Shown piece by piece: positions 1-64,000 of a stretch of 64,000 nt of DNA. Numbering within the stretch: the stretch's first letter is position 1; every line of letters begins with the position of its first letter. A program made the translations under genes and the position numbers. This stretch comes from Corallococcus coralloides DSM 2259 (GTDB lineage: Bacteria; Myxococcota; Myxococcia; Myxococcales; Myxococcaceae), in the NCBI RefSeq assembly GCF_000255295.1, contig NC_017030.1, forward strand, positions 7,910,328 to 7,974,327. Reading direction: 5' to 3'. The notes below the pieces were generated by a model. The model was not told where the DNA came from, made no database searches, and was given only the letters and a program-made list of their open reading frames with translations.

Positions 1-648
1 ATGCTGGAATTGGGCGCGCGCGTGAAATCCATGCTGCGGCTCAAGGCGCTGCAGGACGCGCTCCTTGAGAAGAACCGCGAGTTGGAGTGGGCCAACCGCG
101 AGCTGGACCGCCGCCGGCAGGAGCTGCTCGCGCTCAGCCGCACGGACGCGCTCACGGGCCTGTACAACCGGCGCTATTTCGAGGAGCGGCTGAGCGAGGA
201 GTTCATGCGCTCGCGCCGCTACCGCTCCCCCCTGTCGCTGGTGATGCTGGACATCGACCACTTCAAGCGCATCAACGACACGTTCGGCCACCCCTTCGGG
301 GACGAGGTGCTGCGCGCGGTGGCGCACACGGCGCGTGCGACGCTGCGGGAGGTGGACCTTTTGGCCCGCTACGGCGGTGAGGAGTTCATTGCCCTCCTGC
401 CGGAGGCGGCCCCCCAGGACGCGCTGCGGGCGTGCGAGCGGGTGCGCGAGGCCATCGAGCGGCTGGAGCTGACGTGGAAGGGCCCGGACGGAATGTCGCA
501 GGAGGTGAAGCTGACCGCGTCGCTGGGCGTGGCGACGGTGCCCGCGGACGACCTGCCGGGCACGGAGGCCCTGCTGCGCGCGGCGGACGCGAGCCTGTAT
601 TCCGCCAAGGGAACGGGGCGAAACCGCGTCCACCAGCACGCGGCGTGA
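1..648 (+). CDS. GGDEF diguanylate cyclase, C-terminal part (5' end outside window)
   Basis: This is a 215-residue C-terminal fragment. The first ~20 residues read like the last helix of a response-regulator receiver domain, so the ATG at base 1 is probably internal and the true start lies upstream. A charged coiled-coil linker (about residues 20-45) leads into a GGDEF domain that makes cyclic di-GMP from two GTP. The active-site loop is GGEEF at residues 125-129, an accepted active variant. An RxxD inhibitory I-site (R116-E-V-D119) sits exactly five residues before it, so product feedback inhibition is expected. The conserved DxxxFKxxND metal-binding segment is present at about residues 84-93. 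The protein is probably a cytosolic REC-GGDEF regulator. The family call is firm; its input signal cannot be seen. Confidence 0.93.
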   Translation: MLELGARVKSMLRLKALQDALLEKNRELEWANRELDRRRQELLALSRTDALTGLYNRRYFEERLSEEFMRSRRYRSPLSLVMLDIDHFKRINDTFGHPFGDEVLRAVAHTARATLREVDLLARYGGEEFIALLPEAAPQDALRACERVREAIERLELTWKGPDGMSQEVKLTASLGVATVPADDLPGTEALLRAADASLYSAKGTGRNRVHQHAA

Positions 649-698
649 CACACCTCCCGCTTCCCCACGGCGGCGGTTTGACCTAAATCGGAGGCCTC

Positions 699-1112
699 AT
701 GCGCCCGCTCGCGATGACGACCTGGCTGCTGTTCGCCCTCCTCTCCCTGGGCGGCTGCAGCCGGCTGCAGCCGGACACCCCCGTGGGGGCCTACCAGACG
801 TTCCACCGGCACGTGCAGCGCGGAGAGCTGCCCAAGGCGTACGCTGGGTTGTCACAACAGACCCAGCAGGTCCTGAAGACGCGGGCGCAGGAGGTCAGCG
901 ACGCGTCGGGGGGCATGGTGAAGCCGGAGCCGCTCCCGCTGTTCTTCGCGAATGTCCCGGTGCCGCCGGATGTTCAGGAGGTTTCGCTGCTCCGGCAGGA
1001 GGGCGACGTGGCGACCTTGGTGGTGCGCTCGGCGGGAAGGTCGGGCGAGGTCCGGATGGTGAGGGAACCGTCCGGGTGGAAGGTGGACTTTTCAGCATCC
1101 CCCCAGCCGTGA
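699..1112 (+). CDS. Small lipoprotein, NTF2-like fold possible
   Basis: This 137-residue protein starts at an ATG preceded by a GGAGG ribosome site. An N-terminal hydrophobic stretch ends in a lipobox-like LGGC, so it is probably a lipoprotein processed at Cys20. The mature part contains a short helical segment (AYQTFHRHVQRGELPKAY) and a C-terminal stretch (VREPSGWKVDF), a layout typical of DUF4878/NTF2-like lipoproteins that act as small binding or accessory domains. It lies 50 bp behind the GGDEF gene and may be co-transcribed with it. No specific function can be assigned. Confidence 0.8.
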   Translation: MRPLAMTTWLLFALLSLGGCSRLQPDTPVGAYQTFHRHVQRGELPKAYAGLSQQTQQVLKTRAQEVSDASGGMVKPEPLPLFFANVPVPPDVQEVSLLRQEGDVATLVVRSAGRSGEVRMVREPSGWKVDFSASPQP

Positions 1113-1130
1113 GCCCGGGCATGCCCGGGC
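1113..1130. repeat. 18-bp perfect palindrome after lipoprotein gene
   Basis: A perfect palindrome (GCCCGGGCATGCCCGGGC) begins directly after the stop codon of the preceding gene. It could fold as a stem or be bound by a dimeric protein. There is no T-tract, so a Rho-independent terminator is not clearly supported. Confidence 0.5.
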
Positions 1131-1155
1131 CCCGCGCATCAGGTAACGTACAACC

Positions 1156-2475
1156 GTGAACGACAGGAAGACACGGCGGGTGCTCCCCGCAGTCGAAGTC
1201 ATCCGCAGGCCGGGCTCCACGCCCGGCGGCCCGGTGACGCCGTCCTCGACTGCCCCCACCCCCTCCCCCACGCCGAGGCCCACGCCCCGGCCCACGCCGG
1301 TGGCGCCGTCCGCCCCGGTGGCCCCCCCCAGCGCGGAAGGCGCTCCCCGCGCGGCGACGCCGGCCCCCCGTCCCACGCCGGGCGTGTCGCCCGCGCCCCG
1401 GCCGAGCGGCCTTTCCCCCTCGCCCCGGCCGGCCGCGTCCGTGGCCCCGTCCGCTCCCCCTCCCCGCCCGGCTCCGGGCCCGGTGGGGACGGCGGGCACG
1501 ACAGGCTCGGCGCCGACGGCCTCCTCCGTGCCTCCCCGGCCGTCCGGTCCGCCGGCGCCGGGCTTCACGCCAGGGGCCTCGGCGCGTCCGCCTCCCCGGG
1601 GTCCCGGGATGGGCGGGCCTCCGCGCGCGGGTGGGCCTCCGGGCCGCTTCGCGCCGCGCCCCAGCACGCCGCGCCCGCCGCCCACGCCGGAGCAGATCCT
1701 GGCGCTGGCCACGCGCGAGCACGTGCCGGCGCGCATCGCCAAGGGTGAGCTGGAAGGGAAGATGAAGGCGCGCATCTGGCGCAAGCTGCACGCCGAGGAG
1801 GCGAAGCGCTTCGACCAGGTCTACGAGCTGATGGGCCAGACGCCGGGCCTGTCGCTGGGAGACGCGTTCGGCATCCTCCAGAGCGGCCTCACCGTGCAGG
1901 AGTTCATGGCGCGCAAGGAGCGCAGCCAGCGCAAGGCGGCCATCAAGCAGGCGCGCGGCCAGGTGGACAACGCGCTCGTCGCGGACTTCCTGGGCGCCTT
2001 CATCGAGCAGAAGACCGAGCTGTCCGTCGTACTGGCGGAGCGGTCGCTCCTGGACACGCTGCTGGCGGAGGAGGCCATCGCCTTCACCTTCGAGCGCACG
2101 GGCCGGCTGGAGAAGCTCCAGGTGGTGCTCATCGCGCGCAGGGGTGACTGGGAGCGGCTGATGCCGAACCTGGAGCGCGACGCGAAGCTCACGCAGAAGC
2201 CGGCGCAGGTGGCGCGGCAGCCGGACAAGCGCCCCTATTCGGACCCCCGGCCGTTCCTGCCGCACATCGGGCAGACGGTGAAGCTGGTGCTGCGCAACGG
2301 CATCACGGTGGAGGCGCCGCTCCTGCGCGTGGGCCGCTTCGACGTGCTGCTGGGTGAGCCCGGGCACGAGCTGTTCATCCCGCTGCACGCGCTCCTGCGC
2401 TTCGAGGCGCCCCCGGCCCCCGCCGAGGATGCCTCCGACGACGCGGCCGGCTCAAAGCCCGACGCCGAGGGCTGA
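1156..2475 (+). CDS. Pro-rich protein with C-terminal Sm/Hfq-like segment
   Basis: The 439-residue product starts at GTG. Residues ~20-180 are a low-complexity Pro/Ala/Ser/Thr linker with many TPxPTP-like units, probably disordered. Residues ~185-350 are helical and charged. Residues ~370-422 contain a stretch (GQTVKLVLRNGITVEAPLL, then RFDVLLG and ELFIPLHALLRF) whose pattern of alternating hydrophobics, central NG and VLL resembles the five-strand Sm fold of Hfq, including the Sm2-like IPLHALLRF strand. This is read by eye from family patterns and is not proven. If right, the protein could bind RNA in the cytosol. No signal peptide is visible. A strong stem-loop follows the gene at 2501. Otherwise it is a myxobacterial hypothetical protein. 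Confidence 0.8.
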   Translation: MNDRKTRRVLPAVEVIRRPGSTPGGPVTPSSTAPTPSPTPRPTPRPTPVAPSAPVAPPSAEGAPRAATPAPRPTPGVSPAPRPSGLSPSPRPAASVAPSAPPPRPAPGPVGTAGTTGSAPTASSVPPRPSGPPAPGFTPGASARPPPRGPGMGGPPRAGGPPGRFAPRPSTPRPPPTPEQILALATREHVPARIAKGELEGKMKARIWRKLHAEEAKRFDQVYELMGQTPGLSLGDAFGILQSGLTVQEFMARKERSQRKAAIKQARGQVDNALVADFLGAFIEQKTELSVVLAERSLLDTLLAEEAIAFTFERTGRLEKLQVVLIARRGDWERLMPNLERDAKLTQKPAQVARQPDKRPYSDPRPFLPHIGQTVKLVLRNGITVEAPLLRVGRFDVLLGEPGHELFIPLHALLRFEAPPAPAEDASDDAAGSKPDAEG

Positions 2476-2500
2476 AAGCGGCTCGCGGTGGCGTTACTTC

Positions 2501-2533
2501 CGGGCGGCCCTGCCTTCATTGGCGGGCCGCCCG
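2501..2533 (+). terminator. Strong stem-loop, probable terminator
   Basis: A 10-bp perfect stem (CGGGCGGCCC with GGGCCGCCCG) has a one-base bulge, a further 3 bp and a TTCATT loop. It lies 25 bp after the stop of the upstream gene. The following bases are only mildly T-rich (TGTCCTTCC), so it may terminate weakly or protect the mRNA end. Confidence 0.55.
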
Positions 2534-2562
2534 TGTCCTTCCTCCCCCTGGAGACTTCATCC

Positions 2563-2985
2563 ATGCGCGTCTTCTTCTCCCGCATCATCAAGCCCTGGCT
2601 CGCGCTCACCGCGGCGGCGGTCCTCGCGGGGGCGTCACAGCAGGCGTGCACGAAGGAGTCCTCCGCGAAGGAGCCGGGCGCGCCCGCCGCGCAGGAGGTG
2701 GGACGGCGGGAGAACGGCGTGCACGTGGTGGAGCTGGCCGTCACGGAGAAGGGCTACGAGCCGTCGCCGGTGCAGCTCAAGAAGGGCGAGCCGGTGAAGC
2801 TGGTGGTGACGCGCAAGACGGACCTGACGTGCGCCACCGAGCTCGTGATGGACGAGTACAAAATCGACACGAAGCTGCCCCTGAACACGCCGGTGGACAT
2901 CACCTTCACGCCCAACCAGTCCGGGACGCTGAAGTACGGCTGCGCGATGGGGAAGATGATCGCCGGCACGTTCGTGGTGGATTGA
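2563..2985 (+). CDS. Cupredoxin-domain lipoprotein
   Basis: The ATG at 2563 (MRVFFSRII...) was chosen because it gives a proper signal peptide and has GGAG just upstream; an in-frame start at 2488 would add a tail without a signal. The 140-residue product has a hydrophobic segment followed by a Cys in QQACTKE, so it may be lipid-anchored although the lipobox is imperfect. The mature part is a cupredoxin_1-type beta sandwich: VTRKTDLTCATELVM, a LPLNTPVDITFTP strand and KYGCAMGKMIAGTFVVD at the end. The Cys and the Met cluster in that last motif, with the earlier Cys, are the likely copper or heavy-metal ligands. A periplasmic copper-binding or electron-transfer role is inferred. It stands alone between two larger genes. 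Confidence 0.85.
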   Translation: MRVFFSRIIKPWLALTAAAVLAGASQQACTKESSAKEPGAPAAQEVGRRENGVHVVELAVTEKGYEPSPVQLKKGEPVKLVVTRKTDLTCATELVMDEYKIDTKLPLNTPVDITFTPNQSGTLKYGCAMGKMIAGTFVVD

Positions 2986-3020
2986 GCGCGGGCGCCCGTT
3001 AACTGGCGATGTCCGCCCGG

Positions 3021-3038
3021 GCGGGTAGGCTCACCCGC
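3021..3038 (+). other. 6-bp hairpin just before dinG start
   Basis: GCGGGT and ACCCGC form a perfect 6-bp stem with a 6-nt loop ending four bases before the ATG at 3043. There is no clear Shine-Dalgarno sequence there, so the hairpin may limit initiation. This is a small structural observation only. Confidence 0.35.
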
Positions 3039-3042
3039 CTGC

Positions 3043-5973
3043 ATGGGCAGCTCGGAGCTCTTCACCCGGCACGTCTTCCTGGACCTCGAAACGACGGGGC
3101 TCGACCCCCGCGTGGACGAGGTCATCGAGGTGGGCTGCCTCTTCTTCGAGCACGGCCGGGAGGTGGACCGCTTCTCCCGGCTGTATTCGGCCTCGCGCCC
3201 GCTCAACCTCACCATCCGCCGGCTCACCGGCCTCTCCGACGCGCAGCTCTCCGGACAGCCCCGCTTCGACGCGGAGCGCGCCCAGCTGCGGGAGCGGCTC
3301 AAGGGCTGGACGGTGGTGGCGCACAACGCCCCCTTCGAGAAGGGCTTCCTGCCGGACGTGCTCGGCGGCGTGCCGGTGCTCGACTCGTGCGAGCTGATGC
3401 ACTACCTGCACCCGGAGCTGCCCAGCCACTCGCTGGAGTCGCTGATGCGGTGGGCGAAGCTGGGCTCGCAGCAGCCGCACCGGGCGCTCCACGACTGCGT
3501 GGCGGTGCACGCGGTGCTGGTGCACGCGCTGGATGGCTGCGTGCGCGACGGGCGCGCGGAGGACGTGGCGGACCTGTTGTCCACGATGGACCCCCGGGCC
3601 CGCGCGGCGCTGGGGCCCACGCCGCTGCTGGATGCGCTTTCCGAAGAGGACGCTCGCGACCTGGCGATGGACGCGGAGGCGCGCCCGCTCTTGGAGCTGC
3701 TCTCGCGGCTGTGGGAGGCGTGCCGGGCCACGCCGGTGCCTCTGAGCCTGGAGACGACGGGCGGCTTCTTGCGCGCGCGGCCGGAGCGCAAGCGCGCGAA
3801 TGGCGGCAGGCCTCCCCCGGAACCCGAGCTGGACGCGACGCCGCTGCCGGTGCGGCCGGAAGAGGTGGCCCAGGTACTGGGGCCCGGCGGCGCGCTGGAG
3901 CGGGGCGGCGGGTTCCTGTCGCGGCCCGCGCAGCTGGAGATGGCGCAGGCGGTGGCGCGCACGCTGTCGGACGGCGGGCAGGTGGCGGTGGAGGCCGGCA
4001 CGGGCACGGGCAAGTCGCTGGCGTACCTCACGCCCGCGGCGCTGTTCGCCGCGCGCAACGGGCTGAAGGTGGGCGTGGCGCCGCACACGAAGACGCTCCA
4101 GGACCAGCTCCTGGAGAAGGACCTGCCCCGGCTGCACCAGGCCACGGGCGGCGCGTTCGGCTACGCGTTGCTCAAGGGCCAGACGAACTACCTGTGCCGC
4201 CGCCGCGCGCTGGAGGCCACGCGCGTGGAGCCGGGGATGAACCACACGGCACGAGCGCCCCGGGCCTACGTGCGCGCGTACCTGCGCCGCAGCGTGGACG
4301 GGGACCTGGACCGGCTGAGCCACTGGTTCCGCGAGCGCTTCCCGGGCATGCACGGGCTGGTGCCGGCGGTGCGCTCCGAGGCGGCGACGACGCTGGGCGA
4401 GCGGTGCCCGCATCACCACAAGTGCTTCTACCACTCGGCGGTGGCGCAGGCGCGCGAGGCGGACGTGCTGGTCATCAACCAGTCGCTCGCGTTCGCGTGG
4501 CCCGCGCGCTACGGGCGTCTGGACCACCTGGTGCTGGACGAGGCGCACGAGCTGGAGGACGTGGCCACCACCGCGCTCACGGTGGAGCTGTCCGACCTGG
4601 CCTTCCTGCGCCTCACGGAGCGGCTGCACGGACGCGACGGGCGCCGGGGCCTCTTCGCGGAATTGCGCCGGGCGCTCGCGGCCACGCGCCGGGACGAGTC
4701 CCGCGTGCTGATGTCCGAGGTGGACGACGCCCTGCGCACGCTGCTCCAGGAGGCGCGCGCGCTGGGCGAACAGGTGACGGCCCTGTGCGAGCCCGCGGCG
4801 GCCATGCCCGGCGAGGACGCGGACGACGCGGCCTACGCGCCGGAGCTGCGGGTGACGGACGCGGTGCGCGCCCTGCCCGCCTGGGAGCCCGTGCGCGAGG
4901 GACTGGTGGCGGTGCGCACGGCGCTGCAACGCGTGCACACGCTGCTGTCCGTGCGGGTGCTGGCGGCGCTGCCGGAGCTGGCGGTGAAGCAGCCTTCGCT
5001 GGAGCGGGAGCTGGCCGGGGCCACCACGGAGCTGGGCGAGCTGTCGGTGCTGGCTGGTGAGCTGGCCGGTGAGCCGGATGCGAAGCGCTGCTATGCGGCG
5101 CGGGCGGAGCCTCGGAAGCAGCGCTGGAGCGTGGGCGCGCAGCCGGTGGACGTGTCCGAGTCCGTGGCGAAGGACTTCGCCGCGAACAAGCGCGCGCTGG
5201 TGATGGCTTCCGCCACGCTGGGCACGGGTGACGGTGTTCCCTTCGTGTTGAAGCGGCTGGGGCTCAGGCCGCCCATCCTGCGCGCGCCCTCGCCGTTCCA
5301 CCTGGGACAGCAGGCGCTGGTGGTGCTGGTGACGGACGCGCCGCGCGCGCACGAGGAGCCGTTCATCGACTGGGCCTCCGGGCGCATCTCCGGGCTGGCG
5401 CAGGTGATGGGCGGCCGGGTGCTGGGCCTGTTCGCGTCCACGCGGCGGCTGGAGCGCGTGTCGCGAGAGGTGCAGGCGCGGCTGGAGCCGCACGGCATCG
5501 AGGTGCTGCGCCAGTCGCGCGGCCACGGCCGTTCGCTGGCGGCGCGGCAGGAGCGCGACACGGGCACGGTGCTGCTGGGTACCAAGAGCTTCTGGCAGGG
5601 CGTGGACATCCCCGGGCGCGGCGTGGGGTGTGTCTTCATCGACAAGCTGCCCCTGGAGCCAGCGTCACGGCCGCTGGTGGCCGCGCGCGAGGAGCCGCTG
5701 GCGAAGGCGGGCAACGAGTACCTGGGCTTCCTCCAGTACCGGCTGCCGCGCGCGCTGCTGCTGCTGCGCCAGGGTGTCGGGCGGCTCATCCGCTCCACCA
5801 CGGACCGGGGCATCGTCGTGGTGGCGGACCCCGGACACGCGAGCTACCGGCCGCTGCTGCTCCAGGCGCTCGCGGGCTACCGGGTGGTCGCGCTGCCTTG
5901 GGCGCAGGCGCGGCTGCTGCTGCACTCCGAGCTGATGCAGATGGGGCTCACCGCGGACACCGCGCGGGTGTGA
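3043..5973 (+). CDS. dinG: DEDDh exonuclease-DinG family helicase fusion
   Basis: The 976-residue protein has two parts. Residues 1-165 form a DnaQ-type 3'-5' exonuclease: FLDLETTG with D14/E16, HNAPFEKGFL near 94-103, and the DEDDh pair H146/D151. Residues ~285-976 form an XPD/DinG superfamily 2 helicase: Walker A AGTGTGKS at 318-325, DEAH at 499-502, and the C-terminal motif GVDIPGRG followed by a QGVGRLIR-type motif VI. This layout matches Bacillus DinG. In the Fe-S region Cys385, Cys455 and Cys461 are seen, but the position where relatives have a fourth Cys (CxGxxC) reads T450-L-G-E-R-C455, so the 4Fe-4S cluster may be incomplete or absent. It probably acts on single-stranded DNA overhangs, R-loops or D-loops in repair. 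It is convergent with the next gene. Confidence 0.92.
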   Translation: MGSSELFTRHVFLDLETTGLDPRVDEVIEVGCLFFEHGREVDRFSRLYSASRPLNLTIRRLTGLSDAQLSGQPRFDAERAQLRERLKGWTVVAHNAPFEKGFLPDVLGGVPVLDSCELMHYLHPELPSHSLESLMRWAKLGSQQPHRALHDCVAVHAVLVHALDGCVRDGRAEDVADLLSTMDPRARAALGPTPLLDALSEEDARDLAMDAEARPLLELLSRLWEACRATPVPLSLETTGGFLRARPERKRANGGRPPPEPELDATPLPVRPEEVAQVLGPGGALERGGGFLSRPAQLEMAQAVARTLSDGGQVAVEAGTGTGKSLAYLTPAALFAARNGLKVGVAPHTKTLQDQLLEKDLPRLHQATGGAFGYALLKGQTNYLCRRRALEATRVEPGMNHTARAPRAYVRAYLRRSVDGDLDRLSHWFRERFPGMHGLVPAVRSEAATTLGERCPHHHKCFYHSAVAQAREADVLVINQSLAFAWPARYGRLDHLVLDEAHELEDVATTALTVELSDLAFLRLTERLHGRDGRRGLFAELRRALAATRRDESRVLMSEVDDALRTLLQEARALGEQVTALCEPAAAMPGEDADDAAYAPELRVTDAVRALPAWEPVREGLVAVRTALQRVHTLLSVRVLAALPELAVKQPSLERELAGATTELGELSVLAGELAGEPDAKRCYAARAEPRKQRWSVGAQPVDVSESVAKDFAANKRALVMASATLGTGDGVPFVLKRLGLRPPILRAPSPFHLGQQALVVLVTDAPRAHEEPFIDWASGRISGLAQVMGGRVLGLFASTRRLERVSREVQARLEPHGIEVLRQSRGHGRSLAARQERDTGTVLLGTKSFWQGVDIPGRGVGCVFIDKLPLEPASRPLVAAREEPLAKAGNEYLGFLQYRLPRALLLLRQGVGRLIRSTTDRGIVVVADPGHASYRPLLLQALAGYRVVALPWAQARLLLHSELMQMGLTADTARV

Positions 5974-5989
5974 GCCCCCAGCCCCTTCC

Positions 5990-6727
5990 CTACCGCGCCA
6001 GCCGCTCGCGGTAGCGCGCCTCCAGGGCGGACAGTTCGTCCACCCAGGGGCCCGTGGCGCCGCTCGTCTTCGCCTGCGCCAGGGCCTCCGACAGCGCGCG
6101 CGCGTCCTCGGTCTGCTGCGCGCGCAGCCGCTGGGTCATGTCCCGCGCGGCCTCGAAGACGTCCTGCAGCTCATCGCCTTCGCGCAGGCCGTGCTGCGGC
6201 GGGTTCAGCTGGCCTTCGGCCACCTCGCGCATCATGCGCTTGATGCGGAACAGCGGGCCCGCCATCCGGTGCGTCACCACGATGGTCGCCAGCGCCACCA
6301 CCGCGATGAACGTCACCAGGCAGCCGCCCAGCACCCACCACGTCAGCTGCTGGTGGCGCTCCAGCTCCGCGCGCTGCGCGACGATGGCCGTGCGCTCCGC
6401 CTCGTACTTGGCGTCGATGGCCTGCGCCTGCTCGCGGAACTGCTTCTCGAACGCCGGGTCGTTCATGTGGGCCATCAGCTCGTTGGAGAGCGTGGCTCCG
6501 GACAACTCGCGGCTCACCTCCGCCGCGGCCGAGCGGGCGTCCACCGCCGTCGCCGTCTCGTGCATCAGCGAGTTCGCCGCGCGCACCAGGAAGATGCCCA
6601 GGAGCGCCGCCATCACCAGCGTCACACCGACGATGTACGCGGTGAGCTTCAGCTGGAAGGGCGCGTCGAGCAGGAAGTTGCGCCAGCGGCGCTTCGTCGT
6701 CGGGGCCTGGGCCGTGGTCGTCGTCAT
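5990..6727 (-). CDS. HAMP-domain membrane protein
   Basis: The 245-residue product begins MTTTTAQAP and has two transmembrane segments (about residues 26-46 and 130-152) enclosing a ~80-residue periplasmic helical part. The second membrane helix runs into a HAMP linker (AGPLFRIKRMMREVAEGQL). The rest is a charged coiled coil. No methyl-accepting signalling tip, kinase or cyclase follows, so this is a sensor-like protein without a recognisable output domain. Its start overlaps the stop of the upstream HEAT-repeat gene by 4 nt, so the two are translationally coupled and probably work together. The structural description is firm; a function is not assigned. Confidence 0.85.
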   Translation of the reverse strand: MTTTTAQAPTTKRRWRNFLLDAPFQLKLTAYIVGVTLVMAALLGIFLVRAANSLMHETATAVDARSAAAEVSRELSGATLSNELMAHMNDPAFEKQFREQAQAIDAKYEAERTAIVAQRAELERHQQLTWWVLGGCLVTFIAVVALATIVVTHRMAGPLFRIKRMMREVAEGQLNPPQHGLREGDELQDVFEAARDMTQRLRAQQTEDARALSEALAQAKTSGATGPWVDELSALEARYRERLAR

Positions 6728-7473
6728 GTCTCGCTGCTCCAGTCGAAGGTCGCGGCGGCTTCCTCGATGGCTCGGGGGATCAGGGCCTTCAACAGGTCCG
6801 CGGGCGGAGCTCCCGCGGCGTTCACTTCCACCTGTCCCATCAGGGACTGCTCCGGGTACGTCATGCACAAGAGTGCCAGGCGCAGGCCTCCACTGTCCGT
6901 CTTCTGGATCTCCGCCGTGATGCGGTAGCCGTGCACGCCCAGCTTCTTGAGCGCGCCCTTCGCCGCGGCCTTCGACTCCTTCTCCGGCGCCATCTGCGCG
7001 CCCCGGCGCACCAGCTTGGAACGAAGCCGCGCCTCCGTCACCTTCACGAGCTCCGCGGGCACGCTGCCCGTCTTGTCCTTCAGCGCGTCCAGCGACAGGT
7101 AGAAGCGCGGCCGGCGCGCCTGGTACGCCTTGATGGCCTTGATGGACTCCGCCACCGCCGCCTGCACCGTGGCGTCCGCCTCTCCCTGCACCGACTGGAG
7201 GCAGTCGAGCCCCTTGGGCTCCAGGAGCGCGCCCAGCCCCTTGGCCACCGCCGCGCGCACCAGCTCGCTCGGGTCCTTGAGGCCGCCGCACAGCGGCGTC
7301 ACCGCTTCTGGATCCTCGGTGGCGCCCAACACCAGCGCGGCTTGTGAGCGTGCACGCGGATCCCTTCCCTTTTCCAGCTGACGACCCAGGAAGGTGATGC
7401 GCGTGTCTCCCTGCGCCAGCGCAGCGCTCGGCAGCAGGAAGAAGATGAGCAGGAGTGCTGTCGGCAGCCGCAT
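6724..7473 (-). CDS. Secreted HEAT-repeat protein
   Basis: The ATG at 7473 gives a classic signal peptide (MRLPTALLLIFFLLPSAALA) with cleavage near residue 20; longer in-frame starts would bury it. The 249-residue product has HEAT-type helical repeats at about residues 30-130 (ARSQAALVLGATEDPEAVTPL and the next copy), followed by a mixed region (YRITAEIQKTDSGGLRLALLCMTYPEQSLMG) that looks like a beta sheet. A periplasmic scaffold role is inferred. It is the first gene of a two-gene operon with the HAMP protein. Upstream, a small dyad CTGTC-CAC-GACAG (7515-7527) lies in the divergent spacer with the protease gene. Confidence 0.82.
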   Translation of the reverse strand: MRLPTALLLIFFLLPSAALAQGDTRITFLGRQLEKGRDPRARSQAALVLGATEDPEAVTPLCGGLKDPSELVRAAVAKGLGALLEPKGLDCLQSVQGEADATVQAAVAESIKAIKAYQARRPRFYLSLDALKDKTGSVPAELVKVTEARLRSKLVRRGAQMAPEKESKAAAKGALKKLGVHGYRITAEIQKTDSGGLRLALLCMTYPEQSLMGQVEVNAAGAPPADLLKALIPRAIEEAAATFDWSSET

Positions 7474-7575
7474 GGGATGGGCAAAGAAATGCCAACAGTG
7501 TAGCCGCGATTTACCTGTCCACGACAGTTGCCTCTCAGGGCAATCGCGCCCAGCTTGGATGCGCACAGTGGGCGA

Positions 7576-7596
7576 CGTCCTCCAGGGGGGAGGACG
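7576..7596 (+). other. Hairpin in leader of sedolisin gene
   Basis: CGTCCTCC and GGAGGACG form a perfect 8-bp stem with a 5-nt loop about 50 nt before the start of the S53 protease gene. It could be part of the 5' leader. No riboswitch class is recognised. Confidence 0.35.
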
Positions 7597-7644
7597 GCTG
7601 GGGTGCGGCGGACCCGAGGCGGGTCACCGCAGGCTGGGGGAGCA

Positions 7645-9411
7645 ATGAAGCGCGGAATCATCCTGACAGGTGTTCTGCTGCTGGCGGGGTGGATGAGCGG
7701 CTGCCGTGACTCGGACCGCCTGACGTCGGTGGGCAAGCCGCGACCTCCCGGGCCAACCCCGGTGGAATCCACGCCCACCCTTCCCGACTCCGAGACCTCA
7801 CAGCCCCCCCCCGGCCGGCCACCGCCGGAGCCGGAGGTGGTGGACCCGCCGCCGCCCGACCCGGAGGCGGAGGTGTTGGACCCCACGCCCATCCCGACGA
7901 CGGAGGGCGTCCCCGGACCGCTGCCCGGCGTCTACACGGACAAGGGCGAGGCGCCGGAGACGGACCTCATCCGTGGACTGGTGTCCTTCCCCATCCGCGA
8001 CCCGGCCGCGCTCGAGCAGCGCATCGCGGACATCTACAAGCCGGGCGGCCCCCGCTTCCGCCAGTACATGACGCCCGCCGAGTGGATGGCGAAGCACGCC
8101 CCGCCGGAGAAGGACGTCAACATCGTCGTGGACTGGCTGAAGTCCGAGGGCATGCAGGTGCCCTACGTCGCCACCAACCGGCTGCTGGTGCAGTTCGTGG
8201 GGACGGTGGGCCAGTTCAACAAGGCGTTCGGCGTGAAGGTGATCATCTTGAGCCGCAAGTCGCCTCAGGGCGGCAATGAGCCGCACGACGTCTACGGCCT
8301 CACGGACACCCTCAAGGCCCCCACGTTCGTGCAGCAGCGCATCCACGCCGTCGCCACGCTGGACCTGCCGGCGGAGACGGGCACCCTGCCGGGCGAGTTC
8401 GGCCAGCCGTCCACGGAGCCGCCGAATCCCGTCAGCCGGGGCCTCACGCCGCAGCAGGTGGCGCGCGCGTACAACGTGGACTCGCTCTATGAGCAGGGCT
8501 ACCAGGGCCAGGGCATGAAGCTGGGCGTGGTGATTGGCGCCAGCTTCCGGTGGAAGGACGTGCGCGCCTTCTGGAAGATGTGGGGCATCGAGCGCGAGGA
8601 CCCCAAGGTCATCCAGACCATGGAGCCGCCCGTCACGCGCTACCGCGAGGGCACGCTCGACGTGGAGTGGGCCGCGGCGATGGCGCCCAAGGCGGAGGTG
8701 CACGTCTACATGGGCCCGGACGCGCGCAACACGTCCATGCTCTACACCTACAACGAGGCCATTGCCCGGGGCGAGGTGAGCGTCATCACCACGTCCTTCG
8801 CCCACCGCGAGGACTCCGAGCCGAGGGCGGTGCAAGAGGCCTACAGCCACTCCAGCACCATGGCCGCCGCGCTGGGCATCACCGTCGCCGCCGCCAGCGG
8901 TGACTCCGCGGGCGTGGACATGCCGGGCAACAGCCCCTACGTCACCGCCGTGGGCGGCACACAGTTGAAGATGAACGGCATGACGGTGACGGGCGAGACG
9001 GCCTGGTACTACTCGGGCTCCGGCATCACCCGCACCTTCGCCACGCCGGAGTGGCAGAAGGGCCTCTACCCGATGCCCGCCAAGCGCGCGGTGGTGGACG
9101 TCGCGCTCAATGCGGACACCGGCTTCTGGTACACGTGGCTGGGCGTCACCACGCCCAACACCGGCACGTCGTTCTCCTCGCCCATCTTCGCGGGGCTCAT
9201 CACGGTGGTGAACGGCGCGCGCGCGGAAGCGCAGAAGCCGCGGGTGGGCTGGCTCAACTCGCAGCTCTACACGCTGCCTGAAGTGCAGCAGACGTTCCGC
9301 GACATCACCGTGGGCGTCACCGACCGTCAGTACGAAGCCGGGCCGGGCTGGGACATCCCCACCGGCTGGGGCGCACCCAACGCGGAGGGCCTGCTGCGGA
9401 CCCTGCCCTGA
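7645..9411 (+). CDS. Sedolisin family (S53) protease with pro-kumamolisin domain, lipoprotein
   Basis: The ATG at 7645 follows a GGGGGAG site and begins a lipoprotein signal peptide (LLAGWMSGC). The 588-residue protein has a Pro-rich linker (about residues 30-85), a pro-kumamolisin activation domain (about 95-245), then the peptidase. The catalytic set is complete: Glu335 and Asp339 (EGTLD), oxyanion Asp420 (SGDS) and nucleophile Ser509 in GTSFSSP. The C-terminal calcium site (DITVG then AGPGWDIPTGWGAP) is intact. It is an acid-acting endopeptidase made as a zymogen and exported; lipid anchoring suggests it stays on the envelope or on vesicles, as expected for predatory digestion. It is divergent from the HEAT/HAMP operon and sits just before the Cap-like locus; a functional link is not shown. 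Confidence 0.94.
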   Translation: MKRGIILTGVLLLAGWMSGCRDSDRLTSVGKPRPPGPTPVESTPTLPDSETSQPPPGRPPPEPEVVDPPPPDPEAEVLDPTPIPTTEGVPGPLPGVYTDKGEAPETDLIRGLVSFPIRDPAALEQRIADIYKPGGPRFRQYMTPAEWMAKHAPPEKDVNIVVDWLKSEGMQVPYVATNRLLVQFVGTVGQFNKAFGVKVIILSRKSPQGGNEPHDVYGLTDTLKAPTFVQQRIHAVATLDLPAETGTLPGEFGQPSTEPPNPVSRGLTPQQVARAYNVDSLYEQGYQGQGMKLGVVIGASFRWKDVRAFWKMWGIEREDPKVIQTMEPPVTRYREGTLDVEWAAAMAPKAEVHVYMGPDARNTSMLYTYNEAIARGEVSVITTSFAHREDSEPRAVQEAYSHSSTMAAALGITVAAASGDSAGVDMPGNSPYVTAVGGTQLKMNGMTVTGETAWYYSGSGITRTFATPEWQKGLYPMPAKRAVVDVALNADTGFWYTWLGVTTPNTGTSFSSPIFAGLITVVNGARAEAQKPRVGWLNSQLYTLPEVQQTFRDITVGVTDRQYEAGPGWDIPTGWGAPNAEGLLRTLP

Positions 9412-9461
9412 GCGGGCGGGTGACATAGGGCGGACGGGCAAACGAGCCCCGCTCCGGCTGT

Positions 9462-9481
9462 CATCCCGGATTGACGGGATG
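9462..9481 (+). terminator. Stem-loop between sedolisin and next lipoprotein gene
   Basis: CATCCCG and CGGGATG form a perfect 7-bp stem with a 6-nt loop, 50 bp after the protease stop. No T-tract follows. It may be a weak terminator or a leader structure of the next gene. Confidence 0.4.
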
Positions 9482-9519
9482 CGAATGCATGCGCAGGGCG
9501 TGCTGTTCGGGACAGGACC

Positions 9520-10776
9520 ATGTCCTTGTCCCCCCTGCGCGCATCCCTGTCCTGCCTCCTGCTCCTCGCAGCTGCTTGCAGCAATGCCGTCGCCGGACCG
9601 AGCGACGCCGTGGCGGAGACCCCCTCCATCCAGTCGCCGGAGACCGTCGCCGGGGCGCCCAGCGCGCCCGTGGAGGACGTGAGCCAGGCGCCCACCGAGA
9701 CGCCCGCGACGGAAACGCCCACGGCCGAGACGCCCACGGCCGAGACGCCGGTCGTCAGCGCGCCTGCTCCCACGGCGAGCGTGTGTTCGCCGCTCAGCTC
9801 GCTGTCCACCCTGACGGGCAACCTGACGTCGTGGCTCCAGACGGCGCCCATCACCGCGGCCAACAGCGGCGGCTTCAAGGAGCCGGGCGGCACGGAGCTC
9901 GCCGCGTTCGAGGGTGCGTTCCGCACGCTGCTCACCGAAGGTCCCACGCCGCAGGTGGTGCAGGACCTGGCGGGGATGGGCTACGGCGTGTCCACCTTCC
10001 GCAACGACACGGGCGGCGGGTGGCTGGTGGTGCGCGAGCAGGGCCTGCTGTCGCGCGGCGGCGGCACCTTCATCATCAACCTGTTCCCCGCGCGCGACCT
10101 GTGGCTGGAGGCGCCGCACGCGGACTCTGATGAGGGCACGCTGCGTCAGACGGCCACGCAGCTGGTGACGCTGGGCGCTCGCGCGCTGCTGATCACCGGC
10201 AGCCACCGCTGCGCCGTCACCACCGCCAGCCCGTGCAGCGGCACCACCAGCGTGTGCGGCACGAAGGGCCTGCGCATCTCCGACGCCGCGCACTACGGCA
10301 ACAACTTCTTCACCGCCGCGCACCGCGCGCTGCGCGACACGTACCCGGACGCCATCGCCGCCAGCATCCACGGCATGGACGCGGGCGACGGCCCCGAGGC
10401 CGCCGTGGTGAGCGACGGCACCAGCACCCTGCGGCCGGACGCGCTCTCCAACCGCCTGCGCGACGCGCTCAACACCCACCTGGTGGGCACCAAGAAGGCC
10501 TTCTCCTGCAACGCGTCGGATGACTCGGGCAAGCACCGCACCCTGTGCGGCACCAGCAACGTGCAGGGCCGCATCGACAACGGGGCCTCCGACGCGTGCT
10601 TCACGGAGGCCGCCGCCGCCACGGACCGCTTCATCCACCTGGAGCAATCCGCCACGCTGCGCGGCACCGGCGCGTCGTCCAAGGCCGTCATGCAGGCGCT
10701 CGCGGACACCGTGCCCTGCACGCTCGGCGGCTCCGGCCTGGACTGCCCGGCCCTGGTCGCGCAGGACTGCCCGTGA
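9520..10776 (+). CDS. Putative amidohydrolase-like lipoprotein (paralogue of the 16809 gene)
   Basis: The 418-residue lipoprotein (LLLLAAAC, Cys20) has a Thr/Pro/Glu linker with a short TPTAE repeat (about residues 56-80). The folded part, about 90-400, carries ordered motifs: EAPH200 with ADSDEGT after it, TGSH229R, SDAAH258, SIH284G and HLE375QS. The same set in the same order and similar spacing appears in the protein at 16809. The pattern of His and acidic residues resembles metal-dependent amidohydrolases or carboxypeptidases such as N-formylglutamate amidohydrolase and phage poly-gamma-glutamate hydrolase, but I cannot name the family. The position just before a CapC/CapB-type operon suggests cleavage or release of a gamma-linked amino-acid polymer; this is inference. 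Pairs of Cys suggest disulphides. Confidence 0.8.
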   Translation: MSLSPLRASLSCLLLLAAACSNAVAGPSDAVAETPSIQSPETVAGAPSAPVEDVSQAPTETPATETPTAETPTAETPVVSAPAPTASVCSPLSSLSTLTGNLTSWLQTAPITAANSGGFKEPGGTELAAFEGAFRTLLTEGPTPQVVQDLAGMGYGVSTFRNDTGGGWLVVREQGLLSRGGGTFIINLFPARDLWLEAPHADSDEGTLRQTATQLVTLGARALLITGSHRCAVTTASPCSGTTSVCGTKGLRISDAAHYGNNFFTAAHRALRDTYPDAIAASIHGMDAGDGPEAAVVSDGTSTLRPDALSNRLRDALNTHLVGTKKAFSCNASDDSGKHRTLCGTSNVQGRIDNGASDACFTEAAAATDRFIHLEQSATLRGTGASSKAVMQALADTVPCTLGGSGLDCPALVAQDCP

Positions 10777-10865
10777 AGTGTCTGACGGGCGACGTCCGCA
10801 CGCGCCGTGCCAAGCGGCTTCGCGTCACGTGAAACAGGCGGGCTGATCCGTACACGGGTCCGCTA

Positions 10866-10912
10866 CCAGTGTCCGGGGTTGGGCATTCAGTGACACTGGA
10901 GGCCCGATTTTT
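10866..10912 (+). terminator. Probable Rho-independent terminator
   Basis: CCAGTGTC (10866-10873) pairs perfectly with GACACTGG (10892-10899) around an 18-nt loop, and a run of five T (10908-10912) follows after eight bases. It lies 90 bp after the lipoprotein stop and would separate that gene from the downstream operon. Confidence 0.45.
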
Positions 10913-10978
10913 CGGTTGGACAGCCGACGCTTCTCAGCAGCCGAGAGGGGCAACCCTGGTCGGGTCCGGGAGCCTCCC

Positions 10979-10984
10979 TAGATT
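10979..10984 (+). promoter_or_regulatory. Possible -10 element of the Cap-like operon
   Basis: TAGATT fits the TANNNT consensus and lies 12 nt before the ATG at 10997, which has no clear ribosome-binding site. A good -35 is not seen at the usual distance. A very short leader or leaderless transcript is possible. Confidence 0.25.
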
Positions 10985-10996
10985 CGAGCGGCCACC

Positions 10997-13900
10997 ATGG
11001 CGCTCCTTTCGACCCTGACACTCTTTCCGGCTTACTCCCTCGACACCTCCATTCTGGTGGCGGTGCTCGTGGGCGTGCTCATCCTGGCGCTGCTCACGGA
11101 GACGCTCGGGTGGGTCTTCGTGGGCCTCGTGGTTCCGGGCTACCTGGCCTCGGTGTTCGTCATCCACCCGGAGGCGGGCTGCACCGTCGTCGCTGAATCG
11201 CTGCTCACCTACGGACTGGCGCTGGCGTTCTCCAGCGGACTGTCCCGCACGGGGGCCTGGAGCGAGTTCTTCGGCCGCGACCGCTTCTTCGCCGTGGTGC
11301 TCGCCAGCGTGGTGGTGCGCGCGGTCAGCGAGACGTGGCTTCTGCCCGTGCTCGGGCACTGGATGGACGAGCGGTGGGGCACGTCCTTCATCGTCGACCG
11401 CAGCCTGCACAGCATCGGCCTGGTGCTGGTGCCGCTCACCGCGAACGCCTTCTGGAAGCTGAAGCTGCGCCGCGGGCTGTGGCAGGTGGCGGTGCCGGTG
11501 GCGCTCACGTACGTCATCCTCCGCTTCGTGCTGCTGCCCGGCACCAACCTGTCCTTCTCCAGCCTGGAGCTGATGTACGAGGACGTGGCGCAGGACTTCC
11601 TGTCCAGCCCCAAGGCCTACATCATCCTGCTGACGACGGCGTTCCTCGCCGCGCGCTTCAACCTCAAGTACGGCTGGGACTTCAACGGCATCCTCGTGCC
11701 CGCGCTGCTGGCGCTCACGTGGCTGGAGCCGTTGAAGCTCGCGGCCACGCTGGCGGAGGTGCTGCTCCTGGTGCTGGCCGCGAAGGCGGTGCTGTCCGTG
11801 CCGGGGCTGCGCACGCTCAACCTGGAGGGCCCTCGCAAGACGGTGCTCGTCTTCTGTCTGGGCTTCCTCGTGAAGTGGGGCATCGGCTGGGCCATGGGCG
11901 GCCGGATTCCAGGCCTGAAGGTCACGGACCTGTTCGGCTTCGGCTACCTGGTGCCCACGCTGCTGGCGGTGAAGATGCTGCAGAAGCAGGTGATTGCCCG
12001 CGTGCTCCTGCCCACGCTGCACACGTCGCTGGCGGGCTTCCTCATCGGCAGCCTCGCGGGCTTCGGCCTGTCGCTTATCGAACCGCGTCCTGCCACCGCG
12101 CTCACCGCGGAGGCGCCGCGCGACCACGTGCCCGGGCTGGGCCTGGACCAGTCTCCGCTGGGCCTGATGGTGATGGGCCGCGCCACCGCGCGCGAAAGCG
12201 ACGTGGGCGGGCAGTCGCTGCGGCTGAAGCACGGCGACCTGCGTGAGTACAGCGGGCTGTGGAACGGACTGGACGCGTGGCTGGAGTCGGGCCGCGCGGA
12301 GAACCTGAACGCGCTGCGCACGAAGGCGGTGGCGCTGGGGCTGGAGCTTCGCGAGCTGCCGAAGCAGGACGGCGCGCCCGCGCGCTTCGCGCTGGTGGAG
12401 CGCGTGGAGGGCGCCGGCAAGGCGGGCTGGGACACGTCGCTGCTCGTCCCCGGCGCGCAGGGGCCGGTGCTGGAGGTGCCGCGGCCCCTGACGGAGGCGC
12501 CGAGCGCCGAGGCCGCCGCGCTCCTGTGCGAGCGCGTGAACTGCCGCGCCATCATCGTGAGCGGCGTGGATTCCCACCGCGCGGGCCTGGTGCTGGGCGA
12601 CGTGCTGGCGCAGTCGGAGACGCCGCTGCGCCACGCGCACGACGCGCTGTCCTCTCGGGAGCGGGTCCAGCTGCGCGTGGATCCGTCGCTGAAGCCGGGC
12701 CAGGTGGTGCTGCACACGCCGGACGGCAAGGCGCCCCAGGGCCTGGACCTGCTGTGGCCGGGCGCGACGGTGACCGCCCATCCTCCGCCGGAGCCCGGGG
12801 GCAACTGGGGCGAGTCGCGCGTGAGCGTGCTGCGCGCGGGCGCCTTCGACCTGGCCTCGCTGGTGATTGCGCACGCCCAGGCGCTGGCCGCGCCGATGAC
12901 GGAGCGCGACGCGCTGGGCACGCTGATGGTGACGCCGGAAGTGGCGCGCGTGCCGGCGGTGCGGCCGTCGGACGCGGAGCTGCTGGTGCTGGAGCAGCAG
13001 GTGGCCTCGCCGCTCCTGGGCGGTGGGACGGCGGACGTGCCGAAGGAACTGCGCGCGCGCTGGGCCGGGGCCATGGCGGCGCTGATGGGCCTGCGGGTGC
13101 ACCCGGTGACGGAGTGCGCGGGCGCGACGACCACCGGATGCTGGTGGGTGACGGACGCGGAAGCCACGCCGGGCCGGCTGGGCGCGGGGCTGATGGTGCG
13201 TCCGGGCGGTGCTCCGCTCGCGCTGGAGGTGCCGTCTCCGGCCCGCGAGGCGGGCACGCTGCCGGTGGCCGCGGAGCTGTGGCACGAGTCGCGGTCCACC
13301 GCGCTGGTGTTCGCCACCGCGTCCGGTGATGTGCCCCACCCCGCCACCTTCGGTGAGCTGCGCACGAGCTTCCAGGCGTTCCACCAGGCGGTGCACCGCG
13401 CACTGCCGAAGGAGCAGGGCTGGGTGCTGCACCTGCGCGGCTTCTCCGGCCGGCCGGCCGTGGAAGCGGACGTGCTGGTGGACGTGGGCAGCCCGGTGCT
13501 CACTGAGTCGCAGCGGCCCGCTGATTTGGAGCGGCTGTTGTCGCAGGAGGGCCCGCTGGGCTGGCTGGGGCAGCGCGTGCGCTACCACGACGGCTCTCCG
13601 GAGCTGACGGGGCTCAACGACGCGAGCCCGCAGCAGGTCTTCTCCCGCACCTTCGGCGGGGCGCGGCTGGCCACGCTGTGGCTGTCCGAGCCGCTGCGCG
13701 GCGCCTTCGTGGGCCCGCGGCTCGTGGCGGAGGAGCTGGCCATCACGGGCCTGTTGCCCGAGGAGCCGCGCGAGTCTCCCGAACGCGCGCTCCTGGCGGA
13801 CCGGCTGGTGGCGCCGACGCAGCCGGTGTCCGCGGCGCTGAAGGAGCACTTCGCGGAGCTGACCGCCAGCGCGGAGCGCTACGTCGCGCAGCAGAACGTG

Positions 13901-14188
13901 CATGACCTCCGCGCGCTGGCGCAGACGAAGCGCGTGGGCAATGTGACGCGTCAGGTGAAGTCCGGCTTCAGCGCCGAATACGGCCTGCCCTTCCTCCTGG
14001 TGGAAGCGCGGCAGGGCAAGCAGGTGCTGCGCGCCGTCTATTTCCTTCAGCAGCACCCGTCGCCGGCGAAGCGCGCGGAGCTGACCGCGGGTGACGCGGA
14101 GCTCGCGAGCACGGTGGACCTGGCGCTGCGGCACCGCCGTCCGGTGGTGCTGACCGGGGAAGTCTCCCGCGAAGAGGCCCGTCGATGA
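10997..14188 (+). CDS. CapC/PgsC-like membrane protein with fused degenerate hydrolase-like domains
   Basis: Residues ~15-110 match CapC/PgsC, the membrane subunit of poly-gamma-glutamate synthase: LLTETLGWVFVGLVVPGYLAS followed by membrane helices. A second CapC-like unit lies at ~220-360 (YGWDFNGILVPALLAL ... FGFGYLVPTLLAVKML). B. subtilis PgsC is only ~150 residues, so the membrane part is a duplication. Residues ~385-1063 are extramembranous and contain two segments resembling the amidohydrolase-like proteins encoded at 9520 and 16809: E493-VPRP with VSGVDSHR, and LEVPSP (744-748), VFATASGD, HLRGF (812-816) and ATLWLSEPLR. In the second, the expected His, His and Glu are replaced (VPSP, ATASG, LWLS), so it looks inactive and may bind rather than cut. 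It is the first gene of a seven-gene operon and overlaps the next gene by 4 nt. Confidence 0.85.
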   Translation: MALLSTLTLFPAYSLDTSILVAVLVGVLILALLTETLGWVFVGLVVPGYLASVFVIHPEAGCTVVAESLLTYGLALAFSSGLSRTGAWSEFFGRDRFFAVVLASVVVRAVSETWLLPVLGHWMDERWGTSFIVDRSLHSIGLVLVPLTANAFWKLKLRRGLWQVAVPVALTYVILRFVLLPGTNLSFSSLELMYEDVAQDFLSSPKAYIILLTTAFLAARFNLKYGWDFNGILVPALLALTWLEPLKLAATLAEVLLLVLAAKAVLSVPGLRTLNLEGPRKTVLVFCLGFLVKWGIGWAMGGRIPGLKVTDLFGFGYLVPTLLAVKMLQKQVIARVLLPTLHTSLAGFLIGSLAGFGLSLIEPRPATALTAEAPRDHVPGLGLDQSPLGLMVMGRATARESDVGGQSLRLKHGDLREYSGLWNGLDAWLESGRAENLNALRTKAVALGLELRELPKQDGAPARFALVERVEGAGKAGWDTSLLVPGAQGPVLEVPRPLTEAPSAEAAALLCERVNCRAIIVSGVDSHRAGLVLGDVLAQSETPLRHAHDALSSRERVQLRVDPSLKPGQVVLHTPDGKAPQGLDLLWPGATVTAHPPPEPGGNWGESRVSVLRAGAFDLASLVIAHAQALAAPMTERDALGTLMVTPEVARVPAVRPSDAELLVLEQQVASPLLGGGTADVPKELRARWAGAMAALMGLRVHPVTECAGATTTGCWWVTDAEATPGRLGAGLMVRPGGAPLALEVPSPAREAGTLPVAAELWHESRSTALVFATASGDVPHPATFGELRTSFQAFHQAVHRALPKEQGWVLHLRGFSGRPAVEADVLVDVGSPVLTESQRPADLERLLSQEGPLGWLGQRVRYHDGSPELTGLNDASPQQVFSRTFGGARLATLWLSEPLRGAFVGPRLVAEELAITGLLPEEPRESPERALLADRLVAPTQPVSAALKEHFAELTASAERYVAQQNVHDLRALAQTKRVGNVTRQVKSGFSAEYGLPFLLVEARQGKQVLRAVYFLQQHPSPAKRAELTAGDAELASTVDLALRHRRPVVLTGEVSREEARR

Positions 14189-16812
14189 AGACCCGCAGCC
14201 GCGCCCTCGTGGCGCTCCTTGGACTGATGGTGGGCCTGGCCCTCATCTGGGGCGCGAGCCTCGCCGTGCTGGGCAATACCGACACGCCCACCGCGCGGCG
14301 CGACGCGAAGTTCGTCAACGCCGAGCGCCTCATCTTCTACCGCCTGGAGCCGGGCCGGGAGATGCGCGTGCGCGTCCCCGCGGAGGCCGAGGAGCTGCTC
14401 ATCGTCACGCACGAGCTGCTTCCGGACGGCACGCCCTACGCGCCGGAGAAGCAGTACCAGTACGGCCTCAAGGCCATCCTGCGCGGGCCGGACGGCGTCC
14501 TGCTGGAGCGCGCCATCTTCACGCGCACGCGCCAGAGCAAGGGCCAGCCGCAGGAGGACGGCACGTTCCTGCAGGAGAGCGCCTTCACCACGCACGCGAA
14601 TCAGCAGGTGACGGACGAGCGCGAGTTCGTGCTGCGCCTGCCCAAGGAGCGGCCGGACTACTCCGTGCTGTACCTGCGGCCCGCGGGCGCGAACGACACG
14701 CTGCTGGCGCGCGTCTACGTCCGCGCGCACCGCACGCTGCCGCTGCTCGCGTCGCAGAAGCTGGCGCAGGCCCGTGCGGAGGTGCGCGCCGGGCGTGCCA
14801 CCTTCGAGCCCTTCGAGAAGCTCTCCACCGACACGCGCCGCTGGCTCGCCGAGGAGCACTGGGAGCGCCTCAACGCGGAGGGCGAGGCGGGCACCGACTA
14901 CCAGATTGAACCCGTCTACCGTACGCCCTACCGGCTGCCGCTGGTGGAGGCCACCGAGTCCGTGCAGGAGCGCCTGGGCGCCGGCCGCGCCGTGGCCCTC
15001 AACGTCACCGGTCCCGCGAAGCCGGTGCTGTGGCTGTGGAGCGACGCGACGGACGCGCATCCCCAACCGCACGGACCGGTGACGGTGCTGACGCTGTCCT
15101 CGGACGGCACGGCCCACACGCTGGAGCTGCCGGGCCCCGTGGCGGGTTCGCCCATGTCGCATCCGCTGGAGCTGCCCGCGGGCGTGCACACGGTGATGGT
15201 GCGCAACGACGGCCAGGAGGACCTGCGCTACACGGTGGAGGGCCCCTTCGAGTCGTGGCTCTTGCCCGCCGAGTCGCGTCCCCAGCCGGGCGTCGCGTCG
15301 GAGGGCCGCGTGGCGTTCCTGCCGGACACGCGCCGCACGGAGGCGTTCGCCACCGGCCCGGCGTGCCCGGTGCTGGAGCTGGACATCGATCCGCGCATGG
15401 ACGCGGTGGGGCGGCTGGTGCGCATCGACGCGCGCTCGCTGGACCGCGCGCCCTCGCGCGAGCCGCTGCACCTGAGCCTCACGGTGCTGGATGCCCAGGG
15501 GCAGGCCCTGGGACAGGCTTCGCTGGACGCGACGCCGGAGCCCGCGCCGTTCGAGAGCGCGGCCCTGGTGCCGCTGCCGGGTGGCGCGCTGCCGTGCACG
15601 CCCGTGGCGACGGCGGTCCAGGACGCGGGCTCTGGCGAAGTGACGGACCTGCCGGCGTGGGTGTCGGGCGCGACGAGCGCTCGGGTGTTCCTGCCGATGG
15701 GGGCGCGCAAGCTGCGCGTGGAGGCGCCGCGCACGACCATCGTGCAGCTCTACAGCTTCCTGTCCAGCGGCCAGCCCGTCGCGGCGTCCGCGCCGTACAC
15801 GAACGACGCGCTCACCGGCGTGCGCTGGCGCAACGCGCCCGTGGATCAACGCACGTGGCACCCGATGCGTCCGGCGAACCTGAACGCGCTGATGCAGGGT
15901 GGCGCGCGGATGGAGCTGCTCAGCCAGGTGCGCCTGGAGCCCGTGGGTCCTCAAGAGGAGACGCTTCCGCCCTCGGGTGACGCGGTGGTGGTGCGCCCGT
16001 ATGGCACGCCCCCGGTGGTGGAGGTGCTGGAGTCCGGACCGGCGGACACGGTGGACATGGTGAAGGCGCTGTCCACGGTGCTGGAGCCGGGCCGCGCGGT
16101 GCGGGCACGCTTCGATGCGCGCACGCCCACCCGTCCGGAGGTGCGCCTGTCGCTGAAGGACGCGGCGGCGCTGGGCAACGAGGTGGAGGTGCTGCTCGAC
16201 GGCGAGCCCCTGCACCGCTTCACCGTGCGCTCCACTCGGGCGCGGGAGCTGCTGCCGCCGCTGCCGCCGGGTGAGCACGAAGTGCTGCTGCGCTCCACGG
16301 CGCCGGGACTGACGGCGCTGCTCAACCGGCCTCCGGCGGCGGGCAGCGGTCTGCGCTCGCGCACGGTGTATCCGGTGGGACAGGGAGGCCTGCGCGTGCC
16401 GGTGCGCAAGACGGGGCCCGGCGCCGTCACCCTCAACGTGGTCGTCTACACGCCGGTGGCGGAGGGCGCGACCGAGCCCCAGCTGTCCGTGACGGTGGAT
16501 GGCGGAAACCCCGTGCGCCGCGCCAGCGTGCTGGTGCCGCACGTCACGCGCGCCGAGCGCACGGTGGTGCTGCCGGCCTCCGAGCGCGAGCCGGCCATGC
16601 CGGTGGGCCGCCCGGGCGTGAAGTGGTACGCGCGCACCGTACCGGTGACGCTGGGCGAGGACATCGCGCCGGGCGTGCACACCGTGCGCATCCAGTCGCT
16701 GGGCACGGGGCCCATGTGGGCGCGGTTCTTCATGTTCGGCCAGGCGGTGGAGAACACCGCGCCGCGCATGTGGAACCGCGGCGGCTGGCAGCCGGACGAG
16801 GACCTGTTGTGA
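14185..16812 (+). CDS. Inner-membrane-anchored periplasmic protein of the Cap-like operon
   Basis: The 875-residue product starts at an ATG overlapping the previous stop (ATGA). One N-terminal membrane helix (about residues 9-30, without a cleavage site) anchors a long periplasmic part. This is rich in beta-sandwich-like strands with LPxGxHxVxVxxxG motifs (for example LPAGVHTVMVRNDGQEDLRY and LPPGEHEVLLRST), suggesting several carbohydrate-binding-like or bacterial Ig-like modules. No catalytic motif is recognised. The next large gene (17871) shows similar modules, so the two may form a periplasmic conduit. It is translationally coupled on both sides. No family is recognised; it may be specific to myxobacteria. 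Confidence 0.8.
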   Translation: MKTRSRALVALLGLMVGLALIWGASLAVLGNTDTPTARRDAKFVNAERLIFYRLEPGREMRVRVPAEAEELLIVTHELLPDGTPYAPEKQYQYGLKAILRGPDGVLLERAIFTRTRQSKGQPQEDGTFLQESAFTTHANQQVTDEREFVLRLPKERPDYSVLYLRPAGANDTLLARVYVRAHRTLPLLASQKLAQARAEVRAGRATFEPFEKLSTDTRRWLAEEHWERLNAEGEAGTDYQIEPVYRTPYRLPLVEATESVQERLGAGRAVALNVTGPAKPVLWLWSDATDAHPQPHGPVTVLTLSSDGTAHTLELPGPVAGSPMSHPLELPAGVHTVMVRNDGQEDLRYTVEGPFESWLLPAESRPQPGVASEGRVAFLPDTRRTEAFATGPACPVLELDIDPRMDAVGRLVRIDARSLDRAPSREPLHLSLTVLDAQGQALGQASLDATPEPAPFESAALVPLPGGALPCTPVATAVQDAGSGEVTDLPAWVSGATSARVFLPMGARKLRVEAPRTTIVQLYSFLSSGQPVAASAPYTNDALTGVRWRNAPVDQRTWHPMRPANLNALMQGGARMELLSQVRLEPVGPQEETLPPSGDAVVVRPYGTPPVVEVLESGPADTVDMVKALSTVLEPGRAVRARFDARTPTRPEVRLSLKDAAALGNEVEVLLDGEPLHRFTVRSTRARELLPPLPPGEHEVLLRSTAPGLTALLNRPPAAGSGLRSRTVYPVGQGGLRVPVRKTGPGAVTLNVVVYTPVAEGATEPQLSVTVDGGNPVRRASVLVPHVTRAERTVVLPASEREPAMPVGRPGVKWYARTVPVTLGEDIAPGVHTVRIQSLGTGPMWARFFMFGQAVENTAPRMWNRGGWQPDEDLL

Positions 16813-17864
16813 GGTTCCTCGGGAGGACCGGGTCGTGGCGCCCGCTCATGGCAGCGGGAGTCGTGTCCGTGCTGGGCGCGGGTGTGAGCGCCTACGCCCA
16901 GACGGCCCTGCGCGCCAAGGCGGCGACACGGCCCGCGCTGGAGCGCGTGCCCCAGGAGGATCCATCCGTGAACCTGCCCGAGCAGTCGGGGTGCCGCGTG
17001 GACGCGCGCTTCTCCGGGCTGTGGCCTCGCGTGGACGCCGTGACGTTCCATCCCACCACGCTGGAGGAGCGGACCGCGTTCTCGAAGCTCATCCCCGCAT
17101 TGCTGGCCGCGGCGCCGAAGCAGAAGGACGTGCCCCCGGAGCTGACGAACGTGGCCGCGTCCGTGGGCTTCTTCCTGGAGACGTGGACCACGCCGCGCGA
17201 CACCTTCTGGGTGCTGCGCGAGCGGCCGGACCGCTACCACGGCGCGGGCGCGTATGTGATCCGCACGGGCGAAGCGACGAACGACGTGGTGCAGGTGCCC
17301 CACCCGTACTTCGACATCGGGACGGAGGACATCGGCTCCGCCCTCTTCGTCTGCCCGCCCGAGGGCCGCGCGCCGCGCCTGTTCATGACCGCCACCGCGC
17401 ACCGCTACAAGGGCACGCCCGGTGAGACGCCCGAGGATCCGGAGCACCCCGCGGACGTCGCACACAACCCGGAGCACCTCTTCCAGACCGTGACGGACCT
17501 GGCCGCGCGGCAGCTCGTCGCGCCGCACGTGGTGCAGCTGCACGGCTTCGGCGAGTCCAAGGTCCAGAAGGGCCGCACGGAGAAGCTGGCGGCGGTGATC
17601 AGCGACGGGACGCGCAGACCCGGGATGTGGGCGCGGAAGGTGGCCACACTTCTGGAGGAGGCGCTCGGCCCTGGAGTGAAGCTGTTCCCGGACGGCGTGC
17701 AGGTGCTCGGTGGGACACAGAACGCGCAGGCCCGCCTGCTCCAGTCCTATCCGCAAGCCCGCTTCCTGCACCTGGAAATGTCATCCCGTACGCGCAAAGC
17801 GCTGGCGCCCCCGGCGCGTCTGGACCGGCTGGCCCAGATTCTGTTCGCACCCTTGGAGGACTGA
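16809..17864 (+). CDS. Periplasmic amidohydrolase-like protein of the Cap-like operon
   Basis: The GTG at 16809 overlaps the upstream TGA (GTGA) and gives a good signal peptide ending SAYA-Q near residue 30; farther upstream in-frame starts lie inside the previous gene. The 351-residue product carries VPH165P, D169-I-GTE, ATAH198R, DVAH219, QLH245GF and HLE323MS, the same series as in the 9520 protein, so the two are paralogues. The His/Asp/Glu set suggests a metal-dependent amidase or carboxypeptidase of the N-formylglutamate amidohydrolase or polyglutamate hydrolase type; the exact family is not certain. In the periplasm it could trim, release or transfer the polymer made by the CapB/CapC homologues. 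The operon position supports this but does not prove it. Confidence 0.82.
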   Translation: MRFLGRTGSWRPLMAAGVVSVLGAGVSAYAQTALRAKAATRPALERVPQEDPSVNLPEQSGCRVDARFSGLWPRVDAVTFHPTTLEERTAFSKLIPALLAAAPKQKDVPPELTNVAASVGFFLETWTTPRDTFWVLRERPDRYHGAGAYVIRTGEATNDVVQVPHPYFDIGTEDIGSALFVCPPEGRAPRLFMTATAHRYKGTPGETPEDPEHPADVAHNPEHLFQTVTDLAARQLVAPHVVQLHGFGESKVQKGRTEKLAAVISDGTRRPGMWARKVATLLEEALGPGVKLFPDGVQVLGGTQNAQARLLQSYPQARFLHLEMSSRTRKALAPPARLDRLAQILFAPLED

Positions 17865-17870
17865 GCGCCG

Positions 17871-20800
17871 ATGTTTCCTGTTCGACGCCGCGCCCGTTAC
17901 ACCCTGCTCGTGGGAGCGCTCGCGGCGCTGCCCGTCATCGCGCAGCCCGCCGTCTCCCAGCCGTCCGTCATCGCCCGCAGTGAGGAGGGCATGGCGTGGC
18001 AGCCGCGCGCCATCCGGGGACCGGTCGCGCTGGAGGACCTCCGGGGCCACGCGCCCTATGTGCCTGGCGGCATTCCGCAGGTGACGGGCGCGATGGAAGT
18101 CACGGCCCAGAAGGGCGCGGCCGTGTGGCTGGGCCCGCTGGACGTGGTGCGCGTCACCGGCCCCGCCGGGGCGCTGCGCTTCACCCGCGTGCCTTTGTCC
18201 GAGGGCGGCGAAGCACCCGAGCTGCGCGTGGAGGAAGAGGGCGTGTCGGAGCGTCCGGGCCGCTGGTACCTGGCGGAGCCCATGGGCGCCGGCAGCATCT
18301 GGTGGGTCACGGCGACGAAGAACGCCCGCATCGTGGTGGAGCGGCCCACGCACACGTCCACGGCGCGCACCGAGGAGCGGATGCGGGACGCGCTCCTCAA
18401 GTGGGTGGACGGCAAGGGGCCGCGCCCGGCGCTGGCGTTCGACGCGGCCACGCGCGCGCGGCTGGACGTGGACTCGGCGCTGGAGGCGGAGCTCGTGAAG
18501 GACGAGCCTGGGTCCTCGCCCTTCCGGACCGCGGTGCGTGACTGGCGCAAGGCGTCCGCGCTGCGCGAGTGGGCGCTGGTGTCGCCGCTCTACGGCCGGG
18601 CGGTGCGCGTGGAGCGCCCGCGTCCCACCGGCACGGAGGTGGTGCTGGACGGAATGGACGCGCCCTGGGTCCGCCCGGAGGGGAAGGGCTCGACCTGGGC
18701 GTTGGAGATGGAGGGCCCGGGCGTGCTGTCGCTGGAGGCGCGCGCCGTGCTGGGCGATGGCTCGTCCGCCGAGGCGCCGACGGTGGAGGTGTACGGCGTG
18801 GGCGGAGTGCTCGCGCAGGCGCAGCTCACGCCGCAGCCCGCGTGGGCGGAGGCCGCCGAGGGCGCGGCGCTGCCGGACGGGCGCACCGCGCGGGTGCTCG
18901 CGTCGGGTGAGCGAGTGGGCATCGCGGAGGAGATGCGCGTGGCGCTGCCTCCGGGCAAGCACAACTACGTCGTGAGCTGGAAGGGCCCCGCGCCGCTGAT
19001 GCGTGCGCGCGTCGCCACGCGCCGGCCCACGCTGTCCGAGGCGCTGTCGCGCCAGACGCACTGGACGGAGCTGGCGGAGAAGGCGTGGGAGGTGGTGAAG
19101 CAGGACCCCGCCGCCCGTCCTTCGCTGCTGCGTCAGCGGCTGGTGGCCCTGATGCCGGACCTGGCGCGCGGCACCTACGGACGCATCAAGACGGAGGGCC
19201 TGTCGCCGCTGCTGACCGTGATGGCGGCCCTGGGTGACGGCGACACGGACGTGGCGGTGGAGGCGCTGAAGGGCGCGGATGCGTCGCCGCTCGCGTGGCA
19301 CCTGCGGCTGCTCACCGCGAAGAAGCTCCTGGATGCGAACAAGCCGGACGTCGCGCACGCGCTCCTGGGCACCGCGCCCGCGCTGCCGGACGCGGGCTTC
19401 CTCACCGCCGAGGCGTCGGAACTGGTGGCCCGCCTGCCGCTGGGCGACCCGCTGCGCAGCCGCGAGCTGGCCGCGCTGGAGCTGGCGTGGCGCGCGGATC
19501 CGCTGTCCGAGGACATCCGCCGGAGCTACCGCACCGCGTGGTGGCGCGCGAGCCGCTGGTCACAGGTGACGCCCGCGCCCCGCGACGACGGGACCGAGGT
19601 GAAGGCCTCGCACTGGCTGGATCTCCAGGGCATGGAGGCCGACGCGTCGATGGCGGGCAGCGCGCTGTGGCCGCTCGCCGTGGGCGGCACCACGCACGTG
19701 CAGGCCACGGGGCTCGCCGAGGCCCCCACCCTGCTGCGCGCCTACGTGATGACGCCGCCGGGCGCGAAGGCGAATCCGGTGCTGCGCGTGGGGACCAACG
19801 CGTTCCCGCTGCTGCCGCTGTCGGCGGTGGAGCCGGTGGAGATTGCCCTGCCGCCGGGCGAGCACGCGCTGAAGCTGGAGGGCGTGGAGGGCACGCGCGC
19901 GTTCCTGTCGCTCGCGCCCGCGAAGACGGAAGGGACGCCGGGCGAAGTGGGCTACGTGCGCTCGCAGTGGCCGGTGAAGGTGGAGAAGAAGGCGGTGCGC
20001 TTCCGGGTGCCGGACGCGAAGCTGCCCTCTCCGGTGCGCGTGCAACTGCGTCCGTTGAACGCCACCGCGGGCAAGCCGCTCGTGGTGCGGATGAACACGG
20101 ACGTGGGCCATCCGCGCCGGTTGGTGCTGATGCCTGGCGCCGCCAGCCCGCGCCACGTCGCGCTGGAAGGGGCGAAGGGCACGTCGTCCGCGCCTGTGTC
20201 CGCGGTGGTGACGCTGCCCGCGCAGGCGCGCGAGGTGTGGTTCGAGCCCGAGGATCCGAAGGCACAGCTCGCCGTCTCGCTGTCGGTGCGCCGCGCGGAG
20301 GTGGCCACGTCCGAGGAGTCCCCTGCCCTGCCACAGCAGCCGCAGGCAGGGACGGCGTACGAGACGCTCCAGGCGCTCTCCCGCACGCTGCGCACGGGAC
20401 CCGATGACGTGGAGCCGCGCCTCGCGCGCGCCGAGCTGCTGTCGTCGCTGCAGGAGGACGGCTTCGCTCGCGCGGACGTGGGCCGGCTGCTGGACGCGCA
20501 GGCGAAGCTGACGCCGGAGCAGCAGCGGCGCCTGCTCGCGCTGATGGACCGCCTGTCGCAGACGGCTCCGCGCACGGTGCGCTTCGCGCAGGCCATCACC
20601 CAACCCACGCTGGTGTCCCCTGCCTTCCCGGCGCTGGACATGAGCGTCAGCGCCTCGGCGCGCAACGGCGGCACGGACACGCAGGGCAATGGTTCGCTCG
20701 CCGCTACCAGCGCCTCGGCGCGCAACGGCAACACGACGCTCGCCACGCTCAGCGCCCAGGCCCGCGAAGGCCACACGGACGCGGCGCTCGCGGCGGTGTC

Positions 20801-22949
20801 GGGGGACAAGAGCCTCGCGGGCCGCTATCTCCGTGCTCGACTGCTGTCGGCCTCCGGCGAGGACGCGGCGGGTGCGCTGGCCATGGCGGCGCTGTACCGC
20901 GAGACGGGCCTGCCGCAGGTGGGCCTGGAAGCGCTCGGCATGCTGGAGCGTCTGCAGGACTCGCCGCAGGCGTGGAAGGACGGCGGTGCGCCCCTGGGCG
21001 CGGCGCTCGCGAGCCAGCTCCAGGCGTGGGCGGATCATCCGGATGTCCGCCGCATGCGCTTCACCGCCGGCCGCTGGACGCGCTGGGAAGGTCTGCGCGA
21101 CGCGGAGGAGACCGCGGGTTCTCTCCTCGCCACGTCGGAGGCCGGCACGGACGACGAGGACGTCGCCATGTCCGTGCGCAAGGCGCTGCTCGCGCCCCCG
21201 TGGAAGCTGTCGGAGGCGAAGCTGCTGCCCGCCGGGGCCTCGCGCGTGATGAGCCTGGTGGTGAAGCAGCCCCGGCCCCTGGGCGCGGAGGTCCTCTGCG
21301 GCACCACCCCGCGTCCGGGCGTGGACGCCGCCGGCACCTGCTCGTTCGCGCTCCGCGTGGACGGCCGCGTGGTCCGCGAGCTCCAGGTCCCCGAGGGCGA
21401 GACCGCCATCCTGGGCACGCGCCTGGACGTTCCCGGCCGCCACCAGGTGGAAGTGGTGATGGCGCGCGCCGATACGCAACAGACCGGCCTGGTGCGCTTC
21501 GTGGAGTCCGAGGAAGCCACCACCAACGCCCGCGTCATGGCCGCCCCGCAGCCCCTCTCCCTCCTGCGCAGCCGTCCGGGCGCGCCGGTGGTGATGACCG
21601 TGCTGGGCCCCACCGCCCTGCGCGTGCGCGCTACCGCCCTGGCCCCCACCGCGGGCCGCGAGCTGCTCCTGCGCAGCACGCCGCTGCCCTCCGGTGACGG
21701 CACCGGTGGCTCCAGCGCGGAGGAAGGCCCGCTCATGCACCTGGGCCTGCCCGAGGACGCCGACCCCGGCCTCCAGGGCGCATCCCAGCCGCTGGGCCGC
21801 ATGGGCGAGACGTGGCTGCTCCTGCCCTCTCGCGGTCCGCACCGCGTGAGCCTGGAGTCTCCCGCGGGTGAAGCCCTGGTGCAGGTGCAACTGGGTGTCG
21901 CATCGGATCCGAGCGCGCTCGCGGCCCCATCGTGGGCCCAGGGCACCACGGGCCTGGAGCCGCTGCCCTGGCCCGCGCTGCCGCCCAGCCTGTCGCTGCT
22001 GCCGGAGGGCATGCCTCCGGAGGCGCGCACCGGCGGCCTGGGCATGGTGTCCGCGGAGATGGGCTATCGCAGCGAGGACGTGGAGGAAGGCGAGCTGCTC
22101 AACCGCCCGCTCCAGACGGGCCTGGAGGTCCGCCTCTCCCTGCGCCGTGAGCTGTCCCCGGGCCGCGCGTGGCTGCGCTTCACGCCCGAGGCGCGCTACC
22201 CGCTGAACCAGTCCGCCGTGCTCGGCGGCACCGTGGCCGGCTATGTGAATCAACTGCCCGGCGACCTTCGCCTGTCCATGCAGGGCTCCGTGTTCTCGCA
22301 GACCATCGACGGCACGATGCGCTGGAGCGCGCGGGGCCGCGTGGCGGCGGACCGCTACGTGCGCCTGTCCCCGGACGTGGGCCTCATCCCCGGCCTGGGC
22401 CTGACGCTGGAGTCCATGCAGGGCGGCAGCGCGACAGACGCCTCGCGCTACGACCAGAACGTCTACTGGCTCTACGGCAGGGACCACCCGCGGCGCCTGT
22501 CGCCCCGGCTGTCGCTGCGCTGGCAGCCCTTCCAGGACCACGTGGCCACGCTGGGCATGTCCGCCGTGAGCAACGCGAACTTCTATACGGTGGACAACGC
22601 GGGCGCCTACGCGAGCTGGGCGGCGCTCCTGGGCGGCAAGCTCCAGGGCACGCGCGTGGAGCTGGGCTACGGCGCCTCACAGCGCTTCCAGGATGATCAC
22701 CGCGCCACCGCGTACCTGCGCCACCGCGTGTCGGGCCGCCTGGACTGGAACGTGTGGATGGGCAAGGGCGGCAGCCGGCTGATGCTCTTCGCGGAAGACC
22801 GCGCCTTCCTCTCCGGCCCGTACGGGATGCAGAACATGTTTTCACTCGGAGCGCGGTGGGACTGGTCGGGTGGACGTGGGTTGCAGGACGTCACCCCCAC
22901 CGAAGAGGAGTTCGAGGAGCTGCTCGATGAACGACGTTTGCAGCCGTGA
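17871..22949 (+). CDS. Giant envelope protein with probable C-terminal outer-membrane barrel
   Basis: The 1692-residue product has an N-terminal signal peptide (MFPVRRRARYTLLVGALAALPVIA). Residues ~40-400 and ~600-830 show repeated beta-sandwich-like modules with LPPGKHNYVVSW or LPPGEHALKLEG type strands, like those in the 14185 protein. Residues ~400-580 and ~860-1080 are helical and TPR-like. Two copies of SASARNG lie at a 20-residue period (~927-953). The last ~300 residues (from ~1393) have alternating aromatic/hydrophobic strands with turns (LRLSMQGSVFSQTIDGTMRWSARG and later), the look of a 12- to 16-strand outer-membrane beta barrel, followed by a short acidic tail. I infer an outer-membrane export or anchoring component for the polymer. 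No known family is recognised. Confidence 0.82.
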   Translation: MFPVRRRARYTLLVGALAALPVIAQPAVSQPSVIARSEEGMAWQPRAIRGPVALEDLRGHAPYVPGGIPQVTGAMEVTAQKGAAVWLGPLDVVRVTGPAGALRFTRVPLSEGGEAPELRVEEEGVSERPGRWYLAEPMGAGSIWWVTATKNARIVVERPTHTSTARTEERMRDALLKWVDGKGPRPALAFDAATRARLDVDSALEAELVKDEPGSSPFRTAVRDWRKASALREWALVSPLYGRAVRVERPRPTGTEVVLDGMDAPWVRPEGKGSTWALEMEGPGVLSLEARAVLGDGSSAEAPTVEVYGVGGVLAQAQLTPQPAWAEAAEGAALPDGRTARVLASGERVGIAEEMRVALPPGKHNYVVSWKGPAPLMRARVATRRPTLSEALSRQTHWTELAEKAWEVVKQDPAARPSLLRQRLVALMPDLARGTYGRIKTEGLSPLLTVMAALGDGDTDVAVEALKGADASPLAWHLRLLTAKKLLDANKPDVAHALLGTAPALPDAGFLTAEASELVARLPLGDPLRSRELAALELAWRADPLSEDIRRSYRTAWWRASRWSQVTPAPRDDGTEVKASHWLDLQGMEADASMAGSALWPLAVGGTTHVQATGLAEAPTLLRAYVMTPPGAKANPVLRVGTNAFPLLPLSAVEPVEIALPPGEHALKLEGVEGTRAFLSLAPAKTEGTPGEVGYVRSQWPVKVEKKAVRFRVPDAKLPSPVRVQLRPLNATAGKPLVVRMNTDVGHPRRLVLMPGAASPRHVALEGAKGTSSAPVSAVVTLPAQAREVWFEPEDPKAQLAVSLSVRRAEVATSEESPALPQQPQAGTAYETLQALSRTLRTGPDDVEPRLARAELLSSLQEDGFARADVGRLLDAQAKLTPEQQRRLLALMDRLSQTAPRTVRFAQAITQPTLVSPAFPALDMSVSASARNGGTDTQGNGSLAATSASARNGNTTLATLSAQAREGHTDAALAAVSGDKSLAGRYLRARLLSASGEDAAGALAMAALYRETGLPQVGLEALGMLERLQDSPQAWKDGGAPLGAALASQLQAWADHPDVRRMRFTAGRWTRWEGLRDAEETAGSLLATSEAGTDDEDVAMSVRKALLAPPWKLSEAKLLPAGASRVMSLVVKQPRPLGAEVLCGTTPRPGVDAAGTCSFALRVDGRVVRELQVPEGETAILGTRLDVPGRHQVEVVMARADTQQTGLVRFVESEEATTNARVMAAPQPLSLLRSRPGAPVVMTVLGPTALRVRATALAPTAGRELLLRSTPLPSGDGTGGSSAEEGPLMHLGLPEDADPGLQGASQPLGRMGETWLLLPSRGPHRVSLESPAGEALVQVQLGVASDPSALAAPSWAQGTTGLEPLPWPALPPSLSLLPEGMPPEARTGGLGMVSAEMGYRSEDVEEGELLNRPLQTGLEVRLSLRRELSPGRAWLRFTPEARYPLNQSAVLGGTVAGYVNQLPGDLRLSMQGSVFSQTIDGTMRWSARGRVAADRYVRLSPDVGLIPGLGLTLESMQGGSATDASRYDQNVYWLYGRDHPRRLSPRLSLRWQPFQDHVATLGMSAVSNANFYTVDNAGAYASWAALLGGKLQGTRVELGYGASQRFQDDHRATAYLRHRVSGRLDWNVWMGKGGSRLMLFAEDRAFLSGPYGMQNMFSLGARWDWSGGRGLQDVTPTEEEFEELLDERRLQP
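20649..20729 (+). repeat. Short direct repeat in the giant envelope gene
   Basis: A 21-bp sequence encoding SASARNG occurs identically at 20649-20669 and 20709-20729, a 60-bp period. A related SAQAREG follows. It marks a small tandem repeat in the protein. Confidence 0.6.
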
Positions 22950-23011
22950 GAGGGCGTGAGCTGTCGTGATCCGAACGCGTGCCTGGGGGGGCCGGGCAGG
23001 TTTCTCAAGCA

Positions 23012-26000
23012 ATGAATAGCTCTGGCCGCGACATGCACCTGGCGAACGAACCTCTCGAGTCCCAACTGCTGGAAGCCCTGCCCCCGCTGCACCGTCGCGT
23101 GCGCGGGGCCCAGGTCGAGGTCCTGGCCCAGCGGCTGGTGGAGTCGTGCCCTCGCCCCGCCGGCCTGGAGGGCCTGGCCCCATGGCTGGGCGTCGCCCTG
23201 GAGGCCCTGGAGACGGAGCTGGCCGCGGTCCACGCGGAGATCGTCCAGTTCACCCGTCAGCACAACGAGGCGCTGGATGACGCCGCCCGCCGACAGGTGC
23301 TGGTGGAGCACATCAAGGCCACGGTGAAGGACCGCAAGGACCGCAAGGAGGACCTGCGCGCCCTGGACCGGTGGATGGGCTTCGATGCCCTGCGCGAGCG
23401 GCTGGAGAAGCGCCGCCACAAGCTGCTGATCGAAGAAGAGACGGCGCTCCGCGCGCTGACGGGCGTGCTGGGCAAGGCCCACGCGCAGGAGCTGCAACCC
23501 GCCGCCGTGCCGCTGGCGAGGCAGCTCTTGGACCGAGCCGTGGACGCGCCCCGGGCGCAGAATCGCTCCGCCGCGCTGGAGGCCTTCCGGCAGCTCGCGC
23601 AGACGGTGCCGGGCGTCGCCGCGTCGCTGCCCGAAGTGGGCCCCACGCTGACGAGCCTCGCGGGCCAGGAGGACGTGAGTCCGTTCTTCCAGGCGGAGGC
23701 CCTGCGCGCGCTGCTCACGGTGGACGTGCTCGAGGGCATCACCCTGCTGCGCCAGCGTCTGCGCGCGAAGGCCCCATCGGAGAAGGACTTCCTCTTCCGC
23801 CGCCAGGTGCTGGAGCAGTGCGCGCCGCTCTTGTCGGAAGAGCACCGCATGCCGCTGCTCACCGAGGTCGCGCACCACGACCCGAGCGAGTACGTGCGCA
23901 TGGGCCTGTGCGCCCTCATCGCGCAGCGCCAGGATGGACAGCCGCTGCTGCGCCGTCTGGCGGGGCTGGAGCAGGTGCCGGCCGTCGCGGGACAGACGCT
24001 GTCGGAGCCGAGCCCGCGCGTGCGCACCGCCGCCGTGCTGGCCGCGGTGGACGCCGCGCTCACAGCTCCGAAGGTGAAGGGCCCTGCCCTCCAGGTGCTG
24101 GTGGACGTGATTGGCCGTGACACCGCGCCGCTCGTGCTGCGCGTGTCGTGCGAGCGCGCCGCCGCGCTGGCGGAAGCTCTGGGCGCCGCTGGGCTGGGCC
24201 CCGCGCACGCGGCGCTCCTGGACGCGGTGGAGTCCCTGGCGACGCAGCCGGGCGCCACGGGGCCGGTGGTGGAGGCCGCCGCCGCCGCCGCGCAGGTGCT
24301 GCACCGGGTGAAGGATCCGGTGCGCCAGGCGTGGACGGCGTTCCTCGCGGGCCGCGTCTCCAAGCTCCGCCCGGGCAGCCGCACGCGCATTCCGCTCCAG
24401 CCCGCGCCGGAGAACCTGCCGCCGATGCCGGAGGGCCCCGCGTGGCTGGGCGCCATCCTCGCGGACCTGTCGCAGGACGGGCACGGCCTGTACGCGGAGC
24501 GCACGGACAAGACGCTGACGCTGTGGCACGGCGACCGGCAGGAGCGCCGCCTGTGGCGCATGTGGCACGAGCTGGGCCGCCCCGCGCCGAACAAGCGCCA
24601 GGCGTTCCTGCACACCACCGGCCGCGTCATGTCCGGCACGCTGCGCGCGCACCCGGGCCACCTGGACGAAATCACGGAGACGCTGGTCCCCGGCGAGCGC
24701 GTCCACGTGGCGAGCCAGGGCAGCTGGGGCCGGCACCTGCCCACCGTGGACGACCTGCTGGACATGCCGCTGTCGAAGGACGGCAAGGTGCACCTGTTCA
24801 GCAGCCACGGCGAGACGGTGCTGGTGCCGCCCGCCTCGCGCCTGCGCCGGCTGACGAACCGGCTGAAGGTGTCGAAGGACTACCGCCGGCTCGCGTCGCT
24901 GCGGCTGGACTCGCTGGGAGGCGAGGAGCCTCGCGAGCGCCGCCGCTTCGTGGAGCAGGTGGAGCGCGAGCTGGGCGTCCAGGTGCGCTTCACGCCGTAC
25001 GGTCAGCACAAGCAGGTCCCCGCGCCGCTCGCCACGCTCTTCCACGAGCCGGAGGCCGCGCCGAAGCCCACGTCCACGCTGCACACGCCCGCGGTGCTGG
25101 GCCTGCAGAGCGGATTCCTGGCGCTCCTCACCGAGCGCATCATGGAGAACGAGGGCTACTTCCTCGGCATGGGAGGCAACGGCATCGCCGCGCTGGGCCT
25201 CTTCACCGCGGCGCTCTTCTCCATCTTCCTGGGCGACACGTACGTGAAGCGCCAGAGCGTGCGGAAGTCCCGGGAGAAGATTCCGCTCGTCATCGGCGGC
25301 TGGGGCACGCGCGGCAAGTCCGGCACGGAGCGCCTGAAGGCGGCGCTCTTCTCCGGAATGGGCTTCGAGGTGTTCGCGAAGACGACGGGCTCGGAGGCGA
25401 TGTTCGTGCACAGCGCCCCGGGCGCCGGGCCGTCCGAGTTCTTCATCTTCCGCCCCTACGACAAGGCCACCATCTGGGAGCAGAAGGACATGGTGGAGCT
25501 GGGCGCGCGCCTGGGCACGGAGGTGTTCCTCTGGGAGTGCATGGCGCTGCAGCCCAACTTCGTCGAGCTGCTCCAGAACGACTGGATGAGGGACGACTTC
25601 GCCACGCTGACCAACGCCTATCCGGACCATGAGGACATCCAGGGTCCCGCGGGCATCAACGTCGCGTCCGTCATCACCAACTTCATGCCCAACGGCGGCC
25701 GGGTGGTGACGACGGAGGACCACTTCCTCCCCCTCTTCAAGCAGGCGGCGAAGGAGAAGGACACCACGCTGCTGCACAGCGCGTGGTGGGAGGCGGAGCT
25801 GATTCCGGAGGAGTTCCTCGCGCTGTTCCCCTACCGCGAGCACCCGCGCAACATGGCGCTGGTGGCGACGCTGGCGGAGCAGCTCGGCGTGTCGCGGCCG
25901 TACGCGCTGGCGCTGATGGCCGAGCACGTGCAGCCCGAAATCGGCGTGTTGAAGGTCTTCCCGCCAGCGAAGGTGCGCGGGCGGCAGCTCCAGTTCATCA

Positions 26001-27619
26001 ACGGGCACTCGGCGAACGAGCGCACGGGCTTCATGAACAACTGGATCCGCACGGGCCTGGGAGACGTGGATCCGGACGCGAACCCGGAGCGCGCGGTCAT
26101 CACGGTCATCAACAACCGCTGGGACCGAGTGTCGCGCTCGGAGGTGTTCGCGCGCATCATGGTGGAGGACGCGCCCGCGGACCGGCACGTGCTCATCGGC
26201 ACGAACCTGGAGGGCCTCCAGAAGTACGTGCGCGACGCGTTGGACCGGCACCTGTTGAGCACGGAGGTCGTCGCGGCGGAGGAGGTCTCGAGCCCCGAGG
26301 GCCAGGCCCGCGCGGAGGCGCGGCTCGCGAAGGAGCTGGCGAAGCTGAAGGTGCCGCGTCCCACGACGGCCACGTTCATGAACCGGCTGGAGCGGTACGC
26401 GGCCGGCGCGGGGCTCCAGGCGACTGCCACGCTGGCGCTGACCGCCGCGGTGGAGAAGGCGCTGGAGGGCGGAGACGACGACGTGGGCGTGGAGAAGGTG
26501 CGCCGCGCGCTGGAGCGCGAGGTGGGCCCGCTCATCGACGAGGCGCTGTCGCCGGCATCGCGCGCGCAGCCTTCCTCGCTGCCAGAGGTGCTGACGGCCG
26601 CGACGCAGGACGAGGTGCGAGAGCACGCGCTGTACCTGCTGGCGCGCATGGCGGTGCACGCGCGGCTGAAGGCGCTGCTGCCCCGGGGCGAAGCGGATGC
26701 ACAGGGGCGCGTGAAGGCGTTCCACGCGAAGTTCCGCGACGCGTACAAGGCCATGATGCTGGAGCAGCTGGTGCCGGTGTCCGACTCGCAGGCGACGGGC
26801 GACCAGGTGGTGGACGCGTGCGCCCGCTCGGTGGCGCCCGGGATGCAGGTGAGCATCATGGGCGCGCAGAACATCAAGGGCACGGGCCTGGACTGGGTGT
26901 ACCGCTGGATGGCGCTGGACCGGGTGACGACGGCGCTGAAGGCGCTGGAGGGCACGTCGGTGGAGGCGCGGCGGCGGGCGCTGGAGTCGCTGGAGACGTT
27001 CGACGACTCGGGCTTCGTGGACGCGGGCCTGGCGCGCACGGTGCTGCCGGGGCTCGTCAGCAAGGCCGCGTCGCCGGATGAAGCGGACCGGCTGCGCAAG
27101 CTGGCGGAGCGCTCGCGGGCGCGGCACGAGTTGAAGATCGCCGCGCTCACGCACACCGCGGCGGGCGGTGCGACGCAGGTGGTGGTGCGCAAGCTGGAGA
27201 AGGTCTTCGACTACCTGGACAGCGTGACGCGCCGCCGGCTGAGCGAGCTGTTGCTGGAGGACCTGGAGACGGGCCGCGTGTCGCATGCACGCGCGGCGGT
27301 GGAGACGCGCAAGCTGTACGAGCGCCAGAAGGGCGGCTGGCTCTTCCGCGGCCTCAAGAAGCAGCCGAAGCTGGCGCCGGTGCCGACGGTGGAGGCGCCC
27401 ACGCCCGTCATGCCGGCCCCCGCGGAGGCGGTGTTCAAGACGACGGTGGAGCTCCCCAGCACCAAGGTCCCGGTGCAGGTGCGCCACGTGCCCCTGGACA
27501 CCAACGCGCTGACGAAGCTCGAGGGCCCCGTGCTGCTGCGCGACGAGCCCTTGAAGAAGCAGGGACCGGATGTGCTGGGGCCCGAAGTGGCGGATGACGC
27601 CGGCGAGCCGCTGTCCTGA
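23012..27619 (+). CDS. CapB/PgsB-like Mur-ligase-type amide ligase with large N- and C-terminal extensions
   Basis: The ATG at 23012 is preferred; an in-frame GTG lies at 22979 and another ATG at 23033. The central part carries all CapB/PgsB hallmarks: a membrane helix (~722-742), P-loop GTRGKS (Lys769), KTTGSEA, ECMALQP, NAYPDHEDIQGP, FINGHSANE and NNRWDRVSRSE. These resemble the Mur ligases that join amino acids by ATP-dependent gamma-amide bonds. Normal PgsB has ~400 residues; this protein has ~1535. Residues 1-700 are helical and HEAT-like, and ~1090-1500 form another helical region of unknown type. It is presumably at the cytoplasmic face with the CapC homologue. The substrate is unknown: glutamate is a guess from the family. 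It is the fifth gene of the operon. Confidence 0.9.
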   Translation: MNSSGRDMHLANEPLESQLLEALPPLHRRVRGAQVEVLAQRLVESCPRPAGLEGLAPWLGVALEALETELAAVHAEIVQFTRQHNEALDDAARRQVLVEHIKATVKDRKDRKEDLRALDRWMGFDALRERLEKRRHKLLIEEETALRALTGVLGKAHAQELQPAAVPLARQLLDRAVDAPRAQNRSAALEAFRQLAQTVPGVAASLPEVGPTLTSLAGQEDVSPFFQAEALRALLTVDVLEGITLLRQRLRAKAPSEKDFLFRRQVLEQCAPLLSEEHRMPLLTEVAHHDPSEYVRMGLCALIAQRQDGQPLLRRLAGLEQVPAVAGQTLSEPSPRVRTAAVLAAVDAALTAPKVKGPALQVLVDVIGRDTAPLVLRVSCERAAALAEALGAAGLGPAHAALLDAVESLATQPGATGPVVEAAAAAAQVLHRVKDPVRQAWTAFLAGRVSKLRPGSRTRIPLQPAPENLPPMPEGPAWLGAILADLSQDGHGLYAERTDKTLTLWHGDRQERRLWRMWHELGRPAPNKRQAFLHTTGRVMSGTLRAHPGHLDEITETLVPGERVHVASQGSWGRHLPTVDDLLDMPLSKDGKVHLFSSHGETVLVPPASRLRRLTNRLKVSKDYRRLASLRLDSLGGEEPRERRRFVEQVERELGVQVRFTPYGQHKQVPAPLATLFHEPEAAPKPTSTLHTPAVLGLQSGFLALLTERIMENEGYFLGMGGNGIAALGLFTAALFSIFLGDTYVKRQSVRKSREKIPLVIGGWGTRGKSGTERLKAALFSGMGFEVFAKTTGSEAMFVHSAPGAGPSEFFIFRPYDKATIWEQKDMVELGARLGTEVFLWECMALQPNFVELLQNDWMRDDFATLTNAYPDHEDIQGPAGINVASVITNFMPNGGRVVTTEDHFLPLFKQAAKEKDTTLLHSAWWEAELIPEEFLALFPYREHPRNMALVATLAEQLGVSRPYALALMAEHVQPEIGVLKVFPPAKVRGRQLQFINGHSANERTGFMNNWIRTGLGDVDPDANPERAVITVINNRWDRVSRSEVFARIMVEDAPADRHVLIGTNLEGLQKYVRDALDRHLLSTEVVAAEEVSSPEGQARAEARLAKELAKLKVPRPTTATFMNRLERYAAGAGLQATATLALTAAVEKALEGGDDDVGVEKVRRALEREVGPLIDEALSPASRAQPSSLPEVLTAATQDEVREHALYLLARMAVHARLKALLPRGEADAQGRVKAFHAKFRDAYKAMMLEQLVPVSDSQATGDQVVDACARSVAPGMQVSIMGAQNIKGTGLDWVYRWMALDRVTTALKALEGTSVEARRRALESLETFDDSGFVDAGLARTVLPGLVSKAASPDEADRLRKLAERSRARHELKIAALTHTAAGGATQVVVRKLEKVFDYLDSVTRRRLSELLLEDLETGRVSHARAAVETRKLYERQKGGWLFRGLKKQPKLAPVPTVEAPTPVMPAPAEAVFKTTVELPSTKVPVQVRHVPLDTNALTKLEGPVLLRDEPLKKQGPDVLGPEVADDAGEPLS

Positions 27620-27648
27620 GTCCCCCCGAGACAGAGACCCGAGGAGCG

Positions 27649-28848
27649 ATGTTCATGGAGGAGAGTCCCATCACGGACGCGGTGCTCGGGGAACGCGTCC
27701 CATCCCTCCCCCGCCTCAAAGCGGTGGAGCCGGTAGCGCGCGGGCGCGTGGAGCCCCTGTGCGTGGCGGAGGTCCGGAGCCTCGCCGCCTTCAATGCCTT
27801 GGAGGCGGAGTGGAACGCGCTGGTGAAGCGCGTGGACGACCAGGTGTTCTACCGGCACGAGTTCGTGCGCTGCTGGATTGAAAACTTCGCGCCCGGTGCG
27901 GCCCTGCGCATCCTGACCGCGAGGAACGCGCTGGGCATGCTGGTGGCGGTGCTGGGGCTCCAGGAGGAGCAGGGCCACCAGTACGGCGTGCCGGTGCGGC
28001 AGTTGTCGTCGCTGACGAACAAGCACTCGTGCCGCTTCGACCTGGTGGCGGAGGAGCCCAAGCGGGCCGCGGTGGCCTTCCTGTCGCATCTGATGGGCGA
28101 CCCCAGCTGGGAGGTGCTCCGGCTGTCGGACGTGCCGGAGGGTGGCGCGGCGTGGGAGCTGCTCAACGCGGCGAGGGGCGCGGGGATGCCCTGGGGCGCG
28201 TGGCCGAGCGCACGCTCGCCCTACCTGGTGTTGCCTTCCACGGTCGCGGCGTGGACGAAGGGCCGGAGCAACGCGAAGCCGCTGCGCAGAAGGCGCAGGC
28301 GCCTGGAGGAAAGGGGCCGCGTGGAGGTGGAGCGCGTGGCCGAAGTGGAGGGCCTGGGGTCGAAGCTGGAGGAGGCCTTCGCACTGGAACAGAGCGGCTG
28401 GAAGGCGCAGGAAGGCACGGCCATCGCGCAAGCGGAGCACCGGCGCGGCTTCTACACGGGGCTCGCGCGCACGGCGGCGGAGCGCGGCTGGTTGGGGTTG
28501 TATTTCCTGCGACTGGACTCACGTCCCATCGCGTTCCAGTACGGGCTGGAATACGCCGGCCGCTATCTGGCGATGAAGCCGGGCTACGACGAGTCGCTGG
28601 CGGAAGTAAGCCCGGGGCATCTGCTGACGGAGAACCTGATCCAGGACTGCATCGGAAGGGGCCTGGGCGAGCTGGACTTGTTGGGGGACGACGCTCCCTA
28701 CAAGCGCGAGTGGACGGAGCAGGTCCGGCAGCATCATTGGCTGTTCATCTACCGGGACACCTGGATGGGGCAGACGTTGCAGCGCTCGAAGTTCCGCTGG
28801 GCCCCCGTGGCGAAAAGGATGGTGGGTCGATGGGTCCGACGGCGCTGA
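27649..28848 (+). CDS. CelD/BcsL-type GNAT acyltransferase
   Basis: The 399-residue soluble protein has the signature of Acetyltransf_6 (CelD/BcsL, FemAB-like) proteins: FNALEAEWNAL, FYRHEFVRCWIENF near residues 65-80, SSLTNKHSCRFDL, an Arg/Lys-rich segment (~204-215), the helix EEAFALEQSGWKAQEGTAI and a double-GNAT C-terminal half (IAFQYGLEYAGRYLAMKPGYDE). Such enzymes transfer an acyl or aminoacyl group onto exopolysaccharide precursors or cell-wall peptides. It follows the CapB-like gene by 29 bp and its end overlaps the next gene by 19 nt, so it belongs to the operon and may modify the polymer or charge a building block. The exact donor and acceptor are unknown. Confidence 0.87.
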   Translation: MFMEESPITDAVLGERVPSLPRLKAVEPVARGRVEPLCVAEVRSLAAFNALEAEWNALVKRVDDQVFYRHEFVRCWIENFAPGAALRILTARNALGMLVAVLGLQEEQGHQYGVPVRQLSSLTNKHSCRFDLVAEEPKRAAVAFLSHLMGDPSWEVLRLSDVPEGGAAWELLNAARGAGMPWGAWPSARSPYLVLPSTVAAWTKGRSNAKPLRRRRRRLEERGRVEVERVAEVEGLGSKLEEAFALEQSGWKAQEGTAIAQAEHRRGFYTGLARTAAERGWLGLYFLRLDSRPIAFQYGLEYAGRYLAMKPGYDESLAEVSPGHLLTENLIQDCIGRGLGELDLLGDDAPYKREWTEQVRQHHWLFIYRDTWMGQTLQRSKFRWAPVAKRMVGRWVRRR

Positions 28849-29267
28849 CGTTCTACCGGGCCGCGAAGCGGCTCCAGGCGCACCCGAGGCTCGCGAACGT
28901 GGTGGCCACGGTGGGCGACCGCATCCACAACAGCCACGTGGACACGAAGGCCGTGCTGCACCCCACGGTGGAGCTGGGCTACGGAGGCATCGGCGTGATC
29001 ATCGCGCCGGGCGTGGAGATTGGAGAGAACAGCTTCATCTCCCAGAACGTGAGCCTGGAGCCCCTGCCCGGCGTTGACGGAGTGCCCCGTGTGGGCCGCG
29101 ACGTCTACATCGGCGTGGGCGCGCAGGTGCTGGGCCCGGTGGTGATTGGCGACGGCGCGAAGATTGGCGCCAACGCCATCGTGATGGAGGACGTGGCACC
29201 GGGAGCCACCGTGGCGGGGATTCCCGCGCGCGAGCTGAAGCGGCAGGCCCCGCCTACGGGGACGTGA
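28830..29267 (+). CDS. Left-handed beta-helix acyltransferase, CysE-like
   Basis: The 145-residue protein starts at the ATG at 28830 (MGPTALTFYRAAK) inside the end of the previous gene, with GGATGGTG upstream. It has a short N-terminal helix, then hexapeptide repeats of a left-handed beta helix (VLHPTVELGYGGIGVIIAPGVEIG, and VYIGVGAQVLGPVVIGDGAKIGANAIVMEDV) ending PGATVAGIPARELK. This is the C-terminal half of serine O-acetyltransferases, without their long N-terminal helical domain, as in many capsule acetyltransferases. It probably O- or N-acetylates a polymer precursor. It is the last gene of the Cap-like operon and is followed by strong hairpins. Confidence 0.88.
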   Translation: MGPTALTFYRAAKRLQAHPRLANVVATVGDRIHNSHVDTKAVLHPTVELGYGGIGVIIAPGVEIGENSFISQNVSLEPLPGVDGVPRVGRDVYIGVGAQVLGPVVIGDGAKIGANAIVMEDVAPGATVAGIPARELKRQAPPTGT

Positions 29268-29302
29268 GCAACGGAGGCCGCGGCGCTCCCGGAAAAAATG
29301 AA

Positions 29303-29334
29303 CCCGGTGCGTCGCGAATCCGCGAGGCACCGGG
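29303..29334. terminator. Strong hairpin at the end of the Cap-like operon
   Basis: CCCGGTGC pairs with GCACCGGG, then a G.G mismatch and a further 5 bp (TCGCG/CGCGA) around an AATC loop. An A-run (GGAAAAAATG) lies on its left side, so on the minus strand the hairpin is followed by a T-run and would terminate leftward transcripts from the island; it may be bidirectional. Confidence 0.6.
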
Positions 29335-29359
29335 CTCTGCCCACCCCTATCCCATGATC

Positions 29360-29394
29360 AAGCAGGAGCGCGACTCGTCATCGCGGACCTGCTT
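29360..29394. other. 35-nt hairpin with tandem AG/GA internal loop
   Basis: AAGCAGG and CCTGCTT form 7 bp, AG faces GA, and CGCGA/TCGCG form 5 more bp around a 7-nt loop (CTCGTCA). The symmetric AG/GA bulge is typical of structured RNA or a rare operator. A further ctgcc-agaaa-ggcag stem follows at 29406-29420. Confidence 0.5.
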
Positions 29395-29574
29395 CCATTG
29401 AAATCCTGCCAGAAAGGCAGTCGCCATCTGCGCCCGGAGGCACGCCTTTTGAGCGGGCCTGTTCGGAGGCAACCCTCTTCAACGAGGGCAGACGATCACC
29501 CGGTCTGTTGCCGGGAGGTGAAAGGCTTGGAGCTTGATGCCCTGAACGCCTTTGATTTGGGTTGGAAGGCCATC

Positions 29575-30624
29575 CTACTCCGAACTCAGGATGCGAACCA
29601 CTCCCGGCACGTCGTGGCCATGCTCCACGAGCATCTTTCGCAGGAGGAAAGGGAGGGTGAGTACGTCGTGCGCGTCTAGAGCCCGGCCCGGCCCGGCGAA
29701 AAAGACCTCACTGTGGGCAAGCAAAGCATTTGAGTCAAACGGGCCATGGATGACGGAGAGCCAGCGCGCCGAGTCATCAGCGCACTCGACGAAGGGCTCC
29801 TCATCCGCAAGGTGAGTAAACCTCGGATCAATGCCTTGAGTTCCGTGCCTGAAGCGCTCACGGGCCTCCTGATGGAGGCTCTTCAAGGTCTTCAGCCAGG
29901 CCCAGCGGGCACGCCCCGTAAGGATGCGGCGTTTCTGCTGAACAAGGACGAAGCGTCCGTCCAGGTGCCGATGCACCAGCCACCGAGCCACGGGGACACG
30001 CGCCAGTTCCACCATCTTGCGCACAACAGGAACGAGCTGGACAAACGTATAGCGAAACACCACAGGGCCTTCGACCTGGGTCAATTGAATGGGCCGTCGT
30101 GCCGCTTCGAAATCCCGCCTATCGATTTCAATCAAGACATCAACGCCCGCGGACGGATGTTCCTCTTCAAGGATGTCCACCTGAAGTTCGCGCAACTCCT
30201 CTTGGCTCGCCTTCAGGGACTCCGGCCGAGCATCATCCGGGGATTGGACCTCCACCACACCGCCCATGGGCTTCGGTCCCCGTCGCCGGATGCTGGCAGC
30301 GGACTCCCGCTCAAGTCGCTCGCGAAGCGCTAGCAACCGCTGCCCCAAAGCGGACTCCTCCCAGCGCTCATCTGAAGTCCGTTGAGCACGGACCAGGTAC
30401 ACCCGAGATGTCGTCCGATTGAGCCTGTGTCCGTAGCGCTTCTTCAACTCAGCCACTTGGTGTTCAAGCGCAAGCGACTTGCCGTTGAACCATCCGCTCA
30501 CAACACTCTGCTCGACACGGCAAAGGTCCCCCACCTCCTTCTGGGTCATGCCGTCAGCAAGGGCAATCTTCACCAATTCGCGTGTATATTTGAATTTGGG
30601 CTTCCTTGGCTTCGGTTCGGCCAT
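29575..30624 (-). CDS. Helix-turn-helix protein of unknown function
   Basis: The ATG at 30624 (MAEPKPRKPKFKYT) was chosen because it begins directly before the DNA-binding part; longer in-frame sequence upstream reads as non-coding. The 349-residue protein has a Cro/C1-like or sigma-like HTH at about residues 15-50 (ALADGMTQKEVGDLCRVEQSVVSGW). The remaining ~300 residues show no family I recognise; there is a region DVLIEIDRRDFEAARRPIQLTQ and a C-terminal HDVLTLPFLLRKMLVEHGHDV. Base composition is less GC-rich than the flanks, which suggests horizontal transfer. It lies downstream of a small basic gene on the same strand. It may be a regulator or part of a defence or phage-related unit. Confidence 0.7.
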   Translation of the reverse strand: MAEPKPRKPKFKYTRELVKIALADGMTQKEVGDLCRVEQSVVSGWFNGKSLALEHQVAELKKRYGHRLNRTTSRVYLVRAQRTSDERWEESALGQRLLALRERLERESAASIRRRGPKPMGGVVEVQSPDDARPESLKASQEELRELQVDILEEEHPSAGVDVLIEIDRRDFEAARRPIQLTQVEGPVVFRYTFVQLVPVVRKMVELARVPVARWLVHRHLDGRFVLVQQKRRILTGRARWAWLKTLKSLHQEARERFRHGTQGIDPRFTHLADEEPFVECADDSARWLSVIHGPFDSNALLAHSEVFFAGPGRALDAHDVLTLPFLLRKMLVEHGHDVPGVVRILSSE

Positions 30625-30695
30625 GATCCGGACACCACCCCAATAGGCCGGGGGAACGCCGCAGCGCCCCCCGGGCCAGGTCATCAATACCGCCC

Positions 30696-30962
30696 CTACT
30701 TCTTCTTGCCTTGAGGCCTTCCACTCTTCGGACGGGGCCTGGCGTTGGGGTTCAATTGCTTGCCCCGGTTGCCCTGAGCCTTGTCCCAGGTCGCGTTCGT
30801 CCCAGGAGTTCCCCAGTTGCCATTCCGGATGTCCGACGGATGGTTCGGCTTCTTGTTCATCTTGGGCCTCATTCCTTGTGTGGGGCGAGCGCCAATACCC
30901 GCCGCTGATGCAACTCCAAGGTGCGTCCCAAGGCCTTGATTTTCCAATGATATTTCCGCCAT
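30696..30962 (-). CDS. Small basic protein of unknown function
   Basis: The ATG at 30962 gives an 88-residue protein, MAEISLENQG..., with a C-terminal half rich in Asn, Lys, Arg and Gly (NPNARPRPKSGRPQGKKK) and the segment RNGNWGTPGTNATWDKA. It has no signal peptide or membrane segment. Such Lys/Asn-rich small proteins occur as nucleic-acid-binding or toxin fragments, but I cannot name the family. It is divergent from the 31028 gene with a 65-bp gap and lies 71 bp upstream of the HTH gene, so both minus-strand genes may share a promoter here. Its reality is moderately supported by composition only; no clear ribosome site is seen. Confidence 0.45.
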   Translation of the reverse strand: MAEISLENQGLGTHLGVASAAGIGARPTQGMRPKMNKKPNHPSDIRNGNWGTPGTNATWDKAQGNRGKQLNPNARPRPKSGRPQGKKK

Positions 30963-31027
30963 AAAAGACTGATAGGCGCTGATGAGAGCAGAATCCGCCC
31001 ACTGCGGGGAGCACAGGAGGAGCAGGT

Positions 31028-31798
31028 ATGACGACCATCGCGAGCGTTGTGGTAGGCGGCAAGGTGTCTCGCAGCCCCAATGCCCAGGACAGCCGGATGA
31101 CGTTCGCCGCGCAAATCGCCGCGTACTGCCGGGGCCGCGGGGCAAAGATCGTCCTCCTTCCCGCCGGCTACCTTTTCTCGGCGGATGCCGAGGAGACCCC
31201 TCGCACCTCAGCCAAAGCGCTTGCGAAGGTCTTCAGCGGGTTGTGCCTTATTGCCGGGATCGACTCAGCCGACGCGGAGAAACTGGAATCGTCCAAAGCC
31301 CAGAACGGCAAGCGCCTGGACAAATGGACACGGAACGAGTCGCTCCCTTTCTGGGTCTTTGCAAGCGACTCGTCAGGAAAAGTCCTGACGCTCTTCCGCC
31401 AGAGGAGCACGACTTCGAGCAATGGCAAAGCAGCAGGACAGCCATCCCCTGCCGAACAGCAGCACAGGACCGTCAAACTTGCAGGATTGCAATGCTACCT
31501 GTTGGCCTGCGGAGAGCTCTTCAATCCGTTTCTTCGCCCGCTTCTTGAGCAGGAGCAAGGCTTCGCGCTCATTGCCCATCTGGGGCACAAAGGCCTTGGC
31601 CGCACCTTTCCCAAGAGCTTTCCAGCACTGGCCAATGCGACGGGGGCCTGGGTCATCAACGCACAGCACACCTGGAGCGGTGAGTGCTGGGCCGCGGAAC
31701 CCGGCAAGAAGGCGCGACGCATCCCGGGCGACGTCATTCATGAAACCACCCATTCCTCTGGAGAATGGGCCCGCGTCGCCTTTTGGGATGTTCCTTGA
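31028..31798 (+). CDS. Nitrilase-superfamily-like protein with incomplete active site
   Basis: The 256-residue protein has a strong ribosome site (AGGAGG) before the ATG at 31028. Its layout resembles the carbon-nitrogen hydrolase fold: a first strand, a helix, then KIVLLPAGYLF where nitrilases have the catalytic Glu (VLPE); GKVLTLFRQ where they have Lys; and YLLACGELF matching the nucleophile motif CxE. Only the Cys is kept; the Glu and Lys positions read Ala and Gln, so classical nitrilase chemistry is unlikely. Base composition is less GC-rich than typical for this genome. Convergent to it, 44 bp downstream, is the lipase-like gene. The fold assignment is tentative; it could be a regulator or an unrelated enzyme. 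Confidence 0.7.
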   Translation: MTTIASVVVGGKVSRSPNAQDSRMTFAAQIAAYCRGRGAKIVLLPAGYLFSADAEETPRTSAKALAKVFSGLCLIAGIDSADAEKLESSKAQNGKRLDKWTRNESLPFWVFASDSSGKVLTLFRQRSTTSSNGKAAGQPSPAEQQHRTVKLAGLQCYLLACGELFNPFLRPLLEQEQGFALIAHLGHKGLGRTFPKSFPALANATGAWVINAQHTWSGECWAAEPGKKARRIPGDVIHETTHSSGEWARVAFWDVP

Positions 31799-31842
31799 GA
31801 CAGGTTCTGCCCACCGCCTGAGTGCCAGGCGTCAGCCGCCGC

Positions 31843-32901
31843 TCAGCCGCCCTTGGGCATCTTCAGCGCCATCGCGACCAGCGAGAGGGTCAGGTCCTCG
31901 GGCTGGTAGGGCTTGAACGGGTTCAGCGTCGTGCCGGTCGAGTCCAGGTGATCCAGGCCGGACAGGGTCACGGACTTGGAGCCGGGGATGAACGCGTCCT
32001 GCGGGAGCACCAGGCCGTCTGACTTCACGCCGTAGCGCTGGTGCATGTACTCCTGCATGGCGAATAGCGGCGACGTCGGGTTCGCGGTGGTGGAGGCCAT
32101 GGAGACGGTGGGGATGCCTGGCGGCATCGGGTGCTTGGCCAGGAACTCCTTGCGCGAGTCGTACGTCAGGTCCTCACCGGCCTGGATGCTGCCGCCGAGC
32201 GCCTCGACGGCGCCGCCCACGCCGTAGCGCACGAGCGGGTTGTCCAGCAGGTCCTGCGCCATGGGCGAGCCGCCGTAGGGCGACTGGATGGTGACCAGGG
32301 CGCGCACGTGCTCCTGGAGCTCGGGGTACATCGACAGGGCCGCCGCGGAGTCCAGGCCGCCCTTGCTGTGACCGATGAGCACCACCTGCTTGCCGTTCTT
32401 GGAGGCCTCGAGCACGGCCTGACGAACGATGGCGGCGTTGTGCTCCACGCCCATGTCCGTGTCCACGGGCACGCGGCCGACCTGGAGGCCCTGCGCTTCG
32501 AGCGCGTCCAGGTTCTTGTCGAAGTAGAACTGCTTGGGCGCGGCTTCGGAGAGCAGACCGCCCACCGCGAGGAATACGCAGTTCTTGGCCTCGGGGGGCA
32601 TCACGTTCTGGCCCGCGCGCACGGCCTGGTTGAGCTTCATGAACTCCGCGGTGGAGTCCTTCGCGGGGGGATACGCCTTCTGGATCCAGCCGATCTTGTC
32701 CGCCTCGCCCTTGCCGGGCCAGGGGATGGGAAGGCGCAGGGCATTGACCTGCTGCGACCCCACAGGAGCCACCGCCGAGAAGCTGTCCCCCTTCACGATG
32801 GCGTTGAAGCCCTGCGCGCCCTTGGCCCGGGCAGGAGCCTCCGGAGCGACCCGCGTCTGCGTTGACGGCGTGAGGCTGGAAGGACGCGTGACCTGGACCA
32901 T
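31843..32901 (-). CDS. Alpha/beta hydrolase, lipase-like
   Basis: The 352-residue protein has the nucleophile elbow GHSKGG with Ser179, in the order expected for lipases and PGAP1-like esterases (QVVLIGHSKGGLDSAAAL). Likely acid and base partners are near the end (the Asp and His of LSGLDHLDSTGT). There is no signal peptide; the N-terminus is Ser/Thr/Ala-rich and probably disordered. It probably hydrolyses an ester or acyl chain. It ends 44 bp from the accessory island gene and is not in an operon with its neighbours; it likely belongs to the core genome since its GC content is normal. Confidence 0.87.
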   Translation of the reverse strand: MVQVTRPSSLTPSTQTRVAPEAPARAKGAQGFNAIVKGDSFSAVAPVGSQQVNALRLPIPWPGKGEADKIGWIQKAYPPAKDSTAEFMKLNQAVRAGQNVMPPEAKNCVFLAVGGLLSEAAPKQFYFDKNLDALEAQGLQVGRVPVDTDMGVEHNAAIVRQAVLEASKNGKQVVLIGHSKGGLDSAAALSMYPELQEHVRALVTIQSPYGGSPMAQDLLDNPLVRYGVGGAVEALGGSIQAGEDLTYDSRKEFLAKHPMPPGIPTVSMASTTANPTSPLFAMQEYMHQRYGVKSDGLVLPQDAFIPGSKSVTLSGLDHLDSTGTTLNPFKPYQPEDLTLSLVAMALKMPKGG

Positions 32902-33031
32902 GAGGGGACCTCGGGAGGGGGAGCCGAGTTGAGCAGCAGGGAGGCTTGCCTACATTGTCGGTCAATGGCGCTGGGAGTTGCGTGCCCGTTCCAAGTCCGT
33001 GAGAAGCCGAGACTCAGAGCATGTCAGGGTC

Positions 33032-33589
33032 TCACTTCCCGCGAGTCGACCGGTAGCGGACCTGGAAGCCCACAGGCATCGTCTTCCAGTAGGTGGCGGA
33101 CCAGGGCCGCATGACCGTCCACACCGCGCTCCCAGGGACCAGGACCCTCGACGGTCGCGAGGACGCCCTGGCGAACTCCTCCTCCGCGAGTTCACGCGCC
33201 CCCGCCTCAATGAAGTGCTCTTCCCCATCACTCCAGCCCGTGGAGTAGCGGCTCCAATCCGGCCGGGCCAGTGACTCCCACACGGCCCCGCCCTCTGGCG
33301 TCAGGCCGTACCAGAAGCCCGAGTAGCGCCCCGGCGTGCACGAACTCACCGCGAGCGCGCTTTCAATCTCCGGGAGCGTCCGGGCGAGAGCGTCTGTTTC
33401 AAGATGTTTCACCCAGATGAGCCCGGCTTCGCACAGGGATGCCAGCATTGGCGCCAGCTCCCGCGCTTCCAACCCGTGGGTGCGCCGGTTGGTGATGAGC
33501 TCGAGGTCGGGACTCCTCAGGACCGCCAGGTTCTCACTCAGCTCGACGACAGCATCCAGGAGCCAGAAGCTCCTGCGATCCATACGCAT
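33032..33589 (-). CDS. Hypothetical protein
   Basis: I chose the ATG at 33589 (MRMDRRSFWLLDAVVELSENL), the first of two Met six bases apart; in-frame starts extend to 33691 and are not excluded because no ribosome site decides. The 185-residue product begins with a helical region (LRSPDLELITNRRTHGLEARELAPMLASLCEAGLI) that looks like a winged-helix or small helical domain, then WYGLTPEGGAVWESLARPDW, similar to the wing of an HTH transcription factor. The C-terminal third is basic. No family is recognised; a DNA-binding or adaptor role is possible. Confidence 0.7.
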   Translation of the reverse strand: MRMDRRSFWLLDAVVELSENLAVLRSPDLELITNRRTHGLEARELAPMLASLCEAGLIWVKHLETDALARTLPEIESALAVSSCTPGRYSGFWYGLTPEGGAVWESLARPDWSRYSTGWSDGEEHFIEAGARELAEEEFARASSRPSRVLVPGSAVWTVMRPWSATYWKTMPVGFQVRYRSTRGK

Positions 33590-33813
33590 GACGAGGCCCT
33601 GGCGAAGCAAGCTGCTCGCTCGCATTTGGGCCGGGACCACTCTAGCGCGACCGGCACACCGGGCCAGGAACCTGGAACCCCAAGCGTTCACAGCAGGCCA
33701 CCCACCCCGCCCCCGGCCGCTCCCCTGCCCTCCTGTCGTCAGCCCTGCCTACATGGCCCGTCCCAGGGGGGATGACCCGTCCAGGAACTGCTGCGCCCGG
33801 CCCTCTTGTGGCA

Positions 33814-33819
33814 TATACC
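33814..33819 (+). promoter_or_regulatory. Possible -10 element of alaS, nearly leaderless
   Basis: The A/T-rich block GCATATACCC ends six bases before the alaS ATG at 33826, and no Shine-Dalgarno site is visible. If TATACC or the overlapping CATATA is the -10 box, transcription would begin at or next to the start codon. No clear -35 is seen. Confidence 0.3.
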
Positions 33820-33825
33820 CACACC

Positions 33826-36515
<2,690 letters not shown>

Positions 36516-36519
<4 letters not shown>

Positions 36520-37181
36520 GTCCTCGCGCTTCATCCCGCCCCCTGGCGTTCCTGACGGCGGCCCTCCTCCTGGGGGGCTGCACGAAGGAAGCTTCCACGT
36601 CCGAAGAGGGCCAGGAAGCCGACGCGCGCACGCTCCAGAAGCTGCGCGCGGAGGCGGACCGGGTGAAGCAGGGCGGCGCCGTGGCCACGCGTCCACAGCC
36701 GCCCCAACGCGAGCCGGAGGAGTCGAAGCTGGCGGGCCTGGCCGCGGGCATGGGCGACAGTGGCCCGCGCAAGCTGCGGCTGCCCGAGCGCAATGACACC
36801 GTGCACGTGGACACGGTGGCGATGAAGGTGACGGGGCTGGAGGCGTCGCACTCGGTGAAGGGCTCCGGCAAGGCGGGGCTGGGCCTCACGACGGAGGACC
36901 TGTTCCTGCGCGTGGAGCTCATCACCCAGAACGTGGGCGGGATGCCCGCGCCGCTGACGCTGGAGGGCGTGAAGCTCACGGACGCGAAGGGGCAGACGTA
37001 TCCGCTGGCGCGTGACGCGCAGGCGGTGGCCGGCACGAAGCCCCTGCCCTCCACGTGGGCCCCCGCGCAGCGCACGGAAGTGGCGCTGCTGTTCGAGGTG
37101 CCACCGGACGCCGTTCAAGACGATGGGCTGGCGCTCGTGGTGCAGGGCTCCGGCGGGGACGTGCGGATTCCCTTGCGATGA
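36516..37181 (+). CDS. Lipoprotein coupled to alaS
   Basis: The GTG at 36516 overlaps the alaS stop (GTGA). The 221-residue product has a lipobox (LLLGGC, Cys22) and a Ser/Glu-rich N-terminal linker, then a beta-rich domain (KLRLPERNDTVHVDTVAMKVTGLEA ... TEDLFLRVELITQNVGG ... TEVALLFEVPPDAV), resembling DUF4352/Ig-like lipoproteins. It probably faces the periplasm. It is translationally coupled to alaS and to the PilZ-Hsp70 gene. No function is assigned. Confidence 0.85.
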
Positions 37182-40100
37182 CCGGGTCGGCCCCCAAGCT
37201 CCTCCCCCTGCGCATCCGACTCCCGTACACGGGGGAGGAGGAGTTCATCGAGCGGTATGGCTCGAACGTGGGGCGCGGTGGAGTGTTCGTGGCCACGCGA
37301 GCGCTCAAGCCGGAAGGCACGGGGCTGGCGTTCGAGTTCGTCCTCGCGGACGGCACGCGGCTGCTGCGCGGTGAAGGCGTGGTGCTGAAAGCGGACGCGG
37401 GGAGCACGCGCACCGGGATGACGGTGCGCTTCACCAAGCTGGACGCGGCGAGCAAGGCGCTCATCGATCGCATCGTCGCGCGGCGGAGCGGGACGGAGGT
37501 GGCGCCGCCGGGGCTGGTGCGACGGACTCCGGCCATGAATCCGGCGCGGCCTGCGTCAGTCAGCGAGACGCCGGCACCGGTGGAGCCTCCGGCGACGATT
37601 GCCCAAGAGGAGCCGAGAGCGCGCGCCGTGCCGCCGAAGGCGTCCATGACGTTGCCGGCCGTGAAGCTGCCCGTCGCGGAGGAACCGCCGCCGGACCTGG
37701 CGGAACCGGATGAGCCGGTGTCGCTGTTTCCGGAGGACGCGGTCGAAGAGGAAGAGGGGCTGGCGCCACTGCCGGCGGTGGACTTCCCGAGGAAGCCGCG
37801 AAAGCTCCCGGCCGGCCTGGATGCACAACGGGCGACCCAGGAGATGTTCACGGTCCAGCCGACGGCCAGAGGAGTCCAGGCTGGGGAACGGCCGCCTGCG
37901 CTCTCTGGCACCTTCGCGGCCGTGAGGCTGCCGGAGCCTCCCGCGGAGCCGCGGCAGGTCGAGGCGTCCGAGGCGGGGGCGGATGCACCAGCGGATCCAG
38001 CCGCGGCCGATGCAGCGCGTGCGGAAGCTCCACCTTTGGATGCGTCCTCCGCGGAGGATCACGCCAACGCCGAGAACGCCGCAGCGGCTGCATTCACCGG
38101 CGCCGATACCTCCGCATGGGAGTCGACTCCGAGCACAGCGGACGCATCGACTGCTCCTGCTGCGGATGACGGTCGCGTGGAAGCGCAGTCCGCGGTGTCT
38201 GATGGGGCCGCCTCTGTTCCGGATGCACGCGAGGACGACGCGCACCCGCCGGAACCAGAGGCCTCTGGCGCTCCTGACGCTGGCGAAGCATCCGCGCACC
38301 ACTTCACTCCCGCGTCAGTGGACGCGTTTGATCCGAACGCCGTACTGGGAGCCGCGCACGCTCCCGAGCACTCCGCGTGGAGCGCGGAGTACGCGACGGA
38401 GGAGACTCGCGACACGGCCTCCGCGTTCGCGGGCACGGCAGGCGAAGCGGAACCGGCACGCGTGGAAGCGACGGCCGTGTCCGGCGAGACGCAGGCGGAA
38501 TCCGACCCATCGTTCGACTTCGACGTCGACCTCAACATGGAATCGGAGGAGGCCCCCGCCCCCGCGGAGTCCGGTCCCTCACTGGCTCCGGACTCTCATG
38601 CGACGGAAGGCGCAGAGGACACGACGAGCCTTCCGGAAGAGAGTCATTCCTGGGCTCCCTCGGACTCCGACGCCGTCAGCGCCCACGAGCCGCTCCATCC
38701 GGAGGCGAGCAGTGAATGGACGGATCAAGGCTCCGATACCGAAGGAGCCTCTTTCGCGGCAACGTTGCCTCCGGAAGAACACGATGCTCGGGCTGTGTCG
38801 GACTCCGATGCTGAGGGAGTCGATACCGCCGAAGCAGCGCTTCCGCCGGCGGAGCATTTCTCGGCCGCCCCTGACTTCGACACGGGCGCTGGCTCGACTG
38901 AGGAGGCCCCCCCTCCAGCAGAGACCTCCTCCGCGGTCACGGACTCCGACGTCGTAGAAGACTTTCCCCAGGCGACGTCGCAGCCTGCGGAGTTCCATTC
39001 GGAGGAAGCTCCGCAAGAAACGCTTCCTCCTCCAGAGCCGGTCGCGACTTCAAGCCAACGGGAGGCCGAACGCCTTCGCGCATGGGGCATCGATCCGGAC
39101 TCCCTTCCGCGCGCGTTCGGCACGGACCCGGAGGACGTGGATCCGTTCAGCGCGGCGCTTGAACAAGCGGTCGGGGCCACGGACACCGACGGGCCCGAGC
39201 GCGACACGCAAACCGTCACGACGTCAACGGTCGCTCCTACCGCGAGTTCGGCTCCTGTGCCCGAGCCCGTCTCCGCGCCTCCGCTGGAAGAGGATGACGC
39301 ATCGACGGTCGTCGTGGTCGAACTGCCGACCGAGGATGCATGGACGGCGCTCGTCGGATCCTCTGCATCCGAGGACACGACCCCGGCAGTGGCTGCGCCC
39401 GAACTAGAATCGGCGTCGGTCCAAGCGCCAGAGCATGATGAGGCACTCGCTTCGGTGCTGGCTGCGGAGTCTCATGAAGAGACTCGGTCCGCCCCCCCGG
39501 CAACACCAGAGGAGACTCCGCCTCCGACGGTGTCCGCTCCGGCGGTCCTGGACGCCTCGAATGCGCTCGCTTCCGACACGAAGCAGCCTGTCGAGGAATC
39601 GACGTCTCTCGAGGTTTCCACCAGCGCCTCCGCGTCACCGGTCGCTTCGGGCGAAGCCACACAGCACACCGCAGCGAATGCGCCCAGCAGCAACGAAGCC
39701 ACCCCTCCGGTCAGCCCGGCCGACGAGCAATCGCCGCGGGAATCCGCTGCGGAGCAGCCTGCACGGAACAACGAAGCGTCCGGTGCGGACAGCTCGACGT
39801 CAGAGCAACCGCCTGCGCTGACCTCCGCTGAGCAACAGCCCGCCCCCGCCAGCGAAGCCGCCGCACAGGCGGTCAGTACGCCTTCGCAGCAGGCAGCCGC
39901 CACGGAGCAACCGTCGCGTTCCGGCGAAGCCCCTGCGCCAGTCAGCGCGGCGTCGGAACAACCGCAGCCACGCGCATCGGCCACGACAGAAACTCCGCAC
40001 GCCAGCGAGTCCACCGCGCCCATCAACGCGGACTCGGAACAACCGCGTCCCCAAGCATCGGACGCGACAGAATCCCCGCGCTCCAGCGAAGCCGCCGCCC

Positions 40101-42217
40101 TCATCAGCGCGGCGCTGGGACAACCACCGGCTGCGGCAACATCCCAGGGCTCCAGCGAAGCCACCGCGCCCACCAGCGCGGCTTCGGAACAGCCGCGTCC
40201 TCAAGCATCGGCCGCGCCAGATTCCTCGCGCGCGAGCGAAGCCGCCGACCTCATCAGCGCGGCGTTGGGACAACCATCGGCTGCGGCAACATCCCCGGGC
40301 TCCAGCGAAGCCACCGCACTCATCAGCGCGGCGTTGGGCCAACCATCGGCTGCGGCAGCATCCCCGGGCTCCAGCGAAGCCACCGCGCCCACCAGCGCGA
40401 CGTCGGGACAACCGAATCCCCAGGCATCAACCGCGACAGAACCTCCGCGCTCCAGCGAAGCCAGCACGGCCGCGTCACCACCGCAGACCCAGCCCTCCAC
40501 GGCGCCCCAGTCCCCGCGCACCGACGAAGCCTCTCCGCCGCCTTCCGCTGACGCACAGAGCAGCGCAGCCACCGCGCGCAGCCGCCGCCGCACGTTCTTC
40601 GACCTGGCTCCCGCCGTGCCCGTCACTCCGCCCTCGGCGGCGGAGGTCGTGCTCGGCATCGACGTGGGCACTTCGCACGCTCGCGTCGCCGCGCTCATCG
40701 ACGGCGTCGCCACGCCCATCCCCATCCCCGGCACCGACGGCTCGGGCCTTCCCTCCGTCATCGCGGTGAACGGCGCCGGAGAGTTCCTGGTCGGTGCCGC
40801 CGCCCTCGCCGAAGCCGCCCGCGCCCCCCGCCGCGCCGCGACCGGCCTCAAGCGCCTGCTCGGCATGCGCGCCCGCTCCCCCAACCTGCGCTGGCTCTCC
40901 CCGCAGCTCTCCTTCCCCGTCGCCACCGACCGGCAGGGCGACGCGGGCGTGGAGCTCGATGGCCGCCACATCGCGCCCACCCTCCTCACCGCCATGCTGC
41001 TGCGCGAGCTGCACCAGGCGGCCACCACGCACCTGGGCCGCAAGGTGACGCGCGCCGTGCTCTGCGCGCCCTCGCACTTCACCGAACGCCAGCGCGCCGC
41101 CCTGCGCGATGCCGCCACCATGGCCGGCCTGGACGTGCCTCGCGTGCTCACCAACAGCGCCGCCGCCGCGCTCGCGTACGCGCACGGCCGGGGACTTGCT
41201 CGCAAGCGCGTCCTCGTCGTGGACCTGGGTGGCGGTGGCCTGGAGGTCTGCGTCGTGCAGGTCACCGGCGATGACCTGGAGGTCGTCACCACCGGCGGAG
41301 ACCCCACCCTCGGCGGCATGGACTTCGACGGCCGCATCGCCGAGGCGCTCGTCAGCGACCTCGCCGAACAGGGCCACCCCCGCCCCGAACACCTCCTCGA
41401 CTGGGGCCCCCTGCGCACCCTCGCGGAAGCCACCAAGGAGACCCTCTCCACCCAGGACAGCGTGGACGTCACCCTGCCCACCGGCCCCGGCCCCAAGCTC
41501 GACCGCGAGCGCGTGGAGGCCCTCACCGCCGACCTCGCCCAGCGCGTCGTCTCCGTCACCCGCGAGGTGCTGGAGTCCAACGCCCTGTCCCCGCAGGGCC
41601 TGGACGCCGTGCTCCTCGTGGGCGGCCAGTCCCGTTCACCGCTCGTGCGCCGCCGCCTGGAGGAGAGCCTGGGCGTGCCCGTGCGCGATGACGATGTGGA
41701 CGCCCGCACCGCCGTGGTGCGCGGCGCCGCGCTGCTCGGTCACGCGCTGCTGCTGTCGGAGACAGGCAAGCCCGCCGCCAGCGTCTCGGAGGTCCTCACC
41801 GCCCCCATCGGCGTCGCCGAGGACGCCGGCACCTTCCGCCGCGTGCTGGAGCGCAACACCCGCCTGCCCACCGCGAAGACGCTCGTCATCCCCATCACCG
41901 TCCCCGGTCCGCTGGCGCTCGCCTTCTTCCAGGGCACCGCCGCCACCGCCACGGAGAATGAATGGCTCGGCGCCCTCACCCTCACCGTGGAGCGTCCCGG
42001 CGAGGTGGAGGTGCACCTGGAGCTGTCCACCGATGGAACGCTCGCCTTCAGCGCCACCCTGCCCGGCGCGAAGCGGCAGCCGGTGACGCTCGCGAAGGAG
42101 GAGCTGGACGACGCCTCTCGCGATGCCCTCATCGCCCGCTCGCCCTTCCACACCGAACCGGAAGCCCGGCCGAGCGGCCTGCTTTCCGGCTTGAAGAAGC
42201 TCTTCGGCCGGCGCTGA
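37178..42217 (+). CDS. PilZ domain - disordered region - Hsp70 (DnaK-like) fusion
   Basis: The ATG at 37178 overlaps the previous stop (ATGA). Residues ~8-105 form a PilZ domain of the Myxococcus paralogue type: EEFIERYGSNVGRGGVFVATR, then GTGLAFEFVLADG, then GMTVRFTKLD. The classical c-di-GMP RxxxR motif is not evident. Residues ~105-1150 are Ala/Pro/Ser/Thr/Glu-rich and probably disordered, with tandem repeats. Residues ~1158-1679 form an Hsp70 ATPase: GIDVGTSHARVAAL (Asp1162), ALCAPSHFTERQRAALRDAA, NSAAAALAYAHG, VVDLGGGGLEVCVV, a LVGGQSRSPLVRRRLEE motif and a shortened substrate-binding part (RNTRLPTAKT). The protein has 1679 residues. A chaperone tethered through a PilZ adaptor is inferred. 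The GC is lower in the disordered region. Confidence 0.9.
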   Translation: MTGSAPKLLPLRIRLPYTGEEEFIERYGSNVGRGGVFVATRALKPEGTGLAFEFVLADGTRLLRGEGVVLKADAGSTRTGMTVRFTKLDAASKALIDRIVARRSGTEVAPPGLVRRTPAMNPARPASVSETPAPVEPPATIAQEEPRARAVPPKASMTLPAVKLPVAEEPPPDLAEPDEPVSLFPEDAVEEEEGLAPLPAVDFPRKPRKLPAGLDAQRATQEMFTVQPTARGVQAGERPPALSGTFAAVRLPEPPAEPRQVEASEAGADAPADPAAADAARAEAPPLDASSAEDHANAENAAAAAFTGADTSAWESTPSTADASTAPAADDGRVEAQSAVSDGAASVPDAREDDAHPPEPEASGAPDAGEASAHHFTPASVDAFDPNAVLGAAHAPEHSAWSAEYATEETRDTASAFAGTAGEAEPARVEATAVSGETQAESDPSFDFDVDLNMESEEAPAPAESGPSLAPDSHATEGAEDTTSLPEESHSWAPSDSDAVSAHEPLHPEASSEWTDQGSDTEGASFAATLPPEEHDARAVSDSDAEGVDTAEAALPPAEHFSAAPDFDTGAGSTEEAPPPAETSSAVTDSDVVEDFPQATSQPAEFHSEEAPQETLPPPEPVATSSQREAERLRAWGIDPDSLPRAFGTDPEDVDPFSAALEQAVGATDTDGPERDTQTVTTSTVAPTASSAPVPEPVSAPPLEEDDASTVVVVELPTEDAWTALVGSSASEDTTPAVAAPELESASVQAPEHDEALASVLAAESHEETRSAPPATPEETPPPTVSAPAVLDASNALASDTKQPVEESTSLEVSTSASASPVASGEATQHTAANAPSSNEATPPVSPADEQSPRESAAEQPARNNEASGADSSTSEQPPALTSAEQQPAPASEAAAQAVSTPSQQAAATEQPSRSGEAPAPVSAASEQPQPRASATTETPHASESTAPINADSEQPRPQASDATESPRSSEAAALISAALGQPPAAATSQGSSEATAPTSAASEQPRPQASAAPDSSRASEAADLISAALGQPSAAATSPGSSEATALISAALGQPSAAAASPGSSEATAPTSATSGQPNPQASTATEPPRSSEASTAASPPQTQPSTAPQSPRTDEASPPPSADAQSSAATARSRRRTFFDLAPAVPVTPPSAAEVVLGIDVGTSHARVAALIDGVATPIPIPGTDGSGLPSVIAVNGAGEFLVGAAALAEAARAPRRAATGLKRLLGMRARSPNLRWLSPQLSFPVATDRQGDAGVELDGRHIAPTLLTAMLLRELHQAATTHLGRKVTRAVLCAPSHFTERQRAALRDAATMAGLDVPRVLTNSAAAALAYAHGRGLARKRVLVVDLGGGGLEVCVVQVTGDDLEVVTTGGDPTLGGMDFDGRIAEALVSDLAEQGHPRPEHLLDWGPLRTLAEATKETLSTQDSVDVTLPTGPGPKLDRERVEALTADLAQRVVSVTREVLESNALSPQGLDAVLLVGGQSRSPLVRRRLEESLGVPVRDDDVDARTAVVRGAALLGHALLLSETGKPAASVSEVLTAPIGVAEDAGTFRRVLERNTRLPTAKTLVIPITVPGPLALAFFQGTAATATENEWLGALTLTVERPGEVEVHLELSTDGTLAFSATLPGAKRQPVTLAKEELDDASRDALIARSPFHTEPEARPSGLLSGLKKLFGRR
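40100..40387 (+). repeat. 69-bp (23-residue) repeats in the disordered region
   Basis: Near-identical units start at 40250 and 40319 (69 bp each), and a related copy starts at 40100. They encode LISAALGQPSAAATSPGSS-like sequence. Two adjacent copies differ by only a few bases, which points to recent duplication or gene conversion. Confidence 0.75.
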
Positions 42218-42321
42218 GGCCCTCGGCCTCCTGTCTCCGTCCCCCGGGCGGGTGCGCTGTCCGGCCCTCCCGTCCCAGCTTCCATTCCAGGTCCCACACT
42301 TCAAGCAGGAGGAACCTGGTC

Positions 42322-42945
42322 ATGAGACGCACTTCGATGGTGGCAGGACTGGTGGTGGCCGGCACATGCGTGGCGGGACCGGCCCTCGCGGTGGACGCGA
42401 GCGAGGTGTCGCGCAAGCTCAGCTTCAGCGAAGAGGACGCCACGGCCGGCCTGGACGTGGGCGCGGGCCTGGGCGGCTTCACCGGCGACCTGGGCGATGA
42501 GACGGGCGTGGGCGGGCTGTTCAACATCACCGCCAACGCCCAGCCCTGGAAGTACATCGGCGTGGAGGTCGGCTACGAGGGCCAGAACATCCCCATCGAC
42601 GATGCCCGAGTCCTCGGCGGCAACAACATCTTCCGCAACAACGGCACGTTCATGGGCCAGCTGGGGCCCATCGTCGACCACAAGTGGCACCCCTTCGTGG
42701 GACTGGGCGTGGGCCTGAGCTACCTGCACGTGTCCTCGGGCGCCGAGGACGTCTACAACAATGACTGGCAGACGGAGGTGCCTCTGGCCGCGGGCATCGA
42801 GTACCGCCTGGGCCACCTGTCCGCCGGCGTGCGCGCCACCTACCGCATCGTCGGTGGCGAGGGGCTGTTCGAAGTCCCCGGCACCACCGACGACGCCAAG
42901 GGCAGCCTCTTCAACGGCAACGTCACCGTGGGCGGCCGCTTCTAG
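42322..42945 (+). CDS. Outer-membrane beta-barrel protein
   Basis: The ATG at 42322 is preceded by AGGAGG. The 207-residue product has a signal peptide (MRRTSMVAGLVVAGTCVAGPALA) and then eight or so alternating beta strands of an OmpA/OmpX-like barrel: LDVGAGLGGFTGDLG, WKYIGVEVGYEG, GTFMGQLGPIVDHKWHPFVGLGVGLSYL, EVPLAAGIEYRLGHLSAGVRATYRIVGG, ending NVTVGGRF with the terminal Phe typical of barrels. It sits in the outer membrane; its role is unknown. A strong 12-bp hairpin separates it from the convergent gshA gene. Confidence 0.85.
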   Translation: MRRTSMVAGLVVAGTCVAGPALAVDASEVSRKLSFSEEDATAGLDVGAGLGGFTGDLGDETGVGGLFNITANAQPWKYIGVEVGYEGQNIPIDDARVLGGNNIFRNNGTFMGQLGPIVDHKWHPFVGLGVGLSYLHVSSGAEDVYNNDWQTEVPLAAGIEYRLGHLSAGVRATYRIVGGEGLFEVPGTTDDAKGSLFNGNVTVGGRF

Positions 42946-42953
42946 CCGGCTTT

Positions 42954-42986
42954 CGCGTCCGCGGGACTCACGCCCCCGCGGACGCG
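42954..42986. terminator. 12-bp perfect hairpin between convergent genes
   Basis: CGCGTCCGCGGG and CCCGCGGACGCG form an uninterrupted 12-bp stem with a 9-nt loop between the ends of the barrel gene and gshA. It probably terminates or protects transcripts from both sides. No T-run is present. Confidence 0.65.
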
Positions 42987-42994
42987 TCACGTCC

Positions 42995-44332
42995 TCACAG
43001 CTCGAAGCGGGACATCAGCACTTCCGGACGCGGATCTTCCTTCCACGCGTCCAGCACCGCCTGCGCCGGCGACCGGCCCGAAGCCGCCACCGCCTCCAGC
43101 GGCGCGAGCAGCGGCGCGTCCTCGGGATCCAACCGCTGCAGCCCCCGCTTCGCGATGGCCACCATCTCCCCGGCCAGCCGGTGCAGCTCGCGCGGCCCCA
43201 GCTTCCCGGCCAGGCCCTCGCGGCGCGCGGTGTCGTGGAAGGCCAGGTGCTCGGTGAAGGTGAGCCGAGGCAGGAGCAGCTCCGCCTCCTCCAGCGCCTG
43301 CGCGTCGTAGAGGATGCCGCGCCAGAGTGCCCCCAGCGCCCCCGTCATGGCCGCGCTGGAACAGTCCGCGCCGCGCACCTCCAGCACCTTCTTGAGCCGC
43401 ACCTCCGGGAAGAGCGTGGACAGGTGGTCCGTCCAGTCCCCCATGTCCGGCGGCTTGCCCTCGTAGCCCTCCTTCATCAGCTGACGGAAGGTGAGCTTCG
43501 GGTGGCGGTACTCGCCCTCGCGGCGCAGGAACAGGAGCGGCGCGTCCAGCGCCCAGTCCACATACGCCTGATAGGAGAACGAGCCGTCGAACCACGACGG
43601 CAGGTAGCCGCAGCGCGTGGGGTCCACCTCTTCCCAGACGCGGCTGCGGAAGGACATGTACCCGGACGGCTTGCCCTCCAGCAGCGGGCTGTTCGCGTAC
43701 AGCGCCACCAGCAGCGGCGACAGGCGCGCCACCGCCACCGTCTTGCGCACGCAGTCCGCCTCGTCCGCCCAGTCCAGCGACACCTGCCCGGTGGACGTCA
43801 TCAGCATCATGTTCAGCGCCAGCCGGCCGCGCTCCGGCAGCGTGCGGCGCATCACCTGGTAGCGCGTCTTGGGCATCCAGGGCATCTCACCCGTCGTGCC
43901 CACCGGCCGGTAGCCCAGCGCCACCAGCCGCAGGCCCAGCGCGGAAGCCGCCGCCTTCGTCTCCTTCAGGTGCTCCAGGTTCTCCTGGTGCGCCTCCCGC
44001 GCCGTGCGGAACGGGCTGCCGGACAGCTCGAACTGCCCGCCCGGCTCCAGGGAGATGGCCGCCATCCCGCGCTGCAGCGCGATGACCGGCGACTCGGGCG
44101 TCTCCCGGAAGCGGTCGTAGCCGCCCGGGGCGATGCGCTCCAACAGGGCGCCGATTCCGTTCGGTCCCTCGTAGGGCGGGGGCTGGGCGGACCCCACGGG
44201 GTAGATGAACTTCTCGTGCTCCAGCCCCAGCCGGTGCTGGGTCCGGGGCTTCTCCCCTTTGCGAAGCTCTTCCACCAGGGGGGCGGCGGAAGTGAGGGGC
44301 TCGGAGGCCACGCGCTTGAGGTCGAGGGACAT
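42995..44332 (-). CDS. gshA: Glutamate-cysteine ligase (GCS2/plant-type)
   Basis: The 445-residue protein is of the plant/proteobacterial glutamate-cysteine ligase type, the first enzyme of glutathione synthesis (Glu + Cys + ATP to gamma-glutamylcysteine). The expected motifs appear in order: GLEHEKFIYP near residue 35, QFELSGSP near 100, the long KTRYQVMRRTLPERG stretch, TSTGQVSLD, and GYMSFRSRVWEEVDP. Length (~450) fits the family. The start is MSLDLKRVASEPL. It is divergent from the EI24 gene and shares a short A/T-rich promoter region (CCTATATAAC). Cytosolic. Confidence 0.95.
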   Translation of the reverse strand: MSLDLKRVASEPLTSAAPLVEELRKGEKPRTQHRLGLEHEKFIYPVGSAQPPPYEGPNGIGALLERIAPGGYDRFRETPESPVIALQRGMAAISLEPGGQFELSGSPFRTAREAHQENLEHLKETKAAASALGLRLVALGYRPVGTTGEMPWMPKTRYQVMRRTLPERGRLALNMMLMTSTGQVSLDWADEADCVRKTVAVARLSPLLVALYANSPLLEGKPSGYMSFRSRVWEEVDPTRCGYLPSWFDGSFSYQAYVDWALDAPLLFLRREGEYRHPKLTFRQLMKEGYEGKPPDMGDWTDHLSTLFPEVRLKKVLEVRGADCSSAAMTGALGALWRGILYDAQALEEAELLLPRLTFTEHLAFHDTARREGLAGKLGPRELHRLAGEMVAIAKRGLQRLDPEDAPLLAPLEAVAASGRSPAQAVLDAWKEDPRPEVLMSRFEL

Positions 44333-44344
44333 GAGGGCGCCCTA

Positions 44345-44350
44345 TATAAC
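44345..44350. promoter_or_regulatory. A/T-rich core of a divergent promoter
   Basis: TATATAAC lies between gshA (start 44332, minus) and the EI24 gene (start 44392, plus). TATAAC reads as a -10 on the plus strand, and the reverse strand offers TTATAT. The 59-bp spacer thus probably holds both promoters. Confidence 0.35.
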
Positions 44351-44391
44351 GGGGGCCGTTGGCCTTGCCCTCATTTGAGCACCCTGCCCCC

Positions 44392-45213
44392 ATGCGCCCT
44401 GCATCCCCCGTCCCCACCCTGTCCCCCCGGCCCCGTCTGTCGGATTTCCTCCAGGGCATGGGAGTGCTCGGCCGAGCCTTCAAGCTCATCTTCCGCTCGC
44501 GCCGCCTCTTCCTCCTCTCCAGCCTGTGCGCGGTCCTCACCGCCATCGCCCTGGTGGGACTGGCCGTGCTGCTCTACCGCTACGCCCCCGGACTCCTGGA
44601 GTCCGTGTGGGCCCGGCCCGACTCCTGGTACGGACAGGCCGGCTGGTACACCGCGCTCGTGCTGGGCTCCCTGGTCGCCTGGGTGGTGGGCGCCAACGTG
44701 GTGCCGCCCCTGCTCCTCACGCCGCTACAGGACCCGGTATCGGAGGCCACCGAGGCCGAGTGTGCGGGAGCGGACGCCGTGCTCTCACCCGCCTCGTTCC
44801 TGCGGGGCCTGACGACCGGGCTGTTGCACACGCTCGCCCGCATGGCGCTGCTCTTCCTGGGGCTGGCGGTGCTGCTGCCGCTGAACTTCGTACCGGGCCT
44901 GGGCAGCGTGGCGTTCACCGTGCTGGCCAGCCTGTGGACCATGCTCTGGATGGCGGCGGAGCACCTGGCCGCGCCCATGACGCGCCACCTGTACCCCTTC
45001 GCCGAGGTGCGCCGCATGCTGCGCGAGCGCCGGGCCCTCTGCCTGGGCTTCGGCGCGGGCGTCTACCTGCTGTTGTGGGTGCCCATCCTCAACACCTTCT
45101 TCCTCCCGGTGGCCATCGTCGGGGGCACCCTGCTCTACCGGGCCCTGCGGGAGGCCGGGGACCTGCCCCCGCCGCCGGATGCCCAGGCGGATGCCCGGGC
45201 GGACGCGAAATAA
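44392..45213 (+). CDS. EI24/CysZ-like membrane protein
   Basis: The ATG at 44392 (MRPASPVPTLS) fits best; a TTG is possible at 44359. The 273-residue protein has four or more membrane helices and the EI24 layout: FLQGMGVLGRAFKLIFRSRRLFLLSSL, then LYRYAPGLLESVW, NVVPPLLLTPLQDPVSEATE (a conserved EI24 motif), a central helix pair and a final VYLLLWVPILNTFFLPVAIVGGTLLYRAL. E. coli CysZ of this family is a sulfate transporter; this protein might import sulfate or act as an unrelated membrane protein. Pairing beside gshA, a thiol-synthesis gene, fits sulfur metabolism but is only suggestive. Confidence 0.88.
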   Translation: MRPASPVPTLSPRPRLSDFLQGMGVLGRAFKLIFRSRRLFLLSSLCAVLTAIALVGLAVLLYRYAPGLLESVWARPDSWYGQAGWYTALVLGSLVAWVVGANVVPPLLLTPLQDPVSEATEAECAGADAVLSPASFLRGLTTGLLHTLARMALLFLGLAVLLPLNFVPGLGSVAFTVLASLWTMLWMAAEHLAAPMTRHLYPFAEVRRMLRERRALCLGFGAGVYLLLWVPILNTFFLPVAIVGGTLLYRALREAGDLPPPPDAQADARADAK

Positions 45214-45303
45214 AGGGGGATGCCGGGTGTCCGTATGTCCGGGCCGATCGGGAACGCATTGCCTGCGGCAGACGTTCTCGGTCGCTAGTGACAAGGCCAC
45301 GCC

Positions 45304-45332
45304 TTGAAGCACCAGGAAGCCGTGATTAGGCT
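45304..45332 (+). promoter_or_regulatory. Probable sigma-70-type promoter of the S41 protease gene
   Basis: TTGAAG (45304-45309), a 17-nt spacer and TAGGCT (45327-45332) match the -35/-10 pattern at ideal spacing. It would give a leader of about 90 nt that contains a GGGGCGC/GCGCCCC hairpin (45405-45423) just before the start codon. Confidence 0.45.
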
Positions 45333-45404
45333 TGCCCGGCCGCTGCCAGGTCCCTTGGCCTACGTCGAACTGTTCGGATTCACAGGGCTTTTCACGCATC
45401 ACCC

Positions 45405-45423
45405 GGGGCGCCTCTCGCGCCCC
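45405..45423 (+). other. 7-bp hairpin next to S41 start codon
   Basis: GGGGCGC pairs perfectly with GCGCCCC around a CTCTC loop and ends seven bases before the ATG at 45431. It could mask translation initiation; the second in-frame ATG at 45440 would be less affected. Confidence 0.35.
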
Positions 45424-45430
45424 AGCTGGG

Positions 45431-48400
45431 ATGAACCGCATGCCGCGTATCTTCCGCCGCATCACCGCCGTCGCCGTTCTGTGTGGGGCCTGGGCATTCG
45501 CAGGCAGTGACCGCGCCCCCCTCCCGCTCACCGTGGGAGCGGCGGAGGCGGGGCAGGACTCCTGGGACGGCGCGCTGCCTTCCGCCGGCAAGAGCGAGAA
45601 GGCCCCGCACGACCTCAACAGCCTCCGCGTCCTGACGAAGGTCATCCTCTACGTGAAGGAGAACTACGTCGACCCCAAGCGGGTGAAGCCCAAGGAGATG
45701 ATGATCGCCTCCCTGGAGTACGTGGAGAAGAGCGTTCCGGACGTGCTCGTGGACGGCAACCCGGAGACGGGCAAGCTCAACGTCAACGTCAACGGCAAGC
45801 AGAAGGAGTTCGACATCTCCCACGTGGACTCCCTGTGGAAGATGTCCTTCGCGCTGAAGGACGTGTTCGACTTCCTGTCCAAGAACATGCGTCCCATCGA
45901 GGAGACGCGGGACATCGAGTACGCGGCCGTCAACGGCATGCTCTCCACGCTGGATCCGCACTCGGTGCTGCTGCGCCCGGAGCTGTACCGGGAGATGAAG
46001 CTGTCCACCAAGGGCGAGTTCGGCGGCCTGGGCTTCGTCATCCAGATGAAGGAGGGCAACCTCACCGTGGTGAAGGTGCTGCCCAAGACGCCCGCGTCGC
46101 GCGCCGGCATCCAGAAGGACGACCGCATCAAGAAGATTGGTGAGGAGTCCACCGTCAACATGGACCTCAACGAGGCCGTGTCCAAGCTGCGCGGCCCGGT
46201 GGACAGCCGCATCACCATCACCGTGGAGCGCGACGGCTGGGACAAGCCGCGCAACATGACGGTGGCCCGCGCCATGATTTCGATTGAGTCCGTGCAGCAC
46301 AAGCTGCTCGCGGGCGGCGTGGGCTACGTGCGCCTGAAGAACTTCCAGGGCAACACCACGCGCGACCTGGAGGCCGCGCTGACGGACATCCGCAAGCAGG
46401 CGGAGGCCAAGGGCGGCTTCAAGGGCCTCGTCCTCGACCTGCGCGGCAACCCGGGCGGCCTCCTGGAGCAGGCCATCCAGGTGTCGGACACGTTCCTGTC
46501 CAAGGGCACGCTCGTCGCGACGGTGGGCTTCAGCGACAAGCTGCGCGAGGAGAAGCGCGCGCGCCCCGCGGACGGCGAGGAGAACTACCCCATCGCGGTG
46601 CTGGTGAACGCGGGCAGCGCCTCCGCGTCTGAAATCGTCGCGGGCGCGCTCAAGAACCTGGACCGCGCGGTCATCATCGGGCGCCAGACGTTCGGCAAGG
46701 GCAGCGTGCAGGTGCTCTACGACTTCCCGGACGACAGCGCGCTCAAGCTGACCATCGCCAAGTACCTCACCCCGGGTGACGTCTCCATCCAGGAAGTGGG
46801 CATCGTGCCGGACATCCAGCTCGTCCCGACGCGCGTCACCGCGGACCGGGTGGACGTGTTCGCGCCCCGCAAGTCCATGGGCGAGGCGGACCTGGATCAG
46901 CACTTCGGCAACCCGGAGTCCTCCACCGTCGCCAAGAAGCGCGAAGAGGTGCTGGACCGCGAGAAGCCGGGCACCAGCCTCAAGTACCTGAAGGTGGACG
47001 AGAAGGCCGCCCAGGCCTCCGCCAAGAAGGAAGAGCCCAAGGAGAAGGTCGCCGCCAAGCCGGGCACCAAGGACAAGAAGGAGCACGGCCAGAATGATCC
47101 GCTCCTGGACGTGGACGTGGCCGGCCAGGGCGAGGACCTGGACGACCAGCTGGACGCGGAGTCCCAGGAGGAGATCAAGGAGGACTTCGAGGTCCAGTTC
47201 GCCCGCGACTTCGTCCTGAAGGTGCCGGCGCTGAAGCGCTCCGAGCAGCTCGCCAAGGGCAAGCAGTTCGTGGAGCAGAAGCGCAACGAGGAGGAGCAGC
47301 GCATCAACAACGCCATCGCCGCGCTCGGCCTGGACTGGAGCCCCGGTCCCACGCCCAAGAACGTGCAGCTGGACGCCAGCTTCTCCCCGGGCGCGGACAC
47401 CAAGATCATCGCCGGCGAGCAGCTGGACATGGTCATCAACGTGGAGAACAAGGGCACGGAGCCGCTCAAGCGCGTGCGTGGCTGGACGGAGAGCGACAAC
47501 GCGTTCCTCGACCGCCGCGAGTTCCTCTTCGGCGCCATCGCCCCGGGTGAGAAGAAGTCCTGGAAGGTGCAGGTGCGCCTGCCCAAGGACCTCACCAGCC
47601 GCCGCGACGACGTGAAGGTGAAGCTGTTCGACGACAACGGCGCCCTGCGCGACACCCTGGTGTCGGAGCTGTCCTTCGTGGAGCTGCCCCGCCCCACGTT
47701 CGCCTTCAACTGGCAGGTGGTGGATGACTGCGCCGAGTGCAACGGCGACGGCGTCGTGCAGCGCGGCGAGGACGTCACGGTGGTGATGGACGTCACCAAC
47801 ACGGGCGTGGGCCCGGCGCTGGACTCGTTCGCGCAGATCAAGAACGGCGGCGACGCGAACATCTTCATCGAGAAGGGCCGCTTCAAGCTGGGGGAGATCA
47901 AGCCCGGTGAGACGAAGACGGCGCGCTTCCAGGTGTCCCTGAAGAAGGCCTTCAAGGGCGACACCTTCCCGCTGAAGCTGGCCATCCTGGATGAGCCCCT
48001 GGAGGAGTTCGTCCTGGAGAAGCTCCAGCTGCCCGTGAAGGACGGCCCCGTGGCCCCGCTGGAGGCGAAGAAGGGCCTGGTGAAGCTCAACGACAAGGCG
48101 GAGCTGTTCGCCTCGCCCACCGCGGACGCGCGTCCGGTGGCGAAGCTGCCGCAGGGCGCCACGCTGGCCCTGGAGGCCACCACCAAGGGCTACTACAAGG
48201 TCGCGCTGGAGAAGGACCGCTTCGCCTTCGTGCGCACGCAGGACGCGAAGGAAGTGAAGACCGGCAAGGCCCAGGCGCCCAAGACGGTGGCGTACACGAC
48301 GACGCACCAGCCGCCGGACATCAAGCTGGACGTGGATCCCTCCCACGGCGGCGTGGTGGTGAACGGCGACAAGTTCACCCTCTCCGGCATGGTGAAGGAC

Positions 48401-48676
48401 CCCAACGGCCTCCTGGACGTCTACGTGCTGGTCAACGACCAGAAGGTCTACTTCAAGGCCGTGGACCCCAAGGGCGGCGAGCCCCACACGCTGAAGTTCA
48501 CCTCCGACTTCACGCTCAAGGAGGGCAACAACAACGTGCTGGTGGTGGCCCGTGAGAGCACCGAGTTCGCCAGCCGCCGCACGCTGGTCATCCGCCGCCG
48601 CCCGGCGGAGGTGGCCCAGAAGGTGGCGACGCCCGCCGCCACGGCCACCACGCCGGTGAAGCCGCGCCAGCAGTAA
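45431..48676 (+). CDS. S41 C-terminal-processing-type protease with long C-terminal extension
   Basis: The 1081-residue protein starts at the ATG at 45431 (or 45440) with a signal peptide (RRITAVAVLCGAWAFA). Residues ~60-200 are helical; ~200-280 form a PDZ domain (KGEFGGLGFVIQMKEGNLTVVKVLPKTPASRAGIQ); then comes the S41 core with catalytic Ser398 in NAGSASASE and Lys423 in FGKGSVQ, 25 residues apart as in CtpA/Prc. Beyond ~530 is a long extension with a Lys/Glu-rich linker, CARDB-like beta sandwiches (~640-880), an SH3-like segment (~900-960) and an Ig-like domain (~980-1070), ending in a short Thr/Pro tail. It acts in the periplasm on misfolded proteins or C-termini; the extra domains suggest surface or substrate binding. 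Confidence 0.93.
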   Translation: MNRMPRIFRRITAVAVLCGAWAFAGSDRAPLPLTVGAAEAGQDSWDGALPSAGKSEKAPHDLNSLRVLTKVILYVKENYVDPKRVKPKEMMIASLEYVEKSVPDVLVDGNPETGKLNVNVNGKQKEFDISHVDSLWKMSFALKDVFDFLSKNMRPIEETRDIEYAAVNGMLSTLDPHSVLLRPELYREMKLSTKGEFGGLGFVIQMKEGNLTVVKVLPKTPASRAGIQKDDRIKKIGEESTVNMDLNEAVSKLRGPVDSRITITVERDGWDKPRNMTVARAMISIESVQHKLLAGGVGYVRLKNFQGNTTRDLEAALTDIRKQAEAKGGFKGLVLDLRGNPGGLLEQAIQVSDTFLSKGTLVATVGFSDKLREEKRARPADGEENYPIAVLVNAGSASASEIVAGALKNLDRAVIIGRQTFGKGSVQVLYDFPDDSALKLTIAKYLTPGDVSIQEVGIVPDIQLVPTRVTADRVDVFAPRKSMGEADLDQHFGNPESSTVAKKREEVLDREKPGTSLKYLKVDEKAAQASAKKEEPKEKVAAKPGTKDKKEHGQNDPLLDVDVAGQGEDLDDQLDAESQEEIKEDFEVQFARDFVLKVPALKRSEQLAKGKQFVEQKRNEEEQRINNAIAALGLDWSPGPTPKNVQLDASFSPGADTKIIAGEQLDMVINVENKGTEPLKRVRGWTESDNAFLDRREFLFGAIAPGEKKSWKVQVRLPKDLTSRRDDVKVKLFDDNGALRDTLVSELSFVELPRPTFAFNWQVVDDCAECNGDGVVQRGEDVTVVMDVTNTGVGPALDSFAQIKNGGDANIFIEKGRFKLGEIKPGETKTARFQVSLKKAFKGDTFPLKLAILDEPLEEFVLEKLQLPVKDGPVAPLEAKKGLVKLNDKAELFASPTADARPVAKLPQGATLALEATTKGYYKVALEKDRFAFVRTQDAKEVKTGKAQAPKTVAYTTTHQPPDIKLDVDPSHGGVVVNGDKFTLSGMVKDPNGLLDVYVLVNDQKVYFKAVDPKGGEPHTLKFTSDFTLKEGNNNVLVVARESTEFASRRTLVIRRRPAEVAQKVATPAATATTPVKPRQQ

Positions 48677-48708
48677 TCCTCCGGGGTCATCCCCGGAGCG
48701 CCTGACCC

Positions 48709-48780
48709 ACGGGCGGCTCGCTTCCAGCGGACGTCCCCCTTCCAACGGGGGCGTTTCCCTGGAGGAGGGCCGCCCGTTTT
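48709..48780 (+). terminator. Composite terminator after the S41 gene
   Basis: ACGGGCGGC (48709-48717) pairs with GCCGCCCGT (48769-48777) and encloses a CCCCC/GGGGG hairpin (near 48735-48751); TTTT follows. A separate 8-bp hairpin with a TCAT loop (48679-48698) precedes it. Together they form a strong Rho-independent-type terminator. Confidence 0.75.
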
Positions 48781-48781
48781 G

Positions 48782-48811
48782 TTGACGCTTCACCGAGGGC
48801 GGGTTTAGGGT
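48782..48811 (+). promoter_or_regulatory. Probable promoter of the outer-membrane barrel gene
   Basis: TTGACG (48782-48787), an 18-nt spacer and TAGGGT (48806-48811) fit a sigma-70-type promoter. It begins right after the terminator of the S41 gene and about 55 nt before the ATG at 48868. Confidence 0.5.
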
Positions 48812-48867
48812 CCGCCGGAGGTGGGCGCCCGCTTGGCCGGCATGCGTCCCGGAGGCGTGATTCCCCC

Positions 48868-49776
48868 ATGCGGACGTTCAGTCGGTGGCTGGTGCTCGCG
48901 ACGGCGCTGTCAGGGGCCGCGGCCCATGCGGACGCCAACGACCTGGTCATTTCCCGCTTCGGCGTCGAGCGCCGGGGCAGCTCTTCCGTCATCACCAACA
49001 CCGAGTTCGCCGAAGCCAGCGCGGACTTCCGCGCCTTCGCGCGCACGTACGGCGCGGTGATGACGTCCGCGAACCTGATGCCCCCGCGCACCACGGGCCA
49101 CTCGGGTTTCGCGTTCAACGCGGAGCTGTCCGTCGTGTCGCTCCCGGAGGACGTGCAGCTGCCCACGGAAGCCGAGCAGCCGGGCTCCGTGCTGGTGCCG
49201 TCCCTCCACGTGCGCAAGGGCCTGCCCTTCTCACTGGAGCTGGGCGGGCGCGTGGGCTGGATTGAAAAGAGCAGCATGGTGACGGCCACGGGCGAGCTGA
49301 AGTGGGCCGTCAACGAGGGCTTCACGTACCTGCCGGACGTGGGCGTGCGCCTGCACGTGACGAAGCTCTTCGGCGCGCAAGACCTGGACCTGACCACCAC
49401 GGGCCTGGACATCGGCGTGGGCAAGCAGTTCCCGCTGGGCGGCATGGTGACGGTGACGCCCTACGGCGGCCTGGACCTGAACTTCGTCAGCGCCACCACG
49501 CGCACGCTGGACTTCGACCCGAGCCGCTCCCCGGCGGACGCGGCGGGCAACGACTCGCGCGACGCGCTGACCAACACCGCGCCGTACTCGCGGGTGAACG
49601 CGGGTGACAACCTCACCCCGCGCTTCTACGCGGGCGCGCGCTTCATTGGCGGCGTGCTGCAGCTGGGCGCGGAGATTTCGCTCACCAACCTGGGCAGCTT
49701 CGACCAGGAGGGCGCCGGCAGCCGCGACCTGCCCTCCGTCTTCGCCTTCAACACCACGCTGGGCCTGGACTTCTAG
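48868..49776 (+). CDS. Outer-membrane beta-barrel protein
   Basis: The ATG at 48868 has GGAGGCG upstream. The 302-residue product has a signal peptide (MRTFSRWLVLATALSGAAAHA) and a barrel-type alternation throughout (PSLHVRKGLPFSLELGGRVGW, ELKWAVNEGFTYLPDVGVRLHVTKLFG, GLDIGVGKQFPLGGMVTVTPYGGLDLNFV, RFYAGARFIGGVLQLGAEISL), ending FNTTLGLDF with the terminal Phe that BamA recognises. It is probably a 12-strand barrel. Function unknown. It is directly abutted, convergent, by the glycerophosphodiesterase gene (stops are adjacent). Confidence 0.85.
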   Translation: MRTFSRWLVLATALSGAAAHADANDLVISRFGVERRGSSSVITNTEFAEASADFRAFARTYGAVMTSANLMPPRTTGHSGFAFNAELSVVSLPEDVQLPTEAEQPGSVLVPSLHVRKGLPFSLELGGRVGWIEKSSMVTATGELKWAVNEGFTYLPDVGVRLHVTKLFGAQDLDLTTTGLDIGVGKQFPLGGMVTVTPYGGLDLNFVSATTRTLDFDPSRSPADAAGNDSRDALTNTAPYSRVNAGDNLTPRFYAGARFIGGVLQLGAEISLTNLGSFDQEGAGSRDLPSVFAFNTTLGLDF

Positions 49777-50493
49777 TCAGCGCAGGGCTTCCCGCACGCG
49801 GCCCGGGCGGTTGGTGATGAGGTAGGACACCCCCAGGTCCCGCAGCTCGCGGGCGCGCCGGGGGTCGTCCACCGTCCACGCCGCCACGCGCAGGCCGGCG
49901 TCGTTCCATGCCGTCACGCGCTCCGGCGTGCACGCCTCGTGGAAGGGGTGCACCGAGTGCGAGGACACCAGCGGGCTCAGCGCGTACGCCTGCAGCGCCC
50001 AGGGCTTGTCCGGGTCGATGAGGAAGCCCCGGCGCAGCGTGGGCGCCACCTCCGCCAGCCGGAAGAGGCACAGCGGGTTGAAGCTGGACACCACCACGCG
50101 GCCTGACAGGTCGCGCTCGCGCAACAGCCTCGCCACGCCCGCCGCCAGGCCGCCGTCGTCGAAGCGGTCGCACTTCAGCTCGATGTTGACCAGGAAGTGC
50201 TCCGGCAGCGCGTCCAGCACCTCCTCCAGCAGCGGGATGCGCGCGGGGGCGAAGCCCAGGGGCGTGCCCACGTCCGCGCGGGAGAGCTTCCACCAGGGCG
50301 TGGTGCGCACCTCCCAGGGCTGCCCCGCCAGGCGGTCCAGGCGCTCGTCGTGACACACCACCACCTCGCCGGAGCCGCACACCATGGCGTCCAGCTCCAC
50401 GCCGTCAGCGCCCTGGCGCACGGCCTCCGCGAAGGCCTCCAGGGTGTTCTCGGGAGCGTCGGCGCTGGCACCACGGTGAGCGAGCAGGAGCAT
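49777..50493 (-). CDS. Glycerophosphodiester phosphodiesterase
   Basis: The 238-residue protein is a UgpQ/GlpQ-type enzyme: AHRGASADAPENT at residues 5-17 (His6, Arg7 and Glu15), the metal-binding ELD of VELDAMV, a catalytic His in VVVCHDERLDRL, and IELKCD later. It cleaves glycerophosphodiesters to glycerol-3-phosphate and an alcohol. No signal peptide is seen, so it is cytosolic like UgpQ. It is convergent to the barrel gene with no gap, and divergent from tatA. Confidence 0.93.
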   Translation of the reverse strand: MLLLAHRGASADAPENTLEAFAEAVRQGADGVELDAMVCGSGEVVVCHDERLDRLAGQPWEVRTTPWWKLSRADVGTPLGFAPARIPLLEEVLDALPEHFLVNIELKCDRFDDGGLAAGVARLLRERDLSGRVVVSSFNPLCLFRLAEVAPTLRRGFLIDPDKPWALQAYALSPLVSSHSVHPFHEACTPERVTAWNDAGLRVAAWTVDDPRRARELRDLGVSYLITNRPGRVREALR

Positions 50494-50612
50494 GGGGGCG
50501 CAGTGTGCGCTGGAACGCCCTCCGCGCGCAGCGCCGACGTGGCAGGGGCGTCCAGGGGCGGACGCGGTGGCGCGACTTGCCTCGCGGGTGGGTTTATTGC
50601 AGTGTCCGACGC

Positions 50613-50837
50613 ATGTTGGGCACCGGAGAGTTCCTCGTCCTCGGCTTCATCCTGCTGGTGGTCTTCTCGGCCGCCCGGATGGGGCAGTTGGGCAACGCGG
50701 TGGGCAAGTTCGTCTACTCGTTCCGCAAGGCGTCTCGCGGCGAGGACCTGGTGGACGTGAAGCACCTGCCCCACTCGCGCCGGGGCACCACCGACGCGGA
50801 CTACACCGAAGGCTCCTCCAAGGACCGCCGCTCCTAG
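50613..50837 (+). CDS. tatA: TatA/TatE-type twin-arginine translocase subunit
   Basis: The ATG at 50613 gives a 74-residue protein; a longer in-frame start would only add an Arg-rich tail. It has the TatA shape: a short periplasmic end (MLGTGEFLVLG), one membrane helix (FILLVVFSAAR), a hinge (MGQLGNAVGKF), then an amphipathic helix (VYSFRKASRGED) and a polar tail. It builds the pore for folded Tat substrates. No tatC or tatB is beside it here. Its stop overlaps the end of the convergent gene by 4 bp. Confidence 0.85.
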   Translation: MLGTGEFLVLGFILLVVFSAARMGQLGNAVGKFVYSFRKASRGEDLVDVKHLPHSRRGTTDADYTEGSSKDRRS

Positions 50838-51625
50838 AACTCCTCGCCCGTCGGGAGCACCAGCGGACCGGGCGGGCTGCCGGGCGCTGGCGCGAGCAGC
50901 AGGCGCGCGGCCTGCTGCCTCAGGGCGGGCAGGAGCCCCGCGTCCTCCACCAGCTCGCGCAGGTCCGCGGTGGAGAGCAGCGGCACCAGCTTCGCGCCCA
51001 CCTCCGGCGGCAGGTACGGGTTGAAGGCCAGCGCGCGGCGCACCTTGTGGCGCACGGACCAGCGCGGCGACTTCCAGATTTCGACGAGCGGCTCCGGACG
51101 CGCGGGCCTGCGCGCCGCGATGCGCACCACCAGGTCCTCGGTGAGGCGCGGGTTGATGAGCACGTTGCGCAGCACGGCCGGGTTGCTCACGGTGGCCAGG
51201 CGCGACAGCACGTCCGGGTCGCGCGTGAGGCGGGCCTGCTGCTTCAGGTGGCCCAGCGACTGGTTGGCGGCCTGCGCGTCCGCGCGGGCGGCGGCGTCCG
51301 CGTCCAGCTCCTTGCGCGCGGGCCCCTGGGCGAAGAGGTCTGCCACGGCCTCCAGCGACTGCACGTGGGCCATGCGCCGGAGCGCCTCCACGTGGGGGAT
51401 GTGCTCGGCCTCCTGGTCCAGCGCGGCCAGGAAGTCCGACAGCACGCAGGTGGCGGGGGCCTGCCCGGCGCGGGACAGCGACAGCAGGTGGCCGATGAGC
51501 TCGTTCGTGTCGAACGGCTCCCGCCGGGCCAGCTCGCGCGCGGCGGCCTTGCGGCGCACGGTGGCGCCTCCGCCCAGGGCGTGCAGGTTGCGCGCGAGCA
51601 CGCGGGCCTCTTCCAACGTGGACAT
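50834..51625 (-). CDS. HEAT-like helical protein of unknown function
   Basis: The 263-residue cytosolic product (MSTLEEARVLARNLHALGGG) has helical repeats around 125-210 (RDPDVLSRLATVSNPAVLRNVLINPRLTEDLVVRIAA, and SPRWSVRHKVRRALAFNPYLPPEVGAKL) of a leucine-rich/HEAT-like variant often found in bacterial armadillo proteins. It starts six bases after the end of the zinc-ribbon gene on the same strand, so the two form an operon. No catalytic motif is seen. Confidence 0.8.
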   Translation of the reverse strand: MSTLEEARVLARNLHALGGGATVRRKAAARELARREPFDTNELIGHLLSLSRAGQAPATCVLSDFLAALDQEAEHIPHVEALRRMAHVQSLEAVADLFAQGPARKELDADAAARADAQAANQSLGHLKQQARLTRDPDVLSRLATVSNPAVLRNVLINPRLTEDLVVRIAARRPARPEPLVEIWKSPRWSVRHKVRRALAFNPYLPPEVGAKLVPLLSTADLRELVEDAGLLPALRQQAARLLLAPAPGSPPGPLVLPTGEEF

Positions 51626-51631
51626 GACGCT

Positions 51632-53707
51632 TCAGCCTCCCGTGCGGTCCGCGGTGGGTTCGGAGGGGATGGGCTCCAGCGTCACCTCCAGCCGGTGGCC
51701 GGTGAGGTCCGCGGGGAACTCCTGGAACAGCACCAGGAAGGGCACCTTGCCGCCCGGAGGCACCGGGAGGGACGCCGCGTCCATGCGCTGGCGGAGCGCG
51801 GTGGCGGCCTCGCGCGTGGTGACGGCGTGGAGCTCCTCCGGCGTGGCCAGCGCGCCCGCGAGCCCCTCCGTGGAGCGCACCCGCTGGTCGCCGTCGAAGA
51901 GGGCGGCGCGCACGCGCACGGCCGCCGCGGCGCCGGTGCGGTTCTCCGCCTCTCCGCGCACGACGAAGAGCATGCGGCCATCGCGCGTCTCGTAGAGGCC
52001 GTTGGACACGTCGCTCGCGATGAACGGGCGCGACGCGGGCATCACCAGCGTGCGCAGGCGGTCCGGGGACAGCGTGGAGGGGTCCACCTTGCCGTCGCGC
52101 AGGTACATGGCGCCCAGCACGCCCAGGGCCACCACCAGCGCGGTGGCGATGGCGAGGTTGAGGACCACCCCCGTCAGCTTCCGCGCGCGGCCGGGCATCC
52201 GCCGCTGGGGCATGCCCACGTCCTCGATGCGGGCGGAGGGCTTGGCCACGGTGACGGCCGGCCCGGAGCGCATGCTGGCCAGGTCCACCACCTCGCGGCG
52301 GGGCGTGGTGATCTTGAACGGGTCGCCGTCGTCGTACGCCGGCACGTCGCTCAAGAGCGAGATGCCGCCGGGCTCCTCCGCGCCCGCTTCGGCGGGCACG
52401 TCGCCCAGCAGCGCGGCGCGGCCGGTGTCGGAGGCGACCATCCCCTCCTCGCCCGAGGCCCCCGCGCCGGAGAAGTCGAACAGGTCGCTCATCGGCTCCG
52501 GACCGACGTGGGCGTCCTCGGGCGCGGCGGACAGGTCCGGGGACGGAGCCGCCGTGTCGATGGACGCGAACGGGTCCTCGCTCTCGAAGCCCGGCGAGGG
52601 CACCGATGGCCCCACCGCCGCGGCACCGCTCGGCGAGGGCGCCGCGGCGACGTTCGCGGCATGGCGCAGGGACGCCGCGTCCGGGGCCGCGGGAGCGTCG
52701 ATGGGGAAGTCGAAGAGCGGATCCGGCGCGAGGTCCGTCGAACCCGCCGCGGCCAGCCCCGGGGAGGCCACGGGCGCGGCCCCGGGACGTGAGGCCCCGG
52801 CGGGGACCGAAGCCAAGGGCACGCGCGCGACGGGGGCTCCCGCCGGAGGCATGGCGGCACGCGAGGGAGCAGCGCCCGACGGTGCCCCGGCCAGGGCGGC
52901 ACCAGGCCCCGGAGGCATGGCGGCACGCCCTGGCGGCGCGGGAGCCACCGCCCCAGGAGGAACCGGGCCCATGGGCGCCGCGGCCCCCAGAGGCGCGGAC
53001 TGCGCGGCGAACGCACCCGGTCCGCTCGGAGGAGCCACGGCCGCCGGACGGGCCGCACCCGCGTTCCCCACCGCGAACGCCCCGGGAGGAGCGGCCCGGG
53101 CGGCGGGAGGCGCGAAGGCCCCCGGAGGCACCGGACGGGGAGCCGCTACCGGAGGAGCCGCCACGGCCGGCCGGGGAGCGGCCACCGGAGCGCTCGGCGC
53201 AGGCCCATCCAGCATGAAGTCCGCGAACGGGTCATCCAGGTCGGGCAGGGCCGGATTCGGAGGAGGAGGCGGCGGGGCCGCCTGACGCCGGGACGCGACG
53301 CCCGGAGACGACGTGGGCGGGTCGAACGGCATCATCGCCCCGGCAGCGCCCGGCGCGACAGGGGCCCGGCCGGGGGCCGCTTGCGGGGCATCCACGTCGA
53401 TGTCCACATCCACGTCACCCCAGGACTGGACCTGGGACCTCACCGCGGGGGCGCCGGGCGCGTAGTACGCGGCCCCGGGCCGGGTGACCTCCCCGGTGGG
53501 CTCCGGGGCGTCTCCGAACGCCTGGAACGGGTCCGCCTGCCCCGCCGGAGGGCCAGCGGGCGGGGGGGCGCTCAGGGCCGGCGCGGGCTCACGCGCCACC
53601 CGAAAGGTGTTCTGACATTTGGTGCAGCGGACCTTGACCCCTTTTTCCGTCACCTTCTCGTCGGGGATCTTGAACCGCGTCTGGCACTGTTCGCACTGGA
53701 CGATCAT
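51632..53707 (-). CDS. MJ0042 zinc-ribbon protein with disordered linker and C-terminal membrane/DUF3426-like domain
   Basis: The 691-residue protein begins with an MJ0042-type zinc ribbon: Cys5, Cys8, Cys28 and Cys31 (QCEQCQTRF ... VRCTKCQNTF). Residues ~45-500 are Ala/Pro/Gly-rich and probably disordered. A membrane helix (LAIATALVVALGVLGAMYL) lies at about residues 510-530, and the C-terminal ~150 residues (FVVRGEAENRT ... VRAALFDGD ... VPFLVLFQEFP) resemble DUF3426, a domain found in many MJ0042 proteins. The N-terminal ribbon is cytosolic and the C-terminal domain periplasmic, a one-pass regulator or adaptor. It is first in a two-gene operon. Confidence 0.88.
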   Translation of the reverse strand: MIVQCEQCQTRFKIPDEKVTEKGVKVRCTKCQNTFRVAREPAPALSAPPPAGPPAGQADPFQAFGDAPEPTGEVTRPGAAYYAPGAPAVRSQVQSWGDVDVDIDVDAPQAAPGRAPVAPGAAGAMMPFDPPTSSPGVASRRQAAPPPPPPNPALPDLDDPFADFMLDGPAPSAPVAAPRPAVAAPPVAAPRPVPPGAFAPPAARAAPPGAFAVGNAGAARPAAVAPPSGPGAFAAQSAPLGAAAPMGPVPPGAVAPAPPGRAAMPPGPGAALAGAPSGAAPSRAAMPPAGAPVARVPLASVPAGASRPGAAPVASPGLAAAGSTDLAPDPLFDFPIDAPAAPDAASLRHAANVAAAPSPSGAAAVGPSVPSPGFESEDPFASIDTAAPSPDLSAAPEDAHVGPEPMSDLFDFSGAGASGEEGMVASDTGRAALLGDVPAEAGAEEPGGISLLSDVPAYDDGDPFKITTPRREVVDLASMRSGPAVTVAKPSARIEDVGMPQRRMPGRARKLTGVVLNLAIATALVVALGVLGAMYLRDGKVDPSTLSPDRLRTLVMPASRPFIASDVSNGLYETRDGRMLFVVRGEAENRTGAAAAVRVRAALFDGDQRVRSTEGLAGALATPEELHAVTTREAATALRQRMDAASLPVPPGGKVPFLVLFQEFPADLTGHRLEVTLEPIPSEPTADRTGG

Positions 53708-53875
53708 GGGGTCGGGTCGGGGGGACTAGGAGCATAGGCCCACCCGTCAACCACGGCGAGTCGGGCCCGGGTAACTTGCTCGCTTCCAACCCCTTTGATA
53801 CGAGGTTCGCCCCTTTGGAAATCAAGAAGTAAACCAGTAAATGCCAAGGCGCAGCCGGGGTCGGAGACGACAGAC

Positions 53876-54556
53876 ATGAGCGAGGCCGAGCAAGCAAACG
53901 CTCCCAGCAACACCAAGGAGCCGAAGATCATCAAGCGCTACACGAACCGGAAGCTCTACGACACCGTGGAGAGCCGGTACGTCACGCTCGATGAGATCGC
54001 CGCGATGATCAAGGAGGGCACCGAGGTGCGGATTGTCGACAACCGCACGAAGGAAGACCTGACCTCCGTCACCCTCGCGCAGATCATCTTCGAGGAGGAG
54101 AAGAAGAAGAACCAGATGCCGCTGTCGGTGCTGCGGGAGATCATCCGCCACCCCGGCGAGTCCATCTCCGGGTTCATCCAGAAGGAGGTCTCGCCGCGCG
54201 TGGCCTCCATCCGCGAGGAGGCCGAGCAGCGGCTGGACAAGTTGCTGCGCCGCGAGGACGGCAGCCCGCAGGAGGCGCCCCCCGCGGAGGCCCCCGACGC
54301 CGCCGCGCCCGCGCCGCAGGCCGAGGGCAACGCCGCGAGCCTCAACCCGGCGGAGCTGCTCAAGGCCAGCCAGCGCGCCTTCGAGGACTTCCAGCGCCGC
54401 ATCGACGAGCGCGTGAAGCAGGTCGTCGAGAACCTCACCGGCAACCTCCCCGCCCTGGGCCGCGACATGCAGGCGCTCTCGCAGCGGCTGGAGGAGCTGG
54501 AGAAGAAGCTCGACGCCGTGGAGAAGGGCGACAAGAAGGACCCGAGCGCGTCCTGA
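53876..54556 (+). CDS. PHB/polyhydroxyalkanoate-synthesis-type regulator (PhaR/PHB_acc)
   Basis: The ATG at 53876 (MSEAEQANAP) has a GGAG upstream. The 226-residue protein starts with the PHB_acc_N DNA-binding domain (about residues 15-75): IIKRYTNRKLYDTVESRYVTLDEIAAMI and VDNRTKEDLTSVTLAQIIFEEE. A linker rich in Ala/Pro/Glu is followed by a C-terminal coiled coil (about 165-220). Such regulators repress phasin and synthase genes and bind PHA granules. No PHA synthase is in the window, though a phasin-like gene lies 0.9 kb away on the other strand. Regulation of storage granules is inferred. Confidence 0.88.
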   Translation: MSEAEQANAPSNTKEPKIIKRYTNRKLYDTVESRYVTLDEIAAMIKEGTEVRIVDNRTKEDLTSVTLAQIIFEEEKKKNQMPLSVLREIIRHPGESISGFIQKEVSPRVASIREEAEQRLDKLLRREDGSPQEAPPAEAPDAAAPAPQAEGNAASLNPAELLKASQRAFEDFQRRIDERVKQVVENLTGNLPALGRDMQALSQRLEELEKKLDAVEKGDKKDPSAS

Positions 54557-54609
54557 AGCACCCGTGCCTGAACGCCGTGGCGCCCGTGAGGAAGCGGGCG
54601 TAAGGCGCT

Positions 54610-55416
54610 TCAGGCCACCTTCGGCCGGGTCCGCTTCCGCTTCGCCGGAGGGGCCCCGCCGTCAATCTCCGCCGCGATGGCCGCGAGCATCCGCGCCCCC
54701 GGGCTCTGGGGTGCGTACTCCCAGATGGTCTTCCCGTGGCTCTGCGCCTCGTCCACCTTGACGCTGTAGCCCAGCGGCGTGGCGGCGAGCGCGTCCGGGA
54801 AGTACGCCCGCAGACGCTCCAGGATGGCCGTGGCCAGCGCCGTCTTGCGGTACAGCGTGGGCACCACCCGGGTGACGCGCAGATCCGAGCGCCCTTCCGC
54901 CTCGCCCACCTGGCGCACCGTCTCCGCCAGCTCGGCGCACCCATCCAGCGCCAGGTACGTCAGCGCCACCGGCACCACCACCTCCGTAGCCGCTACCAGG
55001 ATGTTGCGCGTGGTGAGCCCCATGGATGGAGGCGCGTCGAACAGCACCATGTCGTAGCCCGCGGCTTCCGCTTCCCGCATGCGGTCCGCCAGCCGGTGCG
55101 CGCGCCGGGGGTCCTGCGCCACCACCACCGGGAAGTCCGCCATCTCCTTGTACGCGGGCACCACGTCCAGCCCGCTCACGCCCGTGGGGCACACCACGGA
55201 GGCGAGGGACACCTCCGCGTCGGTGAGCAGGTGGAAGACGTTGCGCGGCAGCGTGCGCACGTCCAGCCCCAGTGACTTGCCCGCGTGGCCCTGCGTGTCC
55301 AGGTCCACCAGCAGCACGCGGCGGCGCTGCTCCAGCGCGAGCCACGCGGCGGTGTTCACCGCGAGCGTCGTCTTGCAGGTGCCGCCCTTCTCGTTGATGA
55401 ACGCAATGCGCCGCAT
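54610..55416 (-). CDS. ParA-family ATPase (MinD/ParA)
   Basis: The ATG at 55416 (MRRIAFINEKGGTCKTT) gives 268 residues; the deviant Walker A KGGTCKTT with signature Lys10 and catalytic Lys15 is at residues 10-17. A Walker A' VDLDTQGH follows near residue 38 and Walker B VLFDAPPSMG near 130, with a Lys/Arg-rich end (PPAKRKRTRPKVA) suited to DNA binding. It is an orphan ParA with no parB or parS seen here. It lies 23 bp downstream of a phasin-like gene on the same strand, so it probably positions a cargo such as a storage granule or protein cluster on the nucleoid. Confidence 0.9.
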   Translation of the reverse strand: MRRIAFINEKGGTCKTTLAVNTAAWLALEQRRRVLLVDLDTQGHAGKSLGLDVRTLPRNVFHLLTDAEVSLASVVCPTGVSGLDVVPAYKEMADFPVVVAQDPRRAHRLADRMREAEAAGYDMVLFDAPPSMGLTTRNILVAATEVVVPVALTYLALDGCAELAETVRQVGEAEGRSDLRVTRVVPTLYRKTALATAILERLRAYFPDALAATPLGYSVKVDEAQSHGKTIWEYAPQSPGARMLAAIAAEIDGGAPPAKRKRTRPKVA

Positions 55417-55439
55417 GGCCTTTGAGGGCTTGCCGCGCC

Positions 55440-55751
55440 CTACCCCTTCTTCTTCGAGGAAGCGTTCGACACCAGCGTGTCCACCTTGCCCTCGACGGAC
55501 GCGAGCAGCCGCTCCAGGTCGTCCACCTTCGAGCGCAGCTGCTCCAGGTCCCCCGTGGACGGCAGGTTCATGGCGGACAGCGCCGTGCGCAGCGCGGTGT
55601 CCAGCGTCCCCTTCGCCGCGAGCGAGCGGGACACCAGCGTCTGCACCGCCGCCACGAACTTCTCGTTGGAGAGCAGCTGCTGCGCGAGCTTGCCCACGCG
55701 CTCCTCGCCCGTCTCCACGAGCTTCTTCATCACCGGGTTGTTCTTGAGCAT
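55440..55751 (-). CDS. Phasin-like or ParA-partner small helical protein
   Basis: The ATG at 55751 (MLKNNPVMKKLVETGEERV) gives 103 residues, all helical: a stretch VGKLAQQLLSNEKFVAAVQTLVSRSLAAKGTLDTALRTAL followed by a coiled-coil end DLEQLRSKVDDLERLLASVEGKVDTLV and a basic tail. This is the phasin/PhaF pattern, and also that of small ParA adaptors. It lies directly upstream of the parA-like gene. It likely binds granules or forms the cargo-side partner of ParA. Divergent from the ArsA operon, with a 196-bp spacer. Confidence 0.8.
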   Translation of the reverse strand: MLKNNPVMKKLVETGEERVGKLAQQLLSNEKFVAAVQTLVSRSLAAKGTLDTALRTALSAMNLPSTGDLEQLRSKVDDLERLLASVEGKVDTLVSNASSKKKG

Positions 55752-55947
55752 GGTCTTGGAACCGTTCAGGTCCGGCCCACCGCGGACACGGCATCTCGGC
55801 CGTCGGGACAAGCGGGACGTCAGGAAGAGGACGCCGCACTCTGGGAGGGGCCAACGCGACGTGTCAAGCAGGGCAACATTGGGGATTTCCGCTCGTGGAC
55901 TCTCGTTGACTCTCCGGGAGCCCATCCCTACGGTTCGCGCGCCCTCT

Positions 55948-56868
55948 ATGGCCGGACTGCTCGACAAACGCCTGTGGATCGTCTCTGGCAAGGGGGGCGT
56001 GGGGAAGACGACCGTCGCCGCCGCCCTGGCCCTCGCCTCCGTGCGCGCTGGCCGGCGCACCCTGGTGTGTGAAGTGAACACCCAGGAGCGCGTCAGCCGC
56101 ATCCTGGAGCTGCCCGAAGCGGGCCCGGAGGTGAAGCTGCTGGAAGAGAACCTCTGGGCGGTGGACGTGCGCCCCCAGGAGGCCATGCGCGAGTACGGCC
56201 TGATGGTCCTGCGCTTCGAGACCCTCTACAAGACGGTCTTCGAGAACCGGCTGGTGCGCTACTTCCTGCGCTTCATCCCGTCGCTCCAGGAGCTGGTGCT
56301 GCTGGGGAAGATCCTCTTCCACCTCCAGGAGAAGCTGCCGGACGGCCGCTGGAAGTACGACACGCTGGTGCTGGACGCGCCGGCCACCGGCCATGCCATC
56401 TCCTTCCTGAGCGTGCCGCAGGTGCTCCTGCAGACGGTGCCGCCGGGGCCCATGACGCGCGAGGCGCTGAAGATGCGCGACCTCCTGGTGGACCCCTCCG
56501 TCACCGCCGCGGTGCTGGTGGCGCTGCCGGAGGAGATGCCGGTGAACGAGGCGCTGGAGCTGCACGGCGCGCTGCGAGACCGGGTGCACATCCGCACGCA
56601 CGCGGCGGTGCTCAACCAGGCCTTCCCCCAGCGCTTCACGGAGGCGGACCTGGAGGCGCTCGCGGGCCACCCGGAGCTCATGCGCGTGGCCCAGGCGCAC
56701 CATGACCGCGCGTCGCAGGCGGTGCTCGCGGGCACGAAGCTGGAGCGCAACCTCCACGCGCCGGTGTACACGGTGCCCAGGTTGTTCGTGCCGCGCTTCG
56801 GACGGGACGCGGTGGAGACGGTGATGGGGCACCTGAACGCGATGGTGACGGGAGGCACGGGAGCATGA
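55948..56868 (+). CDS. ArsA/Get3-like ATPase, signature-Lys copy
   Basis: The 306-residue protein has the ArsA-type P-loop SGKGGVGKTT (residues 13-22) with the signature Lys15 before the main Lys20. Further ArsA motifs follow: DAPATGHA near 137-144 and TEVxNQ-type VLNQAFPQ near 236. It is a dimeric deviant-Walker ATPase. In this family roles range from arsenite export to targeting of tail-anchored proteins; without an arsB the first is unlikely. Its stop overlaps the start of the next ArsA-like gene by 4 nt (ATGA), so a hetero-oligomer is likely. Confidence 0.92.
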   Translation: MAGLLDKRLWIVSGKGGVGKTTVAAALALASVRAGRRTLVCEVNTQERVSRILELPEAGPEVKLLEENLWAVDVRPQEAMREYGLMVLRFETLYKTVFENRLVRYFLRFIPSLQELVLLGKILFHLQEKLPDGRWKYDTLVLDAPATGHAISFLSVPQVLLQTVPPGPMTREALKMRDLLVDPSVTAAVLVALPEEMPVNEALELHGALRDRVHIRTHAAVLNQAFPQRFTEADLEALAGHPELMRVAQAHHDRASQAVLAGTKLERNLHAPVYTVPRLFVPRFGRDAVETVMGHLNAMVTGGTGA

Positions 56869-57977
56869 CAGCGCTGCAAGCGGCGCTCGCGAACAAGCGC
56901 GTGCTCATCTGCGTGGGCTCCGGCGGCGTGGGCAAGACGACGGTGGCGGCCACGCTCGCGCTGCGCGCGGCGGTGGATGGCCGGCCCAGCATCGTGTGCA
57001 CCATCGACCCGGCGAAGCGCCTGGCCAACTCCCTGGGCCTGTCTGGCCTGGGCAACACGGAGGCGGAAGTGCCGGCGTCCGTGCTGGAGCCCCTGGGCGT
57101 GAAGCCCAAGGCGGCCCTGCACGCGATGATGCTGGACATGAAGGCCACCTGGGACGACCTCATCACCCGCGTGGCCCCACCGGAGCAGCGCGAGCGCATC
57201 TTCGCCAACCGCTTCTACCAGTCCCTCTCCACGGCCCTGGCGGGCAGCCAGGAATACATCGCCATGGAGAAGGTCTGGGACCTGCGCCGCCGCAAGGACT
57301 ACGAGCTGGTGGTGCTGGACACGCCGCCCACCGCGCACGCGCTGGACTTCCTGGACGCGCCCAACCGGGTGCTGGACTTCCTGGACAACGAAGCGGCCAA
57401 GTGGCTGCTCACGCCCGCGCTGAAGGCGGGCAAGGTGGGCCTGTCCCTCTTCAACCTGGGCGGCAGCTACGTGACGCGCGCGCTGTCGCGCTTCACCGGC
57501 ACGGAGATGCTCCAGGAGCTGTCTTCCTTCATGCTGACGCTCTCCTCCATGAACGAGGGCTTCCGCGAGCGTGCCCGCGGCGTGCGTGAGCTCCTGGAGG
57601 ACAAGACGACGGGCTTCGTGCTGGTGACGAGCCCCAACCCGGAGCGGCTGGACGAGGCCATCCACTTCCACAAGCTGCTCCAGCAGAACCGCATGGAGAT
57701 GACGGCCATCGTGGTGAACCGCGTGCACCCGCTGCCCACCCAGGAGCAGTGGGCGGACGCGGCCACGCTGACGCCCACCCGGCGCGCGAAGGTGGAGGAG
57801 ACGCTGCGCGAGCTCCAGGTGCTGGCGCAGCAGGACCTGGAGGGCATGGCGCAGCTGCGCGAGGCCTGTCCGGGCACGCCCCTCATCCAGGTGCCGCGCT
57901 TCGGGCTGGACGTGCACGACCTCACCGCGCTGTGGGGCACCGGCCGCTACCTCCTGGGCGACGACGTCCTCGCCTGA
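56865..57977 (+). CDS. ArsA/Get3-like ATPase, second copy lacking the signature Lys
   Basis: The 370-residue protein has P-loop GSGGVGKTT (residues 18-26); the signature Lys of the KGGVGKT motif is Ser19, while the main Lys24 stays. Other motifs are intact: TIDPAKRLANSLG near 47-59, LDTPPTAHALDF near 154-165 and VVNRVHP near 283. It is coupled to the upstream paralogue, with which it probably forms a complex. Such mixed pairs are typical of myxobacteria and actinobacteria. The end is followed by a nested hairpin. Confidence 0.92.
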   Translation: MTALQAALANKRVLICVGSGGVGKTTVAATLALRAAVDGRPSIVCTIDPAKRLANSLGLSGLGNTEAEVPASVLEPLGVKPKAALHAMMLDMKATWDDLITRVAPPEQRERIFANRFYQSLSTALAGSQEYIAMEKVWDLRRRKDYELVVLDTPPTAHALDFLDAPNRVLDFLDNEAAKWLLTPALKAGKVGLSLFNLGGSYVTRALSRFTGTEMLQELSSFMLTLSSMNEGFRERARGVRELLEDKTTGFVLVTSPNPERLDEAIHFHKLLQQNRMEMTAIVVNRVHPLPTQEQWADAATLTPTRRAKVEETLRELQVLAQQDLEGMAQLREACPGTPLIQVPRFGLDVHDLTALWGTGRYLLGDDVLA

Positions 57978-58001
57978 GCGCCCTCCCCCACTCCGCGTGA
58001 C

Positions 58002-58038
58002 GCGCCGGAGGCCCGGAGCCGCCGGGCATTTCCGGCGC
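58002..58038 (+). terminator. Nested hairpin at the end of the ArsA operon
   Basis: GCGCCGGA (58002-58009) pairs with TCCGGCGC (58031-58038); inside, GCCCGG pairs with CCGGGC around an AGCCG loop. The stem is strong but no T-tract follows, so it may be a Rho-dependent end or an mRNA stabiliser. Confidence 0.6.
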
Positions 58039-58188
58039 GAGGGGGCGTTCATCCCGGGCGGCAAGGCACCCGGGGCCTTCCCGCATTAGACTGGCGGGCT
58101 CCGGAAGCACCGCGGAAGAGCCCTTCGGGAACCTGGCGGGTCTCCGGGGTGTCGATGTCCGGGGCCGCACCGGATGGGAGTGAGCTGC

Positions 58189-59373
58189 ATGCACGGCAGG
58201 AAGCGGATGGAGGCAACCGGAGTCGCCCGGCGGTGGCTGTGGGTGGGCGTGTTGGGCCTGGGCCTGACGCTCACGGGCTGCCGCACCACGGGCGGGGCGG
58301 CGAAGCCGGACGCCACGGCGAACAAGCAGGTCGTGGAGTTCGACCCCGTCACGGTGACGGCGGACCTGGAGCTGGACAAGCTCAACGACGAGGAGCTCTT
58401 CGCGGGCGGCACCTCCGCCTTCGCCGCCAACGACTTCAAGCAGGCGGCGCGCTACTTCGGCCGGCTCGCGGACTTCCACCCCAACAGCCCGCACCGCCGG
58501 CAGGCCCTCTACAACGCGGGCCTCGCGCACCAGCGCCTCAAGGAGTGGGACGACGCCTACGGGCGCTTCTCCGAGCTGGCGGAGCCGGAGAAGGGCCAGG
58601 GCGACGCGCTGGACGCGTCCTTCCGCGTGGCGGAGTCGCTCTACCACCTGGAGCGCTACGAGGAGGCGGTGAAGCTCCTGACGACGCTGGCCGCGCGCGC
58701 GGACCTGCCCGCGGGCCGCCGCATCGAGGCCCAGGTGCAGCAGGGCATCTGCCAGGTGGAGGCCGGCCGCACCGACGACGCGGAAGCGACGCTGCGCAAG
58801 GCGCTGGCCGCGTATGACGCCCTGCCGGACAAGGCGGAGGTGGAGGACTACTTCCCCGCGCAGGCGCACTTCTTCGTCGGTGAAATCTACCGGCTGCACT
58901 ACGAGGCCGTGAAGCTGGAGGCCAGCCGGGGCAGCGACGGACTGGCGCAGGACCTCAACTACAAGGCGGAGCTGCTGTTGTCCGCGCAGGGCCACTACCT
59001 GCGCTCCATCCGCGTGGGCAACGGCTACTGGGCCACCGCCGCGGGCGCGCAGATTGGCGCCCTGTACGAAAACCTCTACGAGCACATGGTGAACTCGCCC
59101 ACGCCCCCGGAGCTCAACGCCGAGGAGGCGGAGGTCTACCGCCAGGAGCTGCGCAAGAAGATCCGCGTGCTGCTCACCAAGTCCATCAACATCTACGAAC
59201 GCACGCTGGAAGCCGCCGAGCGCATCGGTTCACAGAACGCCTTCGTGGACCGCACCCGCCAGAGCCTGGAGAAGGTGAAGTCGCTCCTGCTCGCGGACGC
59301 GGACGCCGACACGGAGTCGGAAGGGGTCTCCGTGCCCATGCCCGCCTCCAACGCGGGCGCGAAGCACCGCTAG
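58189..59373 (+). CDS. TPR-repeat lipoprotein
   Basis: The ATG at 58189 (MHGRKRMEATGVARRW) is chosen because GGGAGTGAG lies 8 nt before it; 58174 and 58207 are also in frame. The 394-residue protein has a lipobox LTLTGC (Cys31 from this start) and a series of TPR units (about residues 75-190: AARYFGRLADFHPNSPHRRQALYNAGLAHQRL, FRVAESLYHLERYEEAVKLL and so on) then a long helical part. It is probably a periplasmic scaffold, as in the outer-membrane gliding, pilotin or secretion lipoproteins of myxobacteria; I cannot say which. A -10-like TAGACT (58087-58092) lies upstream. Confidence 0.85.
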   Translation: MHGRKRMEATGVARRWLWVGVLGLGLTLTGCRTTGGAAKPDATANKQVVEFDPVTVTADLELDKLNDEELFAGGTSAFAANDFKQAARYFGRLADFHPNSPHRRQALYNAGLAHQRLKEWDDAYGRFSELAEPEKGQGDALDASFRVAESLYHLERYEEAVKLLTTLAARADLPAGRRIEAQVQQGICQVEAGRTDDAEATLRKALAAYDALPDKAEVEDYFPAQAHFFVGEIYRLHYEAVKLEASRGSDGLAQDLNYKAELLLSAQGHYLRSIRVGNGYWATAAGAQIGALYENLYEHMVNSPTPPELNAEEAEVYRQELRKKIRVLLTKSINIYERTLEAAERIGSQNAFVDRTRQSLEKVKSLLLADADADTESEGVSVPMPASNAGAKHR

Positions 59374-59388
59374 CGCCCGCCGCCGGCC

Positions 59389-60585
59389 ATGGAACCGCTC
59401 TTCACCCCGGAGCAGCTCGCCGACATCCACGCCTACCACCAGCCCTATTACATCCGGGCGGCGGTGGACCCGCTGGTGCGGCTGGCCCTGTCGGCGCTCA
59501 TCCTGGCCGTGCTCGTGCGGCCCGTGTACCGGGGGGCGACGGCCGCGGCGGCGGCGCTGGAGCGCAGGTTCGGAGGCAAGCTGCGCAAGGCCCCGGTGAG
59601 CCGCGCCTTCTTCAGCGCCATGGACCGGCTGTGGGGCGAGACTGGCTGGGGGGCCGCGCTCCTCTTCGCGCTCTTCATCGACCTGGCCACCCAGCTGCTC
59701 TACGCCCCCGCGACCGTGTACTTCTTCTACGTGCTGGAGCACCGGCACGGCCTGTCCAACGACACGCCCGCGACCTTCGCGTGGATGTGGTTCAAGAGCA
59801 CCCTCGTGGGCGCCATCGCCCTGACGGCGCTCGTGGTCGGCTTGTATGGCCTGGCCCGCCGCGTGCGCCGGTGGTGGCTGGTGCTGGGCGTGCCCGTGGC
59901 CCTGCTGATGCTGGTGTCCTCCGCCCTGGACCCGTACCGCGCCCGCCTCTACTACGACCAGACGCCCTTGCAGGAGGGGCCGCTGCGCTCGCGCATCACC
60001 GAGCTCATGCGCAAGGCGGACATCACCTTCTCCGACGTGGTGGTGGAGAAGACGTCCGTGCAGTCCAAGCGCATCCAGGCGTACTTCGCCGGCCAGGGCC
60101 CCACGCGCACCATCGTCCTCAACGACGTCATCCTGAGTGAGCTCGCGGAGGACGAAATCCTGGCCGCGGTGGCGCATGAGGCCGGCCACGTGAACGAGCC
60201 CCGCTGGCCCGGCCGCATCGTCGCCTCGCTCGCGGTGCTGGCCCTGCTCTTCCTCATCGACCAGTTGCTGCGCCTGTCCGCCCGCCGGGGCTGGTGGGGC
60301 GTCCAGCGCTCGGGCGACATCCGCACCCTGCCGCTTGTCTCGCTGGTGGTGTTCCTCCTCATCACGCTCGCGGCCCCTGTGTCCGGGGCGCTCTCCCGCG
60401 AGCGCGAGCGCGAGGCGGACCGCTACGGCCTGAACCTCACCGGCGACCCTGGCGCCTTCCGCCGCATGCTGGTGAAGGCCGCCCGGGTGAACAAGATGGA
60501 CCCCGAGCCTCCCCGCTGGGTCGTGCTCAAGGGCATGAGCCATCCCCCCATCGGGGAACGGCTCACCGCGCTCGACACGCCCTGA
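59389..60585 (+). CDS. M48-family membrane metalloprotease (Ste24/HtpX-like)
   Basis: The 398-residue protein has the M48 zinc motif HEAGH (His263, Glu264, His267) and the third ligand Glu342 in EREREADRYG. Six or seven membrane helices flank the catalytic domain: about residues 28-48, 92-115, 135-155, 165-180, 280-298 and 315-335. The long N-terminal membrane part and the HLSNDTPATFAWMW-like loop are as in Ste24/CAAX-type peptidases. It digests membrane or misfolded proteins. It follows the TPR lipoprotein gene by 15 bp, probably co-transcribed. A long-range inverted repeat lies after its stop. Confidence 0.93.
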   Translation: MEPLFTPEQLADIHAYHQPYYIRAAVDPLVRLALSALILAVLVRPVYRGATAAAAALERRFGGKLRKAPVSRAFFSAMDRLWGETGWGAALLFALFIDLATQLLYAPATVYFFYVLEHRHGLSNDTPATFAWMWFKSTLVGAIALTALVVGLYGLARRVRRWWLVLGVPVALLMLVSSALDPYRARLYYDQTPLQEGPLRSRITELMRKADITFSDVVVEKTSVQSKRIQAYFAGQGPTRTIVLNDVILSELAEDEILAAVAHEAGHVNEPRWPGRIVASLAVLALLFLIDQLLRLSARRGWWGVQRSGDIRTLPLVSLVVFLLITLAAPVSGALSREREREADRYGLNLTGDPGAFRRMLVKAARVNKMDPEPPRWVVLKGMSHPPIGERLTALDTP

Positions 60586-60589
60586 GCTT

Positions 60590-60710
60590 GTTTCAAGAAG
60601 CCGCCGGTGGATGGGCCTCCACGCCATTCCCCCTCGCCATCCAGGCCCACCCTCCGGCGACCGCCCCCGGACTGCTCCCCAACCGTCCGGCGGCACAGCC
60701 GTCTTGAAAC
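60590..60710. repeat. Long-range inverted repeat between convergent genes
   Basis: GTTTCAAGA (60590-60598) and GCCGCCGG (60600-60607) are matched in inverted order by CCGGCGGC (60687-60694) and TCTTGAAAC (60702-60710). The two stems (9 and 8 bp) share a small asymmetric internal loop and enclose about 79 nt. It lies between the M48 gene and the convergent TPR gene and may act as a bidirectional terminator or decayed mobile-element end. Confidence 0.6.
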
Positions 60711-60728
60711 GTCTCTCCCTTCACCCCC

Positions 60729-61253
60729 TCACGTCGGCGGAGCGCCCTCCTTCAGCTTCTCCACCGCCACCAGGGTGATGGCCTTCACCAGGGCCTTCGC
60801 GCGGCGTCCCGCGGACGTCTCGCCATGCGGATCCACCTCCACCGCGTTGGCGATGTCCGTGAAGCCCTGCCGCTCGCCCCGGCGCAGGTGCAGCTCGCCC
60901 CGGCCCGTCAGCGCCACGGGGTTGCGCGGGTCTCCGGCCAGCGCGTGCGTGTACTCGGTGAGCGCGTCCTCCACCCTGCCGAGCTTCTGGTACACCGTGC
61001 CCAGCGCCGCGTGCGCCGCGGAGTCCTTCGGGTTCCCCTCCACGAGCCCCTCGAAGAGGATGCGCGCCTCCTCCAGCCGGCCCGCCGCCGCCAGGTCGCA
61101 GCCCACCTGCGCGATGGCCTTCGCCTCCTCGAAGGTCATCCCCTCCACCTCCGCCCAGGTGGTCTCCCCTCGCGCGAACGCCTTCAGCCTGCGCGCCGTT
61201 CCGGTCTCCATCGTCAGTCCCTCGCCGCCTTCGTGCTTGATGATGCGTCCCAT
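60729..61253 (-). CDS. TPR chaperone of LcrH/SycD type
   Basis: The ATG at 61253 (MGRIIKHEGGEG) is preceded by GAGGG; a GTG at 61265 overlapping the upstream stop (GTGA) is also in frame and would add four residues. The 174-residue protein has three TPR units in the order of class II type III secretion chaperones (about residues 44-140): AIAQVGCDLAAAGRLEEARILFEGLVEGNP, SAAHAALGTVYQKLGRVEDALTEYTHALAGDP, and PVALTGRGELHLRRGERQGF. Such chaperones bind translocator proteins. It lies directly downstream of the NolX/HrpF-like gene, exactly the usual translocator-chaperone arrangement, so I infer it serves that protein. Cytosolic. Confidence 0.83.
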   Translation of the reverse strand: MGRIIKHEGGEGLTMETGTARRLKAFARGETTWAEVEGMTFEEAKAIAQVGCDLAAAGRLEEARILFEGLVEGNPKDSAAHAALGTVYQKLGRVEDALTEYTHALAGDPRNPVALTGRGELHLRRGERQGFTDIANAVEVDPHGETSAGRRAKALVKAITLVAVEKLKEGAPPT

Positions 61254-61261
61254 GGCGGCCC

Positions 61262-62797
61262 TCACGCGCTGCGCAGGTTGGAGATGGCCGTCTTCGCCAT
61301 CTCGTTGAACTTCGACGACATGTTGCTCATCAGGTCGAACATGGCCTTGCGCTTCTCCATCAGCGTCTGAAGCCGCAGCTCCAGCTCCTTCATGCTCGTG
61401 TCCAGCTTCGCGCCGCGCGCCTTGTCCGAGTCGCTGTTGCCCAACGTGGCGCGCTCCTCGCGGGCGCTGGCCATCTCGTTCATCACGTCCATCAGCTCGC
61501 CGTCGGTGTCCTCGGCGATGCCCATGAGCAGGGCCTGCACCTTCTGCTCGATGCTCATGTTCGGGTTGTCCACGATGTCGCGCGCCCGCGAGCCGCCCGT
61601 GCTCCGGCCGCCGCCGCTCGACGGCTTCGGCACCGAGTCCAGCGCCGCGTCCAGGTCCTGCCAGCTGGTGACGCCGTCCCGGCCGCCGCCCGCCGCCATC
61701 TCCAGGCGGTGCCAGTACTCCGGGTGGTCCGTGAAGAACTGCGCGGCGCGCTTGAGCGTGGAGGACGCCGCCGGGCTGTCCAGCACCGCCTCCAGGTCCG
61801 CCATCGTCAGCTTGCCGTCCTTCGTCCCCTTCGCCGTGTCGAAGGTGTCCCAGTTCTCGTCCAGCACCTGGAGCGCGTCGGCGTACTCCTTGAGGTCCGG
61901 ATCCACCGCCCCCGAGCCTCCGCTGCCCCCCGGCCGCCCCGTGCCCCCGGTGCTTCCGCCGCCCTGGCCCGGCCGGCCCGACACGCCCCCCTCCGAGCCC
62001 CCCGTGCCGGTGCCCGGCCGCCCCGTCCCGCCGGTGCCCGGCCGACCTGCCCCGCTGCCCGGCCGGGAGCCACCGCCAGTGGTGGGCGGCGCGCAGTCCG
62101 ACGGCGCCGGCTCACAATCCTTCGGGGAGGGGGACGGGCGGCCCGGCCGCTCCGGACGCCCGTACTTCGCGAACTCCGCGGCCAGCCGCTTGGACTCCTG
62201 CTGGAGGCCCATCAGCTCGATGCGGTCATCGTTCATGCCCGGCAGCTTCAGCGTCAGGAGGCTCTTCTTCGCCGTGTCCACCAGTTCGAAGAAGGTGCGG
62301 TTGTCGACGAGGAACCTCGCCGCGTCCCGGAGCGAGGGCGACACGTTCTTGTCCTGGGAGATGCGCTGGAGGTCCGCGTGCGACAGCGAGCCGTCCTTCT
62401 TGCCGTCCAGCAGGTCCAGGTAGCCGAAGTTCGCCTCCAGCGTGCGCAGCGAGTCCGCGTAGTCCAGCAGCTTGGGGTCCAGCGGGCTGCGGCTTCCGGA
62501 GGTGCCCCCCGCCTGCGAAGCGCCCGGCGAAGCGGAGCCCGCATAGCCCGCGCCCGCCTTCGCCGCGTCCTGGGGCGCGCAGTACTCCGTCTTCGCGGAT
62601 GGGTTCTTCTTCAGCTCGTCCGCCACGCCCAGCGCGCCGCTGGCCGCCATCATCACGTTGCCGCTCATCACCCCCGCGGCCGTCTTGATGGAGTTCGTGA
62701 GGACGGGGGGAAGCCCCAGGGCGTCCCCCGCCAGGTCGGCCACGGCGGTCATCGGACCGCCCAGCAGGTTCGCCACGCCTTTCAGGATGTCGAGCAT
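61262..62797 (-). CDS. NolX/HrpF-like protein with two helical repeat modules (type III secretion substrate candidate)
   Basis: The 511-residue protein starts at 62797 (MLDILKGVANLLGG) with GGGAG upstream. Two modules of the NolX/HrpF type are seen: residues ~108-178 (LDYADSLRTLEANFGYLDLL, DGKKDGSLSHADLQ, LRDAARFLVDNRTFFELVDTA) and ~300-386 (LKEYADALQVLDENWDTFDTA, DGKLTMADLEAV, LKRAAQFFTDHPEYWHRLE). A Gly/Pro/Ser linker (GRPGTGGTGRPG-like, ~215-298) separates them. The last 100 residues form a helical region like secreted filament proteins. There is no Sec signal. HrpF/NolX are type III translocators of plant-associated bacteria; here the companion chaperone follows. A role in a type III-like secretion or predation apparatus is inferred. 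Confidence 0.82.
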   Translation of the reverse strand: MLDILKGVANLLGGPMTAVADLAGDALGLPPVLTNSIKTAAGVMSGNVMMAASGALGVADELKKNPSAKTEYCAPQDAAKAGAGYAGSASPGASQAGGTSGSRSPLDPKLLDYADSLRTLEANFGYLDLLDGKKDGSLSHADLQRISQDKNVSPSLRDAARFLVDNRTFFELVDTAKKSLLTLKLPGMNDDRIELMGLQQESKRLAAEFAKYGRPERPGRPSPSPKDCEPAPSDCAPPTTGGGSRPGSGAGRPGTGGTGRPGTGTGGSEGGVSGRPGQGGGSTGGTGRPGGSGGSGAVDPDLKEYADALQVLDENWDTFDTAKGTKDGKLTMADLEAVLDSPAASSTLKRAAQFFTDHPEYWHRLEMAAGGGRDGVTSWQDLDAALDSVPKPSSGGGRSTGGSRARDIVDNPNMSIEQKVQALLMGIAEDTDGELMDVMNEMASAREERATLGNSDSDKARGAKLDTSMKELELRLQTLMEKRKAMFDLMSNMSSKFNEMAKTAISNLRSA

Positions 62798-62993
62798 CGA
62801 TACTCCCGCGCGACGGGTTGAAGTGGGTGCTGCCGGGTGCCGCGCGCCGTCTCTTCGGACGCGGACGGGCATTGCAGCGGCGGTGCCGGGCGCACCGGCG
62901 CGCGGGGCGAGTCGAAACGCGGGGTTGGCCCACGGGGTCCCCCCGCCGCGTCCCCACCCACGGACGGGTCGGTCCGCGACGGAGGATTGCGGC

Positions 62994-62999
62994 TAGAGT
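62994..62999 (+). promoter_or_regulatory. Possible -10 element of ruvX
   Basis: TAGAGT lies nine bases before the ruvX ATG and no Shine-Dalgarno site precedes it. It resembles the other A/T-poor -10 blocks seen just before start codons in this window (10979, 33814). Confidence 0.3.
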
Positions 63000-63008
63000 C
63001 CCGCGCCC

Positions 63009-63473
63009 ATGCGCACCTTCGGGCTCGACTACGGCACCAAGACCATCGGCGTGGCCGTCTCGGATGGACTGGGGCTCACCGCCCAGGCGGTCACCACCGT
63101 GCGGCGCACGTCGCTCAAGGGGGACCTGGCGGAGCTGTCCCGGCTCGTGAAGGAGCACGAGGTGACGCGCTTCGTCCTGGGGCTGCCCCTCAACATGAAC
63201 GGCACGGAGGGGCCCCGCGCGGAGGCCTCGCGCAAGTTCGCGCAGGTGCTGGAGAGCGCGCTCGGACTGCCCGTGGAGCTGTGGGACGAACGGCTGTCCA
63301 CCGTGGCCGCCCAGCGCACCCTCCTGGAGGCGGACGTGCGCCGGGAGAAGCGGCGGGAGGTCATCGATCAGCTCGCCGCGCAGTTCATCCTGCAGGGCTG
63401 GCTGGACGCGCACCGCCCCAAGGACCAAGGCTACGAAGCCGGCTACGACGACGACTACGACCCGGAGGGCTGA
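63009..63473 (+). CDS. ruvX: RuvX/YqgF pre-16S rRNA processing nuclease-like protein
   Basis: The 154-residue protein has the RNase-H-like fold of YqgF: LDYGTKTIGVAVSD with Asp7, FVLGLPLNMNGTEGPRAE, VELWDERLSTVAAQRTL and IDQLAAQFILQGWLD near the end. It is thought to process the 5' end of 16S rRNA. It has an acidic tail (YEAGYDDDYDPEG). Divergent from the NolX/HrpF-like gene. The call is firm on family pattern. Confidence 0.95.
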   Translation: MRTFGLDYGTKTIGVAVSDGLGLTAQAVTTVRRTSLKGDLAELSRLVKEHEVTRFVLGLPLNMNGTEGPRAEASRKFAQVLESALGLPVELWDERLSTVAAQRTLLEADVRREKRREVIDQLAAQFILQGWLDAHRPKDQGYEAGYDDDYDPEG

Positions 63474-63500
63474 GCAGCACCTCCGGGAATCCCTGACGCA

Positions 63501-64000
63501 CTACGGCTGACGCCGGTACACGTGCAGCGGCGCGGAGAAGCCGTCCTGCTCCTGGTACGCCACGCCGTCGAGCGTCAGCGTGCGCCCGTCCAGCTTCACG
63601 CCCGGGTCCTTCACCAGCTTGCCGCCGTCGAAGCGCACCAGCACCTCCGGCCGCGCGTCCGCCATGCGCTGGCGGAAGGTATCCCAGCGCACGCGCGCCA
63701 TGCGCATCTCCGGCAGCGTGGAGAAGAACGCCACCTGCAGGTCCATGTAGCTCGGATCATCGTCGATGGCCGCCGCGCCGCCCTTCGCCGCCACCTCCTC
63801 CTTGAGGTAGCGCGCCACCTGCATCACCGCCACGGGGTTCGTGGACGTGGGGCTCACCGGGCGCAGCGAGTCATGCAGCCCGCCCTCGGTGCGGAAGGTG
63901 TAGATGCCCAGCGCCACCGGCATCACCACCGCCAGCACCGCGCTCACGCCCACCACCGCGCGGCGCGCGAAGGCCCCCTTGTTGCCCACCAGCGCCGCCA
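63501..64000 (-). CDS. C-terminal part of a probable membrane glycosyltransferase (cut by window edge)
   Basis: The reading frame is open to the right edge, with AALVGNKG upstream of the first GTG at 63989, so the start lies outside. The visible part (about 166 residues) has one membrane helix (VVGVSAVLAVVMPVALGIYTF) and a periplasmic end (PVAVMQVARYLKEEVAAKGGAAAIDDDPSYMDLQVAFFSTLPEMRMARVRWDTF) typical of the C-terminus of ArnT/PMT-like dolichyl-phosphate glycosyltransferases. This is a tentative call made on layout. It is convergent to ruvX. Confidence 0.6.
   Translation of the reverse strand, partial: AALVGNKGAFARRAVVGVSAVLAVVMPVALGIYTFRTEGGLHDSLRPVSPTSTNPVAVMQVARYLKEEVAAKGGAAAIDDDPSYMDLQVAFFSTLPEMRMARVRWDTFRQRMADARPEVLVRFDGGKLVKDPGVKLDGRTLTLDGVAYQEQDGFSAPLHVYRRQP

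What the first reader, a model, noticed from the sequence alone, without database searches (positions are those of the whole stretch)
60729..62797. NolX/HrpF-like protein with its own LcrH-type chaperone
Two NolX/HrpF modules, no Sec signal and a helical secreted-filament-like end are followed by a three-TPR chaperone in the translocator-chaperone order. No other type III genes are in this window. This could be a dedicated substrate of the needle-less type III-like apparatus used for contact-dependent killing by myxobacteria.
Basis: partly seen in the sequence, partly recalled or inferred. Interest (0 to 1): 0.65.

Follow-up and report, generated by a model that had tools for sequence, protein, structure and literature searches.

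The report
Needle-tailed NolX-like protein with its chaperone
A predatory soil bacterium carries a conserved two-gene unit, a probable exported type III secretion protein with NolX/HrpF-like modules and a needle-like tail plus its carrier protein, which matters because the type III machines of these predators are described as having no needle and no known exported proteins.

Summary
On the minus strand, 61262-62797 encodes a 511-aa protein with two NolX/HrpF (EF-hand-like) modules, and 60729-61211 encodes an LcrH/SycD-type TPR chaperone; no other type III gene lies in the window. The genome has two non-flagellar type III loci: A (probably the published needleless T3SS*) and B (a short locus without an ATPase gene). 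The chaperone is a full-length paralogue of an LcrH protein in locus A and models as SycD/IpgC/PcrH.

New here: the last 38 residues belong to a tail family otherwise found only in type III loci. The profile of those locus proteins, built without this one, hits only needle subunits (SctF-type) as its ten best matches in the whole PDB. In locus B one such protein precedes sctI-sctJ. So these 'needleless' systems appear to keep needle-like proteins, and this gene looks like a needle-associated translocator-type substrate.

The pair is conserved and syntenic across Myxococcaceae. It never occurs without an SctV gene, and occurs with locus B alone in several genomes but not with locus A alone, so locus B is the likelier exporter. 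Killing, secretion and pore formation are untested.

The parts
61262..62797 (-). Coding sequence of the NolX-module protein P0001, 511 aa, with stop codon
   Evidence: ORF with ribosome site and 35 aligned homologues, most of which start at the same place
62603..62797 (-). N-terminal region (residues 1-65), hydrophobic/amphipathic helices, highly conserved within the genus; candidate secretion-signal and membrane-active region
   Evidence: Invariant columns; low-confidence helices in the AlphaFold model; function inferred
62264..62488 (-). First NolX/HrpF module (residues 104-178), EF-hand-like
   Evidence: Pfam NolX 1.2e-5 at residues 135-178; self-repeat score; helix-strand-helix model at pLDDT 80-90
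61904..62158 (-). Low-complexity Gly/Pro/Ser linker (residues 214-298), variable in length among relatives
   Evidence: Alignment; disordered in the model
61628..61903 (-). Second NolX/HrpF module (residues 299-390)
   Evidence: Repeat of module 1; pLDDT about 90
61268..61552 (-). C-terminal helical hairpin (residues 416-510), two long helices
   Evidence: Model helices 416-451 and 456-510, pLDDT 58-80
61268..61381 (-). Needle-like tail (residues 473-510), shared with proteins of both type III loci of this genome
   Evidence: Genome-wide profile search, hhalign E 1.3e-7, profile made without this protein, PDB needle hits of that profile
60729..61211 (-). LcrH/SycD-type chaperone P0002, 160 aa from the conserved ATG (the frame opens at GTG 61265)
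   Evidence: LcrH_SycD matches in all 30 aligned members; 34% identity to the locus-A LcrH paralogue; fold

Best explanation
[quoted passage not shown] Proposed working: P0002 binds P0001 in the cytoplasm and keeps its aggregation-prone helices apart (inferred). The export gate (SctV/R/S/T/U of locus B) passes P0001 through the inner membrane (inferred from co-occurrence). Its C-terminal helical hairpin, which ends in the same signature as the SctF-like proteins encoded in loci A and B (in B beside sctI), packs onto or caps the needle-like filament, as hook-associated proteins share their terminal helices with flagellin (shared tail shown; docking inferred). The two EF-hand-like NolX/HrpF modules and the N-terminal helices are then displayed at the distal end, where NolX/HrpF proteins are thought to act as translocon components (analogy).
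For: Shown: the pair P0001-P0002 is conserved and syntenic across many Myxococcaceae genera and sister families f7 and f8. P0002 is the only strong LcrH-like protein outside the locus A neighbourhood and models as a SycD/IpgC/AcrH/PcrH chaperone over its full length (Aeromonas T3SS complex 3wxx Z 17.8 over 148 residues). Family members match NolX and HrpK1/HrpF translocator models. A 42-position tail profile found six places in the 10-Mb genome: P0001 and five proteins inside the two type III loci, one of which (locus B) was not in the model. A tail profile made without any P0001 sequence, run on 1.44 Mb of loci, hit only type III locus proteins and P0001 relatives down to E 10 (best relatives 3e-6 to 4e-5, the window protein 0.005). 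The same profile's ten best PDB matches are all needle chains (EsaG fragment, PrgI, MxiH), aligned to their very C-termini. P0001 family present in 78 of 145 genomes, all with SctV; absent from all 25 without it. B-only genomes have the pair, A-only genomes do not.
Against: No secretion or interaction data. The tail match of P0001 itself to known needles is indirect, through the locus proteins; Pfam's needle model does not reach its cut-off for any of them (best 0.0076). The gene is about 230 kb from locus B and 900 kb from locus A, not in either cluster. Only the modules of NolX match, not the full-length family. No PxLxxP chaperone-binding motif was found in P0001. The presence/absence pattern is confounded by descent, and A-only genomes come from one genus.
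Confidence: 0.6

Rival explanations
1. P0001 is a dedicated substrate of locus A, the published needleless T3SS* that is needed for prey lysis in Myxococcus xanthus.
For: Locus A holds the closest chaperone paralogue (57 bits), the ATPase and sorting-platform genes, and the other LcrH-type proteins. The tail also occurs in locus A proteins. Reduced genomes with only locus A carry many NolX-module proteins, some fused to enzymes.
Against: The intact pair is present in genomes with no type-A SctV (G042 99% complete, G122 100%, G092 93%) and absent from the A-only genomes G125-127.
Confidence: 0.22
2. P0001 is an effector (cargo) that is delivered to prey, and its modules and tail serve only as export signals.
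For: NolX modules occur in front of a GH19-type lytic domain and of HExxH-containing C-terminal regions in the reduced genomes, so the module can ride on cargo.
Against: P0001 has no recognisable enzymatic domain. Its two ends, not a variable cargo, are the most conserved parts within the genus. LcrH-type chaperones classically serve translocators (established knowledge).
Confidence: 0.12
3. The pair is not linked to type III secretion: a cytoplasmic or periplasmic EF-hand-like protein with a generic TPR partner, and a tail that is an ordinary coiled coil.
For: TPRs are widespread and score against the LcrH model in general (64 places in this genome). The gene is unlinked to the type III loci.
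Against: Chaperone similarity covers the N-terminal helix as well as the repeats. The tail profile hits only type III proteins, and the pair never occurs without SctV.
Confidence: 0.06

Closest known systems
NolX / HrpF / PopF / HrpK translocator family (PF05819, PF16937)
   Same: Repeated module of about 75-110 residues with EF-hand-like loops; HrpF has two or three repeats and NolX one (PMC5483457); no Sec signal seen
   Different: Only the modules match. P0001 has a needle-like C-terminal tail and a dedicated LcrH-type chaperone gene next to it, and lives in bacterial predators rather than plant-associated bacteria
LcrH/SycD class of translocator chaperones (SycD, IpgC, PcrH, AcrH; TIGR02552)
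   Same: N-terminal helix, three TPRs, C-terminal helix; immediately downstream of a translocator-like gene; full-length fold match
   Different: Scores below the equivalog cut-off; encoded outside the type III loci; no classical PxLxxP motif found in its partner
SctF needle subunits (MxiH, PrgI, EsaG; PF09392)
   Same: The last 38 residues of P0001 share the signature of the tail proteins in loci A and B, which align with SctF C-termini to the last residue
   Different: P0001 is six times longer and carries other domains; the locus proteins have N-terminal extensions (mostly 130-184 aa) or are 77-aa tandem copies
Myxobacterial needleless T3SS* (mxan_2434-2464) and the 'Myxo' long and short NF-T3SS loci
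   Same: The export system this pair most likely serves; both loci present here
   Different: Published descriptions state that needle (SctF), translocon and substrates are missing or unknown (PMC3459982, PMC10433427, PMC12075869); this work names candidates

Membership tests
NolX/HrpF translocator family | NolX/HrpF repeat module detectable by profile | tested here: met
   26 of 35 members match PF05819 (best 1.8e-12), 12 match PF16937; the window protein 1.2e-5, 0.9 bit under cut-off
NolX/HrpF translocator family | Match over the length of the NolX profile | tested here: not met
   Only 44 of 436 profile positions in the window protein
NolX/HrpF translocator family | Type III secretion and membrane insertion of the protein | not testable with these tools
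   Needs secretion and liposome assays
LcrH/SycD chaperones | N-terminal helix, three TPRs and C-terminal helix in SycD arrangement | tested here: met
   AlphaFold model pLDDT 91; Foldseek top hit IpgC, SycD TM 0.70-0.82; 3wxx Z 17.8 over 148 residues, but other TPR proteins are close behind
LcrH/SycD chaperones | Score above the curated TIGR02552 cut-off | tested here: not met
   48.7 bits against 104.8; the locus A paralogue passes with 111.3
LcrH/SycD chaperones | Next to its type III substrate gene | tested here: met
   P0002 follows P0001 in nearly every complete locus examined, from several genera and three families
SctF needle subunits | C-terminal helix signature in register with the protein's end | tested here: met
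   Tail family profile hits PrgI/MxiH/EsaG C-termini as its ten best PDB matches, best E 0.002; P0001 tail matches that family at hhalign 1.3e-7
SctF needle subunits | Whole-protein match to PF09392 above cut-off and length near 80 aa | tested here: not met
   P0001 511 aa, no PF09392 match; locus proteins 0.0076-0.014 only
Substrate of locus A (T3SS*) | Presence depends on locus A | tested here: not met
   Pair present in G042, G092, G122, G123 without type-A SctV
Substrate of locus B (short locus) | Presence depends on locus B | tested here: met
   In the pair-bearing genomes for which the second SctV was fetched (about a dozen), a type-B SctV was found (fragmentary in G139); no pair in A-only G125-127

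The most novel reading that the evidence does not exclude
Myxobacterial 'needleless' type III systems in fact build a needle-like filament from cryptic SctF relatives, and P0001 is a hybrid tip protein that couples a needle-type tail to NolX/HrpF modules, so that bacteria use an injectisome-like device with a translocator against other bacteria.
Probability: 0.33. Interest if true: 0.87.

Novelty: new variant of a known kind. Interest (0 to 1): 0.66.

Why it matters
The substrates of the myxobacterial type III systems are unknown, and the systems are described as lacking needle, translocon and secretin (PMC3459982, PMC10433427, PMC12075869). A conserved substrate-chaperone pair and a family of needle-like tail proteins give direct, testable candidates for the missing parts. 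They also bear on the published scenario in which SctF was lost in this earliest branch of non-flagellar type III systems: if the tail proteins are SctF relatives, that loss did not happen. Finally, they would extend NolX/HrpF-type translocators from plant-associated bacteria to predators of bacteria.

Tried and rejected
Whole-model Foldseek of P0001 against PDB and viral models gave nothing significant (best 0.26 and 0.015), as expected for a partly disordered model; the calmodulin chains in the list are too weak to count. phmmer of P0001 against PDB gave chance hits only. The first tail profile against PDB had only one weak needle-related hit (0.032); the wider profile made without P0001 was needed. 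No relative on plasmids. One trial alignment was out of frame and discarded. I considered that the chaperone is a generic TPR protein: the LcrH model does hit 64 places in this genome, but the match that includes the N-terminal helix and the 34% identity to the locus A LcrH argue against it. I rejected 'no type III genes in the genome'.

Full report
Observation. The window lies in a single-contig 10,080,619-base genome, close to Corallococcus by its nearest relatives. Two co-directional minus-strand genes are present as described: P0001, 511 aa, 61262-62797, and P0002, whose frame runs 60729-61265 but whose conserved start is the ATG at 61211 (160 aa). A search of the window with all proteins of both type III loci finds only these two, so the statement that no other type III gene is in the window is right.

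P0001 anatomy. Residues 104-178 and 299-390 are two copies of one module; the core aligns without gaps over about 71 residues, score 125 against a maximum of 56 in 2000 shuffles. The window protein matches Pfam NolX at 1.2e-5, 0.9 bit under the cut-off. Across the family, 26 of 35 members match NolX (best 1.8e-12) and 12 match the HrpK1/HrpF translocator model (best 7.3e-9) (positions). AlphaFold gives helix-strand-helix modules at high confidence, a poorly predicted N-terminus, a disordered Gly/Pro linker and two long C-terminal helices (416-451, 456-510). Within the genus the N-terminal 65 and the C-terminal 100 residues are the most conserved parts, and the linker varies.

P0002. It matches LcrH_SycD below the curated cut-off (48 bits of 104.8). 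In the genome it ranks fifth for that model, after four proteins at 7.060-7.083 Mb in or beside type III locus A, and the sixth is at 43 bits. It is 34% identical to the locus A LcrH over its length. All 30 aligned members match LcrH_SycD. The model (pLDDT 91) has an N-terminal helix, three TPRs and a C-terminal helix. Foldseek's first hit is IpgC, with SycD, AcrH and PcrH near the top. VIA-align puts the Aeromonas chaperone complex first, Z 17.8 over 148 residues, but ordinary TPR proteins reach Z 16-17.5, so the fold alone is not decisive.

Type III genes in the genome. There are two FHIPEP/SctV genes, at 7.06 Mb (locus A) and 7.73 Mb (locus B). Locus A contains the ATPase, ring and export proteins and LcrH paralogues. 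It corresponds, by gene content and by its position in a Myxococcus-like genome, to the published T3SS* (inference). Locus B has the order tail protein - SctI - SctJ - 159 aa - SctQ - 163 aa - SctR-S-T-U-V, repeated in other genomes. I saw no ATPase, secretin or chaperone gene in it. Abby and Rocha described long and short Myxo loci and stated that both lack SctF, secretin, tip and translocon (PMC3459982). Reviews and the 2025 Kil paper repeat that needle, translocon and effectors are missing or unknown.

The tail. The end of P0001 resembles the ends of a 184-aa protein and of a 77-aa protein (three tandem copies) of locus A. A profile of these tails found six places in the whole genome: those proteins and one new one, the 165-aa protein of locus B, at 3.9e-10. 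Because P0001 was in that model, I rebuilt the profile without it from ten type III locus proteins. Run on 17,147 frames from 1.44 Mb of held loci with E-values for 200,000 sequences, it hit only type III locus proteins and P0001 relatives down to E 10; relatives in other genera reach 3e-6 to 4e-5, the window protein 0.005. hhalign of the P0001 family against it gives E 1.3e-7, 94%, over 38 columns that end at the C-terminus. Against 177,635 distinct PDB sequences, that profile's ten best hits are all needle chains: a 43-residue chain of 7y6c, which is the EscE-EsaH-EsaG needle complex (PMC9426511; the file's label names the co-chaperone, and I infer from the sequence that this chain is the needle fragment), then PrgI and MxiH. 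Best E is 0.002 and the rest are 0.02-0.3, so each is weak; their unanimity and shared register carry the argument. Pfam's needle model gives its best genome-wide hit to the 184-aa protein (0.012), with two of the other three hits also in type III loci, and also hits two tail proteins in another genome's locus A (0.014). The place of the 165-aa protein before sctI and sctJ is that of prgI-prgJ-prgK (established knowledge).

Distribution. The P0001 family occurs in 78 of 145 genomes of the order and SctV-type genes in 120; no genome without SctV has P0001 (Fisher 2e-10, not corrected for descent). The intact pair sits between the same neighbours (M48 peptidase and YqgF-like genes) in most genera and extends to families f7 and f8. 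An SctV tree separates type A, type B and a third, probably flagellar, type. Pair-bearing genomes with type B but no type A are G042, G092, G122 and G123 (plus G138, incomplete). The type-A-only genomes G125-127 lack the pair. Genomes with type B but no pair also exist (G085, G087, G051), so the pair is an accessory of B. Locus B of G122 and G123 was read directly and carries the tail protein.

Mechanism. Best reading: P0002 keeps P0001 export-competent; locus B exports it; the tail docks on a needle-like structure; the NolX modules and N-terminal helices work at the far end as in NolX/HrpF, which are thought to act as translocon proteins (PMC5483457). Shown: genes, family matches, shared tail, co-occurrence. 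Inferred: export, docking, order of events and contact with prey. Because TPR-fold needle chaperones bind the C-terminal region of the needle and no PxLxxP motif was found in P0001, P0002 may bind the tail; this is a guess.

Verdict. The specific T3SS* assignment is weaker than locus B, and a killing role is open. The most valuable point lies beyond the finding: the 'needleless' systems appear to have needle-like proteins.

Noticed in passing
L018:15573-16070 (own genome C1:7.743 Mb) and L016:16914-17468 (C1:7.083 Mb): Proteins of 165 and 184 aa with SctF-like C-terminal tails inside both type III loci; in locus B directly before sctI-sctJ. Candidates for the needle subunit that the literature says was lost.
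   Followed up: yes
L015:17883-19121 (own genome C1:7.065-7.066 Mb): Three near-identical tandem repeats of about 502 bp, each with a 77-aa ORF that has the needle-like tail, on the strand opposite to the surrounding locus A genes.
   Followed up: partly
L114:5739-6911 and 6938-7477 (genome G103, Myxococcus-like): In locus A a 390-aa DUF1521 protein (PF07481, 2.2e-13; a domain known from rhizobial type III effectors of the NopE kind, from memory) is followed by an LcrH-type TPR gene; a second candidate substrate-chaperone pair.
   Followed up: partly
L088:9148-10830, L089:9218-10801, L090:9473-10924, L091:4464-5750 (genomes G125-G127): Reduced Myxococcaceae genomes (2.1-2.7 Mb, about 53% GC) with only locus A carry many NolX/HrpK1-module proteins. 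One has a GH19 lytic domain (PF00182, 1.2e-14) at its C-terminus and three have HExxH-containing C-terminal regions; they look like effectors with a NolX delivery module.
   Followed up: partly
L018:7076-16070: Locus B shows no ATPase gene; whether it borrows the ATPase of locus A, and what B-only genomes use, is unknown.
   Followed up: no
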